Below, piece by piece: positions 1 to 64,000 of a stretch of DNA of 64,000 nucleotides. This DNA comes from Faecalibacterium longum CLA-AA-H243 (GTDB lineage Bacteria; Bacillota; Clostridia; Oscillospirales; Ruminococcaceae), in the NCBI RefSeq assembly GCF_020687245.1, contig NZ_JAJEQG010000002.1, positions 124,001 to 188,000 on the forward strand. The letters are read 5' to 3'. The stretch's first letter is position 1, and each line of letters opens with the position of its first letter. A program made the translations under genes and the position numbers. Below the pieces are notes generated by a model. The model did not search any database, was not told where the DNA came from, and saw nothing but the letters and a program-made list of their open reading frames with translations.

Positions 1-632
1 TGGATGGGGATGCGGCCATAGTCCGCCTCGCCCTTCCACAGGCCGGTGGTGATCACATCCTCAGGCATCGTCTCCCAGAATCGGAGGGTGGCGGCAATGC
101 CCGCAGCTCCCTTATCGTAGGTGTGATTGTTCGAGAGACTGAACACCCGGAAGCCTGCCCGGTAAAGCGCTTCGGCGCACTCGCCGGGGGTCGAGAAGCA
201 GGGATAGGTAGAGGGCGCAAGCTCTTTGCTGCAGAGCGTCTCCTGATTGATCCAGTTGATGTCCTGCTGTGCATAGAAATCGAGCAGATTCCTATAGCAG
301 TAATCGAAGCTGTATCCTTCGCCCTCTGCAGCCCGCCGGGCGGCCTGCGAATAGATGGGCTTATGAATGAGGTTGTCCCCTGTAGCCGAGAAGCGCAATG
401 TCGTGACGACAGGCTGCGGCTCAGGCACAGCAAGCTCCTCCGAAACAGCAGGGGACTCCACCTCCGCTGCCGGAGGAACTGCATCCACGATGCGGCGGGG
501 CCAGAAGCGCAGAGAGAGCAGCACCGATACAGCTACCAGCAGGACCCCCAGTGTGTACAGGGTGACGCCCTTATGCGAGGCGTGCTTTTGCGCGGAATGC
601 CGACGGCGGGGAGGGGCTGCGTGCTTGGCCAT
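1..632 (-). CDS. CapA-family (PGA_cap) protein, 3' end outside window
   Basis: The first 210 codons are visible; no stop occurs before the window edge. A basic N-terminus precedes one membrane segment (about residues 22-44), so the rest should lie outside the membrane. The extracytoplasmic part begins like CapA/PgsA metallophosphatase-like proteins: GDN at 85-87, NQET at 129-132 and SNNHTYDKG at 167-175, which are metal/phosphate-site motifs of that family. An AGGAG ribosome-binding site precedes the ATG. The family acts in poly-gamma-glutamate or capsule-related cell-surface processes; the substrate here cannot be read from sequence. Confidence 0.85.
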   Translation of the reverse strand, partial: MAKHAAPPRRRHSAQKHASHKGVTLYTLGVLLVAVSVLLSLRFWPRRIVDAVPPAAEVESPAVSEELAVPEPQPVVTTLRFSATGDNLIHKPIYSQAARRAAEGEGYSFDYCYRNLLDFYAQQDINWINQETLCSKELAPSTYPCFSTPGECAEALYRAGFRVFSLSNNHTYDKGAAGIAATLRFWETMPEDVITTGLWKGEADYGRIPI

Positions 633-687
633 AGGCTCGTCTCCTGACGCACGATACCGTGCCTTATGATGCCATGCGCAGAAAAGC

Positions 688-1446
688 TTACATCTCTGCG
701 ATCATGTTACTCATATTGTACAGGCCGGGCTCCTTTTTTGCAAGATAAACGGCAGCATTTATTGCGCCATTTGCAAAAATATTGCGGGAATATGCCGTAT
801 GGCGGAGGGTGATGACCTCATCCGGGCCGCAGAACAGCACCTCATGGTCGCCCACGATGCTGCCGCCGCGCACGGCGCTGATGCCGATCTCCTTGGGGTC
901 GCGCTTCTGGCGGACAGCGGAACGGTCATAAACATAGTGGTATGCGCCATCGTTCTCTTCGTTGATGGCGTTAGCCAGCATCAGAGCCGTGCCGCTGGGA
1001 GCGTCCAGTTTGTTGTGATGGTGCTGCTCAACGATCTCGATGTCGTAGTTTGCGCCCAGAATGGCCGATGCACGCTTGCACAGCTCGGACAGGACGTTGA
1101 TGCCCATGGACATATTGGCGCTCTTGAACACCGGAATGCTGCGGGAGAGCTGGACGATCTTCAGCTGCAGTTCCTCGGAAAGGCCGGTGGTGCAGACCAC
1201 GATGGGCAGCTTGTGAGCCTCACAGTAGGGCAGAGCCTTCTCGACAGCCGCCGGGGCGCTGAAGTCGATGACGACGTCGCCCTTGCCGTCCAGCTTGTCC
1301 AGACTGTCGTACACGGGAATGCCGTTCATCTCGCCGTCCTTCATGTCGATGCCGGCCACGACGCGGCAATCCTCACGCTGGGCGATCATCTCGCACAGCA
1401 CATGGCCCATCCTGCCGCCAATGCCCTGAATGATAATATCCGTCAT
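688..1446 (-). CDS. dapB: 4-hydroxy-tetrahydrodipicolinate reductase
   Basis: The 252-residue product reduces 4-hydroxy-tetrahydrodipicolinate to tetrahydrodipicolinate with NAD(P)H in the diaminopimelate/lysine pathway. The N-terminal nucleotide loop GIGGRMG is at 8-14, and the family signature EQHHHNKLDAPSGTA is at 140-154 with the catalytic His/Lys residues. A longer reading to 1470 exists, but AGAGGA sits just upstream of the ATG at 1446 and the next residues (MTDIIIQG) are where the family begins. It is the last gene of the asd-dapA-dapB unit. Confidence 0.96.
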   Translation of the reverse strand: MTDIIIQGIGGRMGHVLCEMIAQREDCRVVAGIDMKDGEMNGIPVYDSLDKLDGKGDVVIDFSAPAAVEKALPYCEAHKLPIVVCTTGLSEELQLKIVQLSRSIPVFKSANMSMGINVLSELCKRASAILGANYDIEIVEQHHHNKLDAPSGTALMLANAINEENDGAYHYVYDRSAVRQKRDPKEIGISAVRGGSIVGDHEVLFCGPDEVITLRHTAYSRNIFANGAINAAVYLAKKEPGLYNMSNMIAEM

Positions 1447-1473
1447 TGTTATTATCCTCTTTTTTATCATACG

Positions 1474-1509
1474 GCAAATGCCCGGAGATCTGTCTCGCCG
1501 GGCATTTGC
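1474..1509. other. Perfect 12-bp intergenic hairpin between dapA and dapB
   Basis: Positions 1474-1485 and 1498-1509 are exact inverted repeats around a 12-base loop. Neither strand has a clear T-run after it, so it is not a standard terminator. In the dapA-dapB transcript it could stabilise an end or partly attenuate; this is inference. Confidence 0.6.
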
Positions 1510-1521
1510 ACATAAAATCGT

Positions 1522-2415
1522 TTATTCCTTGATAAGACCTGCATCCTGCAGAGCCCGCTCGATCTGTTCCTTGTGTGCGTCGCCGGGCTCCACGAGAGGC
1601 AGTCGGCACTCACCAGCCTCCCAGCCCAGCACGTTCATGGCGTACTTGACCGGGATGGGGTTGACCTCGCAGAAGAGCGCATCGCACAGGGGCAGCATCT
1701 CCAGCTGCAGCTCGCGGGCCTTGGCGGTATCACCGTCGAACCATGCCTTGCAGCAGTTGTGAACAAGCTCAGGTTTGACATTGGAGACGACGCTGATGAC
1801 GCCCTTGCCGCCCAGAGACAGCAGGGGGACCACCTGGTCATCGTTGCCGGAGTAGATGTTCAGCTCGTCGCCGCAGAGGGCCGCAATCTTTGCCACCTGA
1901 CCGATATTGCCGGAGGCTTCCTTGATGCCGTTGATGAGCGGGTGCCTGCTCAGCTCCTTGGCGGTCTCGGGGGCGATGTTCAGGCCGGTGCGGGAAGGCA
2001 CGTTATACAGGATAACCGGAATGCCGCCGGCCTCTGCCATTGCGGTGAAGTGGGCGACAAGGCCAGCCTGAGAGGTCTTGTTGTAGTAGGGGGTCACCAG
2101 CAGCAGAGCGTCTGCGCCGCAGGCGGCAGACTTTGCAGCCAGAGCACAGCCGTGGTCGGTGTCGTTGGAACCGGCACCGGCGATGACAGGCACACGGTGA
2201 CTCACAAGATCCACGGTATACTTGATGGCAGCCAGCTGCTCCTCGTCGGTCATGGTAGAGCACTCGCCGGTGGTGCCACAGATGACGATGGCGTCTGTGC
2301 CGCGGGCGATCTGATCCTCAACAATGCGGCCCAGCTCATCGAAATTAATGCTGCCGTCCTCGTACATCGGGGTGATGATGGCAACACCCGCACCAGTAAA
2401 AACAGGATTCTTCAT
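1522..2415 (-). CDS. dapA: 4-hydroxy-tetrahydrodipicolinate synthase
   Basis: A 297-residue TIM-barrel aldolase that condenses pyruvate with aspartate semialdehyde. GTTGE (47-51) is the pyruvate carboxylate site, the catalytic Tyr is in YNVPSRTG (137-144), and the Schiff-base Lys165 is in GIKEASGN. The length is typical. It lies between asd and dapB on one strand, so the first three committed steps after aspartyl phosphate are co-transcribed. Confidence 0.97.
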   Translation of the reverse strand: MKNPVFTGAGVAIITPMYEDGSINFDELGRIVEDQIARGTDAIVICGTTGECSTMTDEEQLAAIKYTVDLVSHRVPVIAGAGSNDTDHGCALAAKSAACGADALLLVTPYYNKTSQAGLVAHFTAMAEAGGIPVILYNVPSRTGLNIAPETAKELSRHPLINGIKEASGNIGQVAKIAALCGDELNIYSGNDDQVVPLLSLGGKGVISVVSNVKPELVHNCCKAWFDGDTAKARELQLEMLPLCDALFCEVNPIPVKYAMNVLGWEAGECRLPLVEPGDAHKEQIERALQDAGLIKE

Positions 2416-2462
2416 AGCAAAAAACTCCTTTGCAGCGCGTTGAAGTTCAAAAAGCGCGCAGA

Positions 2463-3545
2463 TCAGTCAAAATAGCCCTTGGCTGCCAGCAGCTCAGCCA
2501 GCAGCACTGCGCCGCCAGCAGCGCCGCGCAGAGTGTTGTGGCTCATGCAGGCGAACTTGTAATCAAACAGGGTGTCCTCACGCAGACGACCGATGCAGAC
2601 GGCCATGCCGTGCTCGGTGTTGCGGTCCAGCTTGGGCTGGGGACGGTCGTTCTCCTCGAAGTAGTGGAGGAACTGCTTGGGTGCGCTGGGCAGGTCCAGT
2701 TCCTGTGCGGGACCGCGGAACTCGGCCCAAGCCTTGAGGATCTCTTCCTTGCTGGGCTTCTTATCAAAGCTCACGAAGACAGCGGCGGTGTGACCGTCAG
2801 AGACCGGCACACGGAAGCACTGGGCAGTGATGACAGGCTTCTCGGCGTTGACAATGTGGTCGCCCTCAATATGACCCCACAGCTTGAGAGGCTCACGCTC
2901 ACTCTTTTCTTCCTCGCCGCCGATGTAGGGGATGACGTTGTCGATGATCTCAGGCATCCGGTCGAAGGTCTTGCCGGCACCGGAAATGGCCTGATAGGTG
3001 CAGACCAGAGCCTTGCTGACGCCGAAATCCTTCATCAGGGGGTGCAGGGCAGGGACATAGCTCTGCAGGCTGCAGTTGGACTTGACGGCGATGAAGCCGC
3101 GCTTGGTACCCAGGCGCTTGCGCTGAGCGGGGATGATGTCGATGTGGTCGGCGTTGATCTCAGGCACGACCATCGGCACATCCGGAGTGAAGCGGTTTGC
3201 GCTGTTGTTGGAGACGACGGGGCATTCTGCCTTGGCGTAAGCCTCTTCCAGAGCCTTGATCTCGTCCTTCGGCATATTGACGGCGCAGAAGATAAAGTCC
3301 ACCTGAGAGGCGACCTCCTCCACCTTGGATGCATCCAGCACCACCATCTTCTTGACGCTCTCCGGCATCGGGGTGGTCATGGCCCAGCGAGAACCGACAG
3401 CCTCCTCATAGGTCTTGCCGGCGCTCCGGCCGGAAGCGGCCAGAGTCGTCAGCTTGAACCAGGGATGATTTTCGAGCAGAGTAACAAAACGCTGGCCTAC
3501 CATACCGGTGGCACCGACGACGCCCACTTTATATTGTTTATCCAT
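2463..3545 (-). CDS. asd: Aspartate-semialdehyde dehydrogenase
   Basis: The 360-residue product makes aspartate semialdehyde from aspartyl phosphate. It shows the NADP loop GATGMVG (11-17), SNNSANRF (112-119), and the active-site Cys158 in SNCSLQ. The longer, archaeal/fungal-like form of the enzyme is suggested by the length and the SNNSANRFTPDVP motif. An upstream in-frame ATG exists, but AAAGG before the ATG at 3545 and the start MDKQYKVGVVGATG fix the start. First gene of the operon with dapA and dapB. Confidence 0.95.
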   Translation of the reverse strand: MDKQYKVGVVGATGMVGQRFVTLLENHPWFKLTTLAASGRSAGKTYEEAVGSRWAMTTPMPESVKKMVVLDASKVEEVASQVDFIFCAVNMPKDEIKALEEAYAKAECPVVSNNSANRFTPDVPMVVPEINADHIDIIPAQRKRLGTKRGFIAVKSNCSLQSYVPALHPLMKDFGVSKALVCTYQAISGAGKTFDRMPEIIDNVIPYIGGEEEKSEREPLKLWGHIEGDHIVNAEKPVITAQCFRVPVSDGHTAAVFVSFDKKPSKEEILKAWAEFRGPAQELDLPSAPKQFLHYFEENDRPQPKLDRNTEHGMAVCIGRLREDTLFDYKFACMSHNTLRGAAGGAVLLAELLAAKGYFD

Positions 3546-3593
3546 TTCCAGCACCTTTCCTTTCAAAAAAAGCCAATTCGCATAAGACTCCGC

Positions 3594-3622
3594 TTGCAAA
3601 GCAGACGTCTATGCAATATAAT
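3594..3622 (+). promoter_or_regulatory. Sigma-70-type promoter for queA
   Basis: TTGCAA (3594-3599) and TATAAT (3617-3622) are 17 bases apart and point towards queA. The element lies back to back with the asd promoter. Confidence 0.8.
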
Positions 3623-3643
3623 AGATACCGCTATACAGATTTT

Positions 3644-3673
3644 ATGATAACATTGATACGGCATTCGTGTCAA
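3644..3673 (-). promoter_or_regulatory. Sigma-70-type promoter for asd-dapA-dapB
   Basis: On the minus strand TTGACA (3673-3668) and TATCAT (3649-3644) are 18 bases apart, about 100 bases before the asd start. It overlaps the queA leader. Confidence 0.7.
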
Positions 3674-3697
3674 TCATCGGAAAGGCAAATGCTAACT

Positions 3698-4726
3698 ATG
3701 TTAAAAAAAGATTTTTGGTATGATTTACCCAAAGAGCTCATTGCACAGGAGCCTGTGTCCCCCCGTGATGCGGCCCGTCTGATGGTCCTGAGCCAGAAAG
3801 ACGACAGCATCCAGCACCGCATCTTCCACGACCTGCCCGAATACCTCGAGCCGGGCGACCTGCTGGTGGTCAACAACTCCAAGGTCCTGCCCGCCCGCAT
3901 CGTGGGCATCAAGCAGCCCACGGGTGCTGTCTGCGAGCTGCTGCTCCTGCGGCAGGTGAAGGGCGACCAGTGGGAGTGCCTTGCAAAGCCCGGCAAACGG
4001 ATGCAGCCCGGTACCAAGGTCAGCTTTGGCGACGGCAGCCTGACGGCCATCGTGGACGAGACGCTGGAAGACGGCAATAAGTTCGTCACCTTCTACTATG
4101 ACACCGAGACCCTCTACGAGAAGCTGGACGAGTTCGGCAAGATGCCTCTGCCGCCCTATATCACCAAGCAGCTGGACGACCAGAGCCAGTATCAGACCGT
4201 CTATGCCAAGGAGCTGGGCAGCGCTGCCGCTCCCACAGCCGGCCTCCACTTCACGCCAGAGCTGATGGATACCATCCGCGCCAAGGGCGTCAACATCACC
4301 GAGGTGACGCTCCATGTCGGCCTCGGTACCTTCCGCCCCGTGCAGGAAGACGAGATCTCCGACCACAAGATGCACAGCGAGTGGTACTCCGTCAGCGAGG
4401 AGACTGCAAAGCTCATCCATGATACCAAGGCCGCAGGCCATCGTGTCATCGCCGTGGGCACCACCAGCTGCCGCACGCTGGAAGCTGTCGCCGCCAAGTA
4501 CGGCGAGATCAAAGCCTGCAGCGGCAACACCGACATCTTCCTCTATCCCGGTGTCAAGTTCAACTGCATCGACGGCCTTATCACCAACTTCCATCTGCCC
4601 GAAAGCACCCTCATCATGCTGGTGTCGGCGCTGTATGGCTACGAAAAGACGATGGCCGCCTATAAGGTGGCTGTCGAGCAGAAATATCGGTTCTTCAGCT
4701 TTGGCGATGCGATGCTGATCTTGTAA
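3698..4726 (+). CDS. queA: S-adenosylmethionine:tRNA ribosyltransferase-isomerase
   Basis: A 342-residue enzyme that transfers and rearranges the ribosyl part of AdoMet onto 7-aminomethyl-7-deazaguanine in tRNA to give epoxyqueuosine. Family motifs are YDLPKELIAQEP near the N-terminus, AAPTAGLHFT in the middle and NFHLPESTLIMLVSA near the end. A nearby ATG at 3689 is possible; the one at 3698 gives the usual family start (LKKDFWYDLP). tgt follows directly, forming a queuosine unit. Confidence 0.96.
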   Translation: MLKKDFWYDLPKELIAQEPVSPRDAARLMVLSQKDDSIQHRIFHDLPEYLEPGDLLVVNNSKVLPARIVGIKQPTGAVCELLLLRQVKGDQWECLAKPGKRMQPGTKVSFGDGSLTAIVDETLEDGNKFVTFYYDTETLYEKLDEFGKMPLPPYITKQLDDQSQYQTVYAKELGSAAAPTAGLHFTPELMDTIRAKGVNITEVTLHVGLGTFRPVQEDEISDHKMHSEWYSVSEETAKLIHDTKAAGHRVIAVGTTSCRTLEAVAAKYGEIKACSGNTDIFLYPGVKFNCIDGLITNFHLPESTLIMLVSALYGYEKTMAAYKVAVEQKYRFFSFGDAMLIL

Positions 4727-4735
4727 CTATTATAG

Positions 4736-5983
<1,248 letters not shown>

Positions 5984-5992
5984 GATTTAGCC

Positions 5993-6021
5993 TTGAAACA
6001 TGCCGGATAAGCGCGTATAAT
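5993..6021 (+). promoter_or_regulatory. Promoter for yajC
   Basis: TTGAAA (5993-5998) and the consensus TATAAT (6016-6021) are 17 bases apart, 35 bases before the yajC start. Confidence 0.85.
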
Positions 6022-6055
6022 AAGGTCATATGAATTTGAGAGGAGATTTTGCCCC

Positions 6056-6364
6056 ATGCAATTTCTGACTACGACCGAAAGCTACATCAGCCTTTTCTTT
6101 ACTCTGGCTCTGATGCTGGTGATGCTCTACTTCATGATCTACCGTCCCCAGAAGAAGCAGGAGAAGAAGGACGCTGCAATGCGCTCTTCTCTGGAGATCG
6201 GCGATCAGGTCACCACCATCGGCGGCGTCATCGGCCGTGTGGTCGCCATCAAGGACGACACCTTTGTGCTGGAGACTGGCGCTGACCGTGTGAAGATCCG
6301 CTTCACCAAGAACGCCATCAGCTCTGTCGAGAAGCTGAACATGGACAACGCCCCCAAGAAGTAA
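6056..6364 (+). CDS. yajC: Preprotein translocase subunit YajC
   Basis: A 102-residue single-span membrane protein of the Sec accessory complex. One hydrophobic segment (about 12-29) is followed by the signature YRPQKKQEKK and a small soluble domain with IGDQVTTIGGVIGRV. GAGAGGAG lies upstream of the ATG. As in many bacteria it sits directly after queA-tgt. It has its own promoter and is followed by a strong terminator. Confidence 0.95.
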   Translation: MQFLTTTESYISLFFTLALMLVMLYFMIYRPQKKQEKKDAAMRSSLEIGDQVTTIGGVIGRVVAIKDDTFVLETGADRVKIRFTKNAISSVEKLNMDNAPKK

Positions 6365-6389
6365 TAATTTTCCGGATTCGTGCTTTGAA

Positions 6390-6431
6390 CGCGTCTCCCT
6401 GCATACAGTAGGTGCAGGGAGGCGCGTTTTT
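6390..6431 (+). terminator. Intrinsic terminator after yajC
   Basis: A 14-bp stem (6390-6403 with 6413-6426, one G-T pair) is followed by five T residues that touch the next start codon at 6432. The 3' arm contains GGGAGG, the only plausible ribosome-binding site of the next gene. Confidence 0.85.
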
Positions 6432-6818
6432 ATGTCTGATACCAAGAAATTCCCGGCGATAGGGCTGCTGGTCGTTTTGGGAGTGGGCAGTGCGGCAGCA
6501 GCCGTGAGCCTGGCAGGGTTCGGCTGGCTGATGGTCAAACAGGGCCTGACGCAGGAAGCCGCTGCTCCGCTGGCCACGGCGGCAGTCTGTCTCGGCAGCT
6601 TTCTCAGCGGTCTGCTGATGGCCATTCTGCAAAAGGGCAAAGGGCTCGTCTGGGGTGCAGCGGAAGGAGCACTCTTTGCAGGGCTGCTTTTTATTCTGGG
6701 TACACTGTACCAGAGCGAGTGGGAAACGATGCAGTTCGTCCGGGCAGGGCTTGTCCTGCTGATAGGGGTTCTGGGTGGGATCCTCGGAATGCTGCGCGCG
6801 GAGCGAAAGCGGCGCTGA
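6432..6818 (+). CDS. TIGR04086-type small membrane protein
   Basis: A 128-residue protein with four hydrophobic segments (roughly 8-30, 42-64, 72-92, 102-121) and a basic C-terminus (RAERKRR). The layout and the position after yajC match the TIGR04086 family of Bacillota, whose function is unknown. The start codon touches the T-run of the yajC terminator; the ribosome-binding site GGGAGG (6417-6422) lies in the terminator stem, so translation may depend on read-through or unfolding. Recognised by layout and context rather than by catalytic residues. Confidence 0.75.
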   Translation: MSDTKKFPAIGLLVVLGVGSAAAAVSLAGFGWLMVKQGLTQEAAAPLATAAVCLGSFLSGLLMAILQKGKGLVWGAAEGALFAGLLFILGTLYQSEWETMQFVRAGLVLLIGVLGGILGMLRAERKRR

Positions 6819-6875
6819 ATGCTCAGTCCACGCTACAGCGGCCATACACAACAAAAGCAGGAGGGAAAAAGCACG

Positions 6876-7628
6876 ATGTGGGTCTATCAGGAAACGAAAA
6901 CAAATGCAGCGGCGCTTGTGCCGACGCTGCCGGAAGATACAGCGGGCGAGTCTCTGGCAGAAAAAGAAGCCATGACGCCTGTCTCCGAGCCGTTGGCGGA
7001 GATTCCGCCTCAGAAAGCTCCCCGGCGGAAGCCCTTCCAGGCCAGCCGGGACTGCATCCTGCTTGCGGCAGCCTATCTCTTCGGTACGCTGATGGCGGGC
7101 GTCCTGCAGGCACTGTGCGATTCTGAGGAGATGGAGACGCTGGCCTATTATCTGGACTGCTGGCGCGGAGTGTTCGCGGCGTCCAGTACAGCACAGGCGG
7201 TGGGACTGTTCGGGGCAGAGCTGGCTGTCGTCCTCGGGGCGGCGGCAGTGTTTCTTCTGCTGGGGCTCTCGGCAGTGGGGCCGCTGCCTATCTTTCTGTT
7301 TGCGATGTTATACGGGACAGGCTCCGGCCTGCTCTCGGCGCAGCTTCTGAATAACCTCGGGGCAAAACAGCTCGTTCTCTTTTTGCTCACCGCCAGCCTG
7401 CCGACCGCGCTGGCGACGGGTGCGCTCTGTTTGTTCGGTGCCTCGGCTCTGCAGGTCAGCAGCCGAATCCATGCGTTCTCTTTCGGTAGAGGGGATAAGG
7501 GAAGCCATCCGGCAGGAGCACGGCTCCTGGTGGGGCAATTCGCCTTACTGGCGGTCTGTCTCTGCCCGCTCTGCGGTGCGGCCACCGGCCTTGCATGTCT
7601 TGCAAATCGTCTGATGCAGGCCAGATAA
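6876..7628 (+). CDS. SpoIIM-like integral membrane protein
   Basis: A 250-residue protein with a polar N-terminus (about 55 residues, acidic and Pro-rich) and five to six membrane segments. The patterns LFGTLMAGVLQAL and FLFAMLYGTGSGLLSAQLL resemble SpoIIM/DUF95 proteins, part of the engulfment machinery in spore formers. AGGAGGG precedes the ATG at 6876, which is chosen over an upstream in-frame ATG. The assignment is by topology and motif feel, so it may be only a distant relative. Confidence 0.6.
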   Translation: MWVYQETKTNAAALVPTLPEDTAGESLAEKEAMTPVSEPLAEIPPQKAPRRKPFQASRDCILLAAAYLFGTLMAGVLQALCDSEEMETLAYYLDCWRGVFAASSTAQAVGLFGAELAVVLGAAAVFLLLGLSAVGPLPIFLFAMLYGTGSGLLSAQLLNNLGAKQLVLFLLTASLPTALATGALCLFGASALQVSSRIHAFSFGRGDKGSHPAGARLLVGQFALLAVCLCPLCGAATGLACLANRLMQAR

Positions 7629-7641
7629 GCGCCCGGCTTTC

Positions 7642-7670
7642 TTGCGGCCTCGGGCCGGATGTGGTATGAT
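7642..7670 (+). promoter_or_regulatory. Promoter for radA-xer
   Basis: TTGCGG (7642-7647) and TATGAT (7665-7670) with a 17-base spacer lie 41 bases before radA. Confidence 0.7.
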
Positions 7671-7711
7671 AGAGAAAATGATTTTCATGAAATGAAAACA
7701 GGGAGTCCAGA

Positions 7712-9124
7712 ATGAAAGAACCGAAGCTGAAAACCGTATACGTCTGCTCCAACTGTGGAGAGACAAGCCCCCGCTGGATGGGCCGCTGCCCCAGCTGCGG
7801 CAGTTGGAACACCATGAATGAGGATGTGGTCGCCGAAGCGCCCAAGGCCGGGCTTTCCGGCGGCAAAGCCGCTGCGCCTGTCCGGCAGGAGGGCGTCACC
7901 TCGCTGACGGCAAGGCGTCTGGCCGACATCAGCACGACCGAGGAAAAGAGCCGCATCCTGACGGGCATTTCCGAGCTTGACCGCGTTTTAGGCGGCGGCA
8001 TCGTGTTGGGCGGCGTCGTACTGCTGAGCGGTGAGCCGGGCGTGGGCAAATCTACGATGCTTTTGCAGCTCTGCGGTGCCATCTCCAACCAGCACACGGT
8101 GCTGTATATCACGGGCGAAGAGTCCGTCCGTCAGGTCAAGCTGCGTGCGGCCCGCCTGAAAGTCCCGCAGGATAACATCTATCTGGCGGCAGAAAACGAC
8201 GTAGACGAGATCTGCGGCCTCATCGAGAAAGAAAAGCCGGAACTGGTCGTCATCGACTCCATCCAGACCATGCGGTGTATGGACATCTCGTCTTCGTCCG
8301 GCACGGTCAGTCAGGTGAAAGAGAGTGCGGCCCGCCTGCTGGCCGTCGCTAAAAAACAGGAGATCCCGATGTTTATCGTGGGCCATGTCAACAAGGACGG
8401 CGCTATCGCAGGCCCGAAGGTCATGGAGCACATCGTGGATACGGTTCTTTACTTTGAGGGAGACAAAATGCTGCCATACCGCATTCTGCGTGCGGCTAAG
8501 AACCGCTATGGCTCCACCAACGAGCTTGGTATGTTTGATATGACAGGGCAGGGCCTTGAGGAAATCGAAAATCCGTCCCAGATGCTCCTGGAAGGCCGTC
8601 CGCTGGGCGTTTCCGGGAACTGCGTCGCCTGTACCATGGAAGGCAGCCGCCCCATTCTGAGCGAGATACAGGCCCTTGCGACCAAGACGAATTTCCCGGC
8701 ACCCCGGCGGGCCTGCAGCGGCTATGACTACAACCGCATGAACCTGCTCATCGCCGTGCTGGAAAAGCGTGCAGGTTATTTCTTCGGCAATCTGGACGTG
8801 TATATTAACATCGTCAGCGGCATCACCCTGCGGGATACCGCCTGCGACCTTGCCGTCTGTCTGAGCATGGTGTCGTCGCTTCTGGACTGCCCCGTGAGCG
8901 ATAAGCTCATTGCCATCGGTGAGGTCGGCCTTGGCGGCGAGGTGCGCAGTGTACCGAATCTGGAGCAGCGTCTGCGGGAAGCGGAACGTATCGGCTTTGA
9001 GCGTGCCGTCGTACCAAAGCACAGCCTTGCACATCTGAACGCCGCCGATTATCCCGGCATGAAGCTTGTCGGTGCCGCCTATATCTCGGACGCCATCCAT
9101 GCCCTGAAATCCGACCGTCTGTGA
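7712..9124 (+). CDS. radA: DNA repair protein RadA
   Basis: A 470-residue RecA-related branch-migration helicase used in recombinational repair. The zinc finger uses C12, C15, C26 and C29; Walker A is GEPGVGKST (107-115); the RadA-specific KNRYG motif follows; the C-terminal part resembles the Lon protease domain fold. The usual length is about 455. It is followed after 18 bases by the Xer recombinase gene, so both probably share a transcript. Confidence 0.96.
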   Translation: MKEPKLKTVYVCSNCGETSPRWMGRCPSCGSWNTMNEDVVAEAPKAGLSGGKAAAPVRQEGVTSLTARRLADISTTEEKSRILTGISELDRVLGGGIVLGGVVLLSGEPGVGKSTMLLQLCGAISNQHTVLYITGEESVRQVKLRAARLKVPQDNIYLAAENDVDEICGLIEKEKPELVVIDSIQTMRCMDISSSSGTVSQVKESAARLLAVAKKQEIPMFIVGHVNKDGAIAGPKVMEHIVDTVLYFEGDKMLPYRILRAAKNRYGSTNELGMFDMTGQGLEEIENPSQMLLEGRPLGVSGNCVACTMEGSRPILSEIQALATKTNFPAPRRACSGYDYNRMNLLIAVLEKRAGYFFGNLDVYINIVSGITLRDTACDLAVCLSMVSSLLDCPVSDKLIAIGEVGLGGEVRSVPNLEQRLREAERIGFERAVVPKHSLAHLNAADYPGMKLVGAAYISDAIHALKSDRL

Positions 9125-9142
9125 CCATAAAAAGAGGAAACT

Positions 9143-10336
9143 ATGTCGATTTATCTGGACGAGAAAAATCCCGAAAAACATAAGCCTTTTGATGATGCCT
9201 CGCCGGACATCGTCGCGTATGTGCGCTATCTGGAAGTCATCGCAGGCAAAAGCCCCAACACGGCCTTCAGCTATTACTGCGACCTACGCAATTTCAGCCG
9301 CTTTATGAAGCGCCGGCGCGGCCTTGTAACAGACGATACCGAAATAAAGGACATCGACCCCAAGGGGCTCGATACGGCTTTCTGGGGCAGTGTGACCAAG
9401 GAAGACGTTTATGAGTATCTGTACTTTCTGAACAGCGAGTGCGGCAACAAAAAGTCTTCGACGGCCCGGCGGCTGGCAAGTCTCCACGGCTTTTATGATT
9501 ATCTGGTCAATCAGGTAGATTTGCTCAAAGAGAATCCGACGGCATCCATCAAGCCACCCAAGCAGGATAAAGTCCTTCCCAAGTACCTGACGGCAGAGCA
9601 ATCCATGGACCTTCTGGAAAGCACCCAGACCCAGAGCGATTTCCTGGAGCGGGATTACTGCATGGTCGTGCTGTTTCTGAACTGCGGGATGCGTCTTTCG
9701 GAGCTTGTCGGCATGGACCTCGGCGACATCGACATGGAACAGCGGCAGATCCGTTTGTTTGGCAAAGGCCATAAAGAGCGGATGGTCTACCTGAATGATG
9801 CCTGCAAGGAGGCATTGCAGATTTATCTGAACAAGCGCAACACGATGGAGGGTCTGAACCCCAAAGAGAGAGCTGTCTTTATCACCCGGCGGCGCAAGGA
9901 GCGAATCTCAAACCGCAGGGTAGAGCAGCTGGTCACCGGCGCCATGAAAGCAGCGGGTCTGCGCGGTTTTTCCACCCATAAGCTCCGCCATACTGCCGCG
10001 ACGCTGATGTATCAGACTGGCAACGTGGATATTCTGACCCTCAAACAGCTTCTGGGCCACAGCAGCGTCGGCACGACACAAATTTATACACACCTGCAGG
10101 AATTTCAGGTGCGTGCAGCGATTGAGCAGAATCCGCTGGGTGAAGTTAAGAAGGCAAGCTTGGATACAACGTCAAAGAAGACAGGGGAGAGCAAGGGAGA
10201 ATTTGCCGATTCTCCGTCGGATGAGCCTGAAAATGATGCACCGGACGGCCCGATGGAAGCCTTTGAGGATGCCGCACAGGAGGGTTTCCGGGTGGATGTG
10301 TCGAGCCTTGCCGATATGGAGAACACCGACAAATGA
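9143..10336 (+). CDS. Tyrosine recombinase XerC/XerD family
   Basis: A 397-residue site-specific recombinase. The N-terminal SAM-like DNA-binding domain covers about 20-130, and the catalytic domain has the complete set R184, K208, H279, R282, H305 and Y315 (HKLRHTAATLM, LGHSSVGTTQIYTH). After about residue 335 an acidic tail of some 60 residues is present that standard XerC/D (about 300 residues) lacks. A dif-like 11-6-11 site lies 835 bases downstream of the stop. It may act as a chromosome dimer resolvase; which of the XerC/XerD roles cannot be told from one gene. Confidence 0.9.
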   Translation: MSIYLDEKNPEKHKPFDDASPDIVAYVRYLEVIAGKSPNTAFSYYCDLRNFSRFMKRRRGLVTDDTEIKDIDPKGLDTAFWGSVTKEDVYEYLYFLNSECGNKKSSTARRLASLHGFYDYLVNQVDLLKENPTASIKPPKQDKVLPKYLTAEQSMDLLESTQTQSDFLERDYCMVVLFLNCGMRLSELVGMDLGDIDMEQRQIRLFGKGHKERMVYLNDACKEALQIYLNKRNTMEGLNPKERAVFITRRRKERISNRRVEQLVTGAMKAAGLRGFSTHKLRHTAATLMYQTGNVDILTLKQLLGHSSVGTTQIYTHLQEFQVRAAIEQNPLGEVKKASLDTTSKKTGESKGEFADSPSDEPENDAPDGPMEAFEDAAQEGFRVDVSSLADMENTDK

Positions 10337-11022
10337 TGACATGGGTACAAACGCAGAAGCTTCGGCGTGATGAGGCCTCGCTGATGACAGAATGGCAGAC
10401 ACGCTGGGCGCAGTCTGCCTGTTTTAATGCCGACGGTGTTGTGGACTATGAGCGCTGGTCAGCACTTCCGGACAGAAAACATATCGTTGTACTGTTAAAA
10501 GAAACGAATGGGCTGCACGGCAGCCTCGTGGAGTTTCTTTATCATGGAGGCAGCAAAACCTACTACAGGACGTGGAATAATGTCGCACGCTGGGCAAATA
10601 TGATTTTGAACGGTACATACTGGAAATTTGTTCCAAAATCTTCGCTGGACGATATGGTGCGGAATATCGCTGTGGTAAACCTGAAAAAGTGTCCGGGCGG
10701 TGCCATCGCAAGCTCAAAAGCGGTACGGCAGGCCGCCCGGCAAGATGCGGACCTGTTAAAGTGTCAGATACAGCTTTATGAGCCGGATATTATCCTGACC
10801 GGCGGCTGGGGGCTGGTATCGAACATTTTACATGATGAGATATTTGCAGATGATGCTGAATGGATCAGACCCCATGAAGAGACTGCATTGTGGTATTACA
10901 AAAGCAGTTTGGTCTGCACAGGTAAAGAAACGCTTGTTGTAAGTATGCCGCACCCGAATCGAGCGGCAAAGAACTGGACATTAGAGTTAGAAAAGGTTTT
11001 ACGAGCAACCGGACGATTGTAA
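10333..11022 (+). CDS. Unknown protein with uracil-DNA-glycosylase-like motifs
   Basis: A 229-residue protein overlapping the recombinase stop by four bases (ATGA), a sign of translational coupling. VVLLKETNG near residue 50, NIAVVNLKK near 115, PDIILTGG near 155 and SMPHPNR near 210 follow the order of motifs in uracil-DNA-glycosylase-like folds (NVV, central strand, and a HPS-like end). Base composition is visibly less GC-rich than radA. Identity is tentative; an alternative start at the Met-18 codon is possible. No function is claimed. Confidence 0.5.
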   Translation: MMTWVQTQKLRRDEASLMTEWQTRWAQSACFNADGVVDYERWSALPDRKHIVVLLKETNGLHGSLVEFLYHGGSKTYYRTWNNVARWANMILNGTYWKFVPKSSLDDMVRNIAVVNLKKCPGGAIASSKAVRQAARQDADLLKCQIQLYEPDIILTGGWGLVSNILHDEIFADDAEWIRPHEETALWYYKSSLVCTGKETLVVSMPHPNRAAKNWTLELEKVLRATGRL

Positions 11023-11170
11023 AACAAAAAAGCTGACCAAACATACAAAGCAATGCATTCAAATAACACAACTGTACAAAACGCGAAAAAACGGCCCAGC
11101 CAGCCCAAAAGGCTCAGAAACCGCCGGAAAGGCCCGAAATTCGGAAAAGAGGGCTTTTTCACTCCCCTAT

Positions 11171-11198
11171 ATTTCGTATAACCTGCATTATACGAAAT
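11171..11198. other. dif-like Xer recombination site
   Basis: Two perfect 11-bp inverted arms, ATTTCGTATAA and TTATACGAAAT, flank a 6-bp centre, CCTGCA. The arms extend symmetrically by two more bases (11169-11200). The right arm matches the E. coli XerD half-site TTATGTTAAAT at 8 of 11 positions, and the 11-6-11 spacing is that of dif. It lies between convergent genes, so an operator role is unlikely, and it is close to a Xer gene. Confidence 0.65.
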
Positions 11199-11215
11199 AT
11201 TATGAAAATCAAAAA

Positions 11216-11269
11216 CAGAGGCCCCCTTCTCCTGCGTTCCGTCATCGGTGCAGGTTTTGGGAGCCTCTG
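11216..11269. terminator. Bidirectional terminator between convergent genes
   Basis: CAGAGGC (11216-11222) pairs with GCCTCTG (11263-11269), and CCTGC (11231-11235) with GCAGG (11250-11254). A T-run follows on the minus strand and a T-rich stretch on the plus strand. The rest of 11023-11379 holds the dif-like site and no gene. Confidence 0.6.
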
Positions 11270-11379
11270 CTGTTCTTTTATATCATTTCGTTTGGGACGC
11301 GTGGATCGCCTGCCAAGCAGGCATCATAAAATACAGCTGGACAAGACCGCTTTCATGCGAGCGTCCATTGCATCAGACT

Positions 11380-12213
11380 TTACAGCGGTGTATCCAGCGG
11401 CTGTGTTCCGAAGTACGCGCAGATCGCTTCATAGTAAGCGCGCGCCACTGTCTTACAGCCTTCTTCGCTACCAAACTGTGCAACGTCCTCTTCGCTGGTC
11501 ACAAAGCACTGTTCTGCCAGAACCGCCGGACAGTTTACATCTTCCAACAAGGTAAAGCTTCGCTCGTCCCTTACTTCGGTATGGGTGCTCTCTACAAGCT
11601 GCTTTACCTCGCCCCGATAATAAATGTACCGGATGCCGCCGTGGCCGCGGAGCTTTGCGCCTGCGGCCTGCATTCCCTGCGCCAGCTGCTGCGCGAAGTA
11701 ATAGCTCTCCTGATGCCATGTACGGCCCGGAACGGACGGATAACACTCAAAGCCTGCAGCGGTAGATCCTTCCGGCGCGGAGTTGCCGTGGATGGACAGC
11801 AGCAGCTGCGGGCTCTGGGCATTGATGGCCTCTGCCCGCTCGCTGGGCTTTGCGGTGACATCATAGCTTTCACGGGAGCGCAGCGGGATGTAATTAGGGT
11901 CGGCCTCCAGCAGCGCAAGCAGAGCCTCGGAGGTCTGGGCCGTCATCTCTTTTTCTTCGACGACTCCCCTTGCGCCCGGGTCGCTCCCGCCGTGGCCGGC
12001 ATCAATGCAGACCCGGTAGGGCGGGTCGCCCACCACAGGCCGGAAAGGTTCTTCCCCGCTCTCATTTTGCCCGGAGCCGAACAGCGCTGCTTTCCAAAGG
12101 AAAAATGCTGCACTGAAGCAGACGACGCACACCAAAAGGCCGATGACCGTCGCAGTGGACGGGCCGCACTGTTTTCTCCGGCGTGCGTGTCTTGGATTTG
12201 AACGTCCTGCCAT
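11380..12213 (-). CDS. N-acetylmuramoyl-L-alanine amidase (Amidase_3, CwlD-like)
   Basis: A 277-residue zinc amidase that cleaves the lactyl-peptide bond in peptidoglycan. A basic start and one membrane anchor (about 20-45) place the enzyme outside the cell. DAGHGGSDPGA carries the first zinc His, E86-E87 region the Glu, IHGNS the second His, and PAVLAEQCFV the catalytic Glu. Size and anchor resemble CwlD, which makes muramic-lactam in spore cortex, but a vegetative role is equally possible. It follows mutS2 by four bases. Confidence 0.85.
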   Translation of the reverse strand: MAGRSNPRHARRRKQCGPSTATVIGLLVCVVCFSAAFFLWKAALFGSGQNESGEEPFRPVVGDPPYRVCIDAGHGGSDPGARGVVEEKEMTAQTSEALLALLEADPNYIPLRSRESYDVTAKPSERAEAINAQSPQLLLSIHGNSAPEGSTAAGFECYPSVPGRTWHQESYYFAQQLAQGMQAAGAKLRGHGGIRYIYYRGEVKQLVESTHTEVRDERSFTLLEDVNCPAVLAEQCFVTSEEDVAQFGSEEGCKTVARAYYEAICAYFGTQPLDTPL

Positions 12214-12217
12214 CGGC

Positions 12218-14629
12218 TTACTTCAGCTCGACGACGGTCACGCCGCTCTCGCCCTCGCCGTAACGGCCCAGACGGAAGCTCTTGACCATTCGGTTTCCCC
12301 GCAGATGCTTATGGATCGCAGTGCGCAGTGCGCCGGTACCATTGCCGTGGATGAGATATACCACAGTCTGGCCGTTCAAAATCGCACGGTCGATGAAGGA
12401 ATCCACCTCCGGCAGCGCCTCGTCTACGGTAAGACCCAGCAGGTTGCATTCCATCTTTGCCGTGCGCTGCACGCGCTCTACCCTGCCATTGGGCCGGTTA
12501 GCATCGCCGGTCAGGCGGGAGTAACGCTGCTGTGCCTTGGTCTGAGGCTTCGTCTCCTTGACCAGCTTTTCCGGCTGCTTGAGGCCTTTGAGCGGCACTT
12601 TCGTCTTGATGATGCCGGCCCGTACGAGAACATCGCCGTTTTTATCCGGCAGAGAGAGTACGGTAGCCAGCTGGTTCAGTTCTGCGATGCAGACCTCCTG
12701 CCCTACCTTGACTTCCTTCAGCGAAACGAACTCCTTGACCGGATTGTGTACCACTTCAGTCCCCATAAAGAGCTTTTCGGACTCTTTCTTGGCGATTTCA
12801 CGGGCGCGCTGGGCCTTCTGCTGGGTGCTCATCCGCTCGTCTTTCTGGATCTGGCGCAGCTCATCCGTCAGAGCGTAAGCCTTGCTCTCGACCTCCTGCG
12901 CCAGTGCGCGGGCCTTGGCGCGGGCAGCTTCCAGCTCATTCTCGCCCTGCTGGATAAGCTCATCGCGCTTCTGACGGGCTGCATCCAGCTGGTGGGCGGC
13001 CTCGTTTTTCAGGCCTTCCACCTCGTCCTGACTGGCTTTGAGCTGGAGCTTCAAATCATCCAGCTGGCCCAGAACGGCGTCCAGACGCTTGTCTTCTGCG
13101 GACAGATGCTGCTGTGCAGCCTCAATGACCCGCTCCGGGATACCGAGCTTTTCGCTGATAAGGAAAGCGTTGGACTTGCCCGGAACGCCGACGCTGAGCT
13201 TATAGGTGGGGCGCAGCGTCTCCAAATCGAACTCGCAGCTGGCGTTGACGACGCCCTTTGTCTCGAGAGCGAACACCTTCAATTCTGCATAGTGCGTTGT
13301 GGCCATCAGGAGCACACCGCGGCGGCGCAGCTCTTCGATGATGGCAACAGCCAGTGCCGCACCCTCCGCCGGGTCGGTACCAGCGCCAAGCTCATCCAGA
13401 AGCACCAGCGTGTGGGGCATGGCAAGCTCAAGGATGCCGGTGATCTTCTTCATATGACCGGAAAAGGTGGACAGGCTCTGCTCGATGCTCTGCTCATCGC
13501 CGATGTCCACGAGGAATTCGTCGAAGACACAGATCTCACTGCGCTCATCCGCCGGGATGAGGAAGCCGCACTGTGCCATCGCGCAAAGCAGACCGGCCGT
13601 TTTCAGAGTGACGGTCTTACCGCCGGTGTTGGGGCCAGTGATGATGAGCGAATCATATTCCCTGCCCAGCGAAATATCGACAGGAACGCACTTCTTTGCG
13701 TCGATGAGCGGATGACGCGCCCGGATGAGCGAGAACGACGTATCCGTCCGGACAGTGGGTTTGAACGCCTTCATATCCAGTGCAAGGCGGGCTTTTGCAA
13801 GCAGGACGTCGATTTCCAGCATGGCCTTATAGCTGTACTGGAACTGCGGCTCAATGGCTGCGACCTGACCGGTAAATGCTACCAGGATACGCTCGATCTC
13901 CTGGGCTTCCTGTGCGCGGTACTGAAGGATGCGTGCGTTTGCCTCCACAACAGCCTGAGGCTCGACGAAGACGGTCGCACCGGTAGACGAGACGTCATGG
14001 ATGATACCGCTCACCTCTCCGCGATACTCGCTTTTGACAGGAACGACATACCGGCCATTTCGGATGGAGACGACGCTCTCCTGTAAGTACTTGGAGGTGT
14101 CCATATTCCGGACCATGCTTTCCAGACGGTCGCGGATGCTGTTTTCAGTCGCACGAATCTTCTTGCGCAGGTCGTTCAGGGTGTGCGATGCCGTATCTGC
14201 CATCGCATCCGGTGCAAGGATGGCACTCGAAATTTGCTGCTCAAGGCCCGGCTGAGGAGCCAGCGCATAGAATAAGTCGTCCGTCGGAAGTGCATCGTGT
14301 TCCGAAGAGCCATACCAGCTGACGAGGTTTTGAAAGTTGCGAAGCGCACCGGCCACCATCAGCAGTTCACCCATTGAAAGGACACCGCCCTTGACGGCGC
14401 GGGCGGCCAGCTGACTGACGCCCTCTACTCCACCGAAGCGGGGCGAGCCGTTCTTGATGAGCAGTGAATTGATAGCATCGGTCTGTTCCAGCGCATACCG
14501 CACTTCATCGGGGTCGCACTGAGGCTCAATGGCAAGGAGCTTTTCGCGGGACTCTTTGCACACACAGCCCTCCGCCGCCCGGGCAATGATCTTGTCCAGT
14601 TCCAGCGTTTTCAAATAACTTGTTTCCAT
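12218..14629 (-). CDS. mutS2: Endonuclease MutS2 / ribosome collision factor
   Basis: An 803-residue MutS-family ATPase without mismatch-recognition domain. It has a clamp/lever region, Walker A GPNTGGKT (about residue 335), Walker B LVLLDELGAGTDP, a long coiled coil (about 520-640) and a C-terminal Smr domain with HGNGTG. The LDLRG-type nuclease motif of the Smr domain reads LLGLTV here, so nuclease activity is uncertain. In Bacillota the protein acts on recombination intermediates and on collided ribosomes. AAGGA precedes the ATG. Confidence 0.95.
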   Translation of the reverse strand: METSYLKTLELDKIIARAAEGCVCKESREKLLAIEPQCDPDEVRYALEQTDAINSLLIKNGSPRFGGVEGVSQLAARAVKGGVLSMGELLMVAGALRNFQNLVSWYGSSEHDALPTDDLFYALAPQPGLEQQISSAILAPDAMADTASHTLNDLRKKIRATENSIRDRLESMVRNMDTSKYLQESVVSIRNGRYVVPVKSEYRGEVSGIIHDVSSTGATVFVEPQAVVEANARILQYRAQEAQEIERILVAFTGQVAAIEPQFQYSYKAMLEIDVLLAKARLALDMKAFKPTVRTDTSFSLIRARHPLIDAKKCVPVDISLGREYDSLIITGPNTGGKTVTLKTAGLLCAMAQCGFLIPADERSEICVFDEFLVDIGDEQSIEQSLSTFSGHMKKITGILELAMPHTLVLLDELGAGTDPAEGAALAVAIIEELRRRGVLLMATTHYAELKVFALETKGVVNASCEFDLETLRPTYKLSVGVPGKSNAFLISEKLGIPERVIEAAQQHLSAEDKRLDAVLGQLDDLKLQLKASQDEVEGLKNEAAHQLDAARQKRDELIQQGENELEAARAKARALAQEVESKAYALTDELRQIQKDERMSTQQKAQRAREIAKKESEKLFMGTEVVHNPVKEFVSLKEVKVGQEVCIAELNQLATVLSLPDKNGDVLVRAGIIKTKVPLKGLKQPEKLVKETKPQTKAQQRYSRLTGDANRPNGRVERVQRTAKMECNLLGLTVDEALPEVDSFIDRAILNGQTVVYLIHGNGTGALRTAIHKHLRGNRMVKSFRLGRYGEGESGVTVVELK

Positions 14630-14662
14630 AGTAATTCCTTATATCAAATCGATTTCAAATGG

Positions 14663-15409
14663 TTATGGCAGGACGGATCTCAAAAAGGCGTAGCTTTTCA
14701 ACGGCTTGTCCAGATGGGTCAGCGCATATTGCTCTGCTGCTGTAGAGAGTTTCGCCAGACTGCCGACGGAAATACGGAAGCCGAATATCTTTTTATCTTC
14801 TACCAGACAGATATGCCGCAGCGCAAACAGCGCCCCGGCGTCCAGATTGCACTTTTTCCCCGCCTTTTGGGCGCAGGATTCGCAGAGCAGACAGCCCTCC
14901 GCCGGGTCGAGATAAAAGGCAGGGCCGTCGTAGGTGCCGCAGTCGCGGCAGTAGACCAGCTGCGGCAGAAAACCGCACTCACTCATGGTGCGCAGCTCAA
15001 ATACAGCCTTGATGACCCGGAGGTCGGCCTTTTTCTCGCTTATCATGTAAAAGCAATTCAGGAGAAGCCTCAGTTCTTTTGCGGCTTCGTCTCCTGTGGG
15101 CGAAAGCGCCGAGGCCATTTCCGCCATATACATGGCAAGGCTCATCCCTTCGATGGAGGACGAGATGCCATGGAAGACGTTTTTGACATCCGCCTCTCGC
15201 ACTGTATACATATTCCGTCCGGGGACAAGCACGAACTCCGAGTAACAAAAAAGCCCGCAGGCGCTGAACAGTTTGCTTTTCAGCCGCAGGCTGCTCTGCG
15301 CAGAGGCCGAGATGACTCCCAGCCCCGGCGTCAGAAGCGTGATGATCCGGTCTGATTCTTTATACCGGGTCTCTTTCAGGACAAGGCCCGGGGTCACAAT
15401 GGTATCCAT
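14663..15409 (-). CDS. recO: DNA repair protein RecO
   Basis: A 248-residue protein that helps load RecA with RecR at gaps. The N-terminal OB-fold starts DTIVTPGLVLKETRYKESDRI, and a zinc-binding Cys cluster (CRDCG, CLLCESC) occupies the second half. A longer reading reaches 15562, but GGAGA precedes the ATG at 15409 and the family begins there. The start codon lies inside the 3' end of yqzL, so the two genes overlap by 50 bases in different frames. Confidence 0.94.
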   Translation of the reverse strand: MDTIVTPGLVLKETRYKESDRIITLLTPGLGVISASAQSSLRLKSKLFSACGLFCYSEFVLVPGRNMYTVREADVKNVFHGISSSIEGMSLAMYMAEMASALSPTGDEAAKELRLLLNCFYMISEKKADLRVIKAVFELRTMSECGFLPQLVYCRDCGTYDGPAFYLDPAEGCLLCESCAQKAGKKCNLDAGALFALRHICLVEDKKIFGFRISVGSLAKLSTAAEQYALTHLDKPLKSYAFLRSVLP

Positions 15410-15527
15410 CTGTTTTTTCTCCTGCCGGGGCGGTGAGCCGCTGCTGAGCGAGCTGCCGCCTGTAGTCCAGATAACACAGAATATCACCGGTGCAGGCAAA
15501 CGTCTGCCAGCTGAGTTCCACATCCAT
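15360..15527 (-). CDS. yqzL: YqzL-family small protein
   Basis: A 55-residue protein in another frame overlapping the recO start. It begins MDVELSWQTFACTGDILCYL, matching the YqzL pattern of Bacillota (Trp-x2-Phe-x2-Thr-Gly-x4-Tyr-Leu). The position between era and recO is the same as in Bacillus. AAGGAG lies nine bases before the ATG. Function unknown in the family. The C-terminal 15 residues are Pro/Cys rich and lie in the recO overlap, so they may be poorly constrained. Confidence 0.8.
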   Translation of the reverse strand: MDVELSWQTFACTGDILCYLDYRRQLAQQRLTAPAGEKTDGYHCDPGPCPERDPV

Positions 15528-15609
15528 CGGACAACGCTCCTTTCCTTAAGGTATAGTGTCACCTCTATGGTACTGCGCTATCCCCGGGAAATCTGTCCTG
15601 TTATGAGGC

Positions 15610-16542
15610 TCAGCGGTTGGGCTGCTGCTTAAAGCCGAAATTGTTGAGCATGAACTCGTTATCGCGCCAGTCGGCTTTGACCTTCACCCAGCACTGTAAG
15701 TTGACGCGGCAACCGAGGAATTCCTCGCAGTCGGTGCGGGCTGCACTGGCGATCTTCTTCAGCATCGCGCCGCCCTTGCCGATGACCATGCCCTTGTGGC
15801 TCTCCCGCTCACAGTAGATGTTCACGTCGATGTCCACGAGGTCGGTGCCGGGGCGCTCCTTAAAGCGCTCGACCACGACCGCAATGCCGTGCGGGATCTC
15901 GTCCCGCATATAGAGCAGAGCCTTTTCGCGAATAACTTCCGCTACAAGCTCCTTCTCAGGCATATCGGTGTAGGCATCATCGTCAAAATAATGTGGGCCT
16001 TCCACGGCATAGCGGCTCAGGGCGTCGAACAGTTCCTCGCAGTGGTCATTATCGCGGACACTGACGGTATAGACATCATCAAAGACGCCCAGGGCCTTCA
16101 GCTCCGCCTTGCGGGCCTCGAGGTCCGCCGGGTCCTTGACGAGGTCGGTCTTGTTGATGACCGCGATGGCCGGGCCGCCCTTTTTCAGAGCCTCGACCAG
16201 AACCATCTCCGATTCATTCAGCGCGCCGTAGGGCTCGAACAGCATCATGGACACATCGACGTCAGCAATGGAGTCGCTGGCCGTCTTGTCCATCCGTTTG
16301 CCCAGCTTATTGTGGGGCTTATGCACGCCGGGGGTATCCAGCAGAACGTACTGCAAAGGCCCCCGGGTGATGACGCCAGTAATACGGGTACGGGTGGTCT
16401 GGGGCTTGGAGGTGACGATAGCCACCTTCTCCCCCACCAGCAGATTCGTCAGGCTGGACTTGCCCACGTTTGGGCGGCCAATGACCGCCACGAACACAGA
16501 GGATGTATCATAATGGCCCTGGATCGGTGTTTCGTTTTTCAA
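15610..16542 (-). CDS. era: GTPase Era
   Basis: A 310-residue GTPase required for 30S ribosome maturation. It has G1 GRPNVGKSS, G3 DTPG, G4 NKTD, and a C-terminal KH domain (VIGKGGAMLKKI) that binds the 3' end of 16S rRNA. It lies between ybeY and yqzL-recO, the usual Bacillota order. The N-terminus has about 15 extra residues before the G domain. Confidence 0.97.
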   Translation of the reverse strand: MKNETPIQGHYDTSSVFVAVIGRPNVGKSSLTNLLVGEKVAIVTSKPQTTRTRITGVITRGPLQYVLLDTPGVHKPHNKLGKRMDKTASDSIADVDVSMMLFEPYGALNESEMVLVEALKKGGPAIAVINKTDLVKDPADLEARKAELKALGVFDDVYTVSVRDNDHCEELFDALSRYAVEGPHYFDDDAYTDMPEKELVAEVIREKALLYMRDEIPHGIAVVVERFKERPGTDLVDIDVNIYCERESHKGMVIGKGGAMLKKIASAARTDCEEFLGCRVNLQCWVKVKADWRDNEFMLNNFGFKQQPNR

Positions 16543-16560
16543 AATAGAACTCCTGTCTTT

Positions 16561-17052
16561 TTATTCCGTGTAGCTCACCGTGCGGGGCAAACCCAGCTGG
16601 ATGAGGACAGCTTCTTCCTTCTCACGCATCCGCATGGCTTCCAGACCACCGTTCTCGTGGTCATAGCCCAGCAGATGGAGCATGGAGTGGACCGTCAGGA
16701 AAGCGACCTCTCTCTGCAGCGGATGGCCGTAGAGAGTCGCCTGCTCCTGTGCGCGTTCCATGCTGATGACGATGTCGCCCAGCATCTTGCAGCCGTTGTT
16801 CTCGTCCACGTCATAGACGCCGTTCTCCCCCAGAGGGAAGCTCAAAACATCCGTGGGCATCGGCTTGTTGCGGTACTGGTTGTTCAGCTCAGCAATGGCT
16901 GCGTTGTCCACGAAGGTCACGCTGATCTCCGCCGGGTCGTCAAAATGCTCATATTCCAGCACAGCGTTGCAGGCGCGGCGGATGAGGATGCGAAGGCCCG
17001 AGGGGACCTTGATCGCTTTCTGCGAGTTGGTGATCAAAACTTTATTGGACAT
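16561..17052 (-). CDS. ybeY: rRNA maturation factor YbeY
   Basis: A 163-residue metal-dependent endoribonuclease for 16S rRNA 3'-end processing and ribosome quality control. The zinc signature HSMLHLLGYDHE (H-x3-H-x5-H) is intact, and TDVLSFPL is the second family motif. Located between phoH and era; dgkA and yqfF, found here in Bacillus, are absent. Confidence 0.96.
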   Translation of the reverse strand: MSNKVLITNSQKAIKVPSGLRILIRRACNAVLEYEHFDDPAEISVTFVDNAAIAELNNQYRNKPMPTDVLSFPLGENGVYDVDENNGCKMLGDIVISMERAQEQATLYGHPLQREVAFLTVHSMLHLLGYDHENGGLEAMRMREKEEAVLIQLGLPRTVSYTE

Positions 17053-17140
17053 AAATCGTCCGCTCCTTTCGTTTCTACATTCTTACATTCTATTGAGCGA
17101 ATACCCCGATTTCTGTGGTATGCCGCCGGAGTTGTTTTTT

Positions 17141-18103
17141 TCAGTGTTTAGCCGGGTGGGCAGCGGCCTCGTAGGCTTTGATGATCTCCTGCACCAGACG
17201 GTGGCGCACCACATCTTTTTCAGTGAAGTAGCACTGCGCGATGCCGTTCACGCCCTTGAGGACCTGAAGTGCATCCACAAGGCCGCTGCGGGTGCGGTCG
17301 GGCAGGTCGATCTGAGTGACGTCGCCGGTAACGACCACTTTAGAGCCGACGCCCATACGGGTGAGGAACATCTTCATCTGCTCCGGGGTGGTGTTCTGCG
17401 CTTCGTCGAGGATGATGAAGGAATCGTCCAGCGTCCGACCGCGCATATAGGCCAGCGGTGCAACCTCGATGATCTGCTTTTCCACGAGACGCTCATAGGT
17501 CTCTGCGCCCAGCATATCGAACAGGCCGTCGTACAGAGGCCGCAGATAGGGGTCTACCTTCTGCTGCAGGTCACCCGGCAGAAAGCCCAACTTCTCGCCT
17601 GCCTCCACCGCCGGGCGGGTCAGCACGATGCGGGAAACATCTTTGGCCTTGAACGCTTTGACAGCCATGGCCACAGCAAGGTAGGTCTTGCCGGTACCCG
17701 CCGGGCCGACACCAAAGGTGATGGCGTTGTTCCGGATGGAGTTGAGGTACTCTTTCTGACCCAGGGTCTTGGGACGGATGGGCCGGCCTTTGACCGTCAC
17801 CGTCACGAAATCTTCGGTCAGCTCCCGGACGCGCTTTTCCTCACCGTCATGCGCAAGGCTCAGGCAGTAGCGCACCGTCTGGTCTTCCAGCGGTGTATGG
17901 TTCTCGATAAGGAGAAGCATCCCCTCCACAGCACGGGCCGCAGCTGCAACATTGGCCGGTTCGCCCGAAATGCGCAGCATCGTACCGCGGCACACCGCCG
18001 TTACCGAAAATTCTTTCTCCAGCATACGGATGTTCCGGTCACAGTTCCCGAATACGGCGGCTGCGATCTCTACGCTGTCTAATTCAATGCTCTTTTCTGC
18101 CAT
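17141..18103 (-). CDS. phoH: PhoH-like ATPase
   Basis: A 320-residue P-loop ATPase related to the helicase-like PhoH2 group, thought to act in RNA handling with YbeY. It has an N-terminal KH-like segment, Walker A GPAGTGKTYLAVA and Walker B FIILDEAQNTTPEQ. AGGAGGAG precedes the ATG at 18103; the longer reading to 18124 lacks such a site. It is transcribed towards ybeY, 88 bases away. Confidence 0.93.
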   Translation of the reverse strand: MAEKSIELDSVEIAAAVFGNCDRNIRMLEKEFSVTAVCRGTMLRISGEPANVAAAARAVEGMLLLIENHTPLEDQTVRYCLSLAHDGEEKRVRELTEDFVTVTVKGRPIRPKTLGQKEYLNSIRNNAITFGVGPAGTGKTYLAVAMAVKAFKAKDVSRIVLTRPAVEAGEKLGFLPGDLQQKVDPYLRPLYDGLFDMLGAETYERLVEKQIIEVAPLAYMRGRTLDDSFIILDEAQNTTPEQMKMFLTRMGVGSKVVVTGDVTQIDLPDRTRSGLVDALQVLKGVNGIAQCYFTEKDVVRHRLVQEIIKAYEAAAHPAKH

Positions 18104-18323
18104 GCGGCTCCTCCTGAATGTCACTAGATTCTGCCTCTATTGTACCACCAAAACAGCGCGAAGAAAACTATGAAAATTGCACAAAATTTTTCAACCGCAT
18201 ATGGCGGTTTGGCAGAACACTCGAAACCTGCTCTATCAGCCTTTTCAAAGCCGTCTCTGGGGCAGCTGTTTCGATTGCATTTTGATATTTTTGTGGCCCG
18301 CGCAACACATATTGAGAGGATTC

Positions 18324-18352
18324 TTGTCATTTCACTATAAAAATGGTATAAA
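18324..18352 (+). promoter_or_regulatory. Promoter for the XRE regulator
   Basis: TTGTCA (18324-18329) and TATAAA (18347-18352) are 17 bases apart. The stretch 18125-18412 is AT-rich and otherwise shows no gene. Confidence 0.7.
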
Positions 18353-18412
18353 TTTGATAATGAGTTCCTATTTCGAGTATTTTCTTTTTATGATTGGTTC
18401 GAGGTGAAACAT

Positions 18413-18622
18413 ATGTCCAAACCCACACGCGCTTCCATTATCATCCGTGAGGGCCGGAAGCGTGCCGGGCTCACGCAGCAGGAGCTTGCAGATAAGCTTG
18501 GCATTACAACGGGTGCAGTCAGCAATTATGAAAACGGCGTAAGCTTCCCCAAAGCAGAGATAGCCTTCGGACTTTGCGACATCCTCGATATAACACCTCG
18601 CGAATTATTTGAGAGTGAGTGA
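18413..18622 (+). CDS. Small XRE-family DNA-binding protein
   Basis: A 69-residue protein that is almost only a helix-turn-helix: RKRAGLTQQELADKLGITTGAVSNYENG covers both helices (shown in the range about 14-42). No ligand or multimer domain is present. GAGGTG precedes the ATG at 18413; a GTG at 18404 is a weaker choice. It stands alone beside a tRNA gene. Its targets are unknown; a housekeeping or phage-derived origin cannot be told apart. Confidence 0.85.
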   Translation: MSKPTRASIIIREGRKRAGLTQQELADKLGITTGAVSNYENGVSFPKAEIAFGLCDILDITPRELFESE

Positions 18623-18652
18623 GATTGAGAACGCTCGGCGTCCCAGCCAAAC

Positions 18653-18697
18653 AAAAATCCCCGAAAAGCCAGGCGCGAAGCCACTTTTCGGGGATTT
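18653..18697. terminator. Terminator shared by XRE gene and tRNA-Thr
   Basis: A 14-bp stem (about 18655-18668 with 18684-18697) encloses a short loop. A T-run follows it on the minus strand, right after the tRNA 3' end, so it mainly terminates the tRNA. Confidence 0.8.
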
Positions 18698-18702
18698 CAC
18701 TT

Positions 18703-18779
18703 TGGAGCTACTGATCCGATTCGAACGGACGACCTGCTCATTACGAGTGAGCTGCTCTACCGGCTGAGCCACAGTAGCA
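18703..18779 (-). tRNA. tRNA-Thr (CGT anticodon)
   Basis: The 77-base gene folds as a cloverleaf: the acceptor GCTACTG pairs with CAGTAGC, the T-loop contains TTCGAAT, and the anticodon loop CTCGTAA sits between GCTCA-type arms and reads CGT, decoding ACG threonine. The 3' CCA is encoded. Confidence 0.95.
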
Positions 18780-18829
18780 CATTGCGATCTCTGCAACGTG
18801 TGATATTTTACCATAAAAGCCGGGAGCTG

Positions 18830-19918
18830 TCAAGATTGATTCGCAACTTTATCCCTCTGTGTTTGATTTAGCTCCTTTGCAAGGACGCGGCTCAGCTCAC
18901 AGACCACAAAGCAGCAGCCGAGAAACACCAGCAGCGCACAGTCGGGCGGGAGGCGGCGCATCGTGGTCACGCGGCCGCACAGGCTGCTGAACGTCTCCTG
19001 CGCCCGCTGAGGAAGCAGAAGATAGAATATCAGCAGCGAAAGCGGCAGATGGAGCAGCCGGGCGCGGTAGAGCTGGCGGAGGGTCATCTCGGGCGGGCAG
19101 ATGGTCCGCACCTGCATCAGAACAGAAAGCCCCTGCACGCTCAGCGCCGCGCAGCACAGCATACTGGCGAACCGGCCGCTTTTCGCAGCCAGGTCACAGC
19201 CGGAGCAGACCTCTAAAAGCATCGCGCAGAAAACGCCTGCACCGGAGGGCAGCACTTTCCCCGCTCCTGCGGCCAGCATCCGGAAAAACAGGACGAAGCC
19301 GCAGAGCTTGAGGTAGGTCTGGGACGCCTGCGCGATGATGCCGTCCAGCCGGAGAGGCTGCGAAGCGGTCGGGACAGCGGGGTGCGCCATTGACCCAAGC
19401 GTCCTTCCCAGCCGCGCCAGAAGCGCGGCGGACAGATAGCCCGCCGCCACCTGTGCAAGGAACAGCAGGACGCCCAGCTCTGCACTGCCCAGCATGGACT
19501 GCCCGACAGCCAGTATCACAAAGGACGGGCCGGAACAGACACAGGCCGGAAGGAGCGCATCGGCCTCCCGCGCGGTGAGCTGCCCGGAGCGGACGGCCTC
19601 GGCGGCGGCACTTGCTGCGGGGGCAAAGCCGCCCAGAGAGCCGATGAGCAGCACCCGCCCAGCCGCCGGAGCGCGGACCCCGATGAGCCTTGCAACTGGG
19701 CAGAAGGGCAGCCCCAGCACATCCGCCGCCGGGCATTGGATAAGCAGCGTGGACACGATGAGGAACGGGAACAGCGACAGCAGCAGCGGGCCGCCGCAGA
19801 GTGCCAGCCCCTCCCGCAATGCCTGTGCGCAGGCATCCGGCGCGGCAAACGGCAGCAGACCCGCGGCCAGCGCCATCAAAAAATACCCCACGCCCCGGAT
19901 TTTCTCTTTCTGAATCAT
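18830..19918 (-). CDS. YlbJ/SpoVV-like sporulation membrane protein
   Basis: A 362-residue protein with eight to ten membrane segments and the nucleoside-recognition (Gate) pattern, with GSLGGFAPAASAAAEAV near residue 100 and CVCSGPSFVILAVG near 135. This fits YlbJ/SpoVV, which moves dipicolinate across the outer forespore membrane in Bacillus. GGAGGG lies seven bases before the ATG at 19918. It is divergent from yqfC, leaving a 67-base control region. Substrate is inferred only from the family. Confidence 0.75.
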   Translation of the reverse strand: MIQKEKIRGVGYFLMALAAGLLPFAAPDACAQALREGLALCGGPLLLSLFPFLIVSTLLIQCPAADVLGLPFCPVARLIGVRAPAAGRVLLIGSLGGFAPAASAAAEAVRSGQLTAREADALLPACVCSGPSFVILAVGQSMLGSAELGVLLFLAQVAAGYLSAALLARLGRTLGSMAHPAVPTASQPLRLDGIIAQASQTYLKLCGFVLFFRMLAAGAGKVLPSGAGVFCAMLLEVCSGCDLAAKSGRFASMLCCAALSVQGLSVLMQVRTICPPEMTLRQLYRARLLHLPLSLLIFYLLLPQRAQETFSSLCGRVTTMRRLPPDCALLVFLGCCFVVCELSRVLAKELNQTQRDKVANQS

Positions 19919-19985
19919 ACGCGCACCCTCCATTTCCATATATATGTGGTAATTGGCAGCGGTTTGCATGGCGGGAGGGAGCAGC

Positions 19986-20273
19986 GTGGGAAGGAAACGA
20001 AAGCAAACGCATCCCCTGCGCGGCTGGTTCCGGCGGATGTTCCGTCAGCCGCCCGGGGACTTCTACGGACGGGCTTCGGTCTACCTGAGCGGCAGAAGGA
20101 TGGAGATCGAGCAGTTCCGGCGCATCCGCTCCTACGAAGAAGGCAAGCTCTGTCTCGAGCTGGGGCGCGGCACTCTGACGGTCTACGGCGACGATTTGAA
20201 GATAGAGACACTCTCCGCCCGGAGGCTCACCCTGCGGGGGCAGATTCTGCGGACCGATTTTTCAAAGGAATAG
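19986..20273 (+). CDS. yqfC: YabP/YqfC-family sporulation protein
   Basis: A 95-residue protein with the family pattern: RASVYLSGRRMEIEQFRRI, then GRGTLTVYGDDL and LRGQIL near the end. GGGAGGGA six bases before a GTG at 19986 supports that start; an in-frame ATG at 19968 is an alternative. It is 12 bases before yqfD. In Bacillus yqfC-yqfD precede phoH; here the pair lies beyond phoH and points the other way, so the cluster has been rearranged. Confidence 0.85.
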   Translation: MGRKRKQTHPLRGWFRRMFRQPPGDFYGRASVYLSGRRMEIEQFRRIRSYEEGKLCLELGRGTLTVYGDDLKIETLSARRLTLRGQILRTDFSKE

Positions 20274-20285
20274 GAGCTTTCTACC

Positions 20286-21431
20286 ATGGAATGGATTCAG
20301 CTCTGGGCGGGCATCACCTTTGCGGCGCAGAACGGTGATGTCGAAGGTCTGCTGACTGCTGCGGCCGCAGGCGGGCTGCACCTCTTCGACATCGTTCCCC
20401 GGCCCGGCGGGTTCTCGGCCCGGTGCGCCGCATGGCATTATCGGAAACTGGCCGCTCTGGCCCGCAGACGGCGGGTGCGGCTGCGCATCCAAAAACGGCG
20501 GGGTCTTTTCTTTTGCATCCGTCCCCTTCTCCGGCGGCGGGGGCTCTGGGCCGGATGCCTTGTCTTTCTTCCTCTGCTGCTCTGGCTGCAGGGCTTTGTC
20601 TGGTTCGTCGAACCGGTGGGCCTGACGCCCGGCCAGCAGGCGCGGGCCGCCGTCGTCCTGTGGGAGGCAGGGCTTTTCCCGGGAAATGCCGTCACACAGG
20701 AAAAGCTCACCGCCGGAGAATACGCCCTGCTCCAGAGCGGTGAGTTTTCCTGGGCCAGCCTCAACTTTATGAAGGGAAAGCTGGTGGCGGAAGCGGCTGC
20801 GGCTAAACCGGTGCCGGACATCGCTGCCGGGACGCTCCACGGCCTCCGGGCCAGGGTATCCGGCACGGTCGTTCGCACCAACCTCGTCAGCGGGACGATG
20901 CTCGTCGTCCCCGGCCAGGCCGTAGAAGCCGGTCAGGGCCTCATCGGGACAGCCCGCGCCGAACGGGACGGAACGCTTATCTTTCAGCCTGCGGCGGGCA
21001 GCGTCCGGGCGCAGTTCGAGTGGGAAAACGAGCAGGATACTGCCCTCCTGCTGCCCATTGAACAGCTCACAGGGCAGCAGGCCGTGCATCGGACGCTGTT
21101 CTGGGACGGTCATGCTATCGCTCTACCCTCCCTGCATCCTGCTCCAGGCAAGGCAGAGGCCGAAGCCGTCGTCCGACACTACCAGCCAGAAGTCTTCGAA
21201 CATCCCGTTCCGATTTTTATCGAAGAAACGACATATTATTATAAAGTCTCCACCGATTTGGAGCGGACCGAAGAGCAGGCTCTGGCCCTTGCAAGGCTGC
21301 AAAGTAAACAAGCTTTACAGCAGAATTGGGCCGATTTTGAACTTCTGGCCCGCAAAGAGGACTTCTCCGTCGAAGAAAGCACCCTCCACTACCGGGTCGT
21401 CTACACCATCACCGCCGACATCTGCAAATGA
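20286..21431 (+). CDS. yqfD: Sporulation protein YqfD
   Basis: A 381-residue protein with a short cytoplasmic N-terminal part, one membrane segment (about 89-110) and a large outer domain that includes a long beta-rich section and a C-terminal helix. The length and the pairing with yqfC fit the YqfD family. YqfD is required in the mother cell during engulfment in Bacillus. Expression by sporulation sigma factors is expected but no clear SigE promoter was read. Confidence 0.85.
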   Translation: MEWIQLWAGITFAAQNGDVEGLLTAAAAGGLHLFDIVPRPGGFSARCAAWHYRKLAALARRRRVRLRIQKRRGLFFCIRPLLRRRGLWAGCLVFLPLLLWLQGFVWFVEPVGLTPGQQARAAVVLWEAGLFPGNAVTQEKLTAGEYALLQSGEFSWASLNFMKGKLVAEAAAAKPVPDIAAGTLHGLRARVSGTVVRTNLVSGTMLVVPGQAVEAGQGLIGTARAERDGTLIFQPAAGSVRAQFEWENEQDTALLLPIEQLTGQQAVHRTLFWDGHAIALPSLHPAPGKAEAEAVVRHYQPEVFEHPVPIFIEETTYYYKVSTDLERTEEQALALARLQSKQALQQNWADFELLARKEDFSVEESTLHYRVVYTITADICK

Positions 21432-21434
21432 AAA

Positions 21435-21475
21435 CGCCGCACAGCCCCGAGCACATCTGCTCCGGCCATGCGGCG
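21435..21475. terminator. Bidirectional terminator between yqfD and hslO
   Basis: CGCCGCA (21435-21441) pairs with TGCGGCG (21469-21475), with further pairing inside (GAGCA/TGCTC). It lies between two convergent stop codons. Confidence 0.7.
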
Positions 21476-21496
21476 ATTTGTGATTATGGATTTTTG

Positions 21497-22381
21497 TTAC
21501 TTCTCTTCCGGGGTTGTCTCGGCCAGAAGCTCGTCCAGGTCGAACTCATACTTCGTGTGACAGAAGTGGCAGACCACCTCACACTTCGGGTCTTCGTCCC
21601 GGAGCTTTACCAGCTCTTTGCGGCCAAGGCTGAGAAGCATATCCTTCGTGCGCCCCTTGCTGCAGTCGCACTGATACTTCACCTCGCGGGTATCGAGGAC
21701 CTGCGGGTCAAAGCCCGCCATTGCCAGCTCCATCATATCCTGCGGGGTCTTCCCTGCCCGGAGCATCTCGGTGACGGAAGGCATGGCGGCGATGTTCTGC
21801 TCCAGACGGGTGATCTCGGCATCGGTCGCGCCCGGCAGGAGCTGCAGCAGATAGCCGCCGGCGCAGGCGATGGACAGGTCCTTGTCCACCAGAACGCCCA
21901 GCGCACACACGGTGGGGATCTGCTCGCTGTAGGCGTAGTAGCTGGTGATGTCCTCGGCGATCTCACCGGACACCAGCGGCACCTGACCCACCGTCGGCTC
22001 CTTCTGGAGCTTGTTGTCCCGGATGACGGTCAGAACGCCGTCTTTGCCGACTGCGCCGCCCACGTCCAGATGGCCGTTCTCCTTTGCGGGAAGCTCGACC
22101 AGCGGGTGGTCGATGCAGCCTTTGACGTTGCCGTGTGCGTCGGTGCAGGCGATGACGACGCCAGCCGGGCCGCCGCCGGACACGCGCAGGGTGATGGAGT
22201 CGCCATCATCCTTGAGCATCGCACCCATCAGGGAGACACCGGTGAGCAGACGGCCAAGGGCTGCGCTGCAGGTGGCGCTGGTGGTATGCAGCTTTTCTGC
22301 CGTGCGGACGATCTCAGTGGAGTCCACGCCGCAGAACACGACACCGCCGTTTTCAGAAATGCCGCGGATAAGATTCGACAT
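21497..22381 (-). CDS. hslO: Redox-regulated chaperone Hsp33
   Basis: A 294-residue holdase chaperone that turns on when its C-terminal zinc centre is oxidised. The four zinc Cys are present as CDC and CHFC separated by about 30 residues (YQCDCSKGR and VVCHFCHTKYEF). The stop of the following methyltransferase is just one base from its start region, so hslO is downstream of it on the same strand. Confidence 0.95.
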   Translation of the reverse strand: MSNLIRGISENGGVVFCGVDSTEIVRTAEKLHTTSATCSAALGRLLTGVSLMGAMLKDDGDSITLRVSGGGPAGVVIACTDAHGNVKGCIDHPLVELPAKENGHLDVGGAVGKDGVLTVIRDNKLQKEPTVGQVPLVSGEIAEDITSYYAYSEQIPTVCALGVLVDKDLSIACAGGYLLQLLPGATDAEITRLEQNIAAMPSVTEMLRAGKTPQDMMELAMAGFDPQVLDTREVKYQCDCSKGRTKDMLLSLGRKELVKLRDEDPKCEVVCHFCHTKYEFDLDELLAETTPEEK

Positions 22382-22382
22382 A

Positions 22383-23135
22383 TTATTTATCCTCCAGTTG
22401 GGTATACTGTTTGACTGCGCAGAAGAAATAGCGCTCGCTCTCGTCGGTCAGAGGGCCAAAGCTCTCGCCGTCGCAGACACTTTCCAGCGCAAAGCCATGC
22501 TTTTCCAGAGCGGCGCGGATGGTGTCGAGGTCGTAGGTGTACTCGTAGAACTGCTCGTGGAAGTGCTCCCCCGTCTCGCGGTAGTCGATGTCCACGCTGA
22601 TCTCCACCCGGCGGTCGGCGGCACTGTAATGGTTGCGCCAGACGCAGGAGGCGTCCTCTTCTTCAAACGTAAAGACATTTTCGCCCAGCACGTTCTGGTG
22701 CTTATAGGGCGTGTTCATATCGAACAGGAGCACACCGCCTTTTTCCATAAAGAAACCGGCGTTGGCGATGGCTTTGTCCAGGTCCGGGATGTGGTTGAAG
22801 GTGTCGAAGGTGGACACTGCACCCCGGATGGTGCCGTAGAGGTCGAGCTTGAGCAGGTCCTGCCGCAAAAGAAGCAGGCCGCTGGAAAGGCCCAGCTGCT
22901 CAGCCTTGTCCCGGACGACGCAGAGCATCTCCTCCGACTGGTCGATGCCGATCATATCGTAGCCCGCCTGCGTGAGCATCAGGGTCAGCTCTCCTGTCCC
23001 GCAGCCCAGGTCTGCGAGGATGCCGTCATGGATGCCGTGGGCTTCCAGCTCTTTTTTGATGTGGGCATACAGGGCCTCGTAGTCGGCCTCGCCGTTGAAC
23101 TCATCGTAAAAATAAGCAAATTCGTTGTAAGCCAT
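22383..23135 (-). CDS. Class I SAM-dependent methyltransferase
   Basis: A 250-residue methyltransferase with the AdoMet loop LADLGCGTGELT (about 43-54) and the acidic residue of motif II in IGIDQSEEML. The post-motif region (FDTFNHI) fits small-molecule or tRNA-type methyltransferases of the UbiE group; the substrate is not identifiable. It sits four bases after ysxC and just before hslO. Confidence 0.85.
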   Translation of the reverse strand: MAYNEFAYFYDEFNGEADYEALYAHIKKELEAHGIHDGILADLGCGTGELTLMLTQAGYDMIGIDQSEEMLCVVRDKAEQLGLSSGLLLLRQDLLKLDLYGTIRGAVSTFDTFNHIPDLDKAIANAGFFMEKGGVLLFDMNTPYKHQNVLGENVFTFEEEDASCVWRNHYSAADRRVEISVDIDYRETGEHFHEQFYEYTYDLDTIRAALEKHGFALESVCDGESFGPLTDESERYFFCAVKQYTQLEDK

Positions 23136-23139
23136 TGCG

Positions 23140-23754
23140 TTACTCCGCGTCCTCTGCGTTTGCCTCGTACTCGGCGGCGACGGCTGCGTTCAGCACAGCC
23201 TGCAGCTCCGGGATGCCGTAGCCGCTCTCGCCGCTGGTCAGCACCACCTTCTGGCAGCCGTAGGGCAGGCAGAGCTTTTCGAACTCCTCCTGCGTCTGGG
23301 CCAGCTGGCTCTTCTTGAGCTTGTCGGCCTTGGTCAGGGCCACGACGAAGGGAATGTTGTGGTAGTGGAGATAATGCAGCATCTGGATGTCGTCGGCGCT
23401 GGGGGCGTGACGGCAGTCGATGAGCTGGACCAGCAGGGTGTGGTGACGCTGAGCCTCGAAGTAGCTGTTGATGAGGTCGTCCCAGCGCTCACGGTCGGCG
23501 TTGCTCACCTTGGCATAGCCGTAGCCGGGCAGGTCCACGAAGTAGCAGTCATCCACCGCGTAGAAGTTGATGGTAGCCGTCTTGCCCGGCGTGCTGGACA
23601 CGCGGGCGAGATTCTTGCGGTTGCAGAGCTTATTGATGAGGCTGGATTTGCCCACGTTGGAGCGGCCAGAGAAGCTCAGCTCCGGGCGGTCACTCTCGGG
23701 CAGCTGGCTGGAAATGCCGTAGCTTGCAATGAAATCCGCTTTGTTATAGTTCAT
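23140..23754 (-). CDS. ysxC: Ribosome biogenesis GTPase YsxC/EngB
   Basis: A 204-residue GTPase needed for 50S subunit assembly. G1 is GRSNVGKSSL, G3 is DLPGYG, G4 is TKADK. It follows lon by 18 bases, the same order as in Bacillus (lonA-ysxC). Confidence 0.96.
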   Translation of the reverse strand: MNYNKADFIASYGISSQLPESDRPELSFSGRSNVGKSSLINKLCNRKNLARVSSTPGKTATINFYAVDDCYFVDLPGYGYAKVSNADRERWDDLINSYFEAQRHHTLLVQLIDCRHAPSADDIQMLHYLHYHNIPFVVALTKADKLKKSQLAQTQEEFEKLCLPYGCQKVVLTSGESGYGIPELQAVLNAAVAAEYEANAEDAE

Positions 23755-23772
23755 AGCTTCGCTCCTTTCGTC

Positions 23773-26223
<2,451 letters not shown>

Positions 26224-26238
26224 AGTACAAAACCTCCC

Positions 26239-26276
26239 AGCCGTCCCTCGGATGCGAGTCATCCATAAGGACGGCT
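26239..26276. other. Leader hairpin of lon (also terminator-like on the plus strand)
   Basis: AGCCGTCC (26239-26246) pairs with GGACGGCT (26269-26276), with an inner GGATG/CATCC stem. It lies between the lon promoter and ribosome-binding site, so it is in the lon leader. Six T follow on the plus strand, where no transcript is expected. Confidence 0.6.
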
Positions 26277-26308
26277 TTTTTGTAGGGTCATATCAAATCT
26301 ATCATTTT

Positions 26309-26337
26309 ATTATAGCGAAAAATGTTTGCAGATGCAA
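26309..26337 (-). promoter_or_regulatory. Promoter for lon
   Basis: Minus-strand TTGCAT and TATAAT have a 17-base spacer. No CIRCE or CtsR operator was recognised nearby. Confidence 0.8.
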
Positions 26338-26341
26338 CTGT

Positions 26342-26881
26342 TCAGCGCTTTTCCCGGGTGTTGTAGCCCAGTCTGCCCAGTGCGGGCAGGATGGCCCGGA
26401 GGGTCAGCGACGTGAGGGCGCCCATGACAAGGCCCAGCACCAGCATCACCGGCGCATAGTACAGCGACATGGCCGAGGACAGGATGAGCCCCGCGCCAAG
26501 CAGCTGGCCGATGTTGTGGGACAGTGCGCCGCAGACCGACAGGATGAACCATGTGGGTCGGAACGGGAGCTTATAGTAGAGCACCCACATCACCAGCAGG
26601 GACAGCAGTCCGCCGCAGAGCGAGAGGAAGCCTGCCGTCCAGCCGGAGACGAGAAAGACGAACAGCGCCTTGAGCAGGTCGAGATAGAGCGCCTGCCGCG
26701 CCCCCATGAAGAACAGTGCATACATCACCACGATATTCGCAAGGCCCAGCTTCATGCCCGGCGCAAGGCCCGGGATGACCAGTGTGCCTTCGATGAAGGA
26801 AAGAGCCATCGCCAGCGCGAACAGCAGGCCGGAAAGTGCGATCTCGTGTGTTTTCTTTGGGTCATGGTTTCGGTTTGCCAT
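26342..26881 (-). CDS. Gx transporter family protein (HepI-like)
   Basis: A 179-residue integral membrane protein with about five segments. HEIALSGLLFALAMALSFIEG and PGMKLGLANIVVMYALF follow the Gx-transporter/heptaprenyl-diphosphate-synthase component I pattern, which resembles ECF transporter S components. GGGGGA before the ATG at 26881 supports that start. These genes often neighbour an FMN-binding protein gene; none is present here. Cargo unknown. Confidence 0.8.
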   Translation of the reverse strand: MANRNHDPKKTHEIALSGLLFALAMALSFIEGTLVIPGLAPGMKLGLANIVVMYALFFMGARQALYLDLLKALFVFLVSGWTAGFLSLCGGLLSLLVMWVLYYKLPFRPTWFILSVCGALSHNIGQLLGAGLILSSAMSLYYAPVMLVLGLVMGALTSLTLRAILPALGRLGYNTREKR

Positions 26882-26906
26882 CGGCTCTCCCCCTTTGCTG
26901 CATCGG

Positions 26907-28802
26907 TCATTCTTCACCGCCGGCGGTCTGCTCGTACTGTTCCTGCTCTTCGACAGCGGCTTCCCATGCGGCGAAAAGCTCGTCCTGATGGAAGCGCAGG
27001 TCGCTGAGCTCGTCGCTCTTTTCCCGCAAAAGCTGGGGGTCGTTGTAGACTTCCGGCGAGTTTATCTCGTTTTCCAGCTCCACTTCGCGGGCGCCGCAGG
27101 CTTCCATCTCGTCCTCGCAGGCTTTGATCTTAGCGCGCAGCTCGGCCCGGCGGCGGCGCTGCTCTTTGCCGTAGCCCGCCTTGGCGGGTTCGCTGCTCTT
27201 CTCGGCCACGGGGGCGGGAGCGGCGCGGCCCATCAGGGCGTCATAGCTGGGGTAGATGACCGCCTTGCCGTCCTCGAGGTAGAGGATGGGGCAGGCCAGA
27301 CTGTTCATCAGGTGGCGGTCATGGGTGACGAGGAGCAGCGTGCCAGTGTAGGCCATCAGCGCCTCGGTCAGGTTCTCGCGGGTGTAGATGTCCAGATGGT
27401 TGGTAGGCTCGTCCAGGAACAGCAGGTTCGGGCGTTCCAGCACGATCTCTGCAAAGCGCAGTCGGGCCAGCTCGCCGCCGGACAGGGCCTCGCAGGGCTT
27501 GAAGACCGTCTCGCCCCGGAAGCCCAGCTTTGCCAGATGGCTTCGGACTTCCAGCTCGGTCATCCGGGGGTACTTGTTCCAGATGACGTCGATGACGCGG
27601 CCCGCGCCGATGCGGTTCTGCTGCTGGGCAAAGATGCTGGGCCGTGCGCCGGTGCCAAGGCGCACCATGCCGCCGGAGGGGCGGCGCTTGCCGTCCAGCA
27701 CCTGCATCAGGGTAGATTTGCCTGCGCCGTTGGGGCCGGCGATGATGAGCCGCTGGCCGCGGCAGACCGTATAGGTGAAGGGCTCCAGCAGGGTGCGGTC
27801 GCCGATCTTAATGGTCAGGTTCTTGAGCAGCACCAGCTCATTCCACGGCTCCACGTCGTATTCGAAGCGGAACTTGAGCTGGTTGGTCTCGTCCTGAGGG
27901 GCCTCGGTGATCTCCAGCTTTTCCAGCTGCCTGCGGCGGCTCTGGGCCATCTTGGTGGTGGAGGCGCGGACGAGGTTGCGGTCGATGTAGTCCTGTAATT
28001 TTTCGGCCAGCGCCACGTCGGCGTCGTGCTGCTTCTGGCGCAGGGCGTCGGCGGCTTCCTTCTGAGGCAGATAGGCCGAGAAGTTGCCCTTATAGGTGGT
28101 CATGGTCTGGAACGAGACTTCCCAGATTTTGGTACAGACGTTGTCGAGGAAATAGCGGTCGTGGCTGACCACCAGAACGGCACCGGAGTAGCCCTTGAGG
28201 TAGTTTTCCAGCCACTCCATGGTGGCGAAGTCCAGATGGTTCGTGGGCTCGTCCAGAATGAGGACGTCCGGCTTCTCGAGGAGGAGCTTGGCCAGACGGA
28301 GACGGGTCAGCTCACCGCCGGAGAGGACGCCCATGTTCTTGCTCCAGGTATCCTGCGCAAAGCCCATGCCGGACAGCACCTTCTTGATGTTGACGTCCAT
28401 GTTGTAGCCGTCGGCGGCGTCGATGATGTTCTGCAGTTCGTCGTGCTTTTCGAGAAGGGCGGCGTCGTCGGGAGAGGCCGCCATCTTCTTTTCCAAGATC
28501 TGCATCTGGGCCATGGCGTCCAGCACAGGGGCGAAGGAAGAGCGCATCTCCCCGTAAATATCCAGCGTGACATCGAGCTTTGCGTTCTGCTCCAGATAGC
28601 CCAGCGTCACGCCGTGGGTCACGCTGAACTCGCCGTCATAGTCGGTGTAGACGCCGGTCAGAATTTTGAGCAGGGTCGTCTTGCCTGCGCCGTTCTGGCC
28701 CACGATGCCGATGCGGTCTTCTTTTTCCACGCTGGCGCTCACGTCGTGCAGGACGACTTTCTCGCCAAAGCTCTTTCCGAGTTTTTCCAAATGAATCAGC
28801 AT
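26907..28802 (-). CDS. ABC-F family ATPase
   Basis: A 631-residue soluble protein with two ABC domains and no membrane part. Walker A motifs are GQNGAGKTT and GPNGAGKST; signatures are LSGGELTRL and LSGGELARL; Walker B LILDEPTNHLD and LFLDEPTNHLD. The linker between the domains holds an arginine-rich tip (SRRRQLEKLE), and a coiled-coil tail (about 545-625) follows. The family works on the ribosomal E/P site as translation factors or antibiotic protection proteins; the tail suggests the Uup/YdiF-like group. Confidence 0.92.
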   Translation of the reverse strand: MLIHLEKLGKSFGEKVVLHDVSASVEKEDRIGIVGQNGAGKTTLLKILTGVYTDYDGEFSVTHGVTLGYLEQNAKLDVTLDIYGEMRSSFAPVLDAMAQMQILEKKMAASPDDAALLEKHDELQNIIDAADGYNMDVNIKKVLSGMGFAQDTWSKNMGVLSGGELTRLRLAKLLLEKPDVLILDEPTNHLDFATMEWLENYLKGYSGAVLVVSHDRYFLDNVCTKIWEVSFQTMTTYKGNFSAYLPQKEAADALRQKQHDADVALAEKLQDYIDRNLVRASTTKMAQSRRRQLEKLEITEAPQDETNQLKFRFEYDVEPWNELVLLKNLTIKIGDRTLLEPFTYTVCRGQRLIIAGPNGAGKSTLMQVLDGKRRPSGGMVRLGTGARPSIFAQQQNRIGAGRVIDVIWNKYPRMTELEVRSHLAKLGFRGETVFKPCEALSGGELARLRFAEIVLERPNLLFLDEPTNHLDIYTRENLTEALMAYTGTLLLVTHDRHLMNSLACPILYLEDGKAVIYPSYDALMGRAAPAPVAEKSSEPAKAGYGKEQRRRRAELRAKIKACEDEMEACGAREVELENEINSPEVYNDPQLLREKSDELSDLRFHQDELFAAWEAAVEEQEQYEQTAGGEE

Positions 28803-28853
28803 ATCGTTCTTCCGTGTTCTTTTCCAGTAGGGTGGATAGGGACATTCCCGCCG

Positions 28854-29594
28854 TTACAGCTGATGACGGCGGTGCTTGAGGCCGAGGTTCGCCAGCTCTT
28901 CCGGCTCCATCACCAGCGGGTAGAGCTCTTCCAGCGAGGCGATCTCGTAGGTGGGGCTCACCTTGCCCGGGTTCTCGGCGTGGCCGGGGTTGAACCAGCA
29001 GGTGTCGAGGCCCGCGTTCACGCCGCCCTGAATGTCGCTGGTGAGGCTGTCGCCCACCACCAGGACGTGCTCCCGGTTCTCCACGCCCAGAGCGCGGAGG
29101 GCGGAGTCGAAGATGCGGCGGCTGGGCTTCTCGCTGTCCAGCTTCTCGGAGACGAAGACGTCCTCAAGGTAGGCCCCGATGCCGGATTCTGCCACCCGGC
29201 GGCTCTGCACCTTCTCGAAGCCGTTGGTCACGATGGCCAGCGTCGCCACCTCGGAAAGCTCCCCGAGGACGTCCAGCACATTGGGGGTCATCAGGTCAGG
29301 GTGGGAGGACAGGTGGTCGAGGTAGCAGCGGTTCATCTCCACGCCGTCACCGGCTGCGTTGATGGCCTTGAGGAAGCGGGTGAAGCGCTCCCCCATCAGC
29401 TTGTCGCGGCGTATCTGGCCCTTTTCCAGCTGACGCCAGAGCTCCGAGTTGATGTCCCGGTAGGTCTGCACCGTCCCGGCGTCCGGCTCGATGCCGTATT
29501 CCACCAGCGTCTCAGCCAGCGCCTTGTTCTCGGCGGCGTCAAAGTCCAGAAGCGTATTGTCTGCATCGAAGAGGATGCAATAATATTTTGCCAT
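28854..29594 (-). CDS. YjjG-family noncanonical pyrimidine nucleotidase
   Basis: A 246-residue HAD hydrolase. Motif I is FDADNTLLDFD, motif II the TNG of IVTNGFEK, motif III the Lys of KPSRRIF, and motif IV GDSLTSDIQGG. Motif I (DADNTL) and the length are typical of YjjG, which cleaves dUMP/dTMP and damaged pyrimidine nucleotides. It lies after a short gap upstream of the ABC-F gene on the same strand. Confidence 0.88.
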   Translation of the reverse strand: MAKYYCILFDADNTLLDFDAAENKALAETLVEYGIEPDAGTVQTYRDINSELWRQLEKGQIRRDKLMGERFTRFLKAINAAGDGVEMNRCYLDHLSSHPDLMTPNVLDVLGELSEVATLAIVTNGFEKVQSRRVAESGIGAYLEDVFVSEKLDSEKPSRRIFDSALRALGVENREHVLVVGDSLTSDIQGGVNAGLDTCWFNPGHAENPGKVSPTYEIASLEELYPLVMEPEELANLGLKHRRHQL

Positions 29595-29673
29595 GTTTCT
29601 TTCCCTTCTCTATCATTTTTCGAGCCGCCTGCCGCCTTGAGCGGGCGCGGCTGCGATGCGGTTTGAGAACAGC

Positions 29674-29708
29674 GAGAAGCCAGCCCCGCCCGGCAGAGCT
29701 GGCTTCTC
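29674..29708. terminator. 11-bp perfect hairpin
   Basis: GAGAAGCCAGC (29674-29684) pairs exactly with GCTGGCTTCTC (29698-29708). A T-run follows on the plus strand. On the minus strand it lies just after the small Cys-rich gene without a T-run. Confidence 0.6.
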
Positions 29709-29718
29709 ATATTTTTTA

Positions 29719-29946
29719 TCATTCCAACGTCATTTCATAGGCTTCGTCGTCGGACTGGTCCGGCAGGTTCCCGCTGCACTTACAGCGCGACGTGCAGGCG
29801 CACTCTTTTGCGATGCACTTTGCCATCTGCTCCTCCGTCACGCCGTTCTCGAAGTTTTCCCAATCCATGTCGTAGTAGTCCACGCTGCCGTCGGTCACAT
29901 CTTCTGCGCCGGGCAGGCCGAGGACTCGCATTTCTTCACGGAACAT
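29719..29946 (-). CDS. Small acidic Cys-containing protein, unknown
   Basis: A 75-residue acidic protein. The C-terminal half holds five Cys in CIAKECACTSRCKC, a metal- or disulfide-type cluster. GAGAGGAGG before the ATG supports translation. No family recognised. It lies between the SGNH hydrolase and the YjjG gene on the same strand. Confidence 0.65.
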   Translation of the reverse strand: MFREEMRVLGLPGAEDVTDGSVDYYDMDWENFENGVTEEQMAKCIAKECACTSRCKCSGNLPDQSDDEAYEMTLE

Positions 29947-30002
29947 CCGCTCGCCTCCTCTCGGCTCAGCCTATGCGGCTACGCAGAGGAAGGTGCGGGG
30001 CG

Positions 30003-31838
30003 TCATTCTGCCTTGCTTTCGGCTTCCTTGCTGGCGGAGGCTTCCGACTTGCTTTCGGCCTTGGACTCTGCTTTGCTTTCGGATTTGGATTCTGCTTCGC
30101 TCTCGGCCTTGGACTCAGCTTTGCTCTCAGTCTTGGATTCTGCCTTAGACTCGGCCTTGCTTTCGGACTCCGACTCTGCCTTGGAGCTGCCAGACGACGT
30201 ACTGGACGATGCCGACGACGAACTGCTGGTGCTGTGGGAAGAGCTGCCCGAACTTGCAGAGGAAGAGGATGTACTGCCGGAAGAACCGGCATGGGACGAG
30301 GACGAACTGCTGGTGGAGCCGGACTCACTGGTCACACCGCTGCCGATGGTGATGGTCAGGGTGTTGCTGCTCACCTTGCAGTCGTTGTAGGTGACGACGG
30401 CATGGATCTTATAAGAAGCGTTGGCCATGGAGCTGTCCACCACCACAGTGATGCTGGACTTGCCGGCGGCCTGCGTGACCTCCTGACCGTTGGCGTACCA
30501 GCGCAGGTTCTCGGTCTTGGCGTACTTGCCGCTCAAGGCAGCCTTGAAGGTGTAGGAGCTGCCCACAGCGCCCTTGCCCTCGCTGGTGATGTGGACGGAG
30601 GCCGTGCCGAAGACTGCCGTGACGTCCAGATTCTGCTTGAAGTCGGTGTCGGTGCGGGTCTTGCTGGTGAGGCCGTCGCTCCACTTGACGAAGACATGGC
30701 CCTCCGCCGGGACAGCGGTCACGGTGATGGATTTGTCGGGGTCGGTGACGGTGTAGGTCACAGAGCTGTTGCCGGTGTCATTGCCGACGCTCAGAGTGCC
30801 GCCGCCGTTCTTGTCCACACGGTAGCGGGCCTCGTACTTTTTGTCCTCGCTGGTGCTCTCGCTGGAAGAGCTCTCCGAGCTGCTGGCGCTCTCGGCCTGA
30901 CTCTCGCTGGAGCTGACAGCCTCCGAGCTGGGAGCGGCCACGGCGGAGCTGGGGTTGGAGACATACTCCATGGTGCGGGTGGGGATGTTGTTGGTGTCGG
31001 GGCGGCGGTCCTCGGTCTGCAGGGCGTGGGTGCGGAGATAGTTCAGCACTGCCTTGAGGCCGGCACTCTTGAGGTGGATGTCGCCGCTGGTGTAGTAGTC
31101 CGCGATGCCGTAGCCGTCGCTGCCCTTGAGGGCCTCGGCAGAGTTGAGGAAGCGGACGCCCAGCTGCTCGCACAGATCCAGAAGGGCCATGTTGAAGTCG
31201 TCGATCTTGGCCTGGTCCATGTGGGGGTAGTTGGAGTGGTCAGCCGGGACCGGCGGCACCGTGTTGACGATGATGTCGGTGTAGGGGTAGCTCTGCTGGA
31301 TGGCCTGGATGAGGGCCGTGTAGTGGGCGATGAAGTCAGAGACTTCCATCCCGGTGTCGTTGGTGCCGAAGGTCATGACCACACGGCGGGGCTTCATCAT
31401 GGCCACCGCCTGAGGGATGGTGTAGTGGTTGGAATCCTTCTTAAAGGTAACGATGCCCTCGCTGAGCGCTACCTGGGTGCCGATGCCCTCTTTGGCGCAG
31501 AACTGCTGCAGGGAGATGAGGCCGTTGTTATAGAGGCGGACGGTGTTGGAGTCGCCCAGAAAAAGGGTGTCGTTCAGATAGTCCGTGCCGGCGTCGGCGG
31601 TCTCCGTCAGCAGAGCGGTGGAGGCGTTGTCGATCTGGTAGTGGCCCGACAGGTCTTCGCCGGAGGTGGGGTCTGCCACAGACTCCGAGACGGAGGGGGC
31701 AGGCTCCTCCTTTTTGAGGAGGATGGTGGTGATGCCGAAGGTCAGCAGCACCGCCAGCACGCAGAGGATGCAGACCAGAACGGCCCGATGCTGCATGGGA
31801 GTCATGGTTTCGTTTTGTTGTTGTTTTTTTCGACTCAT
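30003..31838 (-). CDS. Secreted SGNH/GDSL-type hydrolase with low-complexity tail
   Basis: A 611-residue protein with one N-terminal membrane anchor (about 18-41). The catalytic part (about 80-270) has the SGNH blocks: GDSN (Ser), a Gly in block II, TFGTNDTG (Asn), and a C-terminal D-x-x-H as GDIHLK. A Ser-rich linker, a beta-rich Ig-like region (about 345-510), a poly-Ser stretch and a Lys/Glu/Ala/Ser repeat tail (last 60 residues) follow. No LPXTG signal is seen. Likely a surface O-acyl esterase acting on polysaccharide or peptidoglycan. Confidence 0.8.
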   Translation of the reverse strand: MSRKKQQQNETMTPMQHRAVLVCILCVLAVLLTFGITTILLKKEEPAPSVSESVADPTSGEDLSGHYQIDNASTALLTETADAGTDYLNDTLFLGDSNTVRLYNNGLISLQQFCAKEGIGTQVALSEGIVTFKKDSNHYTIPQAVAMMKPRRVVMTFGTNDTGMEVSDFIAHYTALIQAIQQSYPYTDIIVNTVPPVPADHSNYPHMDQAKIDDFNMALLDLCEQLGVRFLNSAEALKGSDGYGIADYYTSGDIHLKSAGLKAVLNYLRTHALQTEDRRPDTNNIPTRTMEYVSNPSSAVAAPSSEAVSSSESQAESASSSESSSSESTSEDKKYEARYRVDKNGGGTLSVGNDTGNSSVTYTVTDPDKSITVTAVPAEGHVFVKWSDGLTSKTRTDTDFKQNLDVTAVFGTASVHITSEGKGAVGSSYTFKAALSGKYAKTENLRWYANGQEVTQAAGKSSITVVVDSSMANASYKIHAVVTYNDCKVSSNTLTITIGSGVTSESGSTSSSSSSHAGSSGSTSSSSASSGSSSHSTSSSSSASSSTSSGSSKAESESESKAESKAESKTESKAESKAESEAESKSESKAESKAESKSEASASKEAESKAE

Positions 31839-31857
31839 AGATTCAGTCCCTCTCGTT

Positions 31858-32526
31858 TCAGGAATGGGAAGGCTCGTCCGCCGGGCGGAGAGCCCAGTCC
31901 GTCAGCTCTTTGCAGTCAGCGGCCATGAAGACCGGCGCAAAGGGGGCGACCTCTTCCCTGCCGCCGTAGCCGTAGAGCACAGCGGCGGCGTCCAGGCCAC
32001 AGTTCACAGCGCCCTGCATATCGTCCCGGCGGTCGCCCACCATCAGCACCCGCTTGCCCTGCATGACGGGCTGGGCGAGGACGTGGCGGATGACGTCGGT
32101 CTTGTTGTCGCGGCTCTCATCCATGGACGCACCGCCCACGAAGGAGAAGTAAGGCGCAAGGCCCTGCTCTTCGAGGATGGGCCTCACAACGTCGGTGGGC
32201 TTGCAGGTGGCCGTGCAGAGGGTCAGGCCCGCAGCCTTGAGACGGCCCAGCATCTCCACCACGCCGGGGTAGACACCGCCCTCGTGGCAGCCCTTGGCGG
32301 CGTAGCTCACGCGGTAGCGCTTCGTGGCCTCCTCAATTTTTGCAGGGTCGGAGAAATGCTCGCCGAAGCTCTTGCGGAGGGGCGGGCCGATGTAGCGGCC
32401 AAGGTCGCTCCGGGCGACGTCAACGCCCATGGAGCTGAAAACTTCTTCCAGTGTATTGAGAATGCCGGGGGCGGAATCGATGAGCGTACCGTCCACGTCA
32501 AACAGGATCGCATCGTAGTGCAGCAA
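31858..32526 (-). CDS. HAD hydrolase, phosphoglycolate-phosphatase-like
   Basis: A 222-residue HAD phosphatase with DVDGTLIDSAPG (motif I), CTATCK (motif II), DNKTDV with Lys and GDRRDDMQGA (motif IV). The open frame extends to 32697, but the promoter at 32564-32592 lies inside that extension. GAAAGGGGAA precedes a TTG at 32526, and the protein then starts MLHYDAILFDVDG, as the family does; TTG is therefore the chosen start. Substrate unknown. Confidence 0.85.
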   Translation of the reverse strand: MLHYDAILFDVDGTLIDSAPGILNTLEEVFSSMGVDVARSDLGRYIGPPLRKSFGEHFSDPAKIEEATKRYRVSYAAKGCHEGGVYPGVVEMLGRLKAAGLTLCTATCKPTDVVRPILEEQGLAPYFSFVGGASMDESRDNKTDVIRHVLAQPVMQGKRVLMVGDRRDDMQGAVNCGLDAAAVLYGYGGREEVAPFAPVFMAADCKELTDWALRPADEPSHS

Positions 32527-32563
32527 GGTCAGGTTCCCCTTTCTCTTTGGATAAACATTATAT

Positions 32564-32592
32564 AGTATAGCACAGATTTCGATATTCAGCAA
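32564..32592 (-). promoter_or_regulatory. Promoter for the HAD phosphatase
   Basis: Minus-strand TTGCTG and TATACT are 17 bases apart and about 40 bases before the TTG start. Confidence 0.7.
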
Positions 32593-32696
32593 TTCCAACA
32601 AAACACTTTTCCGACTTTTATACATATTTTTAGGCAGCCCCGCCCCGGAAAGCAAAAACCGCCCACCCATTGCGGGCGGGCAGTCGCATTTTGACA

Positions 32697-33032
32697 TCAG
32701 CTCTCGGTGGTGGTGCTGTTCCCCGTCGAGGGGTAGTAGAGGTTGTTGGCGATGAATTCCAGCTTCTCTTTCAGAACCAGCTCAAGGTTCGCCACGGCGT
32801 GGACCATGTTTGTGGCGGAGTCGTTGACTTCCAGCAGCTTGCACAGGTCCAGCTCCTCCATGCTGAGGGCGGCTTTCATCTTCTGGGTCTCGGCGCAGAG
32901 GATGTGGCTCAGGGCCGACTCCTGCAGAGCGATGCTCTCCATCAGGTCAACGACGGCCTGGTCGAAGGAAACTCTCGGCAACGCGGGGCAGCCGCAGGAA
33001 ACGCAGGGGGTGCAGTTGGTGGTATCAGCCAT
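32697..33032 (-). CDS. Unknown helical protein
   Basis: A 111-residue protein. An N-terminal Cys-rich stretch (CTPCVSCGCP) precedes two long helices, with SIALQESALSHILCAETQKM as the clearest segment. That ALSHIL-type pattern is found in small proteins of clostridia and at the ends of some spore-surface proteins, but this link is weak. AAGGA is present before the ATG. It lies between yerC and the HAD gene. Confidence 0.6.
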   Translation of the reverse strand: MADTTNCTPCVSCGCPALPRVSFDQAVVDLMESIALQESALSHILCAETQKMKAALSMEELDLCKLLEVNDSATNMVHAVANLELVLKEKLEFIANNLYYPSTGNSTTTES

Positions 33033-33100
33033 AAGAAGGACCTTCCTTTCTATAATAGGAATCGGGCGCAGTCCATCCTATGTGCCTCGCCGCCCGGATG

Positions 33101-33409
33101 TCACTCCGGCTTTGCGCTCTTCTGTACCTTCTCGATGGTGTCGCGGTAGCCGCCGGAGCCGTACTGGATGCAGCGGTTGATGCGGCTGATGGTGGCGGTG
33201 CTGATCTCCACCGCCTTTACGATCTGGTCGTAGGTGCTGCCGTCGAGCAGGAGTTTGGCCGCTTCCAGACGCTGGGCCATATCGGAGATCTCCTTGACCG
33301 TGCAGAGGTCTTCGAAGAAGTTGTAGCACTCCTCCCTCGTCTCAAGACTCAGGATCGCGTCGAACAGTGCGTCGGTGGTGGGGTTTCTTCTGGGGTTCTT
33401 GTCCGCCAT
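33101..33409 (-). CDS. yerC: YerC/YecD family TrpR-related protein
   Basis: A 102-residue protein with a TrpR-like helix-turn-helix. The pattern FFEDLCTVKEISDMAQRLE and TYDQIVKAVEISTATISRI is typical of the YecD/YerC group. Ligand and targets are unknown in the family. It has its own promoter and points away from the T-box leader. Confidence 0.93.
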   Translation of the reverse strand: MADKNPRRNPTTDALFDAILSLETREECYNFFEDLCTVKEISDMAQRLEAAKLLLDGSTYDQIVKAVEISTATISRINRCIQYGSGGYRDTIEKVQKSAKPE

Positions 33410-33471
33410 AGCTGCCTCCTTTAGGGCAAAGTGCCGCAGGGTGCGGCAGGGGGTCTTTCTATTACTCTGTT

Positions 33472-33500
33472 ACTTTAGCACTTGAAAGTATAAAAGTCAA
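33472..33500 (-). promoter_or_regulatory. Promoter for yerC
   Basis: Minus-strand TTGACT (33500-33495) and TAAAGT (33477-33472) with 17 bases between them. Confidence 0.7.
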
Positions 33501-33649
33501 GTATTCGGTCTTTCTTTCCGGAAGTTTAGCAGATTTCACCTGTGGAGGCATTCAGTTTTATTCATCTCACATCTGAACAAAAATCGCCTAAATTTTCTTA
33601 GTTTCTCCCCCGCAAAAATGGCACAGTCTCCTAACTTGCCCAAAATATA

Positions 33650-33678
33650 TTGACAAATTATGAAATCGGGACTAAAGT
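33650..33678 (+). promoter_or_regulatory. Promoter for the T-box leader and cstA
   Basis: Consensus TTGACA (33650-33655) and TAAAGT (33673-33678) with a 17-base spacer. Confidence 0.75.
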
Positions 33679-33704
33679 ATACACAATCATTCGGCAAATG
33701 CAAT

Positions 33705-34028
33705 GAACAGGACATGACTTTTCGCATTCCCTGCGCTCAGAGAGCCGCCATTCCGGTGCAAGACGGCAGCACAGTGCGATCAGCCCTCACCTGCGAGCAG
33801 CCTGTGCGAACCCGCTTGCGGCAGTAGTGCATGGCCGTTCAGCCCACGTTACAGGGCGGCGTATCGGCGGCAGGAACGCCTGTACGCGCAAGCGGCTGCT
33901 CCCGAAAGCAGCAAACGAAGTGGTACCGCGGAGAACGACCGGTGCAGATGCACCGTTTGGCCTTCGTCTTCGAGGAAGATGGGATACATTTTTGTGTCTC
34001 TATCTTTCATGAGGACGGAGGCTTTTTT
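33705..34028 (+). promoter_or_regulatory. T-box riboswitch leader
   Basis: The leader has the Stem I marks AGAGAG (33739-33744) and GGTGCAAG (33755-33762), the T-box core TGGTACCGCG (33921-33930), an antiterminator stem ACGAAG/CTTCGT (33915-33920 with 33962-33967), and a competing 13-bp terminator (33960-33972 with 34010-34022) followed by six T. Uncharged tRNA would favour read-through into cstA. The specifier codon is not certain; ATC at 33779-33781 followed by A is one candidate (Ile). Confidence 0.88.
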
Positions 34029-34122
34029 CACCCCTCCGGGCCGTTTCGCCTGCCCTGCTTTTGGGCACAGCCGTCCTGCTTCGGCCATTGCCGGTGTGAA
34101 AGAAAGGAAAGAGGTAAAAGAA

Positions 34123-35850
34123 ATGAATACGCTGGTCATCGTTTTGATCGCAGCCGTGTGTCTGTTCGGCGCTTATACGCTGTATGGCCGCTGGCTGGCC
34201 AACAAGTGGGGCATCGACCCCACCGCCAAGACCCCCGCAGTCGTCCACGAGGATGGCCGTGACTATGTCCCCACCAACGGCTGGACCGTGTTTGCACACC
34301 AGTTCAGCTCCATCGCCGGTGCAGGCCCTGTCACCGGTGCCATCCAGGCTGCTGCTTTCGGCTGGCTGCCTGTCCTGCTGTGGGTGCTGCTGGGCGGCAT
34401 CTTCTTCGGCGCTGTCACCGACTTCGGCGCTCTGTACGCTTCCGTCAAGAACGACGGCAAGAGCATGGGCATGCTGATCGAGAAGTACATCGGCAAGACC
34501 GGCCGCAAGCTGTTCCTGCTGTTCTGCTGGCTGTTCTGCGGCATCGTCATTGCAGCGTTTGCTGACATGGTGGCCGGAACCTTCAACGCCTTCGGTGCCG
34601 ACGGTGCTCTGGTGGAGGCTGCGCAGACCAACGGCGCTGCCGGTATGGTCTCCATCATGTTCATGGTCTTCGCTGTCGTCTTCGGCCTCATCCAGAAGAA
34701 GTTCAACTTCTCCGGCTGGAAAGAGAGCGTCATCAGCATCGTTTTCATCGTGCTGTCCTTCGTCATCGGTGCGAACCTGCCCATCATTCTGGGCAAGGCT
34801 GCATGGAGCTACATCACCTTCGTCTACATCTTCTTTGCCGCAGTTCTGCCCATGTGGCTGCTGAAGCAGCCCCGTGACCACATGACCACCTTTATGTTCG
34901 TGGCCATGATCGCCGGCGCTGTGGTCGGCCTGCTGGTCGCTCATCCCACCATGAACCTGCCCGTCTTCACCGGTTTCACCAACGAGAAGCTGGGTACCAT
35001 GTTCCCCATCCTGTTCGTCACCGTGGCCTGCGGTGCTGTCTCCGGCTTCCACAGCCTCGTCTCTTCCGGCACTTCCTCCAAGACCGTCGAGAACGAGAAG
35101 GATATGCTGAAGGTCGGCTATGGCGCCATGATCCTCGAGAGCCTGCTGGCTGTTCTGGCTCTGTGCGTCGCCGGTGCTGCTGCCGCTGCTGACGGCACCC
35201 CCGCCGCCGGCACTCCCTTCCAGATCTTCAGCCGCGGCGTCGCCGGTTTCTTTGAGATGTTCGGTGTCCCCGCTTATGCCGCTACCGTCTTTATGACCAT
35301 GTGCGTTTCCGCACTGGCTCTGACCAGTCTGGATGCCGTGGCCCGTATCGGCCGCATGAGCTTCCAGGAGCTGTTCAGCGTGGACGACATGGAGCACGCT
35401 GAGGGCTGGCGCAAGCTGCTCTGCAACGTCTACTTCTCCACCTTCATCACTCTGGTGTTCGGCTTCATCCTGACCAAGATCGGCTACGCCAACATCTGGC
35501 CCCTGTTCGGTTCTGCAAACCAGCTGCTGAGCGCTCTGGTCCTGTCTACCTTGTGCGTCTTCCTGAAGGTCACCGGCCGCAGCAACAAGATGCTCTTCCC
35601 CCCGCTGGTCATCATGCTCTGCGTCACCTTCACCGCTCTGGTGCAGCGTCTCATGGCTATGGTCAAGGCCATCAGCAATGCCGCTGCTGTCACCATCCCT
35701 GCCGGTGAGACCACTTGGGGCGCTGTGTTCATCGCCAACGGCCTGCAGCTCATCCTGGCTGTGCTGCTGATCGTTCTGGGCCTGAACATCGTGTTCCACT
35801 CCTTCTCCGCCTACAAGAAGGCAGAGCACAACAGCGAGGCCAAGGCCTGA
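34123..35850 (+). CDS. cstA: CstA-family transporter
   Basis: A 575-residue membrane protein with about 16 segments. It begins at GAYTLYGRWLANKWGID and has GAGPVTGAIQAAAFGWLP, the CstA signature region. CstA proteins import peptides or pyruvate, depending on the member. GAAAGGAAAGAGG precedes the ATG at 34123; the longer reading into the leader is excluded by the T-box terminator. Control by a T-box argues that this member serves amino-acid or peptide supply. A strong terminator follows. Confidence 0.93.
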   Translation: MNTLVIVLIAAVCLFGAYTLYGRWLANKWGIDPTAKTPAVVHEDGRDYVPTNGWTVFAHQFSSIAGAGPVTGAIQAAAFGWLPVLLWVLLGGIFFGAVTDFGALYASVKNDGKSMGMLIEKYIGKTGRKLFLLFCWLFCGIVIAAFADMVAGTFNAFGADGALVEAAQTNGAAGMVSIMFMVFAVVFGLIQKKFNFSGWKESVISIVFIVLSFVIGANLPIILGKAAWSYITFVYIFFAAVLPMWLLKQPRDHMTTFMFVAMIAGAVVGLLVAHPTMNLPVFTGFTNEKLGTMFPILFVTVACGAVSGFHSLVSSGTSSKTVENEKDMLKVGYGAMILESLLAVLALCVAGAAAAADGTPAAGTPFQIFSRGVAGFFEMFGVPAYAATVFMTMCVSALALTSLDAVARIGRMSFQELFSVDDMEHAEGWRKLLCNVYFSTFITLVFGFILTKIGYANIWPLFGSANQLLSALVLSTLCVFLKVTGRSNKMLFPPLVIMLCVTFTALVQRLMAMVKAISNAAAVTIPAGETTWGAVFIANGLQLILAVLLIVLGLNIVFHSFSAYKKAEHNSEAKA

Positions 35851-35880
35851 TCCATTGACCGCTGCTGACTGAATAAGCAA

Positions 35881-35919
35881 AACGCCGCTGACGGCTTCTG
35901 AACCGTCGGCGGCGTTTTT
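35881..35919 (+). terminator. Terminator after cstA
   Basis: A 14-bp GC-rich stem with a 7-base loop is followed by TTTTTGTTT on the plus strand. It can also work, less well, on the minus strand. Confidence 0.9.
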
Positions 35920-36004
35920 GTTTGCTCTTATTGTGTGGTGGTGATGGTTTTCCCCTGCTCTGGCTGGATACGCGGCAATGCGGGGTGTCGTCCGGTGCGT
36001 AGAT

Positions 36005-36118
36005 GGAGTCGGTAGTTTCTCTGAGGACCGTCCGCTGGGGTGGGACCCTGTTGCCGAAGGCAATAGGGCGGGCGATGGAATGGCCCGAACCGTGTCCGAA
36101 GAGAAAGCTACCGACTCC
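36005..36118. ncRNA. Candidate structured RNA (strand uncertain)
   Basis: GGAGTCGGTAG (36005-36015) pairs exactly with CTACCGACTCC (36108-36118). The pairing continues inward as TTTCTCT/AGAGAAA and GGAC/GTCC, and a central CCCT-TTGCC/GGCAA-AGGG hairpin closes on a GAA loop. The segment lies between the cstA and tsf terminators in a 390-base gap with no credible gene. 6S RNA-like or riboswitch identities were considered without a match. Confidence 0.45.
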
Positions 36119-36180
36119 TGTATAGCTGTCGTGGAGCAATACATCCATCCTCAGTTTCCCTTACAAACACCAACAAAAAG

Positions 36181-36212
36181 AGCCGCAGCGCCCTGTTACA
36201 GGCACTGCGGCT
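36181..36212 (-). terminator. Terminator of rpsB-tsf
   Basis: On the minus strand the stem AGCCGCAG/CTGCGGCT with inner GCCTG/AGGGC-type pairs is followed by CTTTTTG, right after tsf. Confidence 0.85.
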
Positions 36213-36240
36213 TTCTTCAACTTTAGCAGTAGAAGCTGGC

Positions 36241-37164
36241 TTACTTCACCATGCTTGCGACTTCAGCAGCGAAGTCGTCAGAACGCTTCTCCAGGCCCTC
36301 GCCCTTGACGAAGTGGGTGAACTTGATGACCTTGATCTCGCCGCCCAGGTCCTTTGCGACCTTGGCAGTGTACTGACCAACGGTCATGTCGCTGTCCTTG
36401 ACGAACTCCTGATCGACCAGGCAGTTCTCCTTGAAGTACTTCTTGATCTTGCCCTCGATCATCTTCTGCTTGACAGCGTCGGGCTTGTTGGCGTTCTTCG
36501 GGTCGTTAGCCATCTGAGCGAGGAGGATCTCCTTCTCCTTGGCGACGACCTCAGCGGGGACAGCAGCCTCATCGACGTAGCTGGGGTTGGCAGCTGCGAC
36601 CTGCATGGCAACATCCTTGCCGTATGCAGCGAACTCGTCCTTAGCCTCGATGCCGTTGGTGGTCTCGAAGTTGACCAGGATGCCGTGGGTGCCGCCGCCG
36701 TGGACGTATGCAGAGCAGACGCCCTCGTAACGGACGAAACGGCGAACCTTGATGTTCTCCTTGATGACCAGGATGAGGTTCTTCAGAGCCTCATCGACGG
36801 TCTCGCCGCTCTCGGTCTTGCATGCCATCAAAGCCTCGACATCAGCGGGGTTCTGCTTCATGATGACCTTGGTGGCCTCCTTGACGAAGGCAACGAACTT
36901 GTCGTTCTTGGCGACGAAGTCGGTCTCGGCGTTGACCTCGATGACGACGCCCACCTTGCACTCGGGGCAGTAATCGGCGTAGACCATGCCCTCGGCAGCC
37001 ACGCGGCTTGCCTTCTTGGCGGCGGTAGCCAGACCACGCTCACGCAGGATCTCGATCGCCTTCTCGAAGTTGCCGTCAGCCTCGGTCAGAGCCTTCTTGC
37101 ACTCCATCATGCCGCAGTCGGTCTGCTTGCGCAGTTCCATAACGTCCTTTGCAGTAATAGCCAT
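36241..37164 (-). CDS. tsf: Translation elongation factor Ts
   Basis: A 307-residue guanine-nucleotide exchange factor for EF-Tu. The N-terminal UBA-like domain has [19 protein letters not shown], and [13 protein letters not shown] is the core signature that contacts EF-Tu. It follows rpsB as in nearly all bacteria, 52 bases away. Confidence 0.98.
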
Positions 37165-37216
37165 TTTGGTATTCTCCCTTACACAGTATTTGTTGGTTTG
37201 TGAGAATTTCGGGAAA

Positions 37217-37939
37217 TCAGGCGTTTGCTGCGTCCTCAGCGGGAGCGGCCTCCTGGTTGCCCTGCTTGCCTTCCAGCACAGCGTCAGCCATAGCGCCAGC
37301 GATCAGCTTGACAGCGCGGATAGCGTCGTCGTTGCCGGGGATGACGTAGTCGATCTCGTCGGGGTTGCAGTTGGTATCAACGATAGCAACGATGGGGATG
37401 TTCAGCTTGCGAGCCTCAGCAACAGCGATGCGCTCCTTGTGGGGGTCAACGATGAACATGGCCTTGGGCAGGGTCTTCATGTTCTTGACGCCGCCGAGGT
37501 ACTTGTCCAGCTTCTCCATCTCCAGCTCGAGCTTGGCCACTTCCTTCTTGGGCAGCAGCTCGAAGGTGCCGTTGTCCTTCATGTTCTGCAGCTGAGCCAT
37601 ACGGTCGATGCGCTTGCGGATGGTGCGGAAGTTGGTCAGCATACCGCCCAGCCAGCGAGCGTTGACGTAGTGCATGCCGCAGCGCAGAGCCTCGTCACGG
37701 ATGGACTCCTGAGCCTGCTTCTTGGTGCCGACGAACAGGATGTCGCCGCCCTCAGCTGCAACTTCCTTCACGTAGTTGTAAGCCTCGTCCAGCTTCTTGA
37801 CGGTCTTCTGCAGGTCGATGATATAGATGCCGTTGCGCTCGGTGAAGATATACTTCGCCATCTTGGGGTTCCAGCGGCGGGTCTGGTGACCAAAGTGAAC
37901 GCCTGCCTCGAGAAGCTGCTTCATAGAAACGACTGCCAT
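37217..37939 (-). CDS. rpsB: 30S ribosomal protein S2
   Basis: A 240-residue S2 with the start [22 protein letters not shown] and the signature [19 protein letters not shown] precedes the ATG at 37939; a 47-codon upstream extension in the frame is leader sequence. The C-terminus is rich in Ala/Glu. Confidence 0.98.
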
Positions 37940-38068
37940 AGTAAAATTACCTCCAAAATTTGTTTTGCCTCCGCACACCGTGATCTGCCGCCGTATCGGA
38001 CGGTTGCAGACTGCCCTCCACCCTCCCGGGCACAAAAGGGCATAGTGATGCGTGTGTAATGCTAAGTA

Positions 38069-38097
38069 ATAATAGCACAAACCTCTGGCCGTTGCAA
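38069..38097 (-). promoter_or_regulatory. Promoter for rpsB-tsf
   Basis: Minus-strand TTGCAA (38097-38092) and TATTAT (38074-38069) have a 17-base spacer. The leader of about 120 bases to the rpsB start has GC-rich inverted stretches and could hold an S2-binding autoregulatory fold, which is inference. Confidence 0.75.
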
Positions 38098-38139
38098 GGG
38101 GTTTTCGTGCTTTTTTCTAAAAAGAATCGTAGTTTTTCG

Positions 38140-40086
38140 TCAATCTGCGCCCTCGGCGATGCTCTCGAGGCCCATCCGGCTCAGGGCATAGCCTTTGCCG
38201 AACATGAGGTCGTACTGGAGCAGCCAGTGCTCATCGCTCCACTTCTGCTGCAAGGGGGTCAGCTCGTTCGAGGCGGTGCCGTCCTTTTCCAGGATGGTGC
38301 CGCGGGTGTTGGCCCGATAGGCGGCCCGGAGCTGACGGCCAAGGAACTGGAAGTAGGCGGGCTGACGCAGGCCGAACAGCTCCATCATCACCGGCGAGAT
38401 GTCGTAGGCGGCGATGGTGCCGAGGTCAACCGCGCGGTCGGAGTAGTTCGACCACATCAGCAGGGTGGTCTGATGGAGGCGGGGGTCGGCGCTGGAGCCG
38501 CTGGCATAGCCGCTGCGGGTGTAGATGTCGTAATTGGAATCGATAGGGTTGTAGTGGTCGCCCCAGAACACGAGGATGACCGGCTCGTCCACCTGCGAGA
38601 AGTAGTCCGTCAGCCTGCCCAGCATGGCGTCGGCGTCCCGGATGCCGGTGGCAAAGTCTTCCAGCGCACCCACGGTGCTGGCCTTGAGGCCCGCCGGGGC
38701 TTCGGTGACTTTCACCCGCTGGTCATCGGGGTAGTTATCCTTATTATAATTGGTATGGTTCTGCATGGTGACGGCGTGGAGGAAGACGGGGGCGTCGGAC
38801 TGGGCCTTCATGGTCTCGTACTGGCCGATGATCTGGTCTGCCATGGAGTCGTCGGTGACGAGGCCGGTGGTCCAGTAGTGGCGGCGCACCTTCTGGACGC
38901 CGTGCATCTTCTCGAGGCTGATGAAGTCGTCGAGGCCGAGGTTGGGGTAGGCCGTGTCGCGGCTCCAGTATCTGGCCCAGAAGCAGTGGACCGCCGCCGT
39001 CTGATACCCTTCGGTCTTGAGGTAGCTGGGCAGGGCGAACATGGGTTTCGTCACGTGCTGCTGGTAGGGCTTGCTGCCGCTGGGCAGATAGGACACCGAG
39101 TAGCCCGTCAGGGCCTCGAACTCCACATCACAGGTGCCGCCGCCGAAGCTGGGGCTGTAGACCCGGCCATAGGCGCTGGTCTGCTGCAGAGCGTGGAGGT
39201 TGGCCGAGACGTCGGTGTCGAACTGGAAGCCGTACTGTTCCAGCTCCGAGACGTCCCAGTAGGACTCGTCCATCACGTAGAGGATGGTGGGCTGCTTCAC
39301 CTGTTCGTCTGCCGGGGTCTGGGCGGCGTAGGAGCCGGGGTAGACCGGGCCGGTGGTGTACTTCTCCCCTGCCTCCACGTTGTCGAGGATGGCGTTGATG
39401 GCCTCCTCCGAGTAAGCCTCGGGCTTATCGATCTCCAGATTCGTCAGGTTGGTGAGGAAGCTGGTGATGACGCCGTAATAGCGGTAGTAGCGGTCCTGCA
39501 TCCATGCGTCGGGCAGGATGCCCAGCGACTGGGTGACGGCAGGCTGCAAAAACACCCCGAAGATGAGGGCGCAGGTGGCCGCTGTGCTGGCCGCGAAGCC
39601 CGCCAGACGCTGCACCCACGGCAGCTTCTGACGCCCCCGGTAGAGGAAGAAGGAGCCGACGGTCAGAGCCAGCACCACGACGCCGGAGACGACCATGCTC
39701 TTCTGGACGTGGATGCCCGCCGCGGAGGCCACGCCGGCCGCCTCGGACACCTGCATCAGGTCCCACGGGAGGAAGGGCTCGCCCCGGAGCTGCAGGATGT
39801 AAAAGTCCACCGTGGCGGGCAGACAGCCCAGCAGGGCCGACAGGAGGGTGGCCAGCGGGGCGAAGCGGGTGAGCCAGTCCACCGCCATCCAGACGAGGAA
39901 GAGCAGCCCCCACGCCAGCAGATAGGCTTCTGCGTGGGGGAAGATGTACTGCACAAAGGTATCTCCGCTCAGGGCGCCGCGGGCGATGTACTCGGTGAGC
40001 ACCAGAAACAAAAGGGTGGCCACAGGCGGAAACAGCAGCCGCGCCCCATGCAGCCGGAGGGACGCAGCACTCGGATGGTGTGTCAT
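38140..40086 (-). CDS. LTA synthase family (sulfatase-fold) membrane enzyme
   Basis: A 648-residue protein with five N-terminal membrane segments (to about residue 200) and a large extracellular sulfatase-fold domain. The nucleophile Thr lies in SFGGGTCDVEFEALTG; metal-site motifs are the Asp/Glu of YVMDESYWD and WGDHYNP. The family polymerises glycerol phosphate for lipoteichoic acid or transfers phosphoglycerol to other glycans. The active-site pattern agrees; the exact acceptor is not known. Confidence 0.88.
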   Translation of the reverse strand: MTHHPSAASLRLHGARLLFPPVATLLFLVLTEYIARGALSGDTFVQYIFPHAEAYLLAWGLLFLVWMAVDWLTRFAPLATLLSALLGCLPATVDFYILQLRGEPFLPWDLMQVSEAAGVASAAGIHVQKSMVVSGVVVLALTVGSFFLYRGRQKLPWVQRLAGFAASTAATCALIFGVFLQPAVTQSLGILPDAWMQDRYYRYYGVITSFLTNLTNLEIDKPEAYSEEAINAILDNVEAGEKYTTGPVYPGSYAAQTPADEQVKQPTILYVMDESYWDVSELEQYGFQFDTDVSANLHALQQTSAYGRVYSPSFGGGTCDVEFEALTGYSVSYLPSGSKPYQQHVTKPMFALPSYLKTEGYQTAAVHCFWARYWSRDTAYPNLGLDDFISLEKMHGVQKVRRHYWTTGLVTDDSMADQIIGQYETMKAQSDAPVFLHAVTMQNHTNYNKDNYPDDQRVKVTEAPAGLKASTVGALEDFATGIRDADAMLGRLTDYFSQVDEPVILVFWGDHYNPIDSNYDIYTRSGYASGSSADPRLHQTTLLMWSNYSDRAVDLGTIAAYDISPVMMELFGLRQPAYFQFLGRQLRAAYRANTRGTILEKDGTASNELTPLQQKWSDEHWLLQYDLMFGKGYALSRMGLESIAEGAD

Positions 40087-40214
40087 AAAGAAGTTCCTTT
40101 CACTTCTGCGTTTTTCTTATTATTTGAGGCGGCAGACTCCGCCCCAGTCCTCTATTATAATCCTCCCGCCTCCAAAATCCAGACCTGACGGGCAAAAAAA
40201 CGGGTGAAAATCTT

Positions 40215-40508
40215 TCATCCGTTCAGCCACTGATGCAATTTATCCAGCAGTCCCCCGTGGGAGGGCGGCGGGGCGGGGATGTCCGTCCGCACGAGGATGG
40301 CGTCCAGACCGATGCGCTCGATGTCGGCCCACGGGATGGTCAGGGTCTCGTCCCGGCCCAGCAGCCCGAAGAGCCGGGGCCGCCCCAGCAGAAGCAAACT
40401 CCCGATGCGGGCCGTGTCGGCGTCCAGCTCCACATCGTCCACCCGGCCAAGGCAGGCTCCGTCCTTCAGCTGGACGACTTCCTTGCTGCACAGCTCCCGA
40501 AAGGTCAT
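40215..40508 (-). CDS. YlmC/YmxH family PRC-barrel protein
   Basis: A 97-residue PRC-barrel protein beginning MTFRELCSKEVVQLKDGACLG, the start seen in YlmC/YmxH sporulation proteins. GGGGGA before the ATG at 40508 decides between this and an 18-codon longer reading. Function unknown; expression in sporulating cells is known for relatives. Confidence 0.85.
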   Translation of the reverse strand: MTFRELCSKEVVQLKDGACLGRVDDVELDADTARIGSLLLLGRPRLFGLLGRDETLTIPWADIERIGLDAILVRTDIPAPPPSHGGLLDKLHQWLNG

Positions 40509-40640
40509 CTCCCCCGCCCCCTTACAGTCCCATCCTATGCCGGGGCGGGCCGGACGATGCAAAAGGGCTGGAAAATACTGCCCCGGATGTGCTATACTGG
40601 GCGCAGTGCGATCCCAACTTTTTTTTAAGAGGTATCATCG

Positions 40641-41252
40641 ATGTATAAAAATATCGTGTTCGACTTCGGCGGCGTCATGGTGGATTTCGACCCCCACAAG
40701 TACCTCATCGACCTGTTCGGGAACCGGGGGCTGGAAGAGGAGGTCTACGACCTGACCTTCGGCAGCAGAGAATGGCGGCTGCTGGACGCGGGCCGCATCA
40801 CCCGCCGGGAGGCCAACGAGCGGATGCTCGAGCGGGCCAGGGCCGTGGGCCGGGGCTTCGAGGTGGAGGGCGTGCTGGACGACTGGATGAGTATGCTCCG
40901 TCCCCGCCGCCGGATGCAGACGCTGGTGGAGCAGCTCAAGCAGCGCGGCTACTGCGCCTACTACCTGAGCAACATCCCCGAGGACGTTCTGGACCTGCTG
41001 ATGCACCGGGACTTCGAGGGCCTCTTCGACGGCGGCGTGGCCTCCTGCGAAGTGAAGATCAACAAGCCCGACCCCCGCATCTATCAGGCCCTGCTGGACA
41101 AGTACCATCTCCGGGCCGATGAGTGCATCTTCATCGACGACCGGGCCGACAACCTCGTAGCCGCCAGCGCTCTGGGCTTCGGCATCTACGAGATGCACAA
41201 CGTCGGCACCCTGCTGCGCAGCCTGCCCACCTTCGGCGTCAGCCTCCACTAG
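40641..41252 (+). CDS. HAD-IA family phosphatase
   Basis: A 203-residue HAD hydrolase with FDFGGVMVDFD (motif I), LSNIPED (motif II), the Lys of KINKPDPRIY (motif III) and IDDRADN (motif IV). The FDFGGV/IDD pattern is that of the YihX/epoxide-hydrolase-N-like group, which dephosphorylates sugars such as glucose-1-phosphate. Stands alone on the plus strand with a TATACT-like -10 about 30 bases upstream. Confidence 0.88.
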   Translation: MYKNIVFDFGGVMVDFDPHKYLIDLFGNRGLEEEVYDLTFGSREWRLLDAGRITRREANERMLERARAVGRGFEVEGVLDDWMSMLRPRRRMQTLVEQLKQRGYCAYYLSNIPEDVLDLLMHRDFEGLFDGGVASCEVKINKPDPRIYQALLDKYHLRADECIFIDDRADNLVAASALGFGIYEMHNVGTLLRSLPTFGVSLH

Positions 41253-41306
41253 AGAAGCCGTTTTCATAAGCATTGCACACCGCCTATGAAAACAGCTTCT
41301 AACAGC

Positions 41307-41348
41307 AAAAGACCCCTGCCCGGCAAGGCCGTCGGGCAGAGGTCTTTT
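41307..41348. terminator. Bidirectional terminator
   Basis: A stem of about 15 bp (AAAAGACC...CTGCCCG with CGGGCAGAGGTCTTTT) is flanked by A- and T-runs, so it works for both the HAD gene and the DUF1540 gene. A second, longer inverted repeat (AGAAGC...TTTTCATA with TATGAAAA...GCTTCT) lies just before it at 41254-41300. Confidence 0.85.
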
Positions 41349-41361
41349 TGTTGCGCAGTGC

Positions 41362-41520
41362 TTACTTCTTCTCGTAGCTCTGGCAGTAGTGCGGGATGTC
41401 CACCTGCTGAGAAGAGCAGGTGCAGCGCTCCGTCACCGTGATCTCGGGCAAGTCACACTTGCAGCTCCCCACGTTGTGGCGGCACTCGCAGACATCACAG
41501 CGGACACCTGTGTTTTCCAT
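41362..41520 (-). CDS. DUF1540 small Cys-rich protein
   Basis: A 52-residue protein with seven Cys. VRCDVCECRHNVGSCKCD and ITVTERCTCSS follow the DUF1540 pattern (C-x2-C-x-H-N...C-x-A/C-x-x-I...C). AAAGAGGTG precedes the ATG. It probably binds a metal; function unknown. Confidence 0.85.
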   Translation of the reverse strand: MENTGVRCDVCECRHNVGSCKCDLPEITVTERCTCSSQQVDIPHYCQSYEKK

Positions 41521-41592
41521 TCATTCATCACCTCTTTGTCCCTAGGTTGCCCCAAAGACGCGGGATGATGCAGGATGGGCCGGTGTTATTTT

Positions 41593-42015
41593 TTACCAGT
41601 TGGCCAGATCAGCGCCCAGCTTGCGGCAGGCAGCCTGAACGTCGTCGTCGGGCGTTTCGTTGCAGACGAGGCCCTCGTCGCTGAACAGCTGTGCGCCGTC
41701 CTCTTTGGCGCGCTCGCACCAGTCGCGCATCCACTGGCCGTCGCCCCAGCCGTAGGAGCCGAACAGAGCCACCTTCTTGCCGTTCAGAGAGCCTTCGAGG
41801 CCCGCGAACATCGGCTCGAACTCGCTCTCCTCCAGCTGCTCAGCGCCCATGGCCGGGCAGCCGAAGGCCACCACGTCATACTCGCCCAGCTTTGCTGCGT
41901 CCATCTCGGCGCAGGGGACGATGGTGGCGGCAGCGCCTGCACCCTCCGCGATGCAGTTTGCCATGGTCTCGGTGTTGCCGGTCGCGCTCCAGAATACGAT
42001 TGCTACTTTGCTCAT
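41593..42015 (-). CDS. Flavodoxin
   Basis: A 140-residue FMN electron carrier. The phosphate loop is WSATGNTETMA (about 8-18), and SYGWGDGQWM contacts the ribityl/isoalloxazine part. It replaces ferredoxin under iron limitation in many bacteria. The ATG at 42015 is preferred over a site five codons upstream. The promoter carries a DtxR/IdeR-type iron box, in keeping with that role. Confidence 0.95.
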   Translation of the reverse strand: MSKVAIVFWSATGNTETMANCIAEGAGAAATIVPCAEMDAAKLGEYDVVAFGCPAMGAEQLEESEFEPMFAGLEGSLNGKKVALFGSYGWGDGQWMRDWCERAKEDGAQLFSDEGLVCNETPDDDVQAACRKLGADLANW

Positions 42016-42044
42016 AATATTCAGCCTCACTTTTGATTTATTGG

Positions 42045-42060
42045 GTTAGCTGCTTCTAAC
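42045..42060. promoter_or_regulatory. Second GTTAG-N6-CTAAC palindrome in the flavodoxin leader
   Basis: GTTAG (42045-42049) and CTAAC (42056-42060) repeat the arms of the iron box further upstream, 30 bases before the flavodoxin start. It may be a second operator or a leader hairpin. Confidence 0.5.
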
Positions 42061-42072
42061 ATTTTGCTCCAT

Positions 42073-42103
42073 AAAAATGCGTCGGAAGCAGGCTCAGACG
42101 CAT
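42073..42103 (-). terminator. Terminator hairpin in the flavodoxin leader
   Basis: ATGCGTC and GACGCAT (42103-42097 with 42083-42077) form a perfect 7-bp stem on the minus strand, followed by TTTTT. It lies between the promoter at 42134-42162 and the flavodoxin start, so transcripts must pass it. Confidence 0.65.
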
Positions 42104-42111
42104 CTCTTTAG

Positions 42112-42129
42112 TTAGGTTTCTCTAACCGT
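42112..42129. promoter_or_regulatory. DtxR/IdeR-type iron box
   Basis: TTAGGTT-TCTC-TAACC matches the core of the IdeR/DtxR consensus TTAGGTT-AGGC-TAACC. It overlaps the expected start of transcription just downstream of the TATCCT box. Confidence 0.6.
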
Positions 42130-42133
42130 CCAT

Positions 42134-42162
42134 AGGATACCACAGCGCCGCTGCTTTGTCAA
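42134..42162 (-). promoter_or_regulatory. Promoter for flavodoxin
   Basis: Minus-strand TTGACA (42162-42157) and TATCCT (42139-42134) are 17 bases apart. Confidence 0.75.
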
Positions 42163-42193
42163 GCGGTCACAGAGGCTAACTTTTCCAGAAGTT

Positions 42194-42949
42194 TTACCCC
42201 GCTCTCACCAGCCGGAACGCCACCGTCAGCACCCCCAGGATGACCGGCTGATGGAGCAGATAGAGCACCAGCGAGTGACGGCCCATCCAGCCCAGCGGCG
42301 GGCAGACCGACCTGCGCAGCGGCGCGAGGCGTCCGCGGCCCACGAGGTGGTGGAGGAAGTACCCCGCCCAGAACAGAAACAGCCAGGGCAGCAGCGGGAA
42401 ATAGTCGGTGGAGAAAAAGCTCTTCGGCATGAAGCCCAGATAGGCCGTGGTGTAGCTGGCGTAGAGGGCCTGCGGCAGGGCCAGACGCCCGCCCGGCAGG
42501 TTCCAGAAGCCGTTCATCGTCGGGTAGGTCACCCAGAACAGCAGGGCGCTGACGGCCACGCCCACGGCGGGCGGGACGCGGCGCAGCAGCGGGTCCAGCG
42601 CGGCGGTGAGGAGCATGGACGAGCCCAGCAGAGTCAGCACCCCGAACCACACCACGTCCTCGGGCAGGAAGAGCAGGGTGACGGCTGTGACCAGCGCCCC
42701 TGCCCCGAAGACGACGGCTCCCCGCCGGAACGGATGATGCCCCAGCGGCAGGCAGAAGCCCGAAAGCAGGATGAAGACCCAGCAGATGCTCTGCTGCCAC
42801 ACAAAGCCCGGGCGTCCGGTGTACCACTTCTGGGCCACGCCGAAGAGGAACACCACGTCCCACATCCCGTGGTAGAGCATCATGCTGATGAGGTCGAGTC
42901 CCCGCAGCTCGTCCAGAAGACGATAGCGGGCGGCAGTTTGCAGTTCCAT
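42194..42949 (-). CDS. DUF1624-type acyltransferase-like membrane protein
   Basis: A 251-residue protein with about eight membrane segments. RYRLLDELRGLDLISMMLYHGMWD matches the start of the heparan-alpha-glucosaminide N-acetyltransferase-like (DUF1624) family in which the His is catalytic, and GWMGRHSLVLYLLHQP is the C-terminal signature. AAGGAGGA before the ATG at 42949 fixes the start. Probably acylates a cell-surface sugar; the acceptor is unknown. Confidence 0.88.
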   Translation of the reverse strand: MELQTAARYRLLDELRGLDLISMMLYHGMWDVVFLFGVAQKWYTGRPGFVWQQSICWVFILLSGFCLPLGHHPFRRGAVVFGAGALVTAVTLLFLPEDVVWFGVLTLLGSSMLLTAALDPLLRRVPPAVGVAVSALLFWVTYPTMNGFWNLPGGRLALPQALYASYTTAYLGFMPKSFFSTDYFPLLPWLFLFWAGYFLHHLVGRGRLAPLRRSVCPPLGWMGRHSLVLYLLHQPVILGVLTVAFRLVRAG

Positions 42950-42986
42950 AGAGTCCTCCTTCCCTCTTACTGATAGGACTGGGGAA

Positions 42987-43015
42987 ATTATAGCACAAAA
43001 AGACCTCCCTGCAAA
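42987..43015 (-). promoter_or_regulatory. Promoter for the DUF1624-type gene
   Basis: Minus-strand TTTGCA (43015-43010) and TATAAT (42992-42987), 17 bases apart. The -35 box lies in the stem/loop of the terminator of the permease upstream. Confidence 0.65.
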
Positions 43016-43025
43016 GACAGGGAGG
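43004..43025 (-). terminator. Terminator after the NCS2 permease
   Basis: CCTCCCTG and CAGGGAGG form a perfect 8-bp stem with a 6-base loop, followed by TCTTTTTG on the minus strand. Confidence 0.85.
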
Positions 43026-43042
43026 CCGCAGTGGTTCAACGC

Positions 43043-44437
43043 TTACTTCTCATCGCGGGGCAGCAGGCAGTTGAGCAGGATGGCCACGAAGGCAGCAGGC
43101 ACGATGCCGCTCTCACCGCAGATGAGCTGGACGAACTGGGGGGTGTTGGCAAGGATCTTGGCGTTTGCACCCATGCCGTAGCCCACGCCCAGCGCCACAG
43201 AGACGATGGTCAGGGTGCGGGGAGTCATCTTCTCCTTGGTGATGAGCTGGATGCCCGACACCACGATGGAGGAGAACATCATGACGGCAGCGCCGCCCAG
43301 AACGGCCTGCGGCATGATGGAGATGAGTGCGCCCAGCTTGGGGATGAGGCCGCAGAGCATCAGGAAGATGGCACCGGTGGCCAGTGCGCCCCGGTTGACC
43401 ACCTTGGTCATGGCCACGAGGCCCACGTTCTGGCTGAAGGAGGTGTTGGGCAGGACGCCGAAGCAGGCGGCGACGGTAGAGCCGAGGCCGTCGCAGATGA
43501 TGCCGCCGCTCAGCTCCTTATCGGTGGCCTCGCGGCTCATGCCGCCCTCCATGACGCCGGAGATGTCGCCCACCGTCTCCACGGCGGTGACGATGAACAT
43601 GATCATGACGGGCAGGATGGCGCGGAGGTCGAAGACGATCTTGACCGGCACCAGCTTCGGGATGGCGAACCAGCTGGCCTCAGCGACCTTGTTCCAGTTC
43701 AGCACCCATGCTTTGGTGAACTCCACGCCGTCGGCGGTGACGCCGGTGGTGGGCAGGACGAAGCCCATGACGATGGCTGCCAGATAGCCCGCGACGATGC
43801 CCACGAGGATGGAGGAAGAGCTGAGGAATCCCTTGGTCCAGTGCTTGAAGAGGAGGATGACCACCAGCACGAAGACGGCCAGCAGCAGGTTTTCCACCGA
43901 GCCGAAGTCCTTGGCTGCGTTGCCGCCGCCGAAGGAGTTGACGCCCACGGAGATGAGGGACAGGCCGATGGACAGCACGACCGTGCCGGTGACCACCGGC
44001 GGGAACAGCTTGCGCAGGGGCTTCAGAAAGACGCCCAGCACGCTCTCGAACAGGCCGCCCAGAATGGATGCGCCCATCATGGCGCCGTAGGCCGTGACGT
44101 CGCCGCCCATGGTGGCAGCCACGCTGTTGAACACGCCCAGAAAGCCCGAGCTGGTACCCATGATGATCGGCACTTTGCCGCCCACAGGGCCGAGGCCGTA
44201 CAGCTGCACCAGCGTGACGATGCCCGCCACGAACATGGCGTTCTGCAGCAGGCTCACCTGCAGGTCTGCGAACTCACCGCCCGCGAGGCCGCAGGCGCTG
44301 GTGATGATGAGCAGCGGGGTGAGGTTGCCCACGAACATGGCGAACACGTGCTGCAATCCCAGCGGGACAGCGTGGCGCAGCGGCATTTTCGCCTCAAACT
44401 CATATGCCGAATTTTCCAGTTCAGCGCTTTTTATCAT
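43043..44437 (-). CDS. NCS2-family nucleobase permease (uracil/xanthine type)
   Basis: A 464-residue permease with 14 membrane segments. MPLRHAVPLGLQHVFAMF opens the family, GTSSGFLGVF and the amphipathic NTSFSQNVGLVAMTKVVNRG (about 325-345) line the substrate site. The latter pattern, with Asn-x2-Gly-x4-Thr, is that of xanthine/uric acid carriers (PbuX/UraA type). AAAGGAG precedes the ATG. No purine-riboswitch core was found in the leader. Confidence 0.92.
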   Translation of the reverse strand: MIKSAELENSAYEFEAKMPLRHAVPLGLQHVFAMFVGNLTPLLIITSACGLAGGEFADLQVSLLQNAMFVAGIVTLVQLYGLGPVGGKVPIIMGTSSGFLGVFNSVAATMGGDVTAYGAMMGASILGGLFESVLGVFLKPLRKLFPPVVTGTVVLSIGLSLISVGVNSFGGGNAAKDFGSVENLLLAVFVLVVILLFKHWTKGFLSSSSILVGIVAGYLAAIVMGFVLPTTGVTADGVEFTKAWVLNWNKVAEASWFAIPKLVPVKIVFDLRAILPVMIMFIVTAVETVGDISGVMEGGMSREATDKELSGGIICDGLGSTVAACFGVLPNTSFSQNVGLVAMTKVVNRGALATGAIFLMLCGLIPKLGALISIMPQAVLGGAAVMMFSSIVVSGIQLITKEKMTPRTLTIVSVALGVGYGMGANAKILANTPQFVQLICGESGIVPAAFVAILLNCLLPRDEK

Positions 44438-44546
44438 ATCCTGGCTCCTTTACTTCACTTCAGGTTTTTGTAACAAGCATAGAAAATTATAGCAGACCGG
44501 AACCGGGAACGGTAGGGCTTTTTCGAGTTTTTATTCATATTTTCGT

Positions 44547-44563
44547 CATAAGTCGTACTTATG
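44547..44563. promoter_or_regulatory. Palindrome upstream of the permease
   Basis: CATAAGT-CGT-ACTTATG is a perfect 7-3-7 inverted repeat about 70 bases upstream of the expected permease promoter (TATAAT at 44491-44486). An operator is possible; the regulator is unknown. Confidence 0.4.
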
Positions 44564-44629
44564 GAGCTTGCCCTCTCAGTCTCACTTCGTTCGACAAGGC
44601 CGGGTTGCGGCTCGTGGCATCGCTTCCTG

Positions 44630-44658
44630 TATCTTTTTGCCGAAGTTTATGGTATACT
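44630..44658 (+). promoter_or_regulatory. Orphan promoter copy of the toxin modules
   Basis: TATCTT, 17 bases, then TATACT with TG at the extended -10 position; the whole 30-base stretch is nearly the same as the promoters at 50592 and 51888. The sequence downstream no longer matches a module. A remnant of the MITE end (CCTCTCAGTCTCAC) lies just before it. Confidence 0.7.
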
Positions 44659-44711
44659 TATTTTGCACGCGGTGGAAACGCTGCTGCGCTCCCGGGCAAA
44701 GCCGGAGTGAA

Positions 44712-44828
44712 TCAGCCGACAAACGGCAGATCTGTTTTGGCAGGGGCTTCGGTCAGGATGGCCAGAACCTCGGGGACCAGATCAGGGTACTGCCGCAGGA
44801 TAGCAAGGATCTCTTCATTTGTCATCAT
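44712..44828 (-). CDS. 38-residue ORF, unknown
   Basis: A small ORF that starts MMTNEEILAILRQYPDL and ends DLPFVG; two predicted helices, acidic. AAAGGAG lies ten bases before the ATG. No family is recognised. It is divergent from the secreted protein at 44912. Confidence 0.55.
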   Translation of the reverse strand: MMTNEEILAILRQYPDLVPEVLAILTEAPAKTDLPFVG

Positions 44829-44911
44829 GCCAAAGCGCTCCTTTTTGTTGTATTTATAATTTTATGTTACAACAGCTATAAGCTGAAATCAAGAGGAAAG
44901 AGGCAAATCAA

Positions 44912-45736
44912 ATGAAAATTACAGAAAAATGCAAAGTTATTGTGGCAGGCAGCCTTGTGGCCGCTCTGATGGCAGGTACTGCATTGCCTGCGCTGGCCGC
45001 CAGCCCCGCCGGGGACGTTCCCTTTGCGGTGCTCGCGCAGCAGAATAGTGCTGTGACCCCGGAGCAGGTAGAAGCGCTGATCAGCCAGATCGGTACTGTC
45101 ACGCGCAGCAGACGCGCGGCAATCGTGGCCGCTTTGGATGCCTATAACCAGTTGGATGATGCAGGAAAAGCTGCTGTCACCAATTTTGGTGTGCTGGCAG
45201 AAGCACAGCAGATTCTTGGTATTCAGGATGCACTTGCAAAGTGCAATGTCAACTACGATGCAGTAGAAGACTGCTGGGCGATTACAACCCCGCATGATGA
45301 CAGCATCGATAAGCGCAAGACGTGTGGCATTGGCCCCAACCTTTATATCTGGGACAAGGGGAACACTATTGTTTTCTGGGAAGATTTTACTTACATGGGC
45401 TCTTCCGAGCTGGATATCGATGACATCATTCTGCGCGGTGGAGATTATAAGTACACTTACATTTGCGATTATGATAACTCCGGTTATGGATACGACAAAG
45501 AGCTTGGTAAATGGTTTGCATGGGCCACCTTTGAAATGGAAGACAGTGAAGTCGAATGGTTGCGAAACCTTTTGAGTGCCGATACCGTTATCATGCGTTT
45601 CGAGGGAACGGATTATAGCAAGTTTGATTACACATGGACGGTGCAGGACCGGCAGGCAATCACCGATATTATTGACCTCTATAATCTTCTGAAAGCAGTT
45701 ACACCGGAAGTGCGTGAAAAAGCACTGCGTAACTAA
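44912..45736 (+). CDS. Secreted protein of unknown function
   Basis: A 274-residue protein with a clear signal peptide (positive start KITEKCK, hydrophobic core, cleavage after ALAA near residue 30). A helical domain (about 48-105) is followed by a beta-rich domain with many Trp/Tyr/Asp (about 110-240). The coding sequence is AT-richer than its neighbours, especially after residue 110, which hints at a separate origin. GAGGAAAGAGG precedes the ATG. No family recognised. Confidence 0.75.
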   Translation: MKITEKCKVIVAGSLVAALMAGTALPALAASPAGDVPFAVLAQQNSAVTPEQVEALISQIGTVTRSRRAAIVAALDAYNQLDDAGKAAVTNFGVLAEAQQILGIQDALAKCNVNYDAVEDCWAITTPHDDSIDKRKTCGIGPNLYIWDKGNTIVFWEDFTYMGSSELDIDDIILRGGDYKYTYICDYDNSGYGYDKELGKWFAWATFEMEDSEVEWLRNLLSADTVIMRFEGTDYSKFDYTWTVQDRQAITDIIDLYNLLKAVTPEVREKALRN

Positions 45737-45889
45737 TACGTTCGGCCTAGGGAATAGAAGCTTGGAAGAAAAAGTCTCTTCATGCCAGTGAACAGGAGCG
45801 TTCCCGATGTGGCGCAGAAGAGAAAAGACTGGAACGGCCTTATATGATGAAAGCGGATGCAATATGGATATGACAAGAAGGAGCCCGGG

Positions 45890-45979
45890 TTGCGGATCCT
45901 CCCTGCTTCCGCCGCTGGCGGCGGTCGTCGCCGTTGCAAGTGGCTTGACCGGTACAACGATGACCGTAAGCCCAACTAA
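45890..45979 (+). pseudogene. Decayed toxin module A, peptide reading frame
   Basis: A TTG-initiated frame of 29 codons preceded by AAGGAG. It ends CKWLDRYNDDRKPN, the same C-terminus as the 34-residue peptides of modules C and D, but the hydrophobic half is replaced by GGGRRR-type sequence. The module terminator hairpin (about 45987-46016, CCCCC...GGGGG plus T-run) and the opposing promoter (46065-46093) remain. No copy of the usual sense promoter and no matching direct repeats are seen. Confidence 0.55.
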
Positions 45980-46064
45980 ATGAAAAGCCCCCTTGGAGGT
46001 AGCGACTCCGAGGGGGTTTTTCCTTTTTGGGGTGACAATCTTGACCCTTGACATTCCTGACTTT

Positions 46065-46093
46065 AGGATACCCGATCCCCCCGCAAAAGTCAA
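46065..46093 (-). promoter_or_regulatory. Opposing promoter of module A
   Basis: Minus-strand TTGACT and TATCCT with 17 bases between; the upstream AAACTTTC block is shared with the other modules. The -10 box has drifted from TATACT. Confidence 0.6.
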
Positions 46094-46121
46094 GCGCTGT
46101 GCGGAAAGTTTACAACTTCGC

Positions 46122-47654
46122 TCACACCCCCGGCACAAGCAGTCTCCGCGCCTCGTCGAGGCGGGCGGTGCCGTCGGGGAGGTCGTTGGCGGCCAGCATC
46201 TGGCCGGGCGAGACGTGGTAGCGCCGGGCGATGGCGAACAGCTCCTCCCCCGGCTGGGCGTAGCAGATGCGGAGCGACACCTCCGGGTCGGCGGGGGCGA
46301 GGGGGTCGCCCAGCTCCACCGCCCCCACGAGAGAGGCCGTCTGCCGCGCCAGCACCGCGCCCTCGGCCCGGACGGTAAGGGACACATCCAGCGCGCCGCC
46401 TGCGCTGGCGCATTGCAGGTCCTGAACGCTCAGCCAGCACTCGGGGTAGGCGTCGGCATCCTCGGGCAGGTCGGCGGGGAGAGGCAGGGCATAGTCCAGC
46501 GCCTTTTCGTAGCACTCCATCTCCCCGAGGGTATTTTCCGCAAAGGCCGACACCACGGCCCGGGCCGTCAGGACGGCTCTCCCCTCCTGCCGCGTCAGGC
46601 TCACCGGCCCGAAGGACGCGAAGCAGGCCAAAATATGCGCTCCTGCGTCGGGCAGAGGGCCGGAGCCTCGCAGCACCGTCGTCTCGTCCAGCGCGCAGAG
46701 CAGCGACTCGGTGGCGAGAGTCTGGGGCGTGAGGGTCGTCTCGAAGCGGGTGGAGAAGGCATCGGCCACGCATTGGAGCTGGTAGGGACGCCAGCCGCTC
46801 AGCCGCAGCATCGCCGTGGCCGTGAGGGTGGTGGAGGCAGAGCCGTCCTCGGTGGTCTCCCCTTCTGCCGCCGCAAAGCCCACCGGCTCCAGCACGCAGA
46901 GGCAGCGGCAGTCCTCGCTGAGGCCGTCTGCATCCAGGATCTGGTTGAAGGGCAGGTCGGCGGTCTGGCTGCGGAGGGCGGCGTCCCCTTCGGCCCGCCA
47001 TGCGCAGAGGACATGCAAAACCCCCTTCGCCACGGCCTTGCCCTGCATCCGCTTCAGCTCCCGCACCTCGGCGGTGCCGGTGATGTCGAGGATGGCGGCG
47101 GGAGGCTTCGGGAAGGTCAGCGCCCCCTCGATGGTCACGAGCTTTTCGAGGGTGGCGGCCCGCCGCACCCCTGCCAGCGTGACCGGCTTCTGCTCGATGC
47201 CGCCCTCGCTGAGGGCCGTGATGACCTCGGTGGACAGCTGGGCGTGGACGCTCACCACCAGCCCGTAGGCCCCCCGCACCTCGATGCGGCGGGGGTTGAC
47301 GGCCCGGCAGTTGAGGTATTCGGTCTGGCCCTCGACGCAGGCTGTCCACGCCGTGGCCGCAAAGCTGGGCAGCTCGAGGGCCTTGGTGAAGGGCAGCTTC
47401 TGCTCGGTCTGGCACAGCCCCGCCCCCTCTTCGCCCTGATAATACACGGTACAGCGCAAATATCCTTCCAGCGTCAGCCGCCCGGGGGCCAGCTGCTTTT
47501 GCAGCACCACCGGCTTTGCGAAGCACTTGACGATGCGCTGCACCGGCGGCAGATAGTCCGAGATCAGTAGTTCGGTCTCGAGGGGCAGCTCCGCCTTGGC
47601 GGTGCAGTCCGCACCCGCCGCAGGCAGAACGTCCCGGAACACTTTCAGCTCCAT
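46122..47654 (-). CDS. SipL-like protein (DUF3794 repeats plus LysM)
   Basis: A 510-residue protein with DUF3794/SPOCS-type repeats over most of its length (for example ELLISDYLPPVQRIVKC, YLRCTVYYQ, then a repeat near ADLPFNQILDADGL) and a C-terminal LysM domain (YAQPGEELFAIARRYHVSPGQMLAANDL). That is the layout of SipL of Clostridioides difficile, which tethers SpoIVA and the spore coat to the forespore. GGAAAGGAG precedes the ATG at 47654. Flanked by two toxin modules. Confidence 0.8.
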   Translation of the reverse strand: MELKVFRDVLPAAGADCTAKAELPLETELLISDYLPPVQRIVKCFAKPVVLQKQLAPGRLTLEGYLRCTVYYQGEEGAGLCQTEQKLPFTKALELPSFAATAWTACVEGQTEYLNCRAVNPRRIEVRGAYGLVVSVHAQLSTEVITALSEGGIEQKPVTLAGVRRAATLEKLVTIEGALTFPKPPAAILDITGTAEVRELKRMQGKAVAKGVLHVLCAWRAEGDAALRSQTADLPFNQILDADGLSEDCRCLCVLEPVGFAAAEGETTEDGSASTTLTATAMLRLSGWRPYQLQCVADAFSTRFETTLTPQTLATESLLCALDETTVLRGSGPLPDAGAHILACFASFGPVSLTRQEGRAVLTARAVVSAFAENTLGEMECYEKALDYALPLPADLPEDADAYPECWLSVQDLQCASAGGALDVSLTVRAEGAVLARQTASLVGAVELGDPLAPADPEVSLRICYAQPGEELFAIARRYHVSPGQMLAANDLPDGTARLDEARRLLVPGV

Positions 47655-47784
47655 GGTGATGCTCCTTTCCTGTCCTTGCTCTGATGAGAGTATATGCGGG
47701 GTGGGAAGGGAGCAGAACAAAAATCCCCCTTGGAGGTCGCAGCTCCTTGGGGGATTTCCATTACGGCAGATTTGTTTATTTCTA

Positions 47785-47813
47785 TATCTTTTGTCGAAAA
47801 TCTATGTTATAAT
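47785..47813 (+). promoter_or_regulatory. Sense promoter of module B
   Basis: TATCTT (47785-47790), 17 bases, TATAAT (47808-47813) with TG of an extended -10. Confidence 0.7.
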
Positions 47814-47856
47814 TGGTTTGCGGCCTTGCCCGCCCATTTTATTAAAGGAGCCCGGG

Positions 47857-47997
47857 TTGCGGCACCCAGCGTCTGCTTCGCTGCCGCTCGCATCCTGCTG
47901 GCCGCGGCCCCAACAGCTCCTCCCTGTTTCCGCCACTGGCGGCGGTCGTCGCCGTTGCAAGTGGCTTGACGGATGGCTGACGGGCCGTAAGCACTAA
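47857..47997 (+). pseudogene. Divergent or decayed toxin module B, peptide reading frame
   Basis: A TTG-initiated frame of 46 codons, preceded by AAAGGAG. The C-terminal part reads RRRCKWLDGWL and keeps CKWLD of the peptide family; the N-terminal part is Ala/Pro/Ser rich and not a good membrane helix. Module A equals this copy with 18 codons removed in frame. Terminator (about 48004-48036) and opposing promoter (48084-48111) are intact. A solo copy of the terminator hairpin lies at about 47731-47757. Confidence 0.5.
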
Positions 47998-48083
47998 AAA
48001 GGACCCCCTTTCGGAGATTGCAGCTCCGGGAGGGGGTTTTCTTTCCGTGGGACGATGAATCAGTAATTGCCTTTACTATCTTT

Positions 48084-48111
48084 AGTATATGCGATTCCCC
48101 GCAAAAGTCAA
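48084..48111 (-). promoter_or_regulatory. Opposing promoter of module B
   Basis: Minus-strand TTGACT and TATACT with a 16-base spacer, identical in layout to modules C and D. Confidence 0.7.
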
Positions 48112-48141
48112 GCGTTGCGCAGAAAGTTTACAAGCGCATCA

Positions 48142-48672
48142 TCAGGCCCGGACAATGACCACCAAGCAGTATTCCCGGCCCTCGACGGTCTTATGGCAGA
48201 CGCCGACACGCAGCTTGGTATTGACCGTGGGCGACACATCTTTATAGTACACCCCGACCACCGGCGCACCGCTGGAGAACCGCTCTACCTGCTGAAGGGC
48301 GCTCATCCCGGTGGAGTCGAAAGCAACAAAGCTCACGAAATTGCTCTGCTCGTAGGCTTTCAGGCTGTCTTGCAGGAAGCCTTCCAGCGTCTGACCGGCG
48401 TCTATGGGGAAGTCGCTCTTCAGGTAGATGATGTTCCCCTCCCCGTCCTTCTGGAACCAGTCCGGGGTGAACGCGGGCCGGATGGTGCGGGTCAGCGCGG
48501 GGACGCCGTAAGAGACTTCGGTGTTTGGGTAGATACGCTTGAAGATGTCGGCGACGCCCACCGCGACGAGCCTGTCCTCTTCTGTCCCGCTGGCACCGCC
48601 GGAACAGCCGGTGAGCAGGGCCAGCATCAGCACGCCCGCAAGGGCGAGGGCAAGGAGCTTTTTCAGTTTCAT
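48142..48672 (-). CDS. Lipoprotein of unknown function
   Basis: A 176-residue protein with a lipobox LALLTGC (Cys about residue 23) after a short hydrophobic signal. The mature part holds a mixed alpha/beta domain with no motif I recognise. It should be anchored on the outer face of the membrane. It lies between module B and a block of palindromic repeats. Confidence 0.75.
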   Translation of the reverse strand: MKLKKLLALALAGVLMLALLTGCSGGASGTEEDRLVAVGVADIFKRIYPNTEVSYGVPALTRTIRPAFTPDWFQKDGEGNIIYLKSDFPIDAGQTLEGFLQDSLKAYEQSNFVSFVAFDSTGMSALQQVERFSSGAPVVGVYYKDVSPTVNTKLRVGVCHKTVEGREYCLVVIVRA

Positions 48673-48818
48673 GGTCGTATCCTCCGTTCACTGTGGTGTT
48701 TTTGATACTTCCATTATAACCCGTCTCCCGCCGCAGCTGCAACGGCCATTCGCGCAGGTTTTGGGGCGATTCACGCAGGTTTCGGGAAATACGGCTGCTC
48801 CGAGAGGGGCGGGGTATC

Positions 48819-48989
48819 TGGCAAAGTTCCAAAATATCATCGATTCATCGTCATAAATCGAACTTTGCCACGTTGGCAAACTTAAGGTTTGCTGGCAAAG
48901 TAGGTAGTTTGCCAATCAGGAGAACTTTGCCATGTTGGCAAACAATCAACATTGAACGATATATCATTTAATTTATAGGAACTTTGCCA
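48819..48989. repeat. Iteron-like palindromic repeats (AACTTTGCCA family)
   Basis: AACTTTGCCA or its complement occurs at 48819-48828, 48861-48870, 48893-48901 (partial), 48923-48932 and 48980-48989. Two form perfect TTTGCCA-N3-TGGCAAA palindromes (48864-48880 and 48926-48942), and TTTGCCA stands alone at 48908-48914. The block runs into the end of the RepA-like ATPase gene. The rest of the 48673-48967 gap shows only a doubled CGCAGGTTT-type stretch near 48756-48785. Confidence 0.75.
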
Positions 48990-50389
48990 CTTGTTTCACT
49001 ACAGTAGAGGAATGAGTACCATTGATTTTTTCCATCTTGTTGGCGAATATTCTTCTTTATAATCTCGCCTGATTTGATAAGGTTGCCATACGCCCGGATA
49101 TATGTCCTATCACTGCACCCCATCTCCTTCATCACCTCTGCCCTCAGCTGGGTGCTGGGCATACTCCCCAGCTTGCTCTCGGCCAGCACGTTGAGGATGG
49201 CCTGCGCGGTATCCTCCTTGGTCTGGGCGGTGCGGACGCGGCGCTCCTCCACGAAGTCGGCGTCCTTCTTGTCGGTGCGGCTGTCAAAGACGGCCACCGC
49301 CGTCGTGACGCCCTCCACCTGCGCCTGCTCGATGTGGAGCAGGGCCGTCCGGGCCGGGGCGGAGTAGCTGCTCTTCTCGTGGCTGAGGTAGAGCTTTTCG
49401 CTGTTCTTGTCGCGGCCCATCATGAGGACGCTGCGGGCGATGTCCCAGATGTCGGAGCTGTCGGCCAGACGGGCGCGGCCCGAGACGTTGGCGCGCTTGT
49501 TGGTGTGCATCGAGATGAGGGCCGCGCAGCCGTGCCTGGCGCAGAGGGCTTTGAGGGGCAGCAGGGCGCTGCGCATCTGGTTGCGGCTGGCCATCTCCAC
49601 CCCCGCAGGCAGAAAGCTCTGCAGCGGGTCGATGATGACGAGGGCGGGCGCGGCCTTCCCCACGTACTTTGCAAAGCTCGTGTCCGGGATGCAGAGCGGG
49701 CTGCCGGTGCGGGCAAAATAGGCGTCACTGGTGACCACCATCACCCGGCTCATATCGGCCCCTGCCGCCGTCAGGCGGGCTTTGAGCACCTTGCCGGGGT
49801 CGTCCTCGCCGGAAAAAAGGAGGACGCTGCCGGTCTTCTCCGGCGGCTGGGGGAAGAAGCCGGAGGTCCGGCCCGCCGTGACATACGCAATGAGCTGGGC
49901 CTGCCAGATGCCCTTGCCGGTGCCGCCGTCGGCACCCAGAAGCGACACCTCCCCCATGGGCAGCAGCCCATCCACCAGCCAGCTCACGTTCTGGATGGGG
50001 ACGTTCTCGAGGCAGTCGGGGGTGAAGCTGAGGGGCGCGGCGCGGCGGCGGTCCCGGAAGCGCGCCCGGGCCGCGTCGGCCTTTTCCCGGTAGGCGGCAT
50101 AGTCCTCGGCGATGCGGCTCTGGAACTCCTCCCGGCCCACCGCTTCCAGCTCGCTCTTGCCGTCGGCCAGCCAGCGCTCCATTCGGAAGGTCAGGCCCTG
50201 CCAGAAGCCCAGCTCCTTCGCCCTCGCCTCCACCAGCTCGGAGCGGCTGAGGACGTCCTCGGGGCGGTCCTGCCCGGCGAACCAGTAGGTCAGCCGGGAG
50301 AACAGCTCCTCTTCGGTGCGCACCGTGCCGAGGTAGGCCACGAAGTCGTCGTAGCTGCCCGGGGTGCGGTCGGTCATGTTTTTCTGCAT
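48968..50389 (-). CDS. RepA-like AAA ATPase (AAA_25 type)
   Basis: A 473-residue protein with Walker A GADGGTGKG (about residue 150), Walker B ALVIIDPLQSFLPAG and SMHTNKRANVSGRARLADSSDIWD after it, the pattern of RepA/RecA-like plasmid and phage replicative ATPases. A C-terminal winged-helix-like region (SKLGSMPSTQLRAEVMKEMGCSDRT) could bind DNA. AAAGGAG precedes the ATG at 50389; a 49-codon longer frame is not supported. No other phage or plasmid gene is near, so it looks like a solitary relic or a domesticated gene. Confidence 0.85.
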   Translation of the reverse strand: MQKNMTDRTPGSYDDFVAYLGTVRTEEELFSRLTYWFAGQDRPEDVLSRSELVEARAKELGFWQGLTFRMERWLADGKSELEAVGREEFQSRIAEDYAAYREKADAARARFRDRRRAAPLSFTPDCLENVPIQNVSWLVDGLLPMGEVSLLGADGGTGKGIWQAQLIAYVTAGRTSGFFPQPPEKTGSVLLFSGEDDPGKVLKARLTAAGADMSRVMVVTSDAYFARTGSPLCIPDTSFAKYVGKAAPALVIIDPLQSFLPAGVEMASRNQMRSALLPLKALCARHGCAALISMHTNKRANVSGRARLADSSDIWDIARSVLMMGRDKNSEKLYLSHEKSSYSAPARTALLHIEQAQVEGVTTAVAVFDSRTDKKDADFVEERRVRTAQTKEDTAQAILNVLAESKLGSMPSTQLRAEVMKEMGCSDRTYIRAYGNLIKSGEIIKKNIRQQDGKNQWYSFLYCSETSGKVPIN

Positions 50390-50491
50390 AAAAACTCCTT
50401 TCGTAAGTTGTTTTGTTGCTTTTATTATAACTATGAAAGGTTGTGCAGTCAACGCAAGCTTTCTGCGTATTTCTGCGCAGAAAAAGAGAAA

Positions 50492-50580
50492 AACCCCCTC
50501 GGGGCAGTTGCTCCGAAGGGGGTAAAATTTAACCATGGCAGATGGAAAGCCCCCGGGGAGTTGCCGCTCCTTGGGGGCGT
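50492..50580 (+). repeat. Two tandem copies of the module hairpin before module C
   Basis: ACCCCCTCGG...CCGAAGGGGGT (50492-50523) and GCCCCCGGGGAG...CTCCTTGGGGGC (about 50550-50580) are relatives of the module terminators. They insulate the toxin promoter from upstream transcription. Confidence 0.6.
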
Positions 50581-50591
50581 TGCTTTTATTG

Positions 50592-50620
50592 TATCTTTTT
50601 GCCGAAGTTTATGATATACT
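50592..50620 (+). promoter_or_regulatory. Sense (toxin) promoter of module C
   Basis: TATCTT (50592-50597), 17 bases, TATACT (50615-50620) with TG at the extended -10. Confidence 0.75.
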
Positions 50621-50670
50621 TGTTTTGCGGTTCATCCCGCCCATCTTACTTGGGAAGGGAGGTGTACCTG

Positions 50671-50775
50671 ATGATTCATATCCTCACGATTTTGGAGTCT
50701 GTCGTAGCAGATGTAATGTCGCATTACATCTGCAAGTGGCTTGACAGATTCGACAAGGACCGCAAGCCCGACTAA
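50671..50775 (+). CDS. Fst-like type I toxin candidate, module C
   Basis: A 34-residue peptide that begins MIHILTILESVVADVM, continues SHYICKWLDR and ends with a charged tail (DKDRKPD). The one hydrophobic helix (2-21) plus charged C-terminus resembles Fst/Ldr toxins in size and layout (Fst has 33 residues and ends LDEEDDSRK). GGGAGGTG is seven bases before the ATG. GGTGTACC (50661-50668), overlapping the ribosome-binding site, and ATATCCTCAC (50678-50687) are repeated beyond the terminator. Twenty-nine of 34 residues equal those of module D. Confidence 0.75.
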   Translation: MIHILTILESVVADVMSHYICKWLDRFDKDRKPD

Positions 50776-50779
50776 ACGG

Positions 50780-50854
50780 AAAGCCCCCGGGGAGGTCGCA
50801 ACTCCTTGGGGGCTTTTCTTTTTGGTGTACCGAATGGAATATCCTCACAATTCC
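50780..50854 (-). ncRNA. Predicted antitoxin RNA of module C
   Basis: The strong opposing promoter (TTGACT, 16 bases, TATACT, at 50888-50861) would start an RNA near 50854. It first copies the direct repeats ATATCCTCAC (50839-50848) and GGTGTACC (50824-50831), so its 5' part is complementary to the toxin start region, then the shared hairpin (50781-50815). Extent is inferred from the promoter and hairpin. Confidence 0.6.
50781..50815. terminator. Shared terminator hairpin of module C
   Basis: AAGCCCCC and GGGGGCTT enclose a GGAGG...ACTCC inner stem, followed by TTCTTTTT on the toxin strand. Convergent transcription meets here. Confidence 0.85.
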
Positions 50855-50860
50855 ATCTTT

Positions 50861-50888
50861 AGTATATGCCATTCCCCGCAAAAGTCAA
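50861..50888 (-). promoter_or_regulatory. Opposing (antitoxin) promoter of module C
   Basis: Minus-strand TTGACT and TATACT with 16 bases between; an AT-rich GTAAACTTTCT block upstream is common to all four modules and may be an UP element. Confidence 0.75.
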
Positions 50889-50921
50889 GCGTTGCACAGA
50901 AAGTTTACAAGCCTGCTGCTT

Positions 50922-51041
50922 TCATTTTGCAAGTTCCTCATACACGTGCTTGTTACGGTCCATCAGCTTCAGCGAAGAGGCCAGCACATCGTCATCTGCT
51001 GCGGCCTGCATGGCATCCGCCTGGTTGAAATCACACTTCAC
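50922..51041 (-). CDS. 39-residue ORF coupled to the one upstream
   Basis: A GTG-initiated small protein with two helices (DAMQAAADDDVLASSLKLM and a basic end). Its GTG overlaps the TGA of the preceding micro-ORF (GTGA), and AAGGAG lies eight bases before it, so translational coupling is likely. No family recognised. Confidence 0.55.
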   Translation of the reverse strand: MKCDFNQADAMQAAADDDVLASSLKLMDRNKHVYEELAK

Positions 51042-51124
51042 TCTTCTCTCTCCTTTTTTATGCCAAACAGCCTCCGGAGCAAGCCTCTCAGGCACTTGGG
51101 GCTTTTGAGAACGACCACCTGCAT
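51038..51124 (-). CDS. 28-residue basic micro-protein
   Basis: A small ORF starting MQVVVLKSPKCLRGLLRRLF and ending GIKKEREE. The LKSPK...GLLR..FGIKK pattern is one I associate with short uncharacterised proteins of Clostridia. A weak GGTGG site is upstream. A longer reading of another frame (78 residues from 51158) covers both micro-ORFs and is less convincing. Confidence 0.5.
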   Translation of the reverse strand: MQVVVLKSPKCLRGLLRRLFGIKKEREE

Positions 51125-51189
51125 AGAGCCGACCACCTTTCGTCGCTTGATACGCCATTATAGGCGTCCCGCGCCCGGAATGTTCCGGT

Positions 51190-51840
51190 TCAGCTCAAGA
51201 TCGGCCCGTCCGGCACCGTCTCCACCACCACCAGCGCGCCCTTTTGGGTGGAGATGGTGATGCAGTCGGAGCCATCGGCATACTCGTTGCTGACGCCGAG
51301 GGGGTAGCCTGCGGTGAGGACGGCGTCGGTCAGCTCGTAGAAGGAGCCCCGCTCCGAGACCCCCTCTGCCCTGCCCTCCATCGGGAAGACCGAGAGGTAG
51401 AAATACTCATTCCTAGGGTAGCGGCGGGTCTCGCCGGGCATCACGAAGGTGATGCGGCTGCGCTCGTCCAGAAGCGTGGCGCGGACGCCCCGCTGTTCGA
51501 GGCCGAGGCCGGTGCAGAGGTTGGCCAGCGTATGCTCGAGGCGTCTGCCGCCCAGTACACCCAGCAGCAGCGCCTCGTCGAAGCCCTTCTCGGAGGCCAG
51601 CTTTGCCGCGTACTCGGTGTCGGTGTCGTCCTTGACGTGGGGCAGGATGATGGTGTCGTCGCCCTCCTGTGCCGGGCAGGGCGCGGTGTCGAAGTCGCCC
51701 ACGATGATGTCGGGGCGGCAGTGGAGCGGCCCACAGTTGCGGTAGCCCGCGTCGCAGGCAATGATGGTGTCGCCGGGCCGCAGGGCCGACGCCAGCGAGG
51801 CGCTGACCGGGCAGGCGGAAATGATAACACAGCGGGACAT
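51190..51840 (-). CDS. thiN: Thiamine diphosphokinase
   Basis: A 216-residue enzyme that makes thiamine diphosphate from thiamine. It has the family motifs CDAGYRN, VGDFDTAP, and LPHVKDDTDTEYAAKLA (the DKDxTD-type metal/ATP site), then GVLGGRRLEHTLANL. AGAAGGA precedes the ATG at 51840. In Bacillus thiN follows rsgA-rpe; here rpe is missing and a toxin module and MITE lie between rsgA and thiN. Confidence 0.95.
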   Translation of the reverse strand: MSRCVIISACPVSASLASALRPGDTIIACDAGYRNCGPLHCRPDIIVGDFDTAPCPAQEGDDTIILPHVKDDTDTEYAAKLASEKGFDEALLLGVLGGRRLEHTLANLCTGLGLEQRGVRATLLDERSRITFVMPGETRRYPRNEYFYLSVFPMEGRAEGVSERGSFYELTDAVLTAGYPLGVSNEYADGSDCITISTQKGALVVVETVPDGPILS

Positions 51841-51887
51841 GGGATTCCTTCTTTCTGGGAAGTATGATAACACAGTGTCTTTTTCTG

Positions 51888-51916
51888 TATCTTTTTGTCG
51901 ATGTTTATGGTATACT
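51888..51916 (+). promoter_or_regulatory. Sense (toxin) promoter of module D
   Basis: TATCTT (51888-51893), 17 bases, TATACT (51911-51916), with TGG before it forming an extended -10. Confidence 0.75.
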
Positions 51917-51966
51917 GGTTCTGCGGTTCATCCCGCCCATCTCACTTGGGAAGGGAGGTGAAACCA

Positions 51967-52071
51967 ATGATCCATATTCTCACAATCTTGGAGTCTGCCG
52001 TGGCAAATATAATTTCACATTATATCTGTAAGTGGCTTGACAGACTCGACAAGGACCGTAAGCCCGACTAA
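51967..52071 (+). CDS. Fst-like type I toxin candidate, module D
   Basis: A 34-residue peptide starting MIHILTILESAVANII and ending DKDRKPD with the same CKWLDR centre as module C. Five residues differ (11, 14, 15, 16 and 27), all conservative or within the hydrophobic helix, which fits selection on the protein. GGGAGGTG precedes the ATG. GTGAAACCAATG (51958-51969) and TTCTCACAATC (51977-51987) recur exactly beyond the terminator. Confidence 0.75.
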   Translation: MIHILTILESAVANIISHYICKWLDRLDKDRKPD

Positions 52072-52075
52072 ATGG

Positions 52076-52150
52076 AAAGCCCCCTGGGAGCGGCAACTCC
52101 TTGGGGGCTTTTCTTTTTTAGTGAAACCAATGGAATCTTCTCACAATCCC
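52076..52150 (-). ncRNA. Predicted antitoxin RNA of module D
   Basis: Transcription from 52184-52157 would begin near 52150 and copy TTCTCACAATC (52138-52148) and GTGAAACCAATG (52121-52132), then the hairpin. Both repeats are perfect copies (11 and 12 bases) of the toxin start region, so the RNA can pair with the ribosome-binding site and start codon. Confidence 0.6.
52077..52110. terminator. Shared terminator hairpin of module D
   Basis: AAGCCCCC (52077-52084) pairs with GGGGGCTT (52103-52110); TTCTTTTTT follows on the toxin strand. Confidence 0.85.
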
Positions 52151-52156
52151 ATCTTT

Positions 52157-52184
52157 AGTATATGCGATTCCCCGCAAAAGTCAA
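52157..52184 (-). promoter_or_regulatory. Opposing (antitoxin) promoter of module D
   Basis: Minus-strand TTGACT and TATACT with a 16-base spacer, and the shared AAACTTTCTG block upstream. Confidence 0.75.
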
Positions 52185-52233
52185 GCGCTGTGCAGAAAGT
52201 TTACAGGGCAGGACTCGTAAGCAAGGCCCGTCT

Positions 52234-52378
52234 TAGTACAACCTCTCAGTCTCACTCCGTTCGACAGCTCCCCTAGTAGGGGAGCCTCTGGCGAAACCGT
52301 TCACTTTGCGGGGACTGCCAAGGCCTCTCCTACAAGGAGAGGTGGCATCGCGTCAGCGATGACGGAGAGGTTGTACTA
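52234..52378. mobile_element. MITE-like element
   Basis: A 145-bp element whose ends are 18-bp inverted repeats with one mismatch (TAGTACAACCTCTC...). Inside are GCTCCCCT/AGGGGAGC and CTCTCCT/AGGAGAG hairpins. It has no coding capacity. A partial end copy lies at about 44573-44598. No clear target duplication was seen. Confidence 0.65.
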
Positions 52379-52405
52379 CGGACAGCTCCACCGTGACGGA
52401 GAGGT

Positions 52406-53281
52406 TCATCCCCTCCTCTGCCACTCCTTCACATCCTTGACCTCATCGTACATGGCGCAGTAGCTGTCGTAGCGGGTCTGGGAGAGCTTGCCTTCCGCGA
52501 GGGCGGCGCGGACGGCGCAGCCCTTCTCGGAGCGGTGGGAGCAGCCGGTGAACTGGCACGCGCCGAGGTAAGGCCCGAACTCCGGGAAGGCATGTTCCAG
52601 ACCCTCTTTCGGGATGAAGCCCGCCCGGCTGGCCTCGAGGCTGGCAAAGCCCGGGGTGTCGGCGATGCGGCCCCCGAAGGCTTCAAAGATGGTCACCTCG
52701 CGGGTGGTGTGACGGCCACGGCCCAGCTTCTGGCTGATGGCGGCGGTCTGACGCTCCACGTCGGGCAGGAGGGCGTTCAGCAGGGTGGATTTGCCCACGC
52801 CGGAGTTGCCGCAGAAGGCGCAGAGACGGCCATTGATCCAGTGCTTGATGTCGTCCAGACCCTCGCCGGTGGCGTAGTCGATGCGGATGAAGGGCAGGGT
52901 CGATTTTTCGTAGGCGCTGCGCAGAAACTCCGCCTCGGCGAGGTCGCTTTTGGTGCAGACGATGACGGGCTGGACGCCCTTGTCCACCGCGATGGCCGAG
53001 AGCTTATCCAGCACGAGGGTGCTGGGGGTGGGCTGGGTGGTGCTTGCCACGAGGAACAGCACATCGAGGTTCGCCATGGGCGGGCGGACGAAGACGTTCC
53101 GCCGGGGTGCGATGCCCGCGATGACCGCCGCGCCGTTCTCGGTCTCCAGCGTCACCACGTCGCCCGCCACGGGGGTGATCTTCTGCTTGCGGAAGATGCC
53201 CCGGGGCTTGCACTCCACGATGCCTTCCGACGTCTTAACGTAATAAAATCCGCCGATGCCTTTTGTGATATAACCTGTCAT
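52406..53281 (-). CDS. rsgA: Ribosome small subunit-dependent GTPase A
   Basis: A 291-residue circularly permuted GTPase acting in late 30S assembly. The G4 region VCTKSDLAE precedes G1 GNSGVGKST, and the zinc site (CQFTGCSHRSEKGCAV) is C-terminal. An OB-fold forms the N-terminus. It follows prkC by ten bases, as in Bacillus. Confidence 0.96.
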   Translation of the reverse strand: MTGYITKGIGGFYYVKTSEGIVECKPRGIFRKQKITPVAGDVVTLETENGAAVIAGIAPRRNVFVRPPMANLDVLFLVASTTQPTPSTLVLDKLSAIAVDKGVQPVIVCTKSDLAEAEFLRSAYEKSTLPFIRIDYATGEGLDDIKHWINGRLCAFCGNSGVGKSTLLNALLPDVERQTAAISQKLGRGRHTTREVTIFEAFGGRIADTPGFASLEASRAGFIPKEGLEHAFPEFGPYLGACQFTGCSHRSEKGCAVRAALAEGKLSQTRYDSYCAMYDEVKDVKEWQRRG

Positions 53282-53291
53282 ACCTACTCCT

Positions 53292-55193
53292 TTAGCCCAG
53301 CCAGGACGTCCACCAGTCGCTGAGACCGCCGCCGGTGGAAGAAGACGAGCTGGCGCCGGTGCTCTCGCTGGAAGAGCTGCTGCCCCCGAAGAGGCCGCCC
53401 AACCAGCCGCCAGAGCCGTCGCTGCTGGCGGTGCTCTCGCTGGGTGCTTCGGGTTCCGGTGCAGGCTCAGGGCCTGCGCTGACCACGACGCTGACGCGGG
53501 TGTTCAGCTTGGCCGATGCGCCCTCGCCGGGGTTCTGGCTGATGATGCTGCCCACGGGCTGGTCGCTGTACTGCTCCGTCTGGCTGCCCAGACCCAGTTT
53601 CCGCTGCACCAGCAGGGTACGGGCGTCGTTCACGTTCATGCCGATGAGGCTGGGGACTTTGGTGGTGGTGGCCACCTGCGGGCGGCTGACGTAGATCACC
53701 ACCGTGGTGCCTGCGGCCACCTGACTGCCTGCGGCGGGGTCGGTGCGGATGATGGAGCCTGCGGCCACCGACTCATCCACGGCCTGAGTGACCAGCACCG
53801 ACACGCCCAGGTCCTTCAGCTGCTGTTCGCCGTCGGCCTGCACGTAGTTGGTCAGGTCGGGGACGGTGACGTAGTGGATGCCGAGGCTGACGGTGAGGGT
53901 CACGCTCTGGCCCTCGCGGACGGTGCGGCCCGCCACCGGCGACTGCTTGTAGACATAGCCTGCGGCGTAGTCGTTGTTGTACTCCTCTTCCCAGTTGACG
54001 ACCACCTGACCGGAGGCCACCTGCTCAGAGGCGTTCACCTCGTCCTGCGTCATGCCGCTGAAATCGCTCAGCACGATGTCGTCGCTTTTGGTCATGATGT
54101 TGCTGGAATCGTTCAGGATGGTCCAGCACAGGGCCGCACAGGCCAGCGCAAAGGCCGTCGTGATGCCCAGCAGCACCGGCATAAAGGCGCTGCGCTTCTT
54201 CTTTTTCGCTCTGGCCTTGGGGCGGGCGGGATTCGCCGCCGGTTTCTCCGGGGGTCTGCGGATGCTGCGTTTCTGCGGCATGGGGTCATTCACCACCTTT
54301 TCAGGTTCTTCCTTTACATATTGATACTGGAACGTGACGGAGGGGTCCTGCACGTAGGCGTCCAGTGCTCCCAGCATCTCTGCGGCGCTGGAATACCGGT
54401 TGACCGGCAGCTTCGCCATGGCGCGTTCCGTGATTTGCACGAGGCCCAGCGGTACGTCCGGGGCAAGCTCTGCCAGCGGCTTCGGGGTGTCCCGGATCTG
54501 CTTGCGGGCCACCTCCACCATGTCGTCGGCGTCGAAGGGTAGCCTGCCCGAGAGCATCTCGTACATCATGACGCCCACGGAGTAGATGTCGCTCTTGGGG
54601 TCGGTCTCCTCCCCCTTCGCCTGTTCGGGGCTGATGTAGTGGACGCTGCCCATGGCCTTTTTGCCGTTCTGTATCTGGTTCTCGGCCCGGGAGATGCGGG
54701 CGATGCCAAAGTCCATCATCCGCAGCTGGCCGTTGTCCAGCAGCATGATGTTCTGGGGCTTGATGTCCCGGTGGACGACGCCGTTGCGGTGGGCGTGGTC
54801 GAGGGCGCGGAGGATCTGGGCGATGAAATGGACGGTCTCCCGGCTGGTGATCTTGCCGCCCCGCTCGTTGAGGTACTCCCGGAGGGTCATGCCCTCCACG
54901 CACTCCATCACGATATACTGTAAGTTTTCGCCGACGGAGACGTCGTAGACCTTGACGATGTTGGGGTGGTTGAGCAGGGAGATGGCCTTGGACTCGTTCT
55001 TGAAGCGGCGGACGAGGTCGGCGTCATGCATCAGCTCCTGACGCAGCACCTTGACGGCCACCACCGTGCCTTCCGGCACAGGCCCGCCGGGGGCAGAGAC
55101 CACGGCCTTGTAGACGTTGGCCATGCCGCCTGCGCCGATGAGCTCCTGAATGGTGTAGAGCCCGTCCAGCGTCTTGCCGATGAGATTATCCAT
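53292..55193 (-). CDS. prkC: PASTA-domain Ser/Thr kinase (PrkC/StkP type)
   Basis: A 633-residue membrane kinase that senses muropeptide or lipid II. The kinase domain (about 10-275) has GAGGMANVY, the ATP Lys in VAVKVL, HRDIKPQN and DFG. A basic juxtamembrane stretch is followed by one membrane segment (about 336-357) and three PASTA repeats (about 365-575). The tail (last 55 residues) is Ser/Gly rich with a Trp-rich end, which is unusual. Its stop is near rsgA, and its start overlaps prpC. Confidence 0.96.
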   Translation of the reverse strand: MDNLIGKTLDGLYTIQELIGAGGMANVYKAVVSAPGGPVPEGTVVAVKVLRQELMHDADLVRRFKNESKAISLLNHPNIVKVYDVSVGENLQYIVMECVEGMTLREYLNERGGKITSRETVHFIAQILRALDHAHRNGVVHRDIKPQNIMLLDNGQLRMMDFGIARISRAENQIQNGKKAMGSVHYISPEQAKGEETDPKSDIYSVGVMMYEMLSGRLPFDADDMVEVARKQIRDTPKPLAELAPDVPLGLVQITERAMAKLPVNRYSSAAEMLGALDAYVQDPSVTFQYQYVKEEPEKVVNDPMPQKRSIRRPPEKPAANPARPKARAKKKKRSAFMPVLLGITTAFALACAALCWTILNDSSNIMTKSDDIVLSDFSGMTQDEVNASEQVASGQVVVNWEEEYNNDYAAGYVYKQSPVAGRTVREGQSVTLTVSLGIHYVTVPDLTNYVQADGEQQLKDLGVSVLVTQAVDESVAAGSIIRTDPAAGSQVAAGTTVVIYVSRPQVATTTKVPSLIGMNVNDARTLLVQRKLGLGSQTEQYSDQPVGSIISQNPGEGASAKLNTRVSVVVSAGPEPAPEPEAPSESTASSDGSGGWLGGLFGGSSSSSESTGASSSSSTGGGLSDWWTSWLG

Positions 55194-55935
55194 GCTTCAC
55201 CTCCAGCGGCTCCACGCCCAGCAGCAGCGCGGTGATGTTGTCGGGGCCGCCGCCCGCGTTGGCGGCGTCCACCAGCCGGTCGGGGATGTCGTAGAACCCG
55301 CCCTTCGTGAAGATCTCTTCGATCTTTTCCTTGGGCAGGACGTTGGTGAGGCCGTCGGTGCAGAGCAAAATCATATCGCCCTTCTGCACCGGCACGCTGG
55401 TGAACTCGGGGTCGAGGCGGTAGTCCACGCCCAGCGCCCGGGTGATGATGTTCTTCTGGGGGTGATGCTCAGCTTCCTCGGCGGTGATGGTGCCGCAGTC
55501 CACCAGCTCCTGCACGTAGGAGTGGTCGTGGGTAAGCTGGGTGAGTCTGCCGTCCCGGACGAGATAGGCCCGGGAGTCGCCTGCGTGGCAGATAAAGGCG
55601 TTGCCGCCCCGCACGAGGGCGCAGACCGCCGTGGTGCCCATGCCCGCCAGCTCCTCCTCCCGGGAGGCTTTCTGGAAGACGAAGCGGTTGGCGTTGATGA
55701 GCGCCCGCGTCAAAAACTTTTCCTCGTCGCCGGGCAGGCACTGGGCGTACTGCTCGTGGAAGCTGTGCTCGATGACGTCGCAGGCGCTCACGGAAGCCTC
55801 ACGGCCTCCCCGCGCACCGCCCATGCCGTCGCACACGAGGCCCCAGGCCGCGTCGCTGTTCAGCTCACCTGCCCGGTAGTCATCCTGATTCTCGGGGCGG
55901 ACGCTGCCGACGTCTGTTTTTCCTGCAAGTTTCAT
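55186..55935 (-). CDS. prpC: PP2C-family protein phosphatase (PrpC/Stp type)
   Basis: A 249-residue metal-dependent phosphatase that reverses PrkC phosphorylation. Metal-binding Asp residues are in VRPENQDD, CDGMGGA, CTDGLTN and GGPDNITALLL. The stop overlaps the prkC start by eight bases, a sign of coupled translation of kinase and phosphatase. Confidence 0.96.
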   Translation of the reverse strand: MKLAGKTDVGSVRPENQDDYRAGELNSDAAWGLVCDGMGGARGGREASVSACDVIEHSFHEQYAQCLPGDEEKFLTRALINANRFVFQKASREEELAGMGTTAVCALVRGGNAFICHAGDSRAYLVRDGRLTQLTHDHSYVQELVDCGTITAEEAEHHPQKNIITRALGVDYRLDPEFTSVPVQKGDMILLCTDGLTNVLPKEKIEEIFTKGGFYDIPDRLVDAANAGGGPDNITALLLGVEPLEVKHG

Positions 55936-55948
55936 AGGATTCTCCTTC

Positions 55949-56989
55949 TCAAACTTTGCCGTTCATCTCGTCGCGGCGGAGCTGGCCGCAGGCGGCGCTG
56001 ATCTCGCTGCCCAGACGGCGGCGGACGGTGGCGTTGACGCCGAGGCTTTCCAGCTTCTGCTGGAAGCGCCGGACGTTGGCGGCGTCGGTAGCCGAATAAG
56101 GGCTGCCGTCCACCGGGTTGATGGGGATGAGGTTGACGTGAGCGCCCATCCCCCGGATAAGGTCGGCCAGCTGCTTAGCACAGGCGTCGGAGTCGTTGAC
56201 CCCCCGCACCATGGAGTATTCGAAGCTCACTCTCCGGCCCGTCGTCTCCTGATACCGACGCACGGCCTGCATCAGCACCTCCACGGGGTAGGCGTCGTTC
56301 ACGGGCATCATGCCGCTGCGGATGTCGTTGTTGGGGGCGTGGAGAGAGACGGAGAGGGTGAGCTGGAGCTTCTTCTCGGCCAGCTGGTCGATCTTCGGCA
56401 CGAGGCCGCAGGTGGAGAGGCTGATGTTCCGCATCCCGATGTTCACGCCCTCGGGGGACGAGATATTCTCGAGAAAGCGCATGACTTCGTCGAAATTATC
56501 CAGCGGCTCCCCGATGCCCATCAGCACGATGTGGGAGATGCGCTCCCCGATGTCCTTCTGGGCGGTGTAAATTTCGGAGCATATCTCGCCCGCCTCGAGG
56601 TTGCGCACCCGGCCCGCCTGGGTCGAGGCGCAGAAGCGGCAGCCCATCCGGCAGCCCACCTGAGTGGACACGCAGACCGTGTTGCCGTAGTGGTAGCGCA
56701 TGACGACGGTCTCGATGCAGTTGCCGTCGGCCATCCGCAGCAGGTACTTCACGGTGCCGTCCTTGGCCTCCTGCCGCCGCTCGATGATGGGCGCGGCGAT
56801 GTAAAATGCCTCCTCGAGCTTTGCCAGCAGGGCTTTGGGCTGGTCGGTCATGGCCGAAAAGTCGGTCACGAGCTTCTGGTGGACCCAGTGGAAGATCTGC
56901 TTGGCCCGGAAGCCGGGCTGGCCCATCGCTTTCAGCTCCGCTGTCAGCTGTTCCAGCGTCAGGGAGGATATACAGCGTTTAGTCTCCAT
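55949..56989 (-). CDS. rlmN: 23S rRNA/tRNA adenine-C2 methyltransferase
   Basis: A 346-residue radical-SAM enzyme that methylates A2503 of 23S rRNA and A37 of some tRNAs. The cluster motif is CRFCAS preceded by GCRMG, and the methyl-carrier Cys lies near the C-terminus (SAACGQLRR). Lies between rsmB and prpC. Confidence 0.97.
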   Translation of the reverse strand: METKRCISSLTLEQLTAELKAMGQPGFRAKQIFHWVHQKLVTDFSAMTDQPKALLAKLEEAFYIAAPIIERRQEAKDGTVKYLLRMADGNCIETVVMRYHYGNTVCVSTQVGCRMGCRFCASTQAGRVRNLEAGEICSEIYTAQKDIGERISHIVLMGIGEPLDNFDEVMRFLENISSPEGVNIGMRNISLSTCGLVPKIDQLAEKKLQLTLSVSLHAPNNDIRSGMMPVNDAYPVEVLMQAVRRYQETTGRRVSFEYSMVRGVNDSDACAKQLADLIRGMGAHVNLIPINPVDGSPYSATDAANVRRFQQKLESLGVNATVRRRLGSEISAACGQLRRDEMNGKV

Positions 56990-57004
56990 GAAAATCTCCT
57001 TTTG

Positions 57005-58333
57005 TCAGGAATCACGTTTCTGCATCGCGCAGAGGAAAAAGCCGTCCATGCCGGTGCGGGTGGGGACGGAAAGCGCACCCCAGTCCCCCACCGTCATCCC
57101 GGCCGGGAAGCGGATGTCCGGCGTCACCACCCGGAATTCCGGGTGTCGGCCCACGAAGGCCCGCACCTGCTCTTCGTTCTCGGCAGGGTCGATGGTGCAG
57201 GTGGAGTAGACCAGACGCCCGCCCTCTTTCAGGTGGGCGGCGGCTGTATCCAGAATGGCCGACTGGGTGGCCAATAATTCATCGTGACGCGCTTTTTCGA
57301 GGGTCTTGTAGCGGATGTCCGGCTTCTTGGCGAGGATGCCGAGGCCGCTGCAGGGGGCGTCCACCAAAATGGCATCCGCCATGGGCAGGTCGGCGTCCGG
57401 TCTGGTGCCGTCGGAGACGCGGGGCTCCACGTGGGCAAACCCCATCCGCTCCACGGCCTTTCGGATCAGCTGGACGCGGTTCTCGCTGACGTCGCAGCTC
57501 ACCAGCCGCCCTTCGTCCTGCATCTCCTCGATGAGGAGCAGGCTCTTGCCGCCGGGGGCGGCGCAGAGGTCGAGGACGGTATCGCCGGGCTTTGCCTCCA
57601 CGCAGAGGGCGGCAAGCTGGCTGGCCTGCCCCTCCACGTGGAAATATCCGTCCCGGAAAAGCCCGCTCTCCGCCGGACTCCCCTCGAAGCGGGCTAAGAC
57701 GCTGCCCGGCAGGAGGCCCGGGGCGGCGGTCTTCGCGCCCGAGGCCAGCAGCTTTTCGCAGAGGGCTTCCGGCGTCCCTTTCAGGGGGTTGGCCCGGAGG
57801 CTGGTCAGGCCGCCGTCGGCGGTGTGGGTCAGGATGTCCAGCGCCTCGTCGGGGTAGTGTTCGTGGAGGAACGCTGCCACGTCCCGGCCCGCCGAGCCCA
57901 GCACCATCAGCCGCTCCACCTCGTCGGCGAAGACGGCAGAGCCGAGGTCATAGCCGATGGCCCGGCGCAGCACGGCGTTCACGAGGCCGGAGGCGCTGGC
58001 TTTTCGGAAGGTGCGGGTCAGCTTGACGGCTTCATTGACCGCCGCCGAAGCAGGCACCTGCATATAGCGGGCCTGCGCCAGCGCGGCGCGGAGAATTTCC
58101 CGCACCTGCGGGTCGAGCTTGGCAAGCCCTTTGGGCAAAAACTGGCTCAGGATATAGTCCAGCGTCCCCTGATGTTCCAGCACGGTGTAAAATATCGCGC
58201 TGGCAAATGCTTTATCGCGGCCTTCCAGCTTCTGGCGGCGCAGCTCTGCGTCGAGGATGAGGTTCGAAAACCCGTCCTGCTCCTGCCGCACCAGCGCCGC
58301 CACCGCCGCCGCGCGGGGGTTCGGGCCGCTCAC
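57005..58333 (-). CDS. rsmB: 16S rRNA cytosine-C5 methyltransferase
   Basis: A 442-residue enzyme for m5C967. The N-terminal NusB-like domain (to about 140) precedes the methyltransferase part with LDLCAAPGGKS, the PCSGLG catalytic Cys and a second Cys in VYSTCTIDPAENE. Overlaps fmt by four bases. Confidence 0.96.
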   Translation of the reverse strand: MSGPNPRAAAVAALVRQEQDGFSNLILDAELRRQKLEGRDKAFASAIFYTVLEHQGTLDYILSQFLPKGLAKLDPQVREILRAALAQARYMQVPASAAVNEAVKLTRTFRKASASGLVNAVLRRAIGYDLGSAVFADEVERLMVLGSAGRDVAAFLHEHYPDEALDILTHTADGGLTSLRANPLKGTPEALCEKLLASGAKTAAPGLLPGSVLARFEGSPAESGLFRDGYFHVEGQASQLAALCVEAKPGDTVLDLCAAPGGKSLLLIEEMQDEGRLVSCDVSENRVQLIRKAVERMGFAHVEPRVSDGTRPDADLPMADAILVDAPCSGLGILAKKPDIRYKTLEKARHDELLATQSAILDTAAAHLKEGGRLVYSTCTIDPAENEEQVRAFVGRHPEFRVVTPDIRFPAGMTVGDWGALSVPTRTGMDGFFLCAMQKRDS

Positions 58334-59250
58334 AGGCTGTCCCCCGCCTTGAGGCGAAGACCGGCGGCGAAGGAGGTGCCGTCCATGGGCTTCTTGCCCT
58401 CCGGCACGACGTGCAAAAGCTGGACAGCGCCCTCACCGCAGGCCACGGTCAGGGGCTTGGTGGCGAGGACAGTGCCAGCGGCTTCGCCGTGGCTTTCCGC
58501 GACGCGGCACTCCATGACCTTGACCTTCTTGCCGCCCGCCGTCACGAACCATGCCCCGGGCCACGGGTTCATGCCCCGCACCCAGTTGTGGATGTGGTCG
58601 GCGCTGTCGGTCAGATGGAACTGGGCCATCTCCTTGCTCAGCATGGGGGCGGTGGAAGCGTTCTCGTGGGCCTGAGGCTCTGCCTTGAGCGTACCAGCTG
58701 CGATGGCAGGCAGGGTCTCACAGAGCACCCGTGCGCCCACGGCAGTGACCCGGTCGAACAGCTGGCCGCTGGTCTCCTCGGGGTCGATGGCAATCTTCTC
58801 GCAGGCCAGCACGTCGCCGGTGTCGAGGCCCTCGTCCATCTGCATGATGGAGACGCCCGTCTCGGCGTCGCCGTTCAGCACCGCCCACTGCACGGGGGCG
58901 CTGCCCCGGTATTTCGGCAGCAGGGAGACGTGGAGGTTGATGCAGCCGTATTTCGGCGCTTCCAGCACCGATCTCGGCAGGATGCAGCCGTAGGCCACCA
59001 CGACGATGAGCTCAGGAGCCAGCGCGCGGATGTTCTCGTCCTCGCCGCCGTCCCGCAGGGTGCGGGGCTGAAAGACGGGGGTGCCGTGGGCCAGCGCCAC
59101 TTCCTTCACCGGGGGTGCGGTGAGCACCTGCTTGCGGCCCACGGGCTTATCGCGCCGGGTGTAGACCGCGCAGATGTCGTGGCCCGCCTCATACAGGGCT
59201 TTCAGGCAGTCCGCCGCAATATCCGGCGTCCCCATGAACAGAATGCGCAT
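58330..59250 (-). CDS. fmt: Methionyl-tRNA formyltransferase
   Basis: A 306-residue enzyme that formylates initiator Met-tRNA. MRILFMGTPDIAADCL opens it; the catalytic Asn/His/Asp region is NLHVSLLPKYRGSAPVQWA with MDEGLDTGD after it. Start and stop overlap def and rsmB, so it is tightly coupled. Confidence 0.97.
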   Translation of the reverse strand: MRILFMGTPDIAADCLKALYEAGHDICAVYTRRDKPVGRKQVLTAPPVKEVALAHGTPVFQPRTLRDGGEDENIRALAPELIVVVAYGCILPRSVLEAPKYGCINLHVSLLPKYRGSAPVQWAVLNGDAETGVSIMQMDEGLDTGDVLACEKIAIDPEETSGQLFDRVTAVGARVLCETLPAIAAGTLKAEPQAHENASTAPMLSKEMAQFHLTDSADHIHNWVRGMNPWPGAWFVTAGGKKVKVMECRVAESHGEAAGTVLATKPLTVACGEGAVQLLHVVPEGKKPMDGTSFAAGLRLKAGDSL

Positions 59251-59786
59251 CAGTCGTTCTCCTTCTTCTTGGCGGCAGCGGCGCGGCCCTCCTCGGTGTC
59301 CTCATAGAAGAACTCGCTGGACTCCATGATGGTGATGCCGTCCAGATGGTCGTTCTCGTGCTGGATGCAGCGGGCCAGCAGGCCCTCGGCTTCCAGCTCG
59401 AACCACTCGCCGTTCCGGTCCTGTGCGCGGACCTTGACGGCTGCGGGGCGGGTCACGGCGCCGTTGTGGCCCGGGAAGGACAGGCAGCCCTCGTAGGCAG
59501 TCTCCTCGTCCTCAGACACGGCGAGAATTTCCGGGTTGACGAAGTCGATGAACTTGTACTCGTAGTTCTCGGGAATCTCCTCCGGGGCGTCGGTGGTGTC
59601 CCACACCACGAAGACGCGGCGCAGCATCCCCACCTGCGGGCCTGCGAGGCCCACGCCGTCGGCGGCGATCATCGTCTCGCGCATATCGTCCAGCAGGGTG
59701 GCCAGACGGTCGTCAAAGTTGGTCACGGGGCGGCAGACCTTGTTCAGGATGGGGTCGCCCTCTTTTACAATGTTGCGGATAGCCAT
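59250..59786 (-). CDS. def: Peptide deformylase
   Basis: A 178-residue metal enzyme removing the N-formyl group. The three motifs are GVGLAGPQVG, EGCLSFPG (metal Cys) and QHENDHLDG (H-E-x2-H). TGGAGGT before the ATG at 59786 decides the start over a site five codons upstream. Confidence 0.97.
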   Translation of the reverse strand: MAIRNIVKEGDPILNKVCRPVTNFDDRLATLLDDMRETMIAADGVGLAGPQVGMLRRVFVVWDTTDAPEEIPENYEYKFIDFVNPEILAVSEDEETAYEGCLSFPGHNGAVTRPAAVKVRAQDRNGEWFELEAEGLLARCIQHENDHLDGITIMESSEFFYEDTEEGRAAAAKKKEND

Positions 59787-59810
59787 GAAGTATACCTCCA
59801 AATAATCTTA

Positions 59811-62072
59811 TCAAATATCACCGTCAGAATGCATATCCACCACCACGGTGGCCTTGCTGGGCAGCTTTTCCTGCTCGTAGAGGCCGAGGGTCTGGCGGAC
59901 AAGGTCGCGGAAGCGTTTGTCGGCGCGGCACTTGATGGTGAGCTTGTAGCGGTAGTTCTCGTTGATCTTTTCGATGTTGCCGGGGGTGGGGCCAAGCACC
60001 CGGAGGGGCAAGTCCGGCTGCTGCGCGGCCTGACGGCCTAAGAGGGCCGAGAACCGGGCGGCGGCCCGGGCCACCTCGATCTCCTTCGGGCCAGAGAAGC
60101 CCACGACGCAGAGCCCGCAGAAGGGCGGATAGAGGCCCAGTTTGCGGTAGGCGATCTCCTGCTCAAAGAAGGCGTCGTAGTCCTGCGCGGCGGCGAGGTT
60201 GAGGACGGGGTTGTCGGGGTCGGTGGTCTGGATGATGGCGAAGCCCGGGTCTTTCGCCCGGCCGGAGCGCCCCACCACCTGGGTGATGAGGCTGAACACC
60301 GTCTCGTAGGCCCGGAACCCCTGCGCAAAGAGCAGCGAGTCGATGCCGAGAACGCCCACGAGGGTCACGTCCTCGAAATCGAGGCCCTTGGCCACCATCT
60401 GGGTCCCCACCATGATGTCGTACTCATGCCGGGCGAACTTCGCCAGCAGCTTTTCGTGGGCGTCTTTGGCGGCGGTGGAGTCCTGGTCCATCCGCAGCAC
60501 TCTTGCCTCCGGGAAGAGCTGGGCCAGCTCTTCCTCGGCCTTCTGGGTGCCGAAGCCCCGGTAGAGCAGCTTGCCGCCGCAGGCGGGGCAGGTCTTGGGG
60601 GGCGGGTCGAGCTGGGTGCCGCAGTAGTGGCAGAGCAGCTTATGGCCCGCCTTGTGGTAGACCATGGGGACGCTGCACTTGGGGCATTTCAGCACCTCGC
60701 GGCAGTCGTCGCACTGGGCCATAGTCTGGTAGCCGCGGCGGTTGAGCAGCAGGATGGTCTGCTTGCCCGCGTCGAGGTTGCGCCGGATGGCGTCCTCCAT
60801 CGCAAGGCTGATCTCCCTCGGGTTGCCCGAGGCCAGCTCTGCCCGCATATCGACGATCTGGACGCTGGGCAGCGGGTTGCCGCCGTAGCGCTGGGTGAGC
60901 CGGACGAGCTGGGTGCGGCCATTCTGGGCGGCGTAAAAGCTCTCGGTGCTGGGGGTGGCGCTGGCCAGAAGGAGCAGGGAGCCGTTCTCTGCCGCCCGCT
61001 GCCGGGCCACCTCGTGGGCGGCGTACCGGGGCGCGGACTCGGAGCGGTAGGTGTGTTCCTGCTCCTCGTCGATGATGACGAGGCCGATGTTTTCCAGCGG
61101 GGCGAAGACGGCGCTCCGCGTTCCCACCACGATGTCGGCGCCGCCGTCCTGTATCATCTGCCATTGGAGCAGACGCTCGGTGTGATTGAGGGCCGAGTGC
61201 TGGACGGCCACCCGCCGCCCGAACTGGCTCTTGAGGCGGAGGATCATCTGAGGCGTCAGGCTTATTTCCGGCACCAGCACGAGGGCGCGGCGGCCCAGCG
61301 CCAGACACTGCTCGATGAGCTTTAAGAACACCAGCGTCTTGCCGCTGCCGGTGACGCCGTAGAGCAGCGCCGAGTGGGGGGCGGTGTCTTCGAGGCCGGG
61401 CAGCAGGGCGTCATAGGCCGCCTGCTGCTCTGCCGTCAGGGTGATGGGCTCGTTTTTCAGCGGGATAGACGAATACAGGTCGATGGATTTGTTCACCTTG
61501 CTGCATTCGACGACGCCCTTGGCGCAGAGGTTGTCCAGCACGGCTTTGGTGATGCCGTGGGCCTCCATCTCGTTCTGGGTGCGCTCTCCCCCGCTCAGCA
61601 GGGCCACTGCCGCCAGCTGCTTGGCCGTGGGCCTGGGCTTTTGCTGCAAGCTGCCCACCAGCTTATAGCTGTTCTCGGTGTGGCGGGTGAGCTGCTTTTG
61701 GAGCACCGGCGTCACGCCGTCCGCCGCGAGGGCGGGCTTATACTGCGCCCCATAGGGGATGACCGCCTTGACGGCCTCGTAGTAGGTGCAGAAGGTGTGC
61801 TCCTTGAGGAAATGCACCAGCCGCAGCAGCTCCGGCGTCAGGCAGGCCGAGGCGGGAGCTACGTCGAAGAGGTACTTGAGCTTTGCGTGTTCCGGCTCTT
61901 CGTCGCAGGCCAGCACCACGCCCATCCGGGCCTTGCTCCCCCGCCCGAAGGGCACCAGCACCATGCTGCCGAGGCGGACGGCCTCCTGCTGGTCGGGCAT
62001 GACGGCGTAGGTATAGAGTTTGTCGAAGTGAAAGGTCGCGTTGCTCACGGCAACGCCTACCGTTTTTGGCAT
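59811..62072 (-). CDS. priA: Primosomal replication helicase PriA
   Basis: A 753-residue helicase that reloads the replisome at stalled forks. It has a 3'-end-binding domain, Walker A GVTGSGKT, the box DEEQEHTY, and a zinc-binding segment (CDDCREVLKCPKC, CHYCG, CPACGG) inserted between helicase motifs. In Bacillus coaBC and rpoZ lie between gmk and priA; both are absent here. Confidence 0.97.
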   Translation of the reverse strand: MPKTVGVAVSNATFHFDKLYTYAVMPDQQEAVRLGSMVLVPFGRGSKARMGVVLACDEEPEHAKLKYLFDVAPASACLTPELLRLVHFLKEHTFCTYYEAVKAVIPYGAQYKPALAADGVTPVLQKQLTRHTENSYKLVGSLQQKPRPTAKQLAAVALLSGGERTQNEMEAHGITKAVLDNLCAKGVVECSKVNKSIDLYSSIPLKNEPITLTAEQQAAYDALLPGLEDTAPHSALLYGVTGSGKTLVFLKLIEQCLALGRRALVLVPEISLTPQMILRLKSQFGRRVAVQHSALNHTERLLQWQMIQDGGADIVVGTRSAVFAPLENIGLVIIDEEQEHTYRSESAPRYAAHEVARQRAAENGSLLLLASATPSTESFYAAQNGRTQLVRLTQRYGGNPLPSVQIVDMRAELASGNPREISLAMEDAIRRNLDAGKQTILLLNRRGYQTMAQCDDCREVLKCPKCSVPMVYHKAGHKLLCHYCGTQLDPPPKTCPACGGKLLYRGFGTQKAEEELAQLFPEARVLRMDQDSTAAKDAHEKLLAKFARHEYDIMVGTQMVAKGLDFEDVTLVGVLGIDSLLFAQGFRAYETVFSLITQVVGRSGRAKDPGFAIIQTTDPDNPVLNLAAAQDYDAFFEQEIAYRKLGLYPPFCGLCVVGFSGPKEIEVARAAARFSALLGRQAAQQPDLPLRVLGPTPGNIEKINENYRYKLTIKCRADKRFRDLVRQTLGLYEQEKLPSKATVVVDMHSDGDI

Positions 62073-62085
62073 TCGCGGCTCCTTG

Positions 62086-62658
62086 TTATCTGTCGAGGCC
62101 GGCCCGCTGGCGGATGATGCCGTAGAGCTTCTCAGCGCAGGCGTCCACCTCGTCGTTCACGAGGGTGAGGGTGAACTTCTCCTGCTCGGCCAGCTCCTTC
62201 TTTGCGGTGTCGAGGCGCTCGAGGATGCTGGCTTCCGTCTCGGTGCCGCGGCCCCGGAGGCGGCGTTCCAGCTCCTCCACGGAGGGCGGCAGCAGGAAGA
62301 TGGTGGTAGCCCCCGGGAACATCCGGCGGATATTGGCCGCGCCGTGGACGTCGATGACCAGCACCACCAGCTTGCCCGCCTCGAGGCGCTTATCCACCTC
62401 TTCGCGGAGGGTGCCGTAGTAGTTGCCGTTGTAGAAGTTGTGCTCCACCACCTGGTCGGTGTCGATGAGGTGCTGGAACTGCTCCCGGGTGCGGTAGTAG
62501 TAGTCCACGCCCTCCTGCTCGCCGGGGCGGGGTGCGCGGGTGGTGGCGGAGACGGTCTTTTCGATCTCGGGGTGGGCCTCGCGCAGGGCCTTGACCACAC
62601 TATCCTTGCCGGTACCGGCGGCACCGGAGACGACAAACAGGTACTTTTCGTTTTCCAT
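62086..62658 (-). CDS. gmk: Guanylate kinase
   Basis: A 190-residue kinase making GDP from GMP. P-loop GAAGTGKD, the TTRAPRPGEQEGVDYYY GMP site, and the lid Arg residues RLRGRGTE. The P-loop has Asp where most have Ser/Thr (GKD instead of GKS/T). Confidence 0.95.
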   Translation of the reverse strand: MENEKYLFVVSGAAGTGKDSVVKALREAHPEIEKTVSATTRAPRPGEQEGVDYYYRTREQFQHLIDTDQVVEHNFYNGNYYGTLREEVDKRLEAGKLVVLVIDVHGAANIRRMFPGATTIFLLPPSVEELERRLRGRGTETEASILERLDTAKKELAEQEKFTLTLVNDEVDACAEKLYGIIRQRAGLDR

Positions 62659-62661
62659 TTT

Positions 62662-62925
62662 TTACTGCTCCTCTGTCGGTTTTCCTTCCGGCTGGCCCGC
62701 AGCGCGGCTTGCCACTGTCTCAGGCGTCAGGGCCGAAAGGACTACATGGTCAGAGTCCATGATGAGCACGGCCCGGGTGCTGCGGCCATAGGACGCATCA
62801 ATGAGCATCCCCCGCTCCCGCGCCTCCTTCACCAGACGCTTGACCGGCGCAGAGTCGGGGCTGACGACGGCCACCACCCGCCCTGCGCTGACCAGATTGC
62901 CAAAGCCGATGTTGATGAGCTTCAT
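62662..62925 (-). CDS. remA: RemA-like (DUF370) regulator
   Basis: An 87-residue protein beginning [21 protein letters not shown], with [18 protein letters not shown]; the pattern is that of RemA/DUF370, which binds DNA as a ring and activates matrix genes in Bacillus. Located between yloC and gmk, its usual place. A polar tail of about ten residues is added. Confidence 0.92.
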
Positions 62926-62946
62926 CTGAACTCCTCCGTACTGTTT

Positions 62947-63825
62947 TTATTCAAGGTTCTGGATCTGTTCGCGGATCTTCTCGATCTCCGCCTTCATGTC
63001 CACCACCGTGCGGGTGATGTCCAGGTCCTGACACTTGGAGCCGATGGTGTTGGTCTCACGGTTCAGCTCCTGAGTCAGGAAGTCCAGCTTGCGGCCCACC
63101 GGCTCGTCCAGCTCCAGAATGGAGCGGTACTGGGCGATGTGGCTGCGCAGACGGACGGTCTCCTCGTCCACGGCGGTCTTGTCGCCGAAGATGGCGGCTT
63201 CCGTCAGGACGCGGGCGTCGTCGATGCTGCGGTCCTCGAGGATGGTCTTGAGCTTCTCGTAGAGGCGGTTGGTGTAGGCTTCGACGCGGCCTGCGCTCAG
63301 GGTCTCCACCCTGCCCACCCGCTCCTCGAGGAAGCACAGGCGGCTCTCCACGTCGGCCTTCATCTTGGCACCCTCGGCGGCGCGCATGGCGATGAAGTTG
63401 TCCAGCGCCTGAGCCGTCACGGCGGAGACGTCGGCCCAGAGCTGTTCCTCGTCCACGTCGGCGTGGCGGGTGGCCAGCACGTCCGGGAAGCGGGTCAGCG
63501 TCGAGACGGTGACGTCGTTCTTGATGCAGAGCTTCTCCGAAAGGTTCCGCAGGGCCTTCTGGTAGCTGCGGGCCAGCTCCATGTTGACGGTCACTTCTGC
63601 GTCGGCGGCCTCCACGTTCTGGATGGTCATGCTCAGCTCGACCTTGCCGCGGGTGACCCGCTCGTTGAGCTGCTTTTTCAGGCGGCTGTCCATGTAGCTG
63701 CAGCTGCGGGGGATGCGGGACGAATACTCGAAATACCGGGAGTTGACGCTGCGCAGCTCGACCGTGATCTCGCGGCCATTCAATACAGCAGTCCCCCGGC
63801 CAAAACCGGTCATGCTCAGGATCAT
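62947..63825 (-). CDS. YicC/YloC family endoribonuclease
   Basis: A 292-residue protein with MILSMTGFGRG at the N-terminus and DITRTVVDMKAEIEKIREQIQNLE at the end, both typical of YicC/YloC. The family is an RNase acting on small RNAs in E. coli. A GTG at 63834 is also possible with a better-spaced AGAGG site; the ATG at 63825 agrees with family starts. Confidence 0.93.
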   Translation of the reverse strand: MILSMTGFGRGTAVLNGREITVELRSVNSRYFEYSSRIPRSCSYMDSRLKKQLNERVTRGKVELSMTIQNVEAADAEVTVNMELARSYQKALRNLSEKLCIKNDVTVSTLTRFPDVLATRHADVDEEQLWADVSAVTAQALDNFIAMRAAEGAKMKADVESRLCFLEERVGRVETLSAGRVEAYTNRLYEKLKTILEDRSIDDARVLTEAAIFGDKTAVDEETVRLRSHIAQYRSILELDEPVGRKLDFLTQELNRETNTIGSKCQDLDITRTVVDMKAEIEKIREQIQNLE

Positions 63826-63929
63826 ATGCTCCACGTTTCCTCTCTGTTGATGGGTGGATATGCGGACAAATTACGGTATATGTATCCGCGTTTGGGTATA
63901 CAGGCCCATGTTACGATACATATGTTATT

Positions 63930-63958
63930 ATTCTACTCTGATGACCGCTTTTTTGCAA
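63930..63958 (-). promoter_or_regulatory. Promoter for the yloC-remA-gmk-priA... unit
   Basis: Minus-strand TTGCAA (63958-63953) and TAGAAT (63935-63930), 17 bases apart, about 100 bases before the yloC start. The remaining 42 bases to the edge show no gene. Confidence 0.7.
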
Positions 63959-64000
63959 GTCAAAAAGCACAGAAATACTCCTCAGGCCTGCCTTCGTACA

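Follow-up and report, generated by a model that had tools for sequence, protein, structure and literature searches.

A Candidate dif Site of Mirrored Arms beside a Xer Recombinase Gene in Faecalibacterium and its Counterparts in Other Clostridia

A perfect inverted repeat found downstream of a Xer-type recombinase gene in Faecalibacterium longum is, with a probability that we put at about 0.9 from the sequence evidence, the dif site of the Faecalibacterium chromosome, and the nearby gene, called xer here, is predicted to encode the recombinase that acts on it. One recombinase very probably serves dif in this genus, as judged from gene content and site symmetry. The wider pattern, a Xer branch that extends across Clostridia together with putative dif sites whose arms are mirrored and specific to each lineage, is on our reading of the genomes a new form of the known Xer/dif system. 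In the window, by which we mean the whole stretch of 64,000 nucleotides that was analysed, the features of interest are as follows.

9143..10336, + strand: xer, Xer-type tyrosine recombinase of 397 amino acids (P0001; Pfam Phage_integrase, 8.1e-37), the only strong Xer match of the genome
10333-11022, + strand: open reading frame P0002 of 229 amino acids, between xer and the site
11162..11167, + strand: conserved box CTCCCC (GGGGAG on the other strand), adjoining the proximal half-site
11169..11181, + strand: box-proximal arm with half-site 11171-11181, which varies more in the genus than the distal one
11171..11198, + strand: putative dif core of 11-6-11 layout (basis: repeat structure, genome counts and matches in the genus)
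11182..11187, + strand: central region CCTGCA of 6 nt, the asymmetric part of the core
11188..11200, + strand: box-distal arm with half-site 11188-11198, the half that is nearly constant in the genus
11380-12213, - strand: N-acetylmuramoyl-L-alanine amidase gene, beyond the site and followed by mutS2

The Inverted Repeat and the Recombinase Gene

The repeat occupies positions 11169-11200 and consists of two 13-bp arms, 100% complementary, around a 6-bp centre, with the inner 11-6-11 layout at 11171-11198, just as a first-pass annotation of the same DNA had described it. That annotation placed the repeat in a convergent intergenic region 835 bases past the recombinase gene, which is correct when the distance is taken to the core (832 bp to the arm), and the two genes that converge on the site are the + strand frame 10333-11022 and the - strand amidase gene. 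Its match of 8 out of 11 between the right arm and the XerD half-site is also right against the E. coli XerD half-site. The core is the single match in the window at up to three mismatches, none being found in 100 shuffles, and the genome-wide count of the 28-mer that had been proposed as a check gave one exact copy in the own genome (G000; 2,962,236 bases in 89 contigs). The same contig carries, 48.7 kb further left and outside the window, a second, near copy with two mismatches (G000:C22:86467-86494; L002:1501-1528), which keeps 24 of 26 arm positions, has the centre TATGGA and lacks the box. This second palindrome follows nrdR in an intergenic stretch that is 300-330 bp longer than in two congeners (G003 and G015), where no comparable second site was found near by in the equivalent stretch.

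The product of xer carries the R-K-H-R-H-Y active site of tyrosine recombinases as R184, K208, H279, R282, H306 and Y315, which confirms the full catalytic set that had been ascribed to the neighbouring gene, and the six residues are invariant in 18 of 18 sequences from the genus and in 71 of 71 wider relatives. The models of named Xer families score it below their cut-offs: 217 bits for XerC and 204 for XerD in NCBIfam (both more than 100 bits below the curated values), 193.6 of the 220 bits required for XerA, and 148 of the 267 bits that membership in XerS requires. Among solved chains the closest in sequence are those of XerA and XerD, and the match to a XerH chain (4.8e-19) is weaker than either. 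In a structure model of modest quality (pLDDT 70.9) the top fold matches are XerA (5hxy), an archaeal Xer, a phage integrase and XerD, while XerH appears from rank 16 down, the TM-scores over the query being 0.3-0.4. The protein also matches phage integrase families, and the general integrase family is matched 17 times in the own genome. Conservation is poor over residues 344-397, which are modelled with very low confidence and probably form a disordered tail in Faecalibacterium; the open frames of many other clostridial family members are about 325-370 amino acids long. We note in passing that chain 14 of PDB entry 9i5v, with 401 residues, matches the Xer profile at 2.6e-32 and yet is listed as 'Ribosome-associated translation inhibitor RaiA', a name that looks misplaced. 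Before xer lie radA, a spoIIM-like gene (a weak match) and queA. The frame between xer and the site, P0002, has no match in Pfam, NCBIfam or PHROGs, and a tblastn search of genus loci that extend at most 1.5 kb to each side found it in two of 28, the own locus and that of G002 (78% identity); the gap from xer to the site is just 405-676 bp in 14 other loci of the genus.

Conservation and Anatomy of the Site in Faecalibacterium

When the 20 arm positions were searched with up to three mismatches in 31 Faecalibacterium genomes, the site was found in 28, with one match in 24 genomes, two in four and none in three, a distribution that corresponds to one dif per chromosome. The extra matches are the two-mismatch copy of the own genome, one copy on a second contig of G005, and a three-mismatch copy in each of G002 and G014, a level that a reversed control pattern also reaches (six matches in five of the 31 genomes). 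Three genomes lack the pattern: in G020 xer is preceded by a perfect palindrome whose arms are different, and the other two are 84% (G004) and 79% (G024) complete. The recombinase is matched at E <=1e-20 in 28 of the 31 genomes, in G026 as a fragment, and the further matches that occur in five genomes reach at most 78 bits. Of the 28 genomes that have the site, 26 carry it on the same contig as xer and less than 4 kb away; there the site lies downstream of xer by 405-3,936 bp in 23 and upstream by 24-82 bp in three. As to the remaining two, the site and xer are on different contigs in one and no xer was found in the other.

All 28 sites, 27 of them dissected by script and one near a locus end (L011) read from the search output, have a CTYCCC box a few bases from one half-site. 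With the box drawn on the left, the distal half reads TTATACGAAA in 27 of the 28 (26 of 27 by script, plus L011), and the proximal half takes five forms. The two half-sites are identical over 10 bp in 12 sites and differ by one or two positions in the other 16, so that the symmetry seen in the window is one end of a range. From this alignment the distal half-site appears to be under stricter constraint than the proximal one; in XerCD dif it is the XerD half that is more strictly constrained, according to PMC3025954. Two other roles for the box were considered and rejected. As part of a terminator it fails, the upstream RNA folding no better than shuffles (z -0.41), a terminator scan finding none, and the box being kept where the T-run is broken (L025, L026 and L031). 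As a KOPS, GGGGAG does favour the leading strand in samples of G002 (152 vs 63), but the copy beside dif points the opposite way.

Position at the Terminus

The terminus position rests on relatives because the own assembly is in 89 contigs. In all eight congeners available as single contigs the site lies 0.49-0.54 of the way round from dnaA (exact lengths were used for G002, G003, G014 and G029, and rounded table values for the other four), dnaA itself being at base 34-40 in six of them, at 166,083 in G028 and at 1,630,814 in G027; two more genomes with dnaA located, G174 and G137, were left out of this count since their contigs are not closed. Of 20 sampled 20-kb stretches of G002, 10 of the 11 that precede the site have positive GC skew and all nine that follow it have negative skew; within an 80-kb stretch the cumulative skew peaks 116 bp from the site. 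The site of these closed relatives is found where a dif is expected, at the skew switch and opposite dnaA. The earlier proposals to look for the skew switch at the site, and to regard the locus as a marker of the terminus, are both borne out in the congeners.

One Strong Xer Protein and FtsK

The XerCD/dif system is defined by two paralogous recombinases and two different half-sites, and neither feature is seen here: the arms in the window are identical, and each of nine Faecalibacterium genomes (the own and the eight closed ones) has one match of 198-203 bits to the XerD model, the model on which these counts rest, this match being the xer ortholog. The next best matches in the nine genomes score 76-165 bits and vary in kind from genome to genome. 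No match passes the XerD cut-off, which alone proves little because the cut-off is strict and only four of 14 control genomes pass it; the gap in bits is for that reason the better evidence for one Xer. The search for a second Xer gene that the first-pass annotation had called for has thus found no second strong XerC or XerD in nine of nine genomes. FtsK-gamma is present once in each of the nine.

The Recombinase Family and Mirrored Sites in Other Clostridia

With a profile built from the 18-sequence alignment, a scan of named genomes gave at least 563 relatives, and the best 80, which we used, come from Faecalibacterium, Gemmiger, Fournierella, Anaerofilum and other clostridial genomes. At E <=1e-45, exactly one match is present in 141 of the 148 genomes searched from the order; in the class, 62 of 97 genomes have one match, three have two or three, and 32 have none. 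A tree of 92 rows separates the family (71) from clostridial XerD and other integrases (21) by a branch with a support of 98/94, some of the 21 outside rows having long branches and XerC, XerS, XerH, XerA and XerL being absent from the tree.

Loci of Gemmiger and Fournierella carry a perfect palindrome, TTTCGCTAAA-N6-TTTAGCGAAA, upstream of xer and mostly with the box. After 60 loci had been added, giving 140 in total with some near-duplicates, 46 perfect 10-6-10 palindromes were counted in the 150 bp before xer (24.6 kb), the background at more than 1.2 kb from xer being 0.056 per kb. Odd centre lengths in the same 150 bp give zero or one palindrome, and other even lengths are also high because the same palindromes are nested; enrichment was measured against far sequence and odd centres since a count of pairs on selected palindromes would be circular. 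The near palindromes have AAA|TTT at the centre in 45 of 46 cases, against four of 49 far ones. In a recount, 61 of the 140 loci have a perfect palindrome within 800 bp upstream of xer and six have one elsewhere within 2.5 kb; 18 have 8-9 of 10 pairs upstream, some maybe by chance, and four have 9 of 10 elsewhere, three of these being Faecalibacterium; two have less than 800 bp of upstream DNA. No palindrome of the dif type was found in the remaining 49 of the 140 loci, among them a Faecalibacterium locus (L130) with 8 of 10 pairs downstream. By a loose motif test the box is on the right in 36 of the 61 upstream sites, on the left in six, on both sides in two and on neither in 17, and in five of the six left-box sites the centre starts with TTT, the reverse of the usual.

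The 61 upstream sites display 22 different arms, each of them mirrored. Both arms turn over in step, which argues for one protein that binds both halves. The annotation had drawn the same conclusion, one recombinase for both arms, from the perfect symmetry of the single site; the conclusion gains from these lineages with different yet mirrored arms, and the symmetry on which it stood holds only in part within the genus, where 12 of 28 sites are perfect over 10 bp.

The position of the palindrome relative to the skew maximum was compared over 80-200 kb in 12 genomes, namely 11 single contigs and G151, which has 1.94 Mb in one of two contigs. The distance is 28 bp in G234, 33 in G194, 47 in G201, 116 in G002, 120 in G134, 120 in G240 (9 of 10 pairs), 308 in G193, 1,867 in G241, 2,593 in G151, 7,789 in G036, 14,876 in G258 and 15,652 in G105. 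It is at most 120 bp in six of the 12 closed or nearly closed genomes, a result to be read with the way in which palindromes were picked: a filter left 24 candidates in 1.2 Mb, and one per genome was chosen for having arms of a type found elsewhere and for its closeness to xer or to the skew switch, which biases the comparison towards the dif reading. Two of the six are genomes whose xer is far off, by 66 kb in G194 and 14 kb in G234, and in both no palindrome of the dif type with 9-10 of 10 pairs was found within 2.5 kb of xer. G194 indicates that the predicted site can be far from xer, and on this evidence the site appears to follow the skew and not the gene. The gene itself is 0.47-0.58 of the way round from dnaA in 10 of 11 genomes outside Faecalibacterium, and the exception is G151 (0.198), where the skew changes sign near xer, weakly.

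A single recombinase is established for Faecalibacterium only, because other clostridial genomes have a XerD match alongside the family. Among ten closed genomes with the family this match reaches 299-374 bits in six and 233-242 bits in two (G105 and G240); it is 139 bits in G193, and G241 has none besides the family. In G134 (C1:1949433-1951362) and G036 (C1:1545363-1547240) the genes of the clostridial Xer and of the XerD-like protein lie directly next to each other at the terminus and converge. It is then conceivable that the rest of the Clostridia have in this enzyme just their local XerC, which forms a heterotetramer with canonical XerD on dif, and that only Faecalibacterium, having lost XerD, uses the enzyme alone; this account is unlikely. 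The frequency of XerD matches and the two convergent pairs speak for it, as does XerC being the best NCBIfam model for all six members scanned, but their XerC scores are more than 100 bits below the cut-off. Such a pair would be expected to act on two different half-sites, and in each of the six genomes with XerD at 299-374 bits a palindrome with perfectly mirrored arms is present close to xer or to the skew switch; the mirrored arms thus argue, by sequence comparison, that XerD may not share the site in other Clostridia. The heterotetramer also draws on a stretch of G234, 72,684 bases after the start of xer (73 kb), that agrees at 22 of 28 positions with the Firmicutes dif consensus, a level reached in one of 40 simulated G234-like sequences; the G234 assembly is listed with 11% contamination and also has the palindrome 28 bp from its skew maximum. 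A canonical Firmicutes dif (by the same consensus) was looked for more widely and rejected, the best values being 22/28 (one place in G234), 21/28 (G258 and elsewhere in G234) and at most 20 in the other stretches scanned, so that outside G234 the consensus stays at or below 21/28. The 49 loci in which no site was found and the G234 consensus match make the dif reading slightly weaker and a XerC/XerD pair slightly stronger.

Another role for the palindrome would be that of an operator by which Xer controls the xer gene itself or the neighbours, with no recombination site involved, and this we hold to be very improbable. The palindrome does lie within 150 bp before the xer match in 45 loci, where an operator is expected, and at some loci, L157 and L175 for example, the box stands ahead of the start codon and has the form of a Shine-Dalgarno sequence. 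Against it, the Faecalibacterium site is mostly downstream of xer and in the window stands between convergent genes, the palindromes of G194 and G234 are close to the skew maximum and remote from xer, and the arms keep the 6-bp centre as in dif.

That the palindrome is the attachment site or the scar of a mobile element which borrows or carries Xer, with the real dif elsewhere, is barely credible: the near copy in its longer intergenic stretch and the phage integrase matches of the xer protein would fit, but a comparison of that stretch with phage and plasmid records gave no match, the neighbours that were checked are core genes (queA, radA, the spoIIM-like gene, the amidase gene and mutS2), site and gene are conserved across the genus with the site at the terminus of relatives, and the exact site pattern occurs in only two viral contigs, by eye AT-rich and unrelated. 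The suggestion that the locus is a target of Xer-using mobile elements is accordingly not upheld, none having been found in the viral, phage and plasmid searches. Relaxed by one position the pattern occurs in six viral contigs, the two exact ones included, and neither the box-plus-site pattern nor the second-site pattern occurs in any. The two exact matches (L104:6099-6124 and L105:4771-4796) read TTTCGTATAA-N6-TTATACGAAA in contigs that look unrelated to Faecalibacterium, and these palindromes may be Xer sites of other hosts.

Comparison with Known Systems

The dif reading places the Faecalibacterium pair among several known systems. XerL/difL of Legionella and Coxiella (PMC9765430) is alike in having one recombinase and a site of low GC content close to the terminus whose inverted-repeat arms (10 and 12 bp) are uninterrupted, and differs in the distance between dif and xerL, which in L. 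pneumophila is more than 400 kb. The XerS/difSL system of streptococci and lactococci shares a single recombinase, a gene that adjoins the site and a host in the Firmicutes, but difSL has 31 bp with an 11-bp centre (PMC5357621) against the 6-bp centre here, and the protein falls short of the XerS model. XerH/difH of Helicobacter and Campylobacter likewise has a single recombinase near its site, whereas dif sites other than difL are described as only partly symmetric (PMC9765430); the fold matches include XerH-difH structures from rank 16 downwards, and the sequence match to XerH is below those to XerA and XerD. With XerCD/dif of E. coli, and CodV/RipX of B. subtilis, the site has in common the 11-6-11 layout, the terminus position and the FtsK-gamma gene, and the contrast is between two recombinases on two different half-sites and one strong Xer with mirrored half-sites in Faecalibacterium. 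Archaeal XerA/dif is also a single-recombinase system and XerA is the closest solved relative by sequence and by fold, but the protein does not reach the XerA model, and XerA is reported to act independently of FtsK (PMC5357621).

The string TTCGTATA-N8-TATACGAA at 11173-11196 of the window is identical to the inner arms of loxP. Both systems have symmetric arms, and the shared string may be chance; Cre differs in being an enzyme of phage P1, with 14-15% identity in the fold table.

No paper among those listed by searches of the open-access literature treats dif in Faecalibacterium or Ruminococcaceae, or a symmetric clostridial dif. In PMC3025954 dif was predicted in 97 of 100 Firmicutes organisms with two clostridia among the three failures, and the main text contains neither Faecalibacterium nor Ruminococc-, while its predictions may include single clostridial sites. 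PMC9765430 and PMC5357621 have no mention of 'Clostridi', the passages of PMC13342612 have nothing on clostridial dif, and in PMC8138268 a single subgroup comprises XerC/D, H, S and A.

Proposed Mechanism and Implications

How the system might work can be outlined from the parts found. An odd number of crossovers would produce chromosome dimers, which FtsK would bring to the septum. Two copies of dif would then synapse with four molecules of one Xer, two on each site and one on each half-site, and Tyr315 would cut the strands on either side of the 6-bp centre, with exchange in two steps. Since the two arms do not differ, it would fall to the asymmetric centre and to the CTCCCC box, which would mark one half-site, to set the direction and the order of exchange. 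The site, the gene with its active-site residues, the terminus position in relatives, the conservation, the one strong Xer per genome and the FtsK-gamma gene are observed; binding, strand exchange, activation by FtsK and the role of the box we infer.

Taken jointly for the class, we propose tentatively, giving the whole slightly less than an even chance, that most Clostridia resolve dimers by one little-noticed branch of Xer that would act as a homotetramer on a fully mirrored dif; that the arms would have changed many times with the two halves in step; that the GGGGAG box would provide polarity in one large group; and that XerD, where it persists, would be off dif, maybe as an SMC unloader only, Faecalibacterium being without it. 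In B. subtilis XerD has the function of unloading SMC complexes (PMC8242196 and PMC12322038), which would be one reason why Clostridia might keep it.

For Faecalibacterium the site would offer a landmark of the terminus, and the pattern a rule for locating dif in other Clostridia, a group hardly treated in the Xer papers searched. The mirrored and lineage-specific arms would form a natural series on the joint change of recombinase and site, and Cre/lox would have in this system a cousin that is symmetric and linked to FtsK. Should XerD in Clostridia have no part in dif recombination, its other role, the SMC unloading seen in B. subtilis, would become testable on its own.
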